This document shows, piece after piece, positions 1 through 33,546 of a stretch of DNA of 33,546 nt. Origin of the DNA: an uncultured Clostridia bacterium (GTDB taxonomy: Bacteria > Bacillota > Clostridia > TANB77 > CAG-508); assembly GCA_947625925.1 (NCBI GenBank), contig CANQQC010000005.1, positions 1 through 33,546 on the forward strand, given 5' to 3'. The notes under the pieces are model-generated. The model saw only the letters and a list, made by a program, of their open reading frames with translations. It had not been told where the DNA came from and did not search any database. Made by a program: the position numbers and the translations under genes. Position 1 is the first letter of the stretch. Each line of letters starts with the position of its first letter.

Positions 1-660
1 TTATGTGGTTTTGATTTAAAAGATAATGGGATTTATTCATTTCCAGTTTATACTAGTTTTGAAGATATAAAAGAAATTCCTGATGTTATTGTCGACTTTT
101 CAATACCTATTGCAACTCTTAATATATTAGAATTTGCAAAAAGCAATAATATTCCTATTGTTATTGCAACAACAGGTCTTACTGATGATCAAATGGAAGT
201 TGTTAAAGAAGCTTCTAAAACCATTCCAGTTTTTCAATCAGCTAATATGTCTTTTGATATATTTTTAATGCAAAAAGTATTGGAATTAGTAAGCCCTTAT
301 CTACAAAATACTGATATTGAAATTATTGAGGCTCATCATAATAGAAAAATAGATGCACCAAGTGGAACAGCTCTAATGCTTGGAAACTCTATAAATAAAG
401 CATGTGATAACAAACTTACAAATAATTTAAATAGGTTAAATGAAAGAAAAAAACGTGCTAAAAATGAAATTGGATACTCTTCTATTAGAGGTGGAAATAT
501 TGTTGGAGAACATACCGTAAAATTTATAGGACAAAATGATACGCTTGAAATTACACATAAAGCATTCTCTCGACAATTATTTGCAGAAGGTGCAATTAGA
601 GCTGCTAAATTTTTAGTGGGAAAACCAAACAAATTATATAATATGAATGATATATTATAA
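1..660 (+). CDS. dapB: 4-hydroxy-tetrahydrodipicolinate reductase, 5'-truncated by window edge
   Basis: Frame 1 is open from base 1 (LCGFDLKDNGIYSFPVYTSFEDIKEIPDVIVDFSIP...) through the listed ORF; contains VDFS, ATTGL, EAHHNRKIDAPSGTA and HKAFSR motifs typical of DapB. Confidence 0.95.
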   Translation, partial: LCGFDLKDNGIYSFPVYTSFEDIKEIPDVIVDFSIPIATLNILEFAKSNNIPIVIATTGLTDDQMEVVKEASKTIPVFQSANMSFDIFLMQKVLELVSPYLQNTDIEIIEAHHNRKIDAPSGTALMLGNSINKACDNKLTNNLNRLNERKKRAKNEIGYSSIRGGNIVGEHTVKFIGQNDTLEITHKAFSRQLFAEGAIRAAKFLVGKPNKLYNMNDIL

Positions 661-661
661 T

Positions 662-698
662 AAAAAAAGATTGCAATAACTAAATTGCAATCTTTTTT
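662..698. terminator. Bidirectional intrinsic terminator between dapB and scpB
   Basis: Inverted repeat aaaaaagattgcaa-taactaaa-ttgcaatctttttt between convergent genes. Confidence 0.85.
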
Positions 699-699
699 A

Positions 700-1353
700 T
701 TATTCATTACTATTTTCTTCTATTTCTTCTATTTTTTCATTTTCTTCATTTTTTTCATTTTCTTCATTTTTTTCATTTTCTTCATTTTTTTCATCTTCAT
801 CTATGAGTTCATCAATTACTATTTGTTGATTTTCATCCAATTTATATTTAGGAAGATCTGGAAGCTCGTCTAATGAACTATATCCAAACATTCTTAAAAA
901 GTCTTTAGTTGTTTTATAAGTCATTGGTTTACCTGGCAAATCACTTTTCCCCGCTTCTTCAATCAACCCATATTCCAATAATTTATACACACATCCATCA
1001 ATGTTAACACCTCTAATAGCCTCAATTTCTGCTCTAGTAATACCTGGATTATATGCAATAATTGATAATGTTTCCATAGATGCATTTGATATTCTAGGTT
1101 TACTTCTTTTATCTAAAATAGAATAAATATATTCATGCAAATCTTTTTTACTACATAACTGATAAGCATCATCAACATTTATCAATTCTAGACCCCTATT
1201 TTCATTTTTATAATCTTCTTTCATTTGCATTATAATTGTTTCTAATTCTTCTTGCGAAATTTCTAAATTTAACATTATTTCATTTTTTGTTACTTCTCTA
1301 CCTGCTGCAAAAAGAATTGCTTCTATAATTCCTTTTGTTTTGTTTATTTCCAT
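700..1353 (-). CDS. scpB: Segregation and condensation protein B
   Basis: IIEAILFAAGREVTKNEI..., ETLSIIAYNPGITRAEIEAIRGVN, TYKTTKDFLRMFGYSSLDELP are typical ScpB; C-terminus ends in a Glu/Asn/Lys-rich repeat. Confidence 0.93.
   Translation of the reverse strand: MEINKTKGIIEAILFAAGREVTKNEIMLNLEISQEELETIIMQMKEDYKNENRGLELINVDDAYQLCSKKDLHEYIYSILDKRSKPRISNASMETLSIIAYNPGITRAEIEAIRGVNIDGCVYKLLEYGLIEEAGKSDLPGKPMTYKTTKDFLRMFGYSSLDELPDLPKYKLDENQQIVIDELIDEDEKNEENEKNEENEKNEENEKIEEIEENSNE
731..799. repeat. 18-nt tandem repeat (about 3 units) encoding KNEENE-type hexapeptides at the ScpB C-terminus
   Basis: Repeated tttttcattttcttcatt units in frame with scpB on the minus strand. Confidence 0.85.
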
Positions 1354-1380
1354 AATTCATTCTCTTTCTTTTTATTTCAT

Positions 1381-3375
1381 CTAGTTTTTACTAAGGATTT
1401 CTATTGTTATTGATTTAATAAGTTGAGTTTCCTCATCATACTCATATTTAATAGAATACTTTTTAGATTTATTGTAGGTATTATTTACTATTTCAGATAC
1501 TTTAGCTGCTAATTCTTCATTTACTGTTCCTCTTACAATATTTAATTTTATAGCACTATCTGATAAAACTTCTACTGTTTCTAAATGATCCTTTACAATA
1601 TTAAGTAGATTATCTATAGCTTTTACTTCAACTTCTTCTCCTTTATATATTTCAAATTGTGCATTGAATTTACTTACCTCAGATTTAGTCAATGTTACTA
1701 TATTGTCTATTGTTATTTCATCAGGTAAAATATCTAATTCATTTAATATAGTAAATAATTCTTGAGCACTAATTTGTTCAGATACTTTTTGATTTTGTTC
1801 AATAACTTTATCATTTAGTATATCTCTCAATTCATTAAATTCTTCATCTGACAAATCATTTAATAACACATTATTACGTGCAAGAAATTCATCAATTTCA
1901 TCAAAATAATTTACAACTTCATTATTTGTTACAGCTTCTATTTCAATTTTGTTTTTACCTATATCGTAACCAAATTTAGTATTGATTTCTTCTTTTCCAT
2001 TTTCAATAACTCTTTCCATACCTAGGTGAGTCTTTTTAACTTCTTCTCCAATATTTCTTTGTCTATTCAAATAGAAATTATCTTCTCTTTTTTCAATAAC
2101 AATTTCATCACTATTTTCTTCTACTCCATATACCTCTTTAAATATATTGATATATGTTTCACCCTCTTTATTTATAGTGTCAATATTTATTTTATATCCT
2201 TGAGTTTCTATTGTTGTTCTAACTGTTTCTTTTTCACTTTCGTATACAGTTATTTTAGCAACATCATCCCCAATATTTTTATTTCTTATTTCTGTAATCA
2301 TACTATCAATTTTTTCAATTATTGTATCTTTAACGCTCTTTTTCTCTTCTTGATTTGTTTCTTCATCTTCTTGTGCTTCTTCATTTTCTTGAGTCTCTGA
2401 ATTATTTTGTTTAGTAGTTTCACTTTCTGCTACTTCATTTTCTGCTACTTCATTTTCTGTTGTATTAGCTTGTGGTTCAGTTGTATTTCCTTCTGTTTCT
2501 TGTGTCTCTTCTACGTCTTTAATATTTTCTTCAGTAGGAACGACTTCTGGATTTAAGAAATCATCTATTTGTTCAATTCTTGATAAAAATCTGTCATCTT
2601 GTTTTATTTGTTCAAGAACTTTTACATATATATCTTCATTTAATTGTTCTTTTGTTAAAGTCAATGTATATGCATTAGTCATAATAGATTGATCATTTAT
2701 TGTAACTTCAGACTTTTTTGCTTTTGTAAATTTATCTTTATCATATTTATCTGATATTAAAGATATATAATCCTTGTTTATTGACTCTATTTCTTCATCA
2801 GAAAAAGTAAAAATTTTCTTTAAATCAACTTCTTCTATATGATCAGGTATATTTTTACTATCTATTCCTATTTTACTTGCAATGCTTTTTAAATCCTGAT
2901 TTTCTACAGCTAAATATTTATCAAATAAATCTACAAAACGAATTCCATATTTACCATCTGATTTCAAATATTCTAATTCTGCAATTCTTGCATCATCTTT
3001 TTCTAATATGAAATTTTTATAATTTATCTTATTAAGTTTATCTGTTTTTCCATCTATTATTAGTTTAAGACTATTTATAACATTTGAAGTATTTTCTCCA
3101 GTTGTTCCTATTCCCTTTGTATAATTTGCAGTTATTTGTGTACTATTATTATACCTATTATTTTCCAACAAATTATCATATTGTTTTCCTTTATCATCTT
3201 TAAATAATCCCTCAACACTAATTGTTGCCTTTGCTAAATATTTTCCAAATAACATTTGGTTTGATTTAAACATATCTGTAGTAAAATACAATGTTACAAC
3301 AACAGTTAAAATCAAAATAATTGTTACAACAACTGATGCAATTATGATATTTCTTTTATCTCTTTTTGTTATCAT
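1381..3375 (-). CDS. Conserved-hypothetical, N-terminally membrane-anchored protein with Glu/Thr/Asn-rich central linker
   Basis: 664-aa ORF; N-terminal KRNIIIASVVVTIILILTVVVTLYF transmembrane segment; low-complexity linker TEENIKDVEETQETEGNTTEPQANTTENEVAENEVAE... between two ordered-looking halves. Confidence 0.75.
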   Translation of the reverse strand: MITKRDKRNIIIASVVVTIILILTVVVTLYFTTDMFKSNQMLFGKYLAKATISVEGLFKDDKGKQYDNLLENNRYNNSTQITANYTKGIGTTGENTSNVINSLKLIIDGKTDKLNKINYKNFILEKDDARIAELEYLKSDGKYGIRFVDLFDKYLAVENQDLKSIASKIGIDSKNIPDHIEEVDLKKIFTFSDEEIESINKDYISLISDKYDKDKFTKAKKSEVTINDQSIMTNAYTLTLTKEQLNEDIYVKVLEQIKQDDRFLSRIEQIDDFLNPEVVPTEENIKDVEETQETEGNTTEPQANTTENEVAENEVAESETTKQNNSETQENEEAQEDEETNQEEKKSVKDTIIEKIDSMITEIRNKNIGDDVAKITVYESEKETVRTTIETQGYKINIDTINKEGETYINIFKEVYGVEENSDEIVIEKREDNFYLNRQRNIGEEVKKTHLGMERVIENGKEEINTKFGYDIGKNKIEIEAVTNNEVVNYFDEIDEFLARNNVLLNDLSDEEFNELRDILNDKVIEQNQKVSEQISAQELFTILNELDILPDEITIDNIVTLTKSEVSKFNAQFEIYKGEEVEVKAIDNLLNIVKDHLETVEVLSDSAIKLNIVRGTVNEELAAKVSEIVNNTYNKSKKYSIKYEYDEETQLIKSITIEILSKN

Positions 3376-3463
3376 AATTTTCCCCCTTTTTTAGGATATC
3401 TATCTTTTGTATAGTTATTTCTTTCATATTATATATTTTTTTTATATTTTTATCAACAATTTT

Positions 3464-4210
3464 TTATTTTAGTTTTATATTTCTTTGTTTTACAGCTTCA
3501 TATACAACAATCCCTGCTGAAACAGATGCATTTAGAGAAGTAATTTTTCCTAACATTGGTATTTTAACAATAAAATCGCAATTATTTTTTACTTTATTGC
3601 TCATTCCATTTCCTTCACTACCTATTACAATTCCTAATGCTCCTGTTAAGTCTTGATCATAATAGTATGTTTTAGTATCCATATCTGTTCCACAAATCCA
3701 AAGTCCTGCATCTTTTAATTTTTGAATACTATCTGTAATATTATTTACTCTAGCAACTTTCATATGTTCTGCAGCTCCTGCTGAAACCTTACTAACAGTA
3801 CTGTTTACAGATGCAGCTCTTCTTTTAGGAATAATTATTCCATGTATTCCTGCTGTTTCTGCCGTTCTTATAATTGCTCCTAAGTTATGTGGATCTTCTA
3901 TTCCATCTAATATTAAAACAAACGGATCTTCTTGTTTTTTTCTTGCTTCTTCTAATATGTCTTCAATATCACAATATTCAAAAGGTGGAACTGTTGCAAT
4001 AACTCCTTGGAAGTTTTCTGTTTGTGCCATTTGACTTAATTGTCTTCTATCTTTTTCTACAATTACTATTTTCTTTTGTCTTGCTATTGCAATTATCTTA
4101 TTTATAGATCCATGTTTTTCACCTTTTGCAATATATATTTTATTTATATCTTTTCCACTTTCAAGTAATTCTAATACTGCATTTCTTCCTTCTACTTGAT
4201 CTTCGTACAT
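3464..4210 (-). CDS. rlmB: 23S rRNA (guanosine-2'-O-)-methyltransferase RlmB, TrmH/SPOUT family
   Basis: EGRNAVLELLESG, LDGIEDPHNLGAIIRTAETAGIHGIIIPKRRAA, VIGSEGNGMS, IPMLGKITSLNASVSAGI motifs. Confidence 0.93.
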   Translation of the reverse strand: MYEDQVEGRNAVLELLESGKDINKIYIAKGEKHGSINKIIAIARQKKIVIVEKDRRQLSQMAQTENFQGVIATVPPFEYCDIEDILEEARKKQEDPFVLILDGIEDPHNLGAIIRTAETAGIHGIIIPKRRAASVNSTVSKVSAGAAEHMKVARVNNITDSIQKLKDAGLWICGTDMDTKTYYYDQDLTGALGIVIGSEGNGMSNKVKNNCDFIVKIPMLGKITSLNASVSAGIVVYEAVKQRNIKLK

Positions 4211-4229
4211 TTTAATATCCTTTCAAAAT

Positions 4230-6041
4230 TTATTCATCATCTAATTTTAATACTGATAAAAATGCTTCTTGTGGTACTTCAACATTACCAATTTCTCGCA
4301 TCTTTTTCTTTCCTCTTTTTTGTTTTTCAAGTAATTTCTTCTTTCTTGTAATATCCCCACCATAACATTTGGCAAGTACGTCTTTTCTCATTGCTGAAAT
4401 TGTTTCTCTAGCAATTATTTTTCCACCAATAACTGCTTGTATAGGAATGGCAAATAGTTTTCTAGGTATCACTGTTTTTAATTTTTCAACCATTTTCTTT
4501 CCTCTATTATAACTACTATCTTTATGAACTATCAAAGATAACGCATCAACTGGTTCTCCATTTATATGAATATCTAATTTTACTAAATCAGATTTTCTGT
4601 ATTCTTTTAGTTCATAATCAAATGAAGCATAACCTTTTGTTTTAGATTTCAAGTTATCAAAAAAATCATAGATAATTTCATTAAGTGGCATTTCATAAAC
4701 AAGTGTAACTCTATTTTCATCTAAGTATTTCATGTCTATATATATACCTCTTCTTCTTTGACATATTTCCATAACATTTCCAACATAATCTTTTGGTGTG
4801 AAAATATTTGCCGTTACATATGGTTCTTCTAAATAACTTATTTCCTGTGGTGTTGGTAAATCTGTTGGATTGTATATATCTAACACTTCACCATCTGTTT
4901 TATGCACTTTATATATAACTGAAGGAGCAGTTGTTATAAGTCCTAAATCAAATTCTCTGTCTAATCTCTCTTCAATTATTTCTAAATGAAGTAATCCTAA
5001 GAAGCCGCATCTAAATCCAAATCCTAATGCTGACGAAGTTTCTTGTTCATATTCTAAAGATGCATCATTTAATTTTAATTTTTCAAGTGCCATTTTTAAG
5101 TTTTCGTACTCACTTCCATCAATAGGATATAGTCCACAATATACCATTGGCGTTACTTTTTTATACCCTTTTAATGGTTTATCAACAGGATTGTCTTTGA
5201 GTGTTACAGTATCTCCAACATGTATATCTGATAATGTCTTTATACTTGCTGCAATATACCCAACTTCTCCTGCTTTTATTTCTTGTGTTGGCATATATGA
5301 TCCAGGTGTAAAATATCCTACTTCTGCTACAGTAAAAGTCTTATTCGTTGCCATTAACTTTATTTCATCTCCAACTTTTACTGTTCCATCTACAACTCTT
5401 ACATATGCAAGAGCTCCTTTATAGTTATCATAATAAGAGTCAAATATTAAACACTTTGTTTTTGCATTTTCATCCCCATTTGGTGCAGGTAAATCTGTTA
5501 CAATTCGTTCTAATACTTCTTCTACATTTAACCCAGATTTTGCTGATATGCATGGTGCATCTTGTGCAGGTATTCCTATTATATCTTCAATCTCTTTTTT
5601 TATCTCATCTGGTCTTGCATTTGGTAAATCTATTTTATTTAATACTGGTAATATTTCTAAGTTATTGTCAATTGCTAAATATACATTCGCTAATGTTTGT
5701 GCTTCTACACCTTGACTACTATCTACTACTAAAACAGCTCCATCACATGCTGCTAAGCTTCTTGATACTTCATAATTAAAATCCACATGACCTGGTGTAT
5801 CAATTAAATTTAATATATATTCTTGTCCATCTTTTGCTTTATATATCATTCTTACAGCTTGTGATTTTATTGTAATACCACGCTCTTTTTCTATTTCCAT
5901 ATTGTCTAAAACTTGACTTTCCATTTCTCTTTTTGAAAGAACTCCAGTCATTTCTATTAGTCTATCTGCTAGTGTTGATTTTCCGTGATCTATATGTGCT
6001 ATTATACTAAAATTTCTTATGTTTTTTTGTCTATCTCTCAT
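4230..6041 (-). CDS. lepA: Elongation factor 4 (LepA)
   Basis: [48 protein letters not shown]-terminal [22 protein letters not shown]. Start set at ATG 6041 (MRDRQKN...) because of an upstream AGGAGG; the listed ORF extends to 6059. Confidence 0.97.
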
Positions 6042-6083
6042 TATTCCTCCTAATTTCATTAAAATAAGGTATAATATGTAAAT

Positions 6084-6112
6084 ATTATACCTTAAATTTT
6101 GCTTTATTTCAA
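6084..6112 (-). promoter_or_regulatory. Predicted sigma-A-type promoter of lepA (TTGAAA-17-TATAAT), with -10 inside a perfect palindrome
   Basis: Minus strand TTGAAA (6107-6112), 17-nt spacer, TATAAT (6084-6089); -10 lies in the palindrome aaggtataatat-gtaa-atattatacctt (6066-6093). Confidence 0.65.
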
Positions 6113-6120
6113 CTAAGTAA

Positions 6121-6219
6121 TCACTTATTGTTTATTTCTTTTTTTGCTTGTTCTACAATATCATTTAAATTCTCAATTTTTTTTGAAATAACTTCTAGTT
6201 CTTCATCATCTTCCTTCAT
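6121..6219 (-). CDS. Small ORF (32 aa), [32 protein letters not shown], overlapping the 3' end of the giant ORF
   Basis: Not in the supplied ORF list. ATG at 6219 overlaps the last codons of the upstream ORF in another frame; GGAG sits about 6 nt upstream; encodes a charged helix-like peptide ending in TGA. Confidence 0.5.
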
Positions 6220-9200
6220 CTCTTTCTCCATCAGCAACCTCTCCTGTATTAATTTCTTTTTTTGATACTTCCGATAAAACTCTTTCAACCTCATGTGGTG
6301 CTCTTCCTTCAGTTAGTTTCCTATATATAAATTCTGCTTCACTATCTTTATATCCTTCTTGATTTATTATTTTGTTTATTTTTTCTATTGAGTTAATTTC
6401 TCTTAATTGCATAGCACTCTTTATATACTTTTGGGCTATTTCATTTTGTTCAAAAAAAACATTAATATTATCTCCTTCTACTATCTCTCTTAGTCTTTCT
6501 GTATAAAATTCAATCATTTTTATTTTTTCTAAAAATTCTTTAGAATAGTATTTAGGATTATTATTTGCTTCATAACCACCCCTAAAATATTTAGCAATTT
6601 CTAGTACTTCATTATCTTGTATTTTTTCAATTAAATTCGTATATTTATTACCAAATCCTTTTATCATTTTGTCTATTTCATTTTCATTAAATCCCATATC
6701 TTTAGCCATAGCAGTCATATACATTATTTCTATTTTAAGTGTTTCTTTATCTATTTCACTATAATAATCTAAAAAATCAAATTTTCCACCATTTTTCTCT
6801 AATAGTTCATCATATCCTTGAATAACATCTAATATATCATACTGTTCACCTATTTCATTAGAATCTATTTTATCATATGAATATGTATTTTCACCATAGC
6901 TATATTTATTTATCTTTTCACTATAACTTTTTTCTCCATTTAAATCTATATTTAACTTTCTTAATATATTTAACCTTTTCTCGGTAAAGCTTGGTGTATC
7001 TTTATTGCATATCAATTCCTCCATACGATTATACTCTCTAGTTGTGTTTTCTATTTGTTGTTCATCTTCCATATCATTAATTAATTGATTTAAAACATCT
7101 TTTTCTATTTCACTATTATCTTTTGCAACCTTTTCTATCTTTGAAATTATATCTTTAAATTTTTCATCTGTAAATAATTCTTCTACTAAATCAGCTCTAT
7201 TTATATTTTTCAATCCTGATATATTTCCATAAAACTCTTGAATTAGTCCATCTATACATTTTATATTTTTTGTTTTTTCAAATTCTTTTACTTTATTTTC
7301 AATTTTTTCAATTTGTTTTTTAGCATTTTCAGTCACATCTATAATTTTTATAGGTATTTCAAACTCTTTAGCTGCTTTTTTAGCTTCTTCATTAATTTTA
7401 TCTAAACATAAAATATAGTCTGGTTGTCTTTTTTGGTCAGTACCTATAATATTTCTTTCTATAACATTTTCATTATATCTTCTTGTTCTTTTTATTAATG
7501 TTTCAGGATACATACTCATAGCAACTCTCATAGATTTAGTTGAAACTTCGTTGTTAACTGACACCACATCATATGGTCCTTGTTTAGTTAATGAGTATGG
7601 TTCTATATCTTCAAAACCAATTATTACTCCATCTTCTCTATATGCCATACCTAAATTATTCTGTGCAATAAGAGAACAACATATTCCATGATTTTCATTA
7701 TTTTTTTCACTATTCCAACTTTCATTATAATTTTCAGGAATCTCTCCCTGATTTCCATAAGCATTAAGAACGTGTATTAACTGAGGTTTAAAATCATCTA
7801 GTTTATAAACATCTATTTCACTTCCGTCATACTCTAAAACTCCATGAATATCATATTTATCATTTCGTTTTTCTAATAATGTATTCATCTTTTCAGATAA
7901 TATTTTTTTCATTCTATTTTCAAATTTTTCTATCTCTAATCTTGTTATCTCTGGTTCATGTTCTGAAAGTTCATATGCATGTCTAATAATTTTTGCATTT
8001 GAATTCAAAACGTTCCTTAAGGCATTTATATAATTTTCATACTTTTCAGCCTCTTCTGGATTTAAATCTTTGTCTTTTTTCATATCTTCTACTAAAAATG
8101 AATATTGAAAAACTCGTTCAAAAGCCTCTTCATAAGTCAAATTGTAATATCTAGAAAAATAGGCATCTTTTATTCTAATATTTTCAATATTCTCTTTATC
8201 TTTATTTAAAACAGGCATATTTTTAGACATAACATTTAACTTACCATCTGAAGAACCATTTAATAAGTTTTTCATATCAAATAATCTTTTTCTCTCTGAT
8301 ATTAACTTTTTGTATTCGGCTACATCATTTTGAACTTCAACACTTACATATTTTTTATTTTTGTCATACTTCTCCACAAGATAATCAACATTTTTATATC
8401 CTTCTTTTTTTTGTATTTTCTTCTTTAGATTATCAATTTTTTCTATTAAAGTTTGCTCATCCTTTATTATATCATCATAATATTGATTTTTTCGATTTCT
8501 ATATTCTGCTATATTAAATTGATCTATATCTTCTATATCTCCTACAACATTATGATTATAGTTTAATATTACTTCTGTAAAATCTCCAAAACTTACACTT
8601 TCTTTTTGTTCATACATTTTCTCTCGTATATTATCTGGAATACTTGCATATTCATTTAAAAGTTCATCTAAAACATAATTATTGTCCTCAGTTATATCAT
8701 TGAATCCATCTAAGATACATTTTATATTTTCAGCATCATATTTACTTTTAAGATTCTCCATACAATCTTGTGCATTAGGGTATTTCACAATTTTATATAT
8801 ATAATCTTTTCCATATAAATCAATATATTTTTTATCTAATAATTTTAAATTGACAGTTCTAGCTATATCAGGTATTTCTTTTTTCATCTCTTTTAAAACA
8901 TTTATTTTTTCTTCGACATCTTCTTTTTCAACTTTTTCGCTTAAAACATTTTCAAAAAAAGTATCTTTACCTCTTAAATCTAAATCATCCATTAAGTCTG
9001 TAAAAAAATCTTTATCTTCTCTTAATAAATAAGATAAGAAATTATTCTCTTCAATAACTTTTCCGAATTTCTCATTTTTATTTTTACTTTCTTCTATAAA
9101 TTCATCCCACTTATTTTTATCACCTTTTATAAGTATTTCCATAATAGTTTTAACGTCATAATTTTTAACATTTTCGTTATTATCCATTAAATTTGTTGTA

Positions 9201-10783
9201 TCTTCAATTTGATCTATCATAAGTTTATAATAATTGTTAACTAATTCATTACATTTATTTTCTATTTTTGATTCATTTAAACCTCTATCTTTTTGACGTA
9301 CTCTTTCTATATTTGCTTCATAAATTTGAGAATCTTTTAATACTTTTTCTAAATATTCTTTTTCGTGTATTTGCTTATAATAAGTATCTATACCTAAAAT
9401 ATTTTTAAAATTTTCAAAAACCCTATATTTATTACTGTCTTTATCAAATCTATTTGCTATACCATTTATTCCTCTTTCTATTGTTTCGTCTTTTTTCCTT
9501 TCATGTTCATACTCATTAGTGTTTATCCCTTCTAATATAATAATTTTGTCTTCATCACTAATAGTAAAATTTTTTAGTTTGTATAAAATATTATTTAAAT
9601 CTTCACTTCTTTCATCATATTCTTTAATTTTTTCATTTATTATTTGAGAAAAATCAGATTTTTTTTCATAACTATTAATAATCTCTTCTATAATTTCACT
9701 ACTACCTTTATTTTCTGCCATTAAAAATAATTCTCTTTTTTCTTCTATACTTGTCTTTTTTAATTCTTCTTTAACCTTTTCATCTGAAAAAATATTGTTT
9801 ATAAGTATTTCTGGCAAACCTTTTAATACATCAACACTATTATTTTTAAATATATTTAGAAAAACTTTAGACTTATCTTCGTTACTCAACTTACCATAAT
9901 TAGAATAATCTATGTACGTTATAAATCTTCCATCAGACATTAATTGTATTTTTTCTTCTCCATCTTTTACATAATCTATATATTTGTTGATATTTTCAGG
10001 ATTTTCTTTTATTGTCGCTATTACTCTATCATTAAATATTTTTTTATATTCACTTATAAATTTTTGTATTTCAGGTGTTACTTCTTCAGAAAATTTTAAT
10101 ATATTATTTATTTTTTGAATCTTATTACCATATTCTTTCAAACAGCTTTCTTTTTCTAAATTACAGTTTTTATCAAAATCAGTAAATAATCCTTGTTTAA
10201 CTTGAGGTAATTCTAATAATTTTTTTGAACATTCTATAGAAGAATTGTAAAAAATTTCAGAAATTATATAAGTATATTGAGGATCATTTATGTTATCTAT
10301 ACCTTTAAAATAATTTATTAAGTTTTCTTCAGATACTTCTTTTAAAAATTCCACTTTATCTCCAGCACTCAACTCTCTGGTTGATAAATAATCAAGTATA
10401 TTTTTTTCATCTTTTATTTCAGTTTTTATAAAATCCTTTTGTTTTTTTATCTCAACATTTTCTTCTATATATTTAATTTTATTATTTTCATCTTTAATAG
10501 ACTCTAAAACTTTCTTGTCAAATTCATCTTTATCGTATGTTTTTGAAGAGCCTATATCTTTAGCATGAATTGTTTTAAAATTATCATCCTCAATAGACAT
10601 AAGAATTCCTAATACATCTTCTTCTGATAGTCTATATGTACGTCTTTTTTCTATTAGGATTTTTTTCACTTCTTCTGGCAAAACTTTTTTGGATAATCCT
10701 TGTTTATTTCTTTTTGTTTTTTTTACATATTTTTTTGCATAATTTTCATAATAGATATTTTTTATTTTGTCTATCAAACTCAT
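6206..10783 (-). CDS. Giant (1525-aa) uncharacterised intracellular protein, helical/coiled-coil-rich with one compositionally distinct central module
   Basis: Uninterrupted 4.6-kb ORF without signal peptide or transmembrane segments; mostly E/K/N/I-rich helical text. Central segment (about 7310-7800) ...LIHVLNAYGNQGEIP...GICCSLIAQNNLGMAYREDGVIIGFEDI...EVSTKSMRVAMSMYPETLIKRTRRYNENVIER...QPDYILCLDKINEEAKKAAKEFEIPIKIIDV... has globular-domain character. Confidence 0.85.
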   Translation of the reverse strand: MSLIDKIKNIYYENYAKKYVKKTKRNKQGLSKKVLPEEVKKILIEKRRTYRLSEEDVLGILMSIEDDNFKTIHAKDIGSSKTYDKDEFDKKVLESIKDENNKIKYIEENVEIKKQKDFIKTEIKDEKNILDYLSTRELSAGDKVEFLKEVSEENLINYFKGIDNINDPQYTYIISEIFYNSSIECSKKLLELPQVKQGLFTDFDKNCNLEKESCLKEYGNKIQKINNILKFSEEVTPEIQKFISEYKKIFNDRVIATIKENPENINKYIDYVKDGEEKIQLMSDGRFITYIDYSNYGKLSNEDKSKVFLNIFKNNSVDVLKGLPEILINNIFSDEKVKEELKKTSIEEKRELFLMAENKGSSEIIEEIINSYEKKSDFSQIINEKIKEYDERSEDLNNILYKLKNFTISDEDKIIILEGINTNEYEHERKKDETIERGINGIANRFDKDSNKYRVFENFKNILGIDTYYKQIHEKEYLEKVLKDSQIYEANIERVRQKDRGLNESKIENKCNELVNNYYKLMIDQIEDTTNLMDNNENVKNYDVKTIMEILIKGDKNKWDEFIEESKNKNEKFGKVIEENNFLSYLLREDKDFFTDLMDDLDLRGKDTFFENVLSEKVEKEDVEEKINVLKEMKKEIPDIARTVNLKLLDKKYIDLYGKDYIYKIVKYPNAQDCMENLKSKYDAENIKCILDGFNDITEDNNYVLDELLNEYASIPDNIREKMYEQKESVSFGDFTEVILNYNHNVVGDIEDIDQFNIAEYRNRKNQYYDDIIKDEQTLIEKIDNLKKKIQKKEGYKNVDYLVEKYDKNKKYVSVEVQNDVAEYKKLISERKRLFDMKNLLNGSSDGKLNVMSKNMPVLNKDKENIENIRIKDAYFSRYYNLTYEEAFERVFQYSFLVEDMKKDKDLNPEEAEKYENYINALRNVLNSNAKIIRHAYELSEHEPEITRLEIEKFENRMKKILSEKMNTLLEKRNDKYDIHGVLEYDGSEIDVYKLDDFKPQLIHVLNAYGNQGEIPENYNESWNSEKNNENHGICCSLIAQNNLGMAYREDGVIIGFEDIEPYSLTKQGPYDVVSVNNEVSTKSMRVAMSMYPETLIKRTRRYNENVIERNIIGTDQKRQPDYILCLDKINEEAKKAAKEFEIPIKIIDVTENAKKQIEKIENKVKEFEKTKNIKCIDGLIQEFYGNISGLKNINRADLVEELFTDEKFKDIISKIEKVAKDNSEIEKDVLNQLINDMEDEQQIENTTREYNRMEELICNKDTPSFTEKRLNILRKLNIDLNGEKSYSEKINKYSYGENTYSYDKIDSNEIGEQYDILDVIQGYDELLEKNGGKFDFLDYYSEIDKETLKIEIMYMTAMAKDMGFNENEIDKMIKGFGNKYTNLIEKIQDNEVLEIAKYFRGGYEANNNPKYYSKEFLEKIKMIEFYTERLREIVEGDNINVFFEQNEIAQKYIKSAMQLREINSIEKINKIINQEGYKDSEAEFIYRKLTEGRAPHEVERVLSEVSKKEINTGEVADGERDEGR

Positions 10784-10880
10784 ACAATTTCCCTCATTTA
10801 TATATAACTCAATTATATTATATAATAAAAATATTACTGTTATATTATTAGAATATTAAGTTTTCATTACAACAAAAAAC

Positions 10881-10917
10881 ATCATATCTATTAGATTTTC
10901 TCTAACAAATATGATAT
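10881..10917 (-). terminator. Probable intrinsic terminator after the mnmA remnant
   Basis: Imperfect inverted repeat atcatatctattaga-ttttc-tctaacaaatatgat overlapping the remnant stop codon. Confidence 0.5.
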
Positions 10918-10979
10918 TTATTAACAAATTTTTCTCCACCAATTACAACATTTTCATAATAAAATACGACAGATTGTCC
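10902..10979 (-). pseudogene. Remnant of an mnmA 3' end
   Basis: Minus-strand translation GQSVVFYYENVVIGGEKFVNKYHIC*, matching the C-terminus of the intact MnmA in this window (GQSAVFYKGDIVIGGGKII*); no upstream coding continuation. Confidence 0.82.
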
Positions 10980-11014
10980 TATTGTCTAAACCTTGACTTT
11001 CCATTTCTCTTTTT
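10980..11014. repeat. 35-nt near-identical direct-repeat copy of an internal lepA segment (5900-5934)
   Basis: tattgtctaaaCcttgactttccatttctcttttt versus lepA tattgtctaaaActtgactttccatttctcttttt; one mismatch, same orientation. Confidence 0.93.
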
Positions 11015-11034
11015 TACTTTATTACAACAGTTCT

Positions 11035-11550
11035 TTATTTATTAGCTTCTTCAAAGTTTATTTCTTTAACTCCATCATCTACTAAATAACACATCTCTTC
11101 GTGTTCTGACATGTTATCATTTATCTTATCCTTATCTAATTTTATGTATTTTATAGTTCCATTTGCTAAAACATTTCCTTGTTTATCCATTATTGATGAT
11201 TCTGTTATAAAGAATTTACTTGTTTCTTTTATAATTATACCTTTTCCAATAAGTTCAACATCATATGGTACAGGTTTACGATACTTAGTATCAAGAGCAA
11301 AAGTAACTCCCCATTTTTCTTCTTTTCCTTCTTTAGCCCATAAAGCTCTTAATCCCATTTCATCAAGCATTGCAGTAATAAGGCCTCCATGTACTCTACC
11401 TGGATAACTTTGATGTTGTTCTCTATATTTAAATAAAGTCATAACACTTTTATCTTCCATGTTATAAAATGGTGCTCTTAATCCATATTCATTATCTAAT
11501 CCACATATCATACACATTCTACTATTTCTTTGTTTACTTACTACTTTCAT
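11035..11550 (-). CDS. PaaI-like hotdog-fold thioesterase
   Basis: CMICGLDNEYGLRAPFY, GRVHGGLITAMLDEMGLRA, hotdog pattern. Confidence 0.85.
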   Translation of the reverse strand: MKVVSKQRNSRMCMICGLDNEYGLRAPFYNMEDKSVMTLFKYREQHQSYPGRVHGGLITAMLDEMGLRALWAKEGKEEKWGVTFALDTKYRKPVPYDVELIGKGIIIKETSKFFITESSIMDKQGNVLANGTIKYIKLDKDKINDNMSEHEEMCYLVDDGVKEINFEEANK

Positions 11551-11562
11551 TTTATCTCCTTT

Positions 11563-12615
11563 TTAAATAATTTTTCCACCACCAATAACAATATCTCCTT
11601 TATAGAATACTGCTGATTGTCCTGGAGTTATTGCTCTTTGAGGTTCATCAAGTATAACTTTTATATTTTCTCCTTCTTTTACAATTGTTGCTACTACATT
11701 TTTTGATGAATATCTAGTTTTAACATCAACCTTAATTGGTTCTTTTATATCATCAACTAGTAATAAATTTATATCATTTACTAAAAATTCTTTTTTATAT
11801 AATTCTTTTTCTTCTCCAACTATTACTTCATTTTTTTGTTTGTTAAATCCAATTACAAATAACGGAACTTTATATGATATTCCAAGTCCTCTTCTTTGTC
11901 CTATTGTATATCTATATAATCCTTGGTGTCTTCCTAGAACTTCTCCAGAACTTAATACTATATTTCCTTCTTTTGGTTTTAAATCAGAATTATTTTCTAA
12001 GAATTTTTTATAATTTCCATCTGGTACAAAGCAAATGTCTTCACTATCTGGTTTGTTTGCAACTTTCAAATTATTTTCACTTGCTATTTTTCTTACTTCT
12101 TCTTTTGTCTCAAATTCACCTAAAGGAAATAAAATCTTTCCTAATAATTCTTTTGGCATATTATATAACACATAACTTTGATCTTTTGAAAGATTATTTG
12201 CTTTTCTTAATACATATTTTTCATATTCTTTCGAATATTCCATTTTTGCATAATGCCCTGTTGCAATATATTCACAACCAAGTTCTTTTGCTTTTTCATA
12301 CATAGCCCCAAATTTCATATATTTATTACATTCAATACATGGATTTGGTGTCCTTTGATTAGAATATTCCTCAATAAAATTATCAATTACTTTACATCTA
12401 AATTCTTCCTTTTGATTATATGTAATGTGTGGAATTCCTATTGAAGTACATACATTTTTAGCATCAATATATGTTTGAGTATTGCAACAACTACTTCCCG
12501 CAAACAATTCCAAGGTTATTCCAATTACATCATAACCCTGTTTTTTTAATAATAGCGCTGATACAGAACTATCAACTCCTCCACTCATTCCAAGTAATAC
12601 TTTCTTATTTTCCAT
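11563..12615 (-). CDS. mnmA: tRNA-specific 2-thiouridylase
   Basis: LLGMSGGVDSSVSALLL, RTPNPCIECNKYMKFG, ATGHYA, KDQSYVLYN, DSEDICFVPDGNYKKFL, YTIGQRRGLGI, ITPGQSAVFY. Confidence 0.97.
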   Translation of the reverse strand: MENKKVLLGMSGGVDSSVSALLLKKQGYDVIGITLELFAGSSCCNTQTYIDAKNVCTSIGIPHITYNQKEEFRCKVIDNFIEEYSNQRTPNPCIECNKYMKFGAMYEKAKELGCEYIATGHYAKMEYSKEYEKYVLRKANNLSKDQSYVLYNMPKELLGKILFPLGEFETKEEVRKIASENNLKVANKPDSEDICFVPDGNYKKFLENNSDLKPKEGNIVLSSGEVLGRHQGLYRYTIGQRRGLGISYKVPLFVIGFNKQKNEVIVGEEKELYKKEFLVNDINLLLVDDIKEPIKVDVKTRYSSKNVVATIVKEGENIKVILDEPQRAITPGQSAVFYKGDIVIGGGKII

Positions 12616-13033
12616 TCTTTTCTAATAAATCCTCCATAGTATGCCAAGCAAGAAGAGCACATTTTACTCTAGCTGGCATATTTGATACATTTCTAAATGC
12701 AATTGCCTCTTCTAATTTTTCAAGTTCTTTTTCATCAGTTGTCTCTCTTTTTATCATATCTATAAACGTTTTTATAATTTCTTTTGCTTCAGAAATTTTC
12801 TTACCTTTTAAAACATCAATCATAACAGATGTAGAACTTTGTGAAATTGCACATCCATATCCTGTAAATGCCATATCTTCGATAACATCTCCATTTAATT
12901 TTAATTCAATAGTTATATCATCTCCACAATTAGGATTATGTCCTTTTTCACAAAAATCACATTTATCAAGCTTTTTCTTATTGTATGAATTCATTCCGTG
13001 TTCCATTATAATTTCATCATACATTTCGTCCAT
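12605..13033 (-). CDS. sufU: SufU/NifU-like Fe-S scaffold or sulfur-transfer protein
   Basis: NPNCGDDI, GYGCAISQSSTSVM, ARVKCALLAWHTM; follows sufS. Confidence 0.93.
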   Translation of the reverse strand: MDEMYDEIIMEHGMNSYNKKKLDKCDFCEKGHNPNCGDDITIELKLNGDVIEDMAFTGYGCAISQSSTSVMIDVLKGKKISEAKEIIKTFIDMIKRETTDEKELEKLEEAIAFRNVSNMPARVKCALLAWHTMEDLLEKNGK

Positions 13034-13038
13034 ATTTT

Positions 13039-14256
13039 TTATCCCTTCTTAATGTATTTTTCAAACATATTATAAACTTTTTTCAAACCTTCTACAAGCT
13101 TATCCACATCTTCTTCATCATTATATATAGAAAAACTTGCTCTACAAGTAGAGTCTAATCCCATATATCTAAGTAATGGTTGTGCACAATGATTACCTGA
13201 CCTTACACATACTCCAACAGAATCTAAAATACTTGCAACATCATGTGGATGTACTCCTTTTATATTAAAAGAAATAACTCCTGAATGATTTTTTTCATTT
13301 GGTGTCATGTATATATCTAGAAAATCTAATTTAGATAATTCTTTTCTTGCATACTTGACTAACTTCTTTTCTATTTTTTCTATATTTTCATAGCCAATAC
13401 TTTCTATATAATCCATAGCTGCACTTAGTCCTACTACACCACCTACATTTTGAGTTCCTGCCTCAAACTTATTTGGTAATGGAGCAAATGTAGTATCTTG
13501 TTCATATACATATTCTATCATATCTCCACCCATTATAAAAGGATTCATTTTATTTAATAATTCTTTTTTTCCATATAAAATTCCTATTCCAAGTGGAGCA
13601 AACATTTTATGACCAGAAAAAACAAGAAAATCAGCATCTAAATCTTGTACATCTATTTTCATATGAGGAATACTTTGAGATGCATCAACAACTACTATAG
13701 CTCCTTTTTTATGGGCATATTTTATTATCTCTTTTACATTATTTATAGTTCCTAAAACATTTGATACATGAGTTATTCCTACTATTTTTGTTTTATCTGT
13801 TATCTTACTTTCTATTTCTTCTTTTGATAACTCATATTCATCGTTTATATACATATAATTTAGTTTTCCACCTGTTTTTTTAGCAACATATTGCCATGGC
13901 ACTAAATTTGAATGATGCTCCATTATTGATATAACAATTTCATCATCCTTTTTTACATTATCTAATCCATATGAATATGCAATTAAATTCAAGCTTTCAC
14001 TCGCATTTTTTGAAAATATTATTTCTTCTTTATATCTAGCATTTATGAACTTAGAAATTCTATTTCTCGCATTTTCATAAACTTCAGTAGATTCAATACT
14101 CAATGAATATGCTCCTCTGTGTGGATTTGCATTACTATTATTATAGTATTCTTGTATTTTATCTAAAACATATTTTGGTCTTTGAGACGTTGCTCCACTA
14201 TCTAGATATGATATTTCATTATTTTCAAATATCGGAAAATCTTTTTTATAATTCAT
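13039..14256 (-). CDS. sufS: Cysteine desulfurase SufS
   Basis: YLDSGATSQRP, NPHRGAYSLS, EHHSNLVPWQ, VFSGHKMFAPLGIGILYG, VRSGNHCAQPLL. Confidence 0.96.
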   Translation of the reverse strand: MNYKKDFPIFENNEISYLDSGATSQRPKYVLDKIQEYYNNSNANPHRGAYSLSIESTEVYENARNRISKFINARYKEEIIFSKNASESLNLIAYSYGLDNVKKDDEIVISIMEHHSNLVPWQYVAKKTGGKLNYMYINDEYELSKEEIESKITDKTKIVGITHVSNVLGTINNVKEIIKYAHKKGAIVVVDASQSIPHMKIDVQDLDADFLVFSGHKMFAPLGIGILYGKKELLNKMNPFIMGGDMIEYVYEQDTTFAPLPNKFEAGTQNVGGVVGLSAAMDYIESIGYENIEKIEKKLVKYARKELSKLDFLDIYMTPNEKNHSGVISFNIKGVHPHDVASILDSVGVCVRSGNHCAQPLLRYMGLDSTCRASFSIYNDEEDVDKLVEGLKKVYNMFEKYIKKG

Positions 14257-15293
14257 TAATCTAATCTCCTATCAATTTCTTCTAAAACTTCTTTTTTTAT
14301 TTCTTCATCTAATATTCTATCAATAATTTTATTAAAATTAGATTTTACTATTAGTTTTACAGCTTCCTTATAGCTTAGTCCTCTAGACATTATATAGAAT
14401 AAGGATTTATTATCTACTTTACCAGATGCTGTAGAATGGTTTCCTTCAACTTCATCTTCTGTACATAAAAGCATTGGTAATGCTATAGATTTTGCTTTAT
14501 CTGATAATAACAAACAAAACTCGTTTTCATTTCCTTTTGCCTTTTTACATCCTTTTTTAAAATCTATAGTTCCTTTAAAATTCTTTTTACAATTTCCATC
14601 TAGAACTCCCTGTACATCAATATCAATGTTAGTTTTTTCACCTTTTAGCTCCGCTATATAATTTAAATCTTTTATCTCTTCATTCTTACCTAAATAAATT
14701 GTTTTTAAATCATTAGATGCATTTACTCCTAGAATATTTGAATAATAATTTGTCACACTAGTTTTTCCACCTAAATCTATTATTGTATAATTTACAACTG
14801 CATTTTCTAATATATCATTCTCTATTGCTTCAAAACTATTTGATTTATCATTCATTAGATTTACAATTACAATATTTAATTTGCAATTTTCCTTTGCAAT
14901 TGTTTTTATTATTCCATTATGAAAACATTTTTTATCTGTATTTGATTTATATTCTATTATGATATTCGCATCATTATTTCCAATTATTTCAATTTGATTT
15001 ATCAATTCTAAATTTTTATCATCAAAATTATATATTAGTTTAATATCTTCTTTTTTAGTCTCTATTCTAATTTTGTTATTTGAATATTTTATATTATTTT
15101 CTTCTAATTCTTCTCCATTACCATAAACTAAATCATTTAGTTCTATTTCTTTTGTTATTTTACTTTCTTGATTTATTATTTCTATATTTTCAAACTCTTT
15201 TATTTTCGTGGGAATATCGATATCTAATTTTAAGTTATTTATTTGAAAATTTCTTGATGTTCTAACTGGTGTTTCATTTAACTTTACATTCAT
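14256..15293 (-). CDS. sufD: SufB/SufD-family Fe-S assembly protein (SufD position)
   Basis: VEGNHSTASGKVDNKSLFYIMSRGLSYKEAVKLIV matches the SufB/SufD C-terminal core; between sufB and sufS. Confidence 0.88.
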   Translation of the reverse strand: MNVKLNETPVRTSRNFQINNLKLDIDIPTKIKEFENIEIINQESKITKEIELNDLVYGNGEELEENNIKYSNNKIRIETKKEDIKLIYNFDDKNLELINQIEIIGNNDANIIIEYKSNTDKKCFHNGIIKTIAKENCKLNIVIVNLMNDKSNSFEAIENDILENAVVNYTIIDLGGKTSVTNYYSNILGVNASNDLKTIYLGKNEEIKDLNYIAELKGEKTNIDIDVQGVLDGNCKKNFKGTIDFKKGCKKAKGNENEFCLLLSDKAKSIALPMLLCTEDEVEGNHSTASGKVDNKSLFYIMSRGLSYKEAVKLIVKSNFNKIIDRILDEEIKKEVLEEIDRRLD

Positions 15294-16690
15294 TATCCTA
15301 TACTCCCTTCTAATTCTAAGTTTATTAAATTATTCATCTCAACTGCATATTCTACTGGTAATTCTTTTGATATTGGATATGCAAAACCTCTAACTATCAT
15401 TGCTTTTGCATCTTCTTCAGATAAACCTCTTGACATTAAATAAAAAATTTCTTTATCGCTTATTTTCCCAATCTTAGCTTCGTGTGAAAAAGTCACTTCA
15501 TCTGTTCTAATATCGTTAACAGGAATTGTATCTGAACGTGATATATCATCAAGCATTAGTGATTCACAAGAAACACTACATTTAGAATTTTTCGCATTTT
15601 CACTTACTCTAACTAAAGCTCTATATGTGCATGATCCTCCACCTTTTGATATCGATTTAGAATTTACTAAAGATGATGTGTTTTTTGCATTATGAATTAC
15701 CTTAAATCCAGTATCTAAATTTTGACCTTTTCCTGCAAATGTTATTCCTGTATACTCTGTTTTTGCATTTTCCCCATTTAATATACTCATTGGATAAAGC
15801 ATTGAAACTCTTGAACCAAAAGATCCTGTTACCCAATCTATTTGTGCATTTTTTCCAACAATGGCTTTTTTAGTATTTAAATTCATCATATTTTTTGACC
15901 AGTTTTCTATAGTTGAATATCTAAGATATGCACCATCTTTTACATATAGTTCTACACAACCAGCATGAAGATTTACCTTATTATATTTAGGTGCACTACA
16001 ACCTTCTATAAAGTGAAGACTTGCACCTTCATCTACAATTATTAGTGTGTGTTCGAATTGTCCTGACTCTGGAGAGTTCAATCTAAAATATGATTGTAAT
16101 GGTATATCTAATTTAACTCCTTTTGGTACATATACAAAAGATCCTCCTGACCAAACTGCAGCATGAAGAGCAACAAATTTATGATCATTTATTGGTACAC
16201 ATTTCATAAAATGTTCTTTCACAATTTCTGGATACTGTTTTACAGCTGTTTCCATATCTGTATATATTACACCTTTTTTTAATAAATCTTCTTTTATACT
16301 ATGGTATACAACTTCTGAATCATATTGAGCTCCAACTCCTGCTAAAGACTTCTTTTCAGCCTCAGGAATTCCTAATTTATCAAATGTATTTTTTATATCT
16401 TCAGGTACATCGTCCCAACTAGAATTTAAATCAGATTTTGGCTTAACATATGTTGCTATATTATCCATTTTTAGTTCAGATAAATCTGGTCCCCATGTTG
16501 GTAAATCAAGCTTTTCATATGTTTCTAATGCTTTAAGTCTTATTTCTCTCATCCAATCAGGATCATTTTTTTGCTTAGAAATTTCTTCAACTATTTCTTT
16601 GCTTAATCCTTTTTTTATTTTAAATTCATAATTATCTTTGTTTTTTATATCGTATATATTTCTATTTATGTCTTCTACTTTTGTTCTCAT
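15293..16690 (-). CDS. sufB: Fe-S cluster assembly protein SufB
   Basis: GAQYDSEVVYHSIKEDLLKKGVIYTDMETAVKQYPEIVKEHF, SGGSFVYVPKGVKLDIPLQSYFR, HEAKIGKISDKEIFYLMSRGLSEEDAKAMIVRGF. Confidence 0.97.
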   Translation of the reverse strand: MRTKVEDINRNIYDIKNKDNYEFKIKKGLSKEIVEEISKQKNDPDWMREIRLKALETYEKLDLPTWGPDLSELKMDNIATYVKPKSDLNSSWDDVPEDIKNTFDKLGIPEAEKKSLAGVGAQYDSEVVYHSIKEDLLKKGVIYTDMETAVKQYPEIVKEHFMKCVPINDHKFVALHAAVWSGGSFVYVPKGVKLDIPLQSYFRLNSPESGQFEHTLIIVDEGASLHFIEGCSAPKYNKVNLHAGCVELYVKDGAYLRYSTIENWSKNMMNLNTKKAIVGKNAQIDWVTGSFGSRVSMLYPMSILNGENAKTEYTGITFAGKGQNLDTGFKVIHNAKNTSSLVNSKSISKGGGSCTYRALVRVSENAKNSKCSVSCESLMLDDISRSDTIPVNDIRTDEVTFSHEAKIGKISDKEIFYLMSRGLSEEDAKAMIVRGFAYPISKELPVEYAVEMNNLINLELEGSIG

Positions 16691-16775
16691 AGTTCCTCCT
16701 CTATCAAAAGATATTTAATATATCTTCAAGAATGATTTTATATCGATTAAGACTAACACTATTTATTTCAGAATT

Positions 16776-17522
16776 TTATATTTCAGCTTTTTTATATTTA
16801 GCAAATCCATCTTTTTCTATTTCTTTTACTAGTTTATCCGTTCCTGTTGTAACTATTTTTCCATTTATTAAAACATGTACATAATCAACTTTTAACTCAC
16901 TTAAAATCTTCATATTATGTGTGATTATTAGTACTGCATTTTCTTTTGATTTATACATCTTAATTCCTTTTGAAACAGTTCTAACTGCATCCACATCTAA
17001 TCCAGAATCTGTTTCATCTAAAATTGCAAGTTTTGGATTTAATACTAGCATTTGTAAAATCTCATTTTTCTTTTTTTCTCCACCTGAAAAACCAACATTT
17101 AAATTTCTATTTATCAATTTTGGGTTCATATTTAATTCTTCCATATACTCTTCGACTTCTTTTTTGAACTCAAATATTTTTACAGGTTTTCCTGTTACTT
17201 TATTTTTTGCAACCTTCAAAAAGTTCATTGTTGATATTCCTGGTATCTCTTCTGGAGATTGAAATGACATAAATATACCTTTTTTTGCAATCTTATCTGC
17301 AGATAAACTATTTATATTTTTTCCTTCAAATTCAATTGTTCCTCTAGTTTTTGTGTATTCAGGATTATTTAAAATCACATTTGCCAATGTAGATTTTCCA
17401 GCACCATTAGGTCCCATTATTACATGGGTTTCACCTTTATTTATTGTTAAATTCAATCCTTTTAAGATTTCTTTCTCATCAGCATTAACATGTAAATCTT
17501 TTATTTCTAATAACTTATCCAT
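16776..17522 (-). CDS. sufC: SUF ATPase SufC
   Basis: HVIMGPNGAGKSTLANVILNNPEY, FMSFQSPEEIPGI, GFSGGEKKKNEILQM, LDETDSGLDVDA. Confidence 0.97.
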   Translation of the reverse strand: MDKLLEIKDLHVNADEKEILKGLNLTINKGETHVIMGPNGAGKSTLANVILNNPEYTKTRGTIEFEGKNINSLSADKIAKKGIFMSFQSPEEIPGISTMNFLKVAKNKVTGKPVKIFEFKKEVEEYMEELNMNPKLINRNLNVGFSGGEKKKNEILQMLVLNPKLAILDETDSGLDVDAVRTVSKGIKMYKSKENAVLIITHNMKILSELKVDYVHVLINGKIVTTGTDKLVKEIEKDGFAKYKKAEI

Positions 17523-17560
17523 TATTTATTCCTTTCCTTTATATATTTTTATTTTAATCT

Positions 17561-17581
17561 TTCATAGTAAACCACTAGGAA
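17561..17581. promoter_or_regulatory. Candidate Rrf2/IscR-type operator 2 (downstream of -10)
   Basis: Minus strand TTCCTAGTGGTTTACTATGAA: 7 of 10 symmetric positions complementary; same length and outer half-sites as operator 1. Confidence 0.5.
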
Positions 17582-17609
17582 TTATACCATATATTTCCTA
17601 CTAAGTCAA
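17581..17609 (-). promoter_or_regulatory. Predicted sufCBDSU promoter (TTGACT-17-TATAAT)
   Basis: Minus strand TTGACT (17604-17609), 17-nt spacer, TATAAT (17581-17586) upstream of sufC. Confidence 0.8.
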
Positions 17610-17615
17610 TAGGAA
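17595..17615. promoter_or_regulatory. Candidate Rrf2/IscR-type operator 1 (overlaps -35)
   Basis: Minus strand TTCCTATTGACTTAGTAGGAA: 8 of 10 symmetric positions complementary. Confidence 0.6.
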
Positions 17616-17624
17616 TTCTTTTTT

Positions 17625-17657
17625 AAAAAGAAGGACTTTCATTGAAATCAAGCCCTT
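17625..17657 (-). terminator. Intrinsic terminator of the rrf2 transcription unit
   Basis: Minus strand AAGGGCTT...AAGTCCTT stem followed by CTTTTT, directly after the rrf2 stop. Confidence 0.65.
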
Positions 17658-18056
17658 TTAATCAATTAAATCTGCTAATGTTTTACTGTCTATATATTCA
17701 TTTATAACGTCATCTAATCCCTTCCAAAAATTATACGTTAAGCATCCTGCTTTTTTATCACATTTTGCTTCTTCTTTTACGCAAGTTATAGGTGCTAAAT
17801 CTCCTTCTGCTGCTCTTAAAATTTCTCCTACTGTATATTCTTCTATTTTTTTATTTAACTTATACCCTCCATTGTTTCCTCTTGCTGTTTGAAGTAACTT
17901 TGCTTTATTTAAAAGTGAAACAATTTGTTCCAAATATTTTATTGAAACACCTTGTCTTATAGAAATATCTTTTAAAGATATAAATTCATCATTATTATTT
18001 ATTGCTAAATCAATCATTACTCTTAATGCATATCTTCCCTTTGTAGATATTTTCAT
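17658..18056 (-). CDS. Rrf2-family regulator, IscR-like with three Cys
   Basis: MKISTKGRYALRVMIDLA, RQGVSIKYLEQIVSLLNKAKLL, GGYKL; TCVKEEAKCDKKAGCLT gives C-x6-C-x5-C; adjacent to the suf operon. Confidence 0.92.
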   Translation of the reverse strand: MKISTKGRYALRVMIDLAINNNDEFISLKDISIRQGVSIKYLEQIVSLLNKAKLLQTARGNNGGYKLNKKIEEYTVGEILRAAEGDLAPITCVKEEAKCDKKAGCLTYNFWKGLDDVINEYIDSKTLADLID

Positions 18057-18074
18057 TTTATTTCCTCCTGTTTT

Positions 18075-18728
18075 TTAATTTTTTCTTATCAATACATGAT
18101 AATGGTATGAACCACCTTTTCCATAAAACCCTCTAATTTCATGTATTTGTTCTATACTAAAATCTTTAAATAATTTTAGTATTAAATCATAATCAGCATA
18201 AAAATGTGGAATCCCATTTTCAGGACCATCTTCAACTCTTATCTTTGTGTTTTCATCTACCATAGGCCAATCTTGTTTCCAGCCCCATGTATTTTTTGAG
18301 CCTAATGTTAAGTAGCATTCTCCATCTTTTCTTAATACTCTTTTTAATTCTTGAGTTATTTTCTCCATTCCTTTTGTATCTGTATGTGATATTACGTTTC
18401 TACATAATATACAATCAATACTATCATCTTTATATGGTAATTCTAACATATCTCCTACTTTACAATCAACTTTTAAATTTAATTGTCCTGCCCATTGTTT
18501 TGTCTTTTCTACTCCATCTTCACTTAAGTCAAACGCATATGTATTAAATCCTTCTTTTGCAAATAGTATAGTATGTCTTCCTAATCCACATCCTAAATCT
18601 AAAAAATCTTTTTTTCCTTGCATTTTCCATCTATTCACTAAATAATATGATTCTGTAGCTGGTTCTTTCCATATTTTTTCATCTTCTTTTTTTAACATTT
18701 TCCAATTCCAAGCTTTTGAATCAACCAT
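18075..18728 (-). CDS. Class I SAM-dependent methyltransferase
   Basis: FLDLGCGLGRHTILFAKEGFNTYAFDLSEDGVE, YKDDSIDCILCRNVISH. Confidence 0.9.
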   Translation of the reverse strand: MVDSKAWNWKMLKKEDEKIWKEPATESYYLVNRWKMQGKKDFLDLGCGLGRHTILFAKEGFNTYAFDLSEDGVEKTKQWAGQLNLKVDCKVGDMLELPYKDDSIDCILCRNVISHTDTKGMEKITQELKRVLRKDGECYLTLGSKNTWGWKQDWPMVDENTKIRVEDGPENGIPHFYADYDLILKLFKDFSIEQIHEIRGFYGKGGSYHYHVLIRKN

Positions 18729-18741
18729 TTTTTATTCCCCC

Positions 18742-19299
18742 TTAACTTAAATAACATTCTTTTTCATGGTCATTAACTACACCAATTGCTTGTAAATATG
18801 AATATATTATTGTACTACCAACAAATTTCATACCTCTTTTCTTCAAATCTTTTGATATTTCATCAGATAATGGTGATGTTACCTTTTTAATATTATCTTT
18901 ATTTTTTATTATTTTATTATCTGTAAAATGCCAAATATATTTGCAAAAAGACTCGTATTCCTTTTGTATTTTTATATATATTTTTGCATTGTTAATTGCT
19001 GATTTTATTTTTAATTTGTTTCTAATAATATCTTTATTGTTCATTAGTTCATTTATTTTTTTATCATCATATTTCTCTATTTTTTTATATTCAAAATTAT
19101 CAAAAGCTTTTCTAAAACTTTCCCTTTTATTTAATATACATTCCCATGATAATCCTGCTTGGAAAGATTCTAAAAGAAGCATTTCAAATAAATAGCTATC
19201 ATCATAACTAGGAACTCCCCATTCTTCATCATGATATTTTACATATATATCATTTTTTTCATTAACCCATTTACATCTTTTCATTGTTTTCTTCCTCAC
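18742..19299 (-). CDS. tag: DNA-3-methyladenine glycosylase I
   Basis: KRCKWVNEKNDIYVKYHDEEWGVPSYDDSYLFEMLLLESFQAGLSWECILNKRESFRKAFDNF; KFVGSTIIYSYLQAIGVVNDH. Confidence 0.95.
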   Translation of the reverse strand: MRKKTMKRCKWVNEKNDIYVKYHDEEWGVPSYDDSYLFEMLLLESFQAGLSWECILNKRESFRKAFDNFEYKKIEKYDDKKINELMNNKDIIRNKLKIKSAINNAKIYIKIQKEYESFCKYIWHFTDNKIIKNKDNIKKVTSPLSDEISKDLKKRGMKFVGSTIIYSYLQAIGVVNDHEKECYLS

Positions 19300-19768
19300 T
19301 TTTTGAACAACTAATTATTGTTGTTGCAAAAATGCCATTTCCTTTTCCACATTCGGTTAGCCCTTCTCCTGTTGTTGCAGTAATTCCTATATTCTTTTTA
19401 TCAATATTTAATAAATTAGCTATAGAATTTCTCATTTCTTCAATTTTAGGAGAAAATTTAGGTCTTTTTGCTTCTATTGATATTGCTACATGATTTATTT
19501 TTATATCTCCTAAATAACTTAGCGCTTCTTTTAAATATTCTTTACTATCAGTAATTCCTTTTTTGCACATTTCGTCTGCTATTTTTCCTAAAATATTTAC
19601 AGTAGTTATACTTGAAATTGCATTTGTTATTGAATGTAATACAACATCTCCATCACTATTTGCATCCATTGAAAATTGTTCATCAAACTTTACTCCTGCA
19701 ATAACTAATTCCTTTTTATTATTATCTATTATTCTATGACTATCTTGTCCAATCCCTGTGATATTCAT
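19271..19768 (-). CDS. ispF: Divergent 2-C-methyl-D-erythritol 2,4-cyclodiphosphate synthase-like protein
   Basis: GIGQDSHR, SDGDVVLHSITNAI, FSPKIEEMRNSIANLLNIDKKNIGITATTGEGLT; the GDIG-type segment is not recognisable. Confidence 0.8.
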   Translation of the reverse strand: MNITGIGQDSHRIIDNNKKELVIAGVKFDEQFSMDANSDGDVVLHSITNAISSITTVNILGKIADEMCKKGITDSKEYLKEALSYLGDIKINHVAISIEAKRPKFSPKIEEMRNSIANLLNIDKKNIGITATTGEGLTECGKGNGIFATTIISCSKSEEENNEKM

Positions 19769-19789
19769 GTATAATTCCTTTCTTTTAAA

Positions 19790-20353
19790 TTATAATTTTC
19801 TATATATATCTCCCCAGTTATTTACTTCTTTAATATATTCATTTTCTTCTAATTTTTTTAGGTTTGTATCTCTAAAATATAATGATTTTATTTTTTCGTT
19901 TGCTAAGGCTTTAACTATTCTCCAATCATCATCTATCATAACATCAACCTTTTCTTTCTTACATATCTCTACTTTGTTATCAATATGCCAATAATATTTA
20001 TCAAAAACAATATTATTCTTCTCTAAAAGTCTAATGGCATCATCTTTCATTTCTTTAATAAATCCACCTCTTGCAGTTATTACTACAAATTCATGTCCTT
20101 TTTGTTTTAGTAATCTATATATTCCTAAAAAACCTGACATTAGATTACTTTCTTTTGATACTGTCATAAAATATCTTTTTATAAATTCTTTTTCTTGTTC
20201 GTCAGTCCAGCTATATCTTTGTTGAAATTTCGGCTCTTGTCTATTTACTAAGTTATTTCCTTTTAAAATATCTTTATCAAAAATTTCCTCATAAGTTCTA
20301 AATGTAGTTTCACTATCTATTACAACTCCATCTAAGTCAATTCCTATTTTCAT
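19790..20353 (-). CDS. HAD-superfamily hydrolase, 5'(3')-deoxyribonucleotidase-like
   Basis: MKIGIDLDGVVIDS, VVITARGGF, KVDVMIDDDWRIVKAL. Confidence 0.8.
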   Translation of the reverse strand: MKIGIDLDGVVIDSETTFRTYEEIFDKDILKGNNLVNRQEPKFQQRYSWTDEQEKEFIKRYFMTVSKESNLMSGFLGIYRLLKQKGHEFVVITARGGFIKEMKDDAIRLLEKNNIVFDKYYWHIDNKVEICKKEKVDVMIDDDWRIVKALANEKIKSLYFRDTNLKKLEENEYIKEVNNWGDIYRKL

Positions 20354-20386
20354 TTTGTTTCCTCCTATATCCTTTCAGTCTGATCA

Positions 20387-21142
20387 TTAATCCTTGTTTA
20401 ATAGTTCAAAAAATCTTTCTTTTTTTATTCCTAAATTTTGTGAATCTATAAATTCAATACTTCCTTTATTTTCTGCTAATAAATCTTTTTCTTTCAATAC
20501 TTCTTTTAAATGTATTGCTAAATTTGGAGCTCCATTAAAAAAGTCTACATTTTCTCCTAATACATGTTTTATTTCATCTTGTATTATAGGGTAGTGTGTA
20601 CAACCAAGTACAACATTTTTTATTTTTCCTTGATATTTTTTCAAATTCTCTCTCAAATATTCTCTAATCTTTTCTTTTTCGTCTCTTTCTATCAAATCTG
20701 CTAGCCCTATACATGATAATAATTGTGTCTTTTTATTATCATATGTGTGATATAATAATTTAAATTTTTCACTTTCTATTGTTCCTTTTGTTGCCATTAC
20801 TAAAGTTTCTTCTTGATAAGCATTATCATGTACTTTTTTATATGCTGGTTCAATTGCAATAAAAGGTATATTTCTATATTTATTTCTTAAAAAATCAGCC
20901 GCTTTTGCACTTGCAGTGTTACATGCAATAACTATTGCTTTACAATTTTTATTTATTAATATTTTTACTATATCTTCACAAATTTTAATAATTTCTGAAT
21001 CATTTTTATCTCCATATGGATTATTTTTTGAGTCACTAAAATATATATAATCTTCTTTTGGAAGAATTTTTAAAATTTCATTTAAAACCGTTATTCCACC
21101 AATTCCCGAATCAAATATTCCTATTTTTTGTGATTTTTCCAT
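20387..21142 (-). CDS. murI: Glutamate racemase
   Basis: IGIFDSGIGGITVLNEI, YFSDSKNNPYGDK, VIACNTASAKA, VLGCTHYPII. Confidence 0.96.
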   Translation of the reverse strand: MEKSQKIGIFDSGIGGITVLNEILKILPKEDYIYFSDSKNNPYGDKNDSEIIKICEDIVKILINKNCKAIVIACNTASAKAADFLRNKYRNIPFIAIEPAYKKVHDNAYQEETLVMATKGTIESEKFKLLYHTYDNKKTQLLSCIGLADLIERDEKEKIREYLRENLKKYQGKIKNVVLGCTHYPIIQDEIKHVLGENVDFFNGAPNLAIHLKEVLKEKDLLAENKGSIEFIDSQNLGIKKERFFELLNKD

Positions 21143-21271
21143 CTTGATTTCTCCTTATTTTTTTTCTATCAAATAAATATTAAAATAAATTATCAGTATT
21201 ATAACACTAGAAATGATAGCTTTTTCATATTTCAATTTTCTTTTTCCTTTTATTGACCTAAATTATATCAT

Positions 21272-21304
21272 AAAAAACAGATAATAATCAATTATTACTA
21301 TCTG
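21272..21304 (-). terminator. Intrinsic terminator downstream of the DUF2974-like gene
   Basis: Minus strand CAGATAGTAATAATTGATTATTATCTGTTTTTT. Confidence 0.8.
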
Positions 21305-21321
21305 CTTTAACTTTTTATAAT

Positions 21322-22473
21322 TTATCTATCTAAATTACCATTCATTACGTCTTGAATCTTATTTGGTATATTTGTTACTCCTTTTACTACATTGTTTATT
21401 TTTTCATGTTCTTCTAGCCAATTCTTTTTACTTATTACCCAAAATTCTTTTATTGTTTCTATAACTTTCTTTCTAGTTTCTTTATCCAAATCTTTATATG
21501 TATTTATTATTTTCTTTGTTTTTTCAAACCATAACTCTCCCATTTCATCAAAATTTTCCACTTCTGTTGAATAAAGAATATCGAAAACAACATTTATTAC
21601 TTCTTCTCTTTGTTTAACACTTATTGTTTCTAACCAATCTCTAATTGATTTATCTAAGATTTTGCTTCCTTTACTTGTATCTTCTAAAATTTCAAATCCA
21701 GTATTTGATACTTGCCATGTATTTGTATCATGTTGCATAAATCCTTTTTCGCTACTATTTATAACTGTATATTTTCCTTTATTATTTAATAATCGTCCAA
21801 TTATAGATGATTGTGGAATATATGTATTTATTTTATCAACCATTTGTTTATATTTTCTAGATTCAACAATTTTATTATTAAAACCTGGTCCATCATTGTT
21901 GTAAATATTTATTATTCTATCTTTTATATCTTCATCAGAAAATACTGATGCATATATTGCAAGATTTCCTCCTTTAGAATGTCCTCCTACTCTTATCTTT
22001 CTGTCTGGGAATTTTCTGGCTATTTTTTCTAAATATTTTACAGCTTCAATTTGTGATGGTATGTTACTCTTTACAAATAAATTCAAATTTTCTTTCCAAC
22101 CAACAATTGATGAATCAGTTCCTCTAAATGCTACATACATTGAATTATCTGGCATAAGTATTGTCATAGCTGAAAATTGTTTTTCATTCTTAATATCATG
22201 TTTATTTACATAGTCAGTTATTTTCATTTTTCCAAACCTCTTAGATTTACCCATTAAATCTAAAAATTCAATTCCTGGATCGTTTTTAGTTTCTTCTTGT
22301 TTCTTGAAAATTTTATTTATTTTTCTTATGGATAACATATCATTATCTTTTAATATATTATCAAAGGGGTAATATGCAAGTGATGATAAGATTACGTTAT
22401 CTATTTCATTAAATTTTGAATGTTTTAATTTTAAATCTCCCCTCCATTTTAAATAATCTAATATATTTGCCAT
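21322..22473 (-). CDS. DUF2974/Mbeg1-like alpha/beta-hydrolase (lipase-like)
   Basis: VAFRGTDSSIVGWKENLNL, VGGHSKGGNLAIYAS nucleophile elbow, YNNDGPGF; start set at MANILDYLKWRGDL. Confidence 0.85.
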   Translation of the reverse strand: MANILDYLKWRGDLKLKHSKFNEIDNVILSSLAYYPFDNILKDNDMLSIRKINKIFKKQEETKNDPGIEFLDLMGKSKRFGKMKITDYVNKHDIKNEKQFSAMTILMPDNSMYVAFRGTDSSIVGWKENLNLFVKSNIPSQIEAVKYLEKIARKFPDRKIRVGGHSKGGNLAIYASVFSDEDIKDRIINIYNNDGPGFNNKIVESRKYKQMVDKINTYIPQSSIIGRLLNNKGKYTVINSSEKGFMQHDTNTWQVSNTGFEILEDTSKGSKILDKSIRDWLETISVKQREEVINVVFDILYSTEVENFDEMGELWFEKTKKIINTYKDLDKETRKKVIETIKEFWVISKKNWLEEHEKINNVVKGVTNIPNKIQDVMNGNLDR

Positions 22474-22538
22474 AATAAAACTCCTTAAAACTATCATTAC
22501 TCTTTATTTTAGCATATTTTGGGCTTTTTTTCAAATTT

Positions 22539-22576
22539 TAAAAGACAAGTAACTATATTATAATTACTTGCCTTTT
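22539..22576 (-). terminator. Intrinsic terminator after the LytTR/membrane protein pair
   Basis: Minus strand GCAAGTAA...TTACTTGT stem followed by CTTTTAAAATTT. Confidence 0.6.
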
Positions 22577-22579
22577 TAT

Positions 22580-23254
22580 TTAATTGTTCTTAATATTTTG
22601 ATTTAGTTCTTCAGTCATTTTTACTCCAATTTTGTAATTCACTATATACATTATAACAAATATTGCTGTATATCCTATATAGAAATATTTAGGCATATTA
22701 CTATATGTAGATCCTATATCCCAAAATCTATATGTCCATGTATACATATAGATTGGTGGGACAATAATCATGATTCCAAAATATCCAATTATAAATTTTA
22801 AAATTGTACTAATTCTTCTGCATGTAATTACTAGATATGCTATTGCTATTGCAACTCCAGATATTATTGATATATTAATATATTTAGTTGTTATTTGTGT
22901 AAGTTCAACTTGAATAAAAGACCATATTGAAAATCCCAATGGATCATAAAATTCTCCTAAAGAATGCTCATGTCCATCTCCTATATAATGTTCTTGTCCA
23001 TCATCTTTATATTTAGATTCATTAGCTGATTGTTCTAATATTTCTTTGTATAGTTCTACACTATCTCCTAATTCTTTTATCTTATCCTTATCAAGTTTCG
23101 CAATATCCTCATTATACTTATTTCCAAATAAATACAGTTGATTCTCTTTACATGTTTTGTAAAAATCTTTTGCAGTGAATCCTACATAAATTACAATTGT
23201 TGAAATAATAAATACTAATATTGTTTTCAATCCTCTTTTTATAAATTGTTTCAT
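22580..23254 (-). CDS. Multi-pass membrane protein coupled to a LytTR regulator
   Basis: N-terminal TM, about 80-aa hydrophilic segment with GQEHYIGDGHEHSLGEFYD, then several TM segments; start overlaps the stop of the LytTR gene. Confidence 0.75.
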   Translation of the reverse strand: MKQFIKRGLKTILVFIISTIVIYVGFTAKDFYKTCKENQLYLFGNKYNEDIAKLDKDKIKELGDSVELYKEILEQSANESKYKDDGQEHYIGDGHEHSLGEFYDPLGFSIWSFIQVELTQITTKYINISIISGVAIAIAYLVITCRRISTILKFIIGYFGIMIIVPPIYMYTWTYRFWDIGSTYSNMPKYFYIGYTAIFVIMYIVNYKIGVKMTEELNQNIKNN

Positions 23255-23727
23255 TTTAAATTCCCCCTTTCTTTTAGGAATTTCATTATTTGAGCTACAT
23301 TTCTTTTAGATACTGTTTCTTGTGTTGAATCTTTTAGCTTTACTAATATCGTTCCAAGAATACTAGTATCGAAGCATTCAACTTGATTAACATTTATAAT
23401 ACAAGAATTTGAAATTCTAATAAAATCTTTATTTTTAAATATCTCTTCTAACTCATATAATTTGTATTTAATTTTATATGTACCATCTTTAACTCTTACA
23501 TAATTATATTTATCTTTACTAAAAAAACACATTACATTTTCAATATCTATAAAATATATTTCATTGTTTTTAGTGGCAGTTATTTGAGTTGGTGTAGTAT
23601 TTATATTTGAAATATAATTAATAAGATTTTGAACTTCTTTAGTTAGTTTTGGGGCATTTATTGTAATAGATGTTTCTTTATATTCATCAGATATATTAGT
23701 GTTTATTTTTATTTCCATTTGTTTCAC
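23251..23727 (-). CDS. LytTR DNA-binding domain transcriptional regulator
   Basis: IYFIDIENVMCFFSKDKYNYVRVKDGTYKIKYKLYELEEIFKNKDFIRISNSCIINVNQVECFD is a LytTR domain; no receiver domain. Confidence 0.9.
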   Translation of the reverse strand: MKQMEIKINTNISDEYKETSITINAPKLTKEVQNLINYISNINTTPTQITATKNNEIYFIDIENVMCFFSKDKYNYVRVKDGTYKIKYKLYELEEIFKNKDFIRISNSCIINVNQVECFDTSILGTILVKLKDSTQETVSKRNVAQIMKFLKERGNLK

Positions 23728-23820
23728 CTCTTTAGTTAATTATATCAATATATTTTAAATATCTCCATAATTTTTATATTATTTAAGATAACTGTTACTT
23801 TTTTTGTGATAAATGAAATA

Positions 23821-23861
23821 AAAAAACAGATAAATACCTTGATTATGTATTATCTGTTTTC
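23821..23861 (-). terminator. Intrinsic terminator after the MBL gene
   Basis: Minus strand AAAACAGATAATACATAATCAAGGTATTTATCTGTTTTTTT. Confidence 0.75.
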
Positions 23862-23867
23862 TATAAT

Positions 23868-24740
23868 CTACACTTGTTTCCAAAACATTTTGTTATTCTT
23901 AAACTCATAAGATATTCTTTTTTCATCGCATAAATATGATAAATATGATTTTATTGTGCTTCCCACAAGAACATATTGATTTGCATTCATTAAAAGGTTA
24001 TATTCATCAAAAATTGTTTTTAAAATTTCTTCAAAAGTTTTTTCTTCTTTACAAATACTATATATTTTATCTAAATTCTCATTTATTTTTTCCTTATTTA
24101 TTTGTATGAGCTCATCAATATTTTCTGTAGCCTCTACATGAGATGGAATATATAAATCCCCTTTTAAAGTTTTTAGATACTCTAATGTATTAAAATATTC
24201 TTTTACATCATAAATAAAGAAAAAATGGTATTTTCTTATAGTTTCTTTACTAAATAACGAATCTGCTAAAAAGTATACGTTGTCACTTGTCTTTATTCCT
24301 ATCATATCAAAAAAATGCCCTTTTAGCTTGATATATTCTAATCCCTCAGGAAGGTTATTTTCAATAGATGTAACTTTAGATTCTTTTGCTAATAAAAATT
24401 TATTTCTAATATCTTTAAAAGGATATCCTCCATATAGAAATGAAGGTTCTAAAATAGGATTCTTAGTAAAACTTTTTTCAATCTTATAAGCCAATATTTC
24501 ACAATTAGTTCTATCTTGAATAACTTTGTTTCCACCAATATGATCAGCATTAGAATGTGTTGATATTATACCTTTAACAGTCCATCCTTTTTCATTTATA
24601 ATTTTTAATATCTTTTTACCTGCATCTTTATCATTACCTGAATCTATTAAATATACATTTTTTTCATCTATTTTATATATTCCAATATTAGTTGGATTTT
24701 TAATATAATATGTTTTTTTTCCAACTTTTACTAATTCCAT
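23868..24740 (-). CDS. MBL-fold metallo-hydrolase
   Basis: YLIDSGNDKDAGKKI, STHSNADHIGGNKVIQ, GHFFDMIGIKT, YFLADSLF, PSHVEA. Confidence 0.9.
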   Translation of the reverse strand: MELVKVGKKTYYIKNPTNIGIYKIDEKNVYLIDSGNDKDAGKKILKIINEKGWTVKGIISTHSNADHIGGNKVIQDRTNCEILAYKIEKSFTKNPILEPSFLYGGYPFKDIRNKFLLAKESKVTSIENNLPEGLEYIKLKGHFFDMIGIKTSDNVYFLADSLFSKETIRKYHFFFIYDVKEYFNTLEYLKTLKGDLYIPSHVEATENIDELIQINKEKINENLDKIYSICKEEKTFEEILKTIFDEYNLLMNANQYVLVGSTIKSYLSYLCDEKRISYEFKNNKMFWKQV

Positions 24741-24757
24741 ATTTTTTCAAGCTCCTT

Positions 24758-25279
24758 TTATATAGTATTTTTTTCTTCTTTTTTTATAATATCGTATCTT
24801 ATTAGTGCAACTATTGATAAAATAAAACTTACTACATCTAATGGGAATGTTGAATATGCTTTTACTATGAAGTCATATGTCATCCAACAAAATCTTACAA
24901 TTATATTTAATTTTCTTATTTTTTTCATATCTTTTATTAATAATATAATTAAATATGCTAAAGAAGCTATTGCTGGTAATAAACTATATATATTGCTATA
25001 TGTAATAACATTTCCAATCAATAAAACAATTACAAATATTACTACTAAATATACAGGAAATTTCTTTTTTTCATATTTTGTTGAAATTAGTGTTAAGATC
25101 ATTAAAATAAAATCATTGATTGCTCCTGCATATGCTTGTAATAACACCATATTTGTTGTAAAAAATATATATGCTAATAAATTACAAGCTATATATTTTT
25201 TCTTATCTTTCATTTGTGTTGAAACTATAATTGTTATAGCTCCAAATAGTCCTAATATTTGTGCAATAATAAAAGCCAT
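24758..25279 (-). CDS. YgjV-family inner membrane protein
   Basis: IIAQILGLFGAITIIVSTQMKDKKKYIACNLLAYIFFTTNMVLLQAYAGAINDFI; hydrophobic, multi-TM. Confidence 0.8.
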   Translation of the reverse strand: MAFIIAQILGLFGAITIIVSTQMKDKKKYIACNLLAYIFFTTNMVLLQAYAGAINDFILMILTLISTKYEKKKFPVYLVVIFVIVLLIGNVITYSNIYSLLPAIASLAYLIILLIKDMKKIRKLNIIVRFCWMTYDFIVKAYSTFPLDVVSFILSIVALIRYDIIKKEEKNTI

Positions 25280-25331
25280 AAAAAAACCCCCTTATGTTAT
25301 TTAATTTTTTTGTTAGCTAATATTATATCAT

Positions 25332-25363
25332 AAAAAGCAAGTGCTATTCAAGTCACTTGCTTT
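25332..25363 (-). terminator. Intrinsic terminator of the hyd maturation operon
   Basis: Minus strand AAAGCAAGTGACTTGAATAGCACTTGCTTTTT just after hydF. Confidence 0.88.
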
Positions 25364-25368
25364 CATAT

Positions 25369-26556
25369 TTATATTTCTGGAATAATTTCAATACTTCTTT
25401 CTAATATTTTCTTCATATATGCAATTACAATTCCATAATTTGTAAAAGGAACTCCTTTGTTTTTTGCTTCATTCATTCTATATATCATTTCTTTTGAATT
25501 AAGCATACATCCTCCACAATGAATTATTAAACTATAGTCTTCTAAATTATTTGGATAACTATTTCCACTACTCCAGTCAAATTTTAATTCTAAATTAGTA
25601 TATTTTTTTAACCAATTAGGAATCTTTACTGTTCCTATATCTTCACATTGTCTATGATGGGTACAACCTTCTGATATTAGTATTTTATCTCCATCTTTCA
25701 AATTATTTATTTTTCTTACTCCTTCTATTGCAGTCTTTAAAAATCCTTTATATCTAGCCATTAGAATCGAAAAAGATGTAAGTGGAATATCTTTTGGTAC
25801 AATTTCACTAACCATTTCAAAAACTTGAGAATCTGTTACTACAAGGGAAGGTTTCTTTTTTAATGATTTTAAAGTATCTTCAAGTTCCGTTTCTTTTGTT
25901 ACAACTGATATTGCATTTGTATCAATAATATCTCTTATAGCTAATTGTTGTGGCATAATCATTCTTCCTTTTGGGGCACTACTATCTATAGGTGTTACGA
26001 GTACAACAATATCTTTTGGTTTTATCATATCAGCTATGAACCTTATTTCTTTTTCCTCTTTTTTTGTAAGTTTTCCAATAGTATTTTTTAACTCTTCAAT
26101 ACCTTTTAATTCAATAGCACTTGTATAAATAATGTTATCTTTAACAAGTACATTTTGTTTTATTAAATCCATTTTATTTTTTACAATAATGTATGGTATA
26201 TCTCTATTTTTAAAAATAGAAATAAGTTCTTTTTCTATTAAATTAAGATCTCTATCTGCAACAGTAACTAATATTGCTATATCACAACTTCTTAAAATAT
26301 TTTTTGTTTTTTCTACTCTTTTTTCTCCAAGTACTCCCTCATCATCTATTCCTGGAGTATCTATAATTACAACTGGTCCAAGTGGAAGAAGTTCCATTGC
26401 TTTTTTAACAGGATCTGTAGTTGTTCCTTTTATACTGCTTACAACTGATAAATCCTGATTTGTTACAGCGTTTACTACACTACTTTTTCCTACATTTCTA
26501 CATCCAAAAAAGCCTATATGTATTCTTTCACCAGTTGGTGTATTATTTAAACTCAT
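25369..26556 (-). CDS. hydF: [FeFe]-hydrogenase H-cluster maturation GTPase HydF
   Basis: GFFGCRNVGKSSVVNA P-loop, DTPGIDDEG; C-terminal GCTHHRQC and HCGGCMLN cluster ligands. Confidence 0.96.
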   Translation of the reverse strand: MSLNNTPTGERIHIGFFGCRNVGKSSVVNAVTNQDLSVVSSIKGTTTDPVKKAMELLPLGPVVIIDTPGIDDEGVLGEKRVEKTKNILRSCDIAILVTVADRDLNLIEKELISIFKNRDIPYIIVKNKMDLIKQNVLVKDNIIYTSAIELKGIEELKNTIGKLTKKEEKEIRFIADMIKPKDIVVLVTPIDSSAPKGRMIMPQQLAIRDIIDTNAISVVTKETELEDTLKSLKKKPSLVVTDSQVFEMVSEIVPKDIPLTSFSILMARYKGFLKTAIEGVRKINNLKDGDKILISEGCTHHRQCEDIGTVKIPNWLKKYTNLELKFDWSSGNSYPNNLEDYSLIIHCGGCMLNSKEMIYRMNEAKNKGVPFTNYGIVIAYMKKILERSIEIIPEI

Positions 26557-26573
26557 AAACTCACCTCAATTAT

Positions 26574-27995
26574 TTAAAAACGAAAATCTCTTTCTCCTTT
26601 TTCAATTTTTAAAAGTCGCTTTCTTACTATCTCTTTAACTTTTTCTTTTCCTATATTGTCAATTTCTTTTTCAATCAATTCATTTCCTATTTTTTTAGTT
26701 TCATCAGATGCATAATCTATTAAGAATTCTTTAAGTGTCATTAGTGCATTTGGATGACAACAATTTTGAATCTCTCCCGCTTTACAAAGGCTCATAAACC
26801 TATCTCCAGTTCTACCTTCTCTATAACATGCTGTACAAAAAGATGGAATATATCCAGTCTTCATTAACCAATTAACAACTTCATCAAGTGTTCTATTATC
26901 TGATACATCAAATTGTTCTGTATCATGCGGACGTTCTTCTTCACAATATCCGCCTACTGATGTACGAGAACCTCCACTAATTTGGCTTACACCTAAACGA
27001 ATTATTTCTTCACGAACTTTAGGAGTTTCACGCGTTGAAATAATCATCCCTGTATATGGAACAGCAATTCTAATACATGCAACTATTTTTCCAAACATTT
27101 CATCAGTAAGTGAGTTGTCAAAATCTGTTGGGTCAATGTCGTTTGCCTTTTTTACACGTGGTACACTTATTGTATGTGGTCCAACTCCATGAACAATTTC
27201 TAAGTGTTCAGCATGCATTAAAAGACCTGCAAACTCATATTTATACTTATCTAATCCAAAAAGTACACCTATTCCAACATCATCAATTCCTCCTTCCATT
27301 GCTCTATCCATAGCTTCTGTATGATATGCATAATTGTGTTTTGGTCCCGTTGGATGAAGTTGTTCATAATTTTCTTTATGATACGTTTCTTGAAAAAGTA
27401 TATATGTTCCAATTCCTGCATCTTTTAACTTTTTATAATTTTCAACTGTTGTTGCAGCAATATTTACATTAACTCTACGAATAGCTCCATTTTTATGTTT
27501 TATAGAATATATTGTTTTAATACAATCTAAAATATATTCTATTGGATTATTAACAGGATCTTCTCCCGCTTCAATTGCTAAACGTTTATGCCCCATATCT
27601 TGTAATGCTATAACTTCATTTTTTACTTCTTCTTGAGTTAATTTTTTTCTTGCTATATCTTTATTTTTTAAATGATATGGACAATATAGACATCCATTTA
27701 CACAGTAATTTGATAAATACAATGGTGCAAACATTACAATTCTATTTCCATAAAAATCTTTTTTTATTTGCTCTGCTAAATCATATATTTGCTTTATTTT
27801 TTCTTTATCTTCACAAGCAAGAAGCACACTTGCCTCTTTATGATTTAGTCCCTTACGTAATTTAGCTTTCTCGATAATCTCTTCTATTAGTTCCATATTG
27901 TTTTTATTTTTTTCTGCATATTCTAATGTTTCTCTTATTTCTTCATCATTTATAAACTCTTCTGCTTTCATAGATTTTGGATTATATTTACTCAT
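26574..27995 (-). CDS. hydG: [FeFe]-hydrogenase H-cluster radical SAM maturase HydG
   Basis: NYCVNGCLYCPYH (CX3CX2C), AIEAGEDPVN, GIGVLFGL, C-terminal CTACYREGRTGDRFM. Start set at MSKYNPKSM with an upstream AAAGGAG; listed ORF extends to 28034. Confidence 0.96.
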   Translation of the reverse strand: MSKYNPKSMKAEEFINDEEIRETLEYAEKNKNNMELIEEIIEKAKLRKGLNHKEASVLLACEDKEKIKQIYDLAEQIKKDFYGNRIVMFAPLYLSNYCVNGCLYCPYHLKNKDIARKKLTQEEVKNEVIALQDMGHKRLAIEAGEDPVNNPIEYILDCIKTIYSIKHKNGAIRRVNVNIAATTVENYKKLKDAGIGTYILFQETYHKENYEQLHPTGPKHNYAYHTEAMDRAMEGGIDDVGIGVLFGLDKYKYEFAGLLMHAEHLEIVHGVGPHTISVPRVKKANDIDPTDFDNSLTDEMFGKIVACIRIAVPYTGMIISTRETPKVREEIIRLGVSQISGGSRTSVGGYCEEERPHDTEQFDVSDNRTLDEVVNWLMKTGYIPSFCTACYREGRTGDRFMSLCKAGEIQNCCHPNALMTLKEFLIDYASDETKKIGNELIEKEIDNIGKEKVKEIVRKRLLKIEKGERDFRF

Positions 27996-29061
27996 TACTC
28001 TTCTCTCCTTTATAATCACCTCTAGATGTAACAATTTTACATCCAGTACTATCTATTCTTTTTTTCAAACATTCAATACATTGTGCCGCTTCATCACCTG
28101 TACAAATTTTATTATCATATAGCATATATTTTTTTCTAACGTTAACTGGTGAAAGGTTAGGCATCAATACATTAGCACCTGCTTTTATCCCTTTTTCTCT
28201 ACCTAAAGGATCTATTGTTCCAAGTGCAGTTGTTGCAGGTAGAAGTACATTTGGTAATATTAGCCTAATAAGTCCTAACATAAATAAAGTAATTTCTACT
28301 GTACCTGCTTTTTCATCTTTAAAAGGTGTATCTTTATGTGGTATGAATGGTCCTATTCCTACCATATGTGGTTTTAAGTTTTCTAAAAAAACTAATTCTT
28401 TAACAAGATTTTCTTCTGTTTGATATGGTGAACCAACCATAAATCCTGCTCCTACCTGATAACCTAATTTCTTTAAATTTTCTAAACATTTAATTCTATT
28501 TTCATAGCTCATTTCTTTTGGATGAAGTTTTTGATAATGATACTTATCTGCTGTTTCATGTCTTAAGAGATATCTATCGGCACCTGCCTTTTTGAATCTT
28601 TTATAACTGTCAAAAGACCTTTCTCCTATTGATAATGTAATTGCACAATCTGGATAATTTAATTTTATTTCTTTAATTATATTAATAAGAATCTCGTCTG
28701 AATAAAACGGATCTTCTCCTCCTTGTAATACAAAAGTTCTAAATCCTAATTCATATCCTTGTTTTGCACAAAGTAAGATATCTTCTTTAGTTAATCTATA
28801 CCTTTGTGCATTTTTGTTACTTCTTCTTATTCCACAATATAAACAATCATTTTTACAATAGTTAGTAAATTCAATTAACCCTCTTATATATATATCATTT
28901 CCATAGACTTCTTTTCTTACTTCACTAGAGTTTTTAAATAAATATTCTTTGCATTCTTCTCTATTTTTTATTAAAAAAAGATATTCCTTTTTTGAAAGTT
29001 TCTTTTCTATTCTTAGTTTATCTATCAACTCATTACACATTACTATATGCTGTTTTTGCAT
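27988..29061 (-). CDS. hydE: [FeFe]-hydrogenase H-cluster radical SAM maturase HydE
   Basis: IEFTNYCKNDCLYCGIRRSN (CX3CX2C), LQGGEDPFYSDE, LRHETAD, GAGFMVGSPYQTEENL. Exact start uncertain (GTG at 29091 or ATG at 29061); overlaps the TM1266 gene. Confidence 0.93.
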   Translation of the reverse strand: MQKQHIVMCNELIDKLRIEKKLSKKEYLFLIKNREECKEYLFKNSSEVRKEVYGNDIYIRGLIEFTNYCKNDCLYCGIRRSNKNAQRYRLTKEDILLCAKQGYELGFRTFVLQGGEDPFYSDEILINIIKEIKLNYPDCAITLSIGERSFDSYKRFKKAGADRYLLRHETADKYHYQKLHPKEMSYENRIKCLENLKKLGYQVGAGFMVGSPYQTEENLVKELVFLENLKPHMVGIGPFIPHKDTPFKDEKAGTVEITLFMLGLIRLILPNVLLPATTALGTIDPLGREKGIKAGANVLMPNLSPVNVRKKYMLYDNKICTGDEAAQCIECLKKRIDSTGCKIVTSRGDYKGEKSNE

Positions 29062-29278
29062 AAACACCATCCAATCTTCCAATTTTACCACTTAGAGTAT
29101 TTATAATATCTTGTTTTGCATCAATAGCAATTGAAATAATATTTATTTTTCTTTTATGATATGGTACTCCCATTCTTCCTATAATATATTCACCATATTC
29201 AGAAAGTAATTTATTAAGTTCACTAACACTTTCTTTGTTTTCAACAATTATTCCTATAACTGCAACTCTTGTTTCCAT
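29033..29278 (-). CDS. TM1266-type putative iron-only hydrogenase system regulator
   Basis: METRVAVIGIIVENKESVSELNKLLSEYGEYIIGRMGVPYHKRKINIISIAIDAKQDIINTLSGKIGRLDGV; first gene before hydE-hydG-hydF. Confidence 0.88.
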   Translation of the reverse strand: METRVAVIGIIVENKESVSELNKLLSEYGEYIIGRMGVPYHKRKINIISIAIDAKQDIINTLSGKIGRLDGVYAKTAYSNV

Positions 29279-29298
29279 ATTTTTCTCCTTTAAATCAC

Positions 29299-29341
29299 AA
29301 AAATAACTACGACCTAATCTAAAATACGCGTAGTTATTTTT
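29299..29341. terminator. 13-bp perfect hairpin in the hyd operon leader (terminator or attenuator)
   Basis: aaaaataactacg (29299-29311) and cgtagttattttt (29329-29341), about 20 nt upstream of the TM1266 start codon. Confidence 0.7.
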
Positions 29342-29362
29342 ATATTATTTTTATTTTACGCT

Positions 29363-29400
29363 CTTTCGGTTAGGAATGCTAAGCATCTACTTTCCGTTAG
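29363..29400. repeat. Direct repeats ctttcGgttag / ctttcCgttag flanking palindrome atgctaagcat
   Basis: 29363-29373 and 29390-29400 (one mismatch) with 29376-29386 between, upstream of the hyd operon. Confidence 0.75.
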
Positions 29401-29409
29401 AAAACTTTT

Positions 29410-30048
29410 TTATTTTTTTATATCTAATTTTCTTATCCATTCAGCAACTTCTGTTTTAGTTTCGTCTAATTCTACATCATCTCCACGAAAACTTAATCCT
29501 TTTATTATATTTGCTTTTGGTATAGTGTTTTTTATATCTTCTTCACTGTTTCCAAATCCACTTCCTCCATGTGTACAAAATGGAATTACTGTTTTTCCTG
29601 AAAAATCATTTTGCTCTAAAAATGTAAAAACTCCCATTGGCATTGTTCCATACCAAATTGGATAACCAACAAAAATTGTATCATATTTATCTAAATTATC
29701 TATTTTGCTTTTTAATTCAGGTCTTGCATTTTCTTCCTGTTCTTGTTTTGCAATATCTTTCATTTCTTCATAATCTTCTGGATAAGTATTTACTGTTTTT
29801 ATTTCAAATGTATCTCCACCAATAGCTTGATTTATATAATTTGCTATTGTTTGAGTATTACCTGTTCTTGAATAATATGCAATTAAAATATTATTTCGCT
29901 GTGTTATTGTACTTTCAACTTCCTCTGTTTCATTTTTTACAACATTTTCTATTTGTTTATCTTGATTATTTGATTTATTTAAAACTGAAAAACCTAAAAT
30001 AACTCCTATTGCTAATACTATTAAAACTATTACTACTATTTTTTTCAT
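29410..30048 (-). CDS. Membrane-anchored flavodoxin-family protein
   Basis: N-terminal KKIVVIVLIVLAIGVILGFSVL TM, then NILIAYYSRTGNTQTIANYI FMN-phosphate loop and VGYPIWYGTMPMGVFTFLE. Confidence 0.88.
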   Translation of the reverse strand: MKKIVVIVLIVLAIGVILGFSVLNKSNNQDKQIENVVKNETEEVESTITQRNNILIAYYSRTGNTQTIANYINQAIGGDTFEIKTVNTYPEDYEEMKDIAKQEQEENARPELKSKIDNLDKYDTIFVGYPIWYGTMPMGVFTFLEQNDFSGKTVIPFCTHGGSGFGNSEEDIKNTIPKANIIKGLSFRGDDVELDETKTEVAEWIRKLDIKK

Positions 30049-30094
30049 ACCATTTCCTCCTAATTATATTTTAGAGTTTTATGAAATATTTTTA

Positions 30095-31447
30095 TTAAAG
30101 ATTAAATAACATTGTCGCTATATTAAAGAATACTAATACTGATAGAGCATCTACAATCGTAGTAATTAAAGGTGCTGCCATAATTGCTGGATCTAGTTTT
30201 AATTTTTTTGCAATTATTGGCAATACACATCCTAATAATTTTGCAATAATAACTGTACAAATCAATGTAACTCCAACTACAATTGCTATTTTTACATCTT
30301 TATATTGTATAATTATCCTTATGGAATTTGCTATTGCTAAGAGTATTCCAACAACAATTGCAACTCTTGTTTCTTTCCATATTACTTTAAGAATGTCTTT
30401 TGTTGTAATTTCTTTTGTTGCTAGTCCTCTTATTATAAGTGTAGAAGTTTGTGATCCACAATTTCCTCCTGTATCCATTAACATTGGAATAAATGCTACT
30501 AATAATGGTAATGTTGAAATTGCAGATTCATAATTTTCTATTACTCCTCCTGTTATCATAGCTGAAAGCATTAAAACTAATAACCATACAATTCTGCTTT
30601 TTGCATGTTTAAACACACTTGTTTTCATATATGAATCTCCATCATCATCTGGAGTTATAGCTGCCATTTTTTCAAAATCTTCTGCTACTTCTTCTTGTAA
30701 TACATCAATCGCATCATCTATTGTTATTATACCTACAAGTCTATTTTCTTGATCTACAACAGGTAGGGCTATATAGTTGTATTTATCAAAAATTCTTGCT
30801 ACTTCTTCTTGATCTTCCAATGTATTAACTTTAACAACATCTATATCCATTATGTCTTTAATTAGTTTATCTCTGTCTGCTATTAACAAATCTTTAATAT
30901 CTATAATTCCTAACAATTTTCTATCAACTGTTAATACATAACAGTTATACACTGTTTCTTTTTTTAATGCCTTTTGTTTAATATATTTAAAAGCATCATC
31001 TACAGTCATTGTCTCTTTCAAATCAATAAACTCTGTTGTCATAAGACTTCCAGCTGTATCTTCTGGATATTTTAAAAGTTCATTTATAATCTTTCTATCT
31101 CCAGCTTTCGTATTTGTTAATATACGTTTTACAACATTTGATGGCATTTCTTCAATCAAGTCAACTGCATCATCCATATAAATCTCATCCATCACGTTTT
31201 TTATTTCTTTATCTGTTAGATAGCTAATTAGTTCTTCCTGATCGTCATGTTCCAATTCTACAAATACTTCTGCTGCTTTTTCTTTTGATAAAAGTCTATA
31301 AATTATTATCACTTTTTCTTCTTCAAGTTCTTCAAAAATATTCGGAAAATCAGCACAATTTATAGTTTTCAAAAATTCTTGTAAATCTTTTAAATTTTTG
31401 TTGTCAATAAAACTTGTTATATCTTCAATAATTTTTTCTAAATCCAT
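30095..31447 (-). CDS. mgtE: Magnesium transporter MgtE
   Basis: MgtE N domain, CBS pair, membrane domain with FIPMLMDTGGNCGSQTSTLIIRGLA. Confidence 0.96.
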   Translation of the reverse strand: MDLEKIIEDITSFIDNKNLKDLQEFLKTINCADFPNIFEELEEEKVIIIYRLLSKEKAAEVFVELEHDDQEELISYLTDKEIKNVMDEIYMDDAVDLIEEMPSNVVKRILTNTKAGDRKIINELLKYPEDTAGSLMTTEFIDLKETMTVDDAFKYIKQKALKKETVYNCYVLTVDRKLLGIIDIKDLLIADRDKLIKDIMDIDVVKVNTLEDQEEVARIFDKYNYIALPVVDQENRLVGIITIDDAIDVLQEEVAEDFEKMAAITPDDDGDSYMKTSVFKHAKSRIVWLLVLMLSAMITGGVIENYESAISTLPLLVAFIPMLMDTGGNCGSQTSTLIIRGLATKEITTKDILKVIWKETRVAIVVGILLAIANSIRIIIQYKDVKIAIVVGVTLICTVIIAKLLGCVLPIIAKKLKLDPAIMAAPLITTIVDALSVLVFFNIATMLFNL

Positions 31448-31515
31448 GCTATTCCCTCCTATTTAAAATATATTTTTTCATTTGAGAATATAATCACTAA
31501 TTAGAACTCCTCTAA

Positions 31516-31544
31516 ATTATAATATAAATAAAAACTCTTTTCAA
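31516..31544 (-). promoter_or_regulatory. Predicted mgtE promoter (TTGAAA-17-TATAAT)
   Basis: TTGAAA (31539-31544, minus) and TATAAT (31516-31521) with 17-nt spacer. Confidence 0.75.
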
Positions 31545-31565
31545 TATTTTCTACTCCTTTTTTTG

Positions 31566-31594
31566 TTGCGATTTTACGTTTTTTTTAGTATAAT
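31566..31594 (+). promoter_or_regulatory. Predicted ilvA promoter (TTGCGA-17-TATAAT)
   Basis: TTGCGA at 31566-31571, TATAAT at 31589-31594, upstream of ilvA. Confidence 0.65.
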
Positions 31595-31636
31595 ATAAAC
31601 ACGTTTTTTTAAATACTTGTATATAGAGGTGATAAT

Positions 31637-32836
31637 ATGCTAACATTAGATAATGTTTATAAAGCTTCCAGAGTTCTTAAAGGTGTAATACGTCAGACTG
31701 ATATGATTTATGCACCAAATATAAAAAAAGGAGCAAATATTTATTTAAAAACTGAAAATCTTCAAGTAACAGGTTCTTTTAAAATCAGAGGTTCTTACTA
31801 TAAAATAAGTCAACTCTCTGACAAAGAAAAAGAAAATGGTGTTATAGCTTGTTCAGCTGGAAATCATGCTCAAGGAGTTGCCCTTGCTGCTACAAAAAAT
31901 GGAATTAAAAGTATAATTTGCTTACCTGACGGTGCTCCAATTTCTAAAGTTGAAGCAACAAAACGTTATGGTGCTGAAGTATGTATGGTTAAAGGTGTAT
32001 ATGATGATGCATATAATAAAGCAATTGAACTTAGGGATAAAGAAGGATATACTTTTATTCATCCATTCAATGATCCAGATGTAATTGCTGGACAAGGTAC
32101 TATAGGTCTTGAAATTATAGAACAACTTCCAGAGGTTGATATTGTTGTTGTTCCAATTGGTGGTGGTGGACTTATTTCTGGAGTAGCATATACAATAAAA
32201 CAAATCAATCCAAATTGTAAAGTATATGGTGTACAATCAATAGGTGCTCCAAGTATGGATACTTCTATAAAAAAAGGAAAAATAACCACCCTATCAAAGG
32301 TACAAACTATAGCAGATGGTATAGCTGTTAAAACTCCTGGAGACTATACTTATGAATTAGTAAAAAAATATGTAGATGGAATTATTACCGTTACAGATGA
32401 TGAAATAGCATTAGCAATTCTTACATTACTTGAACAACAAAAACTTATTTCAGAAGGTGCTGGTGCAGTTCCAGTTGCAGCTGTTCTAGCAAATAAAATA
32501 CCTGATACTAAAGGTAAAAATGTATGTTGCCTTGTATCTGGTGGAAATATTGATGTTACTATTTTGTCAAGAGTCATAGAACGTGGATTAAAAATGGGTG
32601 GAAGAAAAGCAAATATTACTATTGCTCTTTCTGATAAACCTGGCCAACTTTCTGATGTTTCTAGAATAATTGCTCAAACAGGAGCAAATGTTACAAGTGT
32701 AAGCTATGATAGCACAGACTTAGATATGAATATAACTGATTGTTATTTAAGAATAAATGTAGAAACAAGAAATTTTGATCACATTAATACAATTAAGAAA
32801 GCTCTTAAAGATGAGGGTTTTGAAGTTTTTGAATAA
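31637..32836 (+). CDS. ilvA: Threonine ammonia-lyase with C-terminal ACT domain
   Basis: LKTENLQVTGSFKIRGSYYKI, CSAGNHAQGVA, VPIGGGGLISG; C-terminal ALSDKPGQLSDVSRIIAQTGANVTSV ACT domain. Confidence 0.95.
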   Translation: MLTLDNVYKASRVLKGVIRQTDMIYAPNIKKGANIYLKTENLQVTGSFKIRGSYYKISQLSDKEKENGVIACSAGNHAQGVALAATKNGIKSIICLPDGAPISKVEATKRYGAEVCMVKGVYDDAYNKAIELRDKEGYTFIHPFNDPDVIAGQGTIGLEIIEQLPEVDIVVVPIGGGGLISGVAYTIKQINPNCKVYGVQSIGAPSMDTSIKKGKITTLSKVQTIADGIAVKTPGDYTYELVKKYVDGIITVTDDEIALAILTLLEQQKLISEGAGAVPVAAVLANKIPDTKGKNVCCLVSGGNIDVTILSRVIERGLKMGGRKANITIALSDKPGQLSDVSRIIAQTGANVTSVSYDSTDLDMNITDCYLRINVETRNFDHINTIKKALKDEGFEVFE

Positions 32837-32853
32837 AGAGGAGATGTTTAATT

Positions 32854-33225
32854 ATGGAATATATTTCAACAAAAAATGCACCAGATGCTATTGGTCCATA
32901 TTCACAAGCAATTAAAGCAAATGGATTACTTTTTACCAGTGGACAAATCGCTATCAACCCTAAAACAAACAGTGTTGAGGCAAAAACAATTGAAGAACAA
33001 ACAACTCAAGTTTGTGAAAATCTTAAAGCAATTTGTGAAGAAGCAGGTACTAATATATCTAAAACAATTAAAACAGTTTGTTTTTTAGCTGATATAAATG
33101 ATTTTGCTTCATTTAATGAAGTTTATGGAAAATACTTTACAGGAAAACCAGCTAGAAGTTGTGTTGCAGTTAAAGATTTGCCTAAAGGAGTTCTTTGTGA
33201 AGTAGAACTAATTGCTGAGTTATAG
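32854..33225 (+). CDS. ridA: RidA/YjgF-family reactive enamine/imine deaminase
   Basis: APDAIGPYSQAIKANGLLFTSGQIAINP, PARSCVAVKDLPKGVLCEVELIAEL. Confidence 0.96.
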   Translation: MEYISTKNAPDAIGPYSQAIKANGLLFTSGQIAINPKTNSVEAKTIEEQTTQVCENLKAICEEAGTNISKTIKTVCFLADINDFASFNEVYGKYFTGKPARSCVAVKDLPKGVLCEVELIAEL

Positions 33226-33228
33226 TAA

Positions 33229-33260
33229 AAAAATAGTAGTTTTTAAAACTACTATTTTTT
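33229..33260. terminator. Bidirectional intrinsic terminator after ridA
   Basis: aaaaaatagtagtttt/aaaactactatttttt, 16-nt inverted repeat between convergent genes. Confidence 0.85.
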
Positions 33261-33261
33261 A

Positions 33262-33546
33262 TTATTTTATTTTTTCTCCTGTAATCACATAGACATATAC
33301 ATACTCATTAACAATTACATATAATTTACTTTCAATATCTACTTTTGTTTCATAATGAATAATATTGCATCTACTTTGCTCAGCAACATCTATTAAATCA
33401 TCCAATGTTTTAATATTCATTACTTTTAAATTTTCTAAATTTGGTTCATTTGTAACAGTAACAATTAATTCCCTATAATATTTTAAAATACGTTTAATAT
33501 TATCTTTATATCTTTTTTCTAATGTGTTTTTACCTTTTCTATTCCA
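33262..33546 (-). CDS. C-terminal part of an unknown protein (possibly DUF5305-like), truncated by window edge
   Basis: Open minus frame WNRKGKNTLEKRYKDNIKRILKYYRELIVTVTNEPNLENLKVMNIKTLDDLIDVAEQSRCNIIHYETKVDIESKLYVIVNEYVYVYVITGEKIK*; absent from the supplied ORF list because it has no start in the window. Confidence 0.65.
   Translation of the reverse strand, partial: WNRKGKNTLEKRYKDNIKRILKYYRELIVTVTNEPNLENLKVMNIKTLDDLIDVAEQSRCNIIHYETKVDIESKLYVIVNEYVYVYVITGEKIK

What the first reader, a model, noticed from the sequence alone, without database searches (positions are those of the whole stretch)
6206..10783. 1525-aa uncharacterised cytoplasmic giant protein with a distinct central module
By far the longest ORF, in a region of small housekeeping genes. 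No signal peptide or TM segment is visible. The flanks read as long helical, E/K/N-rich text with loosely repeated segments (e.g. ...LSTRELSAGDKVEFLKEVSEENLINYFKGI... and ...NYGKLSNEDKSKVFLNIFKNNSVDVLKGL...), consistent with an alpha-solenoid. I cannot assign it to a named family. Size, location and rearranged flank make it the best candidate for an undescribed system (effector-, defence- or scaffold-like; inference).
Basis: partly seen in the sequence, partly recalled or inferred. Interest (0 to 1): 0.65.

Follow-up and report, generated by a model that had tools for sequence, protein, structure and literature searches.

The report
Orphan giant protein with new effector-like module
A 1,525-residue protein from an uncultured gut Clostridia genome carries a previously uncatalogued ~300-residue module that recurs, usually beside a small partner gene and once at the tail of a type VII-secretion-style giant, so it looks like the working part of an unrecognised family of effector or toxin proteins.

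Summary
The ORF is real (minus strand, 1525 aa, no TM segment). Pfam, NCBIfam, PADLOC, PHROGs and PDB sequences give no match. Its core, aa 871-1178, is a conserved alpha/beta module (near-invariant W1023, D1072, E1105, P1121) in about a fifth of sampled genomes of one order of uncultured gut Clostridia; it was not found in sampled class members outside the order, nor in viral contigs, phages or plasmids. The module sits at variable positions in proteins of 370-3328 aa. In one 3328-aa protein it is near the C-terminus, behind a WxG-type N-terminus and next to two WXG100-like genes, as in T7SS polymorphic toxins. Of 66 module genes, 40 lie beside a ~150-aa same-strand partner ending in a cationic amphipathic helix (p=1e-25). 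The partner is in 156/194 genomes and also pairs with unrelated proteins; its subtype follows a C-terminal tag on the cargo, not the module. The window copy is an orphan: no partner, no recognised tag, in a rearranged mnmA-lepA interval where its nearest sequenced relative has no such gene. Best reading: orphan member of a new polymorphic effector-like family. Biochemical activity is unknown; ADP-ribosyltransferase similarity was tested and not confirmed.

The parts
6206..10783 (-). giant protein P0001, 1525 aa, mostly helical, no TM segment
   Evidence: no family match in Pfam, NCBIfam, PADLOC, PHROGs, PDB
7250..8173 (-). conserved alpha/beta module, aa 871-1178 (near-invariant W1023, D1072, E1105, P1121; H-x-x-C-x-S motif about 1032-1037)
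   Evidence: 40-member alignment; AF2 models
7214..8860 (-). aa 642-1190: module plus the helical domain before it, aligned to named MAG loci
   Evidence: alignment A4, AF2 model m3508375b051b
8861..10783 (-). N-terminal helical region, aa 1-641; no relatives detected; no significant periodicity
6206..7249 (-). C-terminal region, aa 1179-1525 and stop; no recognisable C-terminal tag of either type
10980..11014 (-). 35-nt copy of lepA coding sequence (window 5900-5934), 34/35 identical
10918..10980 (-). degenerate copy of the mnmA 3' end (window 11560-11623), 77% identical; scar upstream of the giant gene

Best explanation
The gene belongs to an undescribed polymorphic effector family of one order of uncultured gut Clostridia. 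The central module is the working (probably enzymatic) domain; the variable helical flanks act as a scaffold or target-binding part. In typical members a C-terminal tag on the giant is bound by a small partner protein whose cationic amphipathic tail docks the pair at the membrane, for delivery or localisation. The window copy is an orphan member, inserted or left behind at the mnmA-lepA interval, with no adjacent partner and no recognisable tag; it is either decaying or served by partners encoded elsewhere in the genome (four loci). Shown: the module family, its distribution, the partner and tag associations, the WXG-type fusion, the scar. Inferred: effector action, tag-partner binding, membrane docking, orphan or decay status. 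Unknown: the chemical activity and the target.
For: Module in 40/290 genomes (single-sequence query) and 58/280 (profile) of the order, and in no sampled class member outside the order. Three copies in this genome. Module position and protein length vary, 370-3328 aa. The 3328-aa protein of L042 has the module at aa 2895-3226 behind a WxG-type N-terminus, next to two WXG100-like genes (E 1.7e-5 and 0.005, both below Pfam's cut-off). This genome holds a T7SSb EssC fragment (746 bits, cut-off 778, truncated by the contig end) with YukD-like and WxG genes. Partner adjacency 40/66 against 46/703, p=1.4e-25. The partner family is far wider than the module (156/194 genomes) and sits beside diverse proteins. 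A shared C-terminal tag is concentrated at partner loci. In the partner tree, partners of tag-1 module giants group with partners of tag-1 proteins that lack the module (tag label 5 changes against 12.4 in shuffles, 0 of 500 as low). Partner tails: median hydrophobic moment 0.585 against 0.32 for internal segments, median net charge +4. Three other module genes lie beside lepA or mnmA (L062, L069, L064); in G058 a different giant plus partner sits beside lepA; the nearest relative G014 (LepA 95%) has no such gene there.
Against: No toxic or enzymatic activity is shown; no secretion signal in the window protein; no immunity gene identified; the module is internal in most members, whereas polymorphic toxins usually carry the toxin domain at the very C-terminus. 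Only one WXG-type fusion was seen, its genome G074 showed no full EssC, and no module or partner gene lies beside the T7SS loci read. The partner's cargo includes GH10-like, PHP and helicase proteins, which also fits an intracellular housekeeping or scaffold role. The tag was found in the same loci in which it was then counted, so the enrichment is partly circular, and the partner tree has weak deep branches.
Confidence: 0.5

Rival explanations
1. An intracellular scaffold or sorting system: partner and tag tether diverse enzymes, including these giants, at the inner face of the membrane or in an assembly, with no role in conflict.
For: Partner in 80% of genomes, up to 16 copies; cargo includes GH10-like, PHP and helicase proteins with no obvious toxin character; amphipathic tail.
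Against: Module genes are patchy and sometimes frameshifted, one is fused to a WXG-type giant, and some partner-linked proteins look ART-like or effector-like, typical of conflict systems.
Confidence: 0.25
2. Anti-phage or abortive-infection defence: the helical part senses, the module acts on the own cell.
For: Large helical sensor-like flanks plus one conserved putative catalytic module; patchy distribution.
Against: No PADLOC match; defence-island context was not systematically tested and none was noticed; the partner is shared with many unrelated proteins.
Confidence: 0.12
3. The window copy itself is a decaying remnant with no present function.
For: No partner, no tag, a scarred 5' flank, absent from the nearest relative.
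Against: Frame open over 1525 codons with all near-invariant module residues kept.
Confidence: 0.13

Closest known systems
T7SSb LXG/WXG polymorphic toxins with Lap1/Lap2 targeting factors (PMC9600955)
   Same: Modular giants with an exchangeable effector domain; small cognate partner genes beside them; one module giant has a WxG N-terminus and WXG100-like neighbours.
   Different: Most module giants show no WxG N-terminus; the sorting-like tag is C-terminal; the partner has no WXG100 or other Pfam match and ends in an amphipathic helix.
Polymorphic toxin systems in general (PMC3482391)
   Same: Shared trafficking-like element with varying cargo, patchy presence, broken copies.
   Different: Module usually internal; no immunity gene identified; delivery route unknown.
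ADP-ribosyltransferases (CteC 8ux2, PMC10810742; PARP-type)
   Different: The higher-confidence model (pLDDT 88) finds no ART at all; no sequence-profile support; no conserved R-S-E.

Membership tests
T7SSb LXG/WXG polymorphic toxin | N-terminal LXG or WxG secretion domain in the window protein | tested here: not met
   Pfam: no LXG/WXG match; the WxG-type N-terminus was seen only in L042
T7SSb LXG/WXG polymorphic toxin | cognate small targeting factor gene adjacent to the window gene | tested here: not met
   no partner or WXG gene beside the window gene; 40/66 relatives have the ~150-aa partner
T7SSb LXG/WXG polymorphic toxin | T7SS machinery in the genome | tested here: met
   EssC-like fragment on G000:C85, 746 bits over model positions 348-1295, cut by the contig end and so just below the 778-bit cut-off (FtsK-type hits give about 110), with YukD-like and WxG genes
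T7SSb LXG/WXG polymorphic toxin | toxin activity and immunity protein | not testable with these tools
   needs expression experiments
ADP-ribosyltransferase | ART fold | tested here: inconclusive
   CteC weak in one model, absent in the better model; the PARP family gave no usable bacterial members for a profile comparison
ADP-ribosyltransferase | R-S-E or H-Y-E catalytic triad | tested here: inconclusive
   E1105 invariant and a nearby H frequent, but no full triad can be assigned
Known anti-phage defence | match to a PADLOC model | tested here: not met

The most novel reading that the evidence does not exclude
An order of gut Clostridia uses an undescribed delivery or localisation system in which a small amphipathic-tailed adaptor recognises one of several C-terminal tags on otherwise unrelated effector proteins; this giant's module is one of its effector domains, with a fold not matched in the PDB.
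Probability: 0.3. Interest if true: 0.85.

Novelty: new variant of a known kind. Interest (0 to 1): 0.6.

Why it matters
Clostridia of this order are common in animal-gut MAG collections and poorly characterised. A shared adaptor plus C-terminal tags linking many unannotated proteins would give a handle for naming dozens of unknown genes at once, and a confidently predicted module without a PDB match is a good target for structure and activity work.

Tried and rejected
Known-family searches in Pfam, NCBIfam, PDB sequences, PADLOC and PHROGs: nothing above cut-off for the giant, module or partner. ART membership: a weak CteC Foldseek hit was not reproduced by the better model; hhalign of the module profile against the N-terminal part of another, ART-looking giant gave probability 0.8%; the PARP family could not be used as a control. 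Viral or plasmid origin: no relative among viral contigs, phages or plasmids. Solenoid repeats in the window protein: not significant. The first alignment was too diverse for a collection scan and was replaced by a closer subset. Literature searches found no description of this family.

Full report
The observation. The window holds one uninterrupted ORF of 1525 codons at 6206-10783, on the minus strand. The highest 19-residue hydropathy mean is 0.58, far below a TM segment, and E, K, I and N dominate the composition. The flank is rearranged: upstream of the start codon lie a 35-nt copy of lepA and a degenerate ~64-nt copy of the mnmA 3' end.

The module. Whole-protein searches find no Pfam, NCBIfam or PDB match. 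A second gene in the same genome matched aa 864-1183 at 31% identity. With that stretch as query, 40 of 290 genomes of the order match; with a 27-row profile, 58 of 280. Among 291 genomes drawn from the class only three, all of the window's own genus, match. Named relatives are uncultured Clostridia MAGs, some labelled from rabbit, chicken or sheep sources. Forty module sequences align with near-invariant W1023, D1072, E1105 and P1121; the protein has 0.1% tryptophan overall, so the conserved W is notable. No relative was found in viral contigs, phages or plasmids.

Structure. An AF2 model of window aa 642-1190 reaches pLDDT about 80-90 over much of the module; a model of a relative's module alone (L085) reaches pLDDT 88 and pTM 0.85. 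Neither gives a PDB match at E <= 0.001, nor does the second in the viral library. I read the YNE...QPDYI stretch as PARP-like by eye; that is a lead, not a test.

Partner and tags. Of 66 non-redundant module genes, 40 have a ~150-aa gene on the same strand within 700 nt, against 46 of 703 other ORFs of the same loci (p = 1.4e-25). The partner lies about equally often upstream and downstream. Its last residues form a cationic amphipathic segment. The family occurs in 156 of 194 genomes, up to 16 copies, and away from module genes it abuts very different proteins, among them GH10-like, PHP, ResIII/DEAD-helicase and ABC-transporter matches in Pfam; peptidase-like (HExxH) and ART-like readings are mine by eye. 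Many of these proteins end in a shared tag around IGKATINTPT; 16 of 23 tag hits lie within 700 nt of a partner, against 218 of 1607 ORFs overall. Four module giants carry this tag (L041, L043, L044, L075), and their partners group with partners of tagged proteins that lack the module rather than with partners of other module giants (quick tree, deep branches weak). A second tag type (EDLxExYxxVxxxER) ends most module giants of another subgroup, including the G000:C47 copy. This pattern fits a partner that recognises the tag; binding is inferred.

Link to secretion. In L042 the module is near the C-terminus of a 3328-aa protein with a WxG-type N-terminus, next to two genes with WXG100 similarity below Pfam's cut-off, the layout of T7SSb toxins with targeting factors (PMC9600955). 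The window's genome has an EssC-like fragment with YukD-like and WxG genes, but the module gene in the window is not linked to it.

The window locus. LepA of the nearest relative, G014, is 95% identical; there lepA and mnmA are separated only by an unrelated 150-aa ORF, and no module gene was found in that genome. Module genes lie beside lepA or mnmA in three other genomes, and G058 has a partner and a different giant beside lepA, so this interval appears to be used repeatedly. The window copy has neither partner nor recognised tag.

Judgement. That the gene belongs to a real, uncatalogued, order-restricted family is well supported. That it acts as an effector is the most likely reading (0.5); the activity, the delivery route and whether this copy still works are open.

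Noticed in passing
G000:C85 (L184): A T7SSb EssC-like fragment followed by a YukD-like gene and three ~220-aa WxG-motif proteins, in the window's own genome.
   Followed up: partly
L114:7215-10439: A different 1074-aa giant beside lepA with a partner gene; its N-terminal part looks ART-like by eye.
   Followed up: partly
L141: A cluster of several proteins with the same C-terminal tag, two partner genes and an ABC transporter.
   Followed up: partly
L172:5443-7896: Partner-linked protein with a sub-threshold Pfam match to the HopA1 effector family (E 5e-4).
   Followed up: no
window 6110-6205: Past the stop of the giant ORF another frame reads on for about 30 residues; a possible late frameshift or an unrelated short frame.
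   Followed up: no
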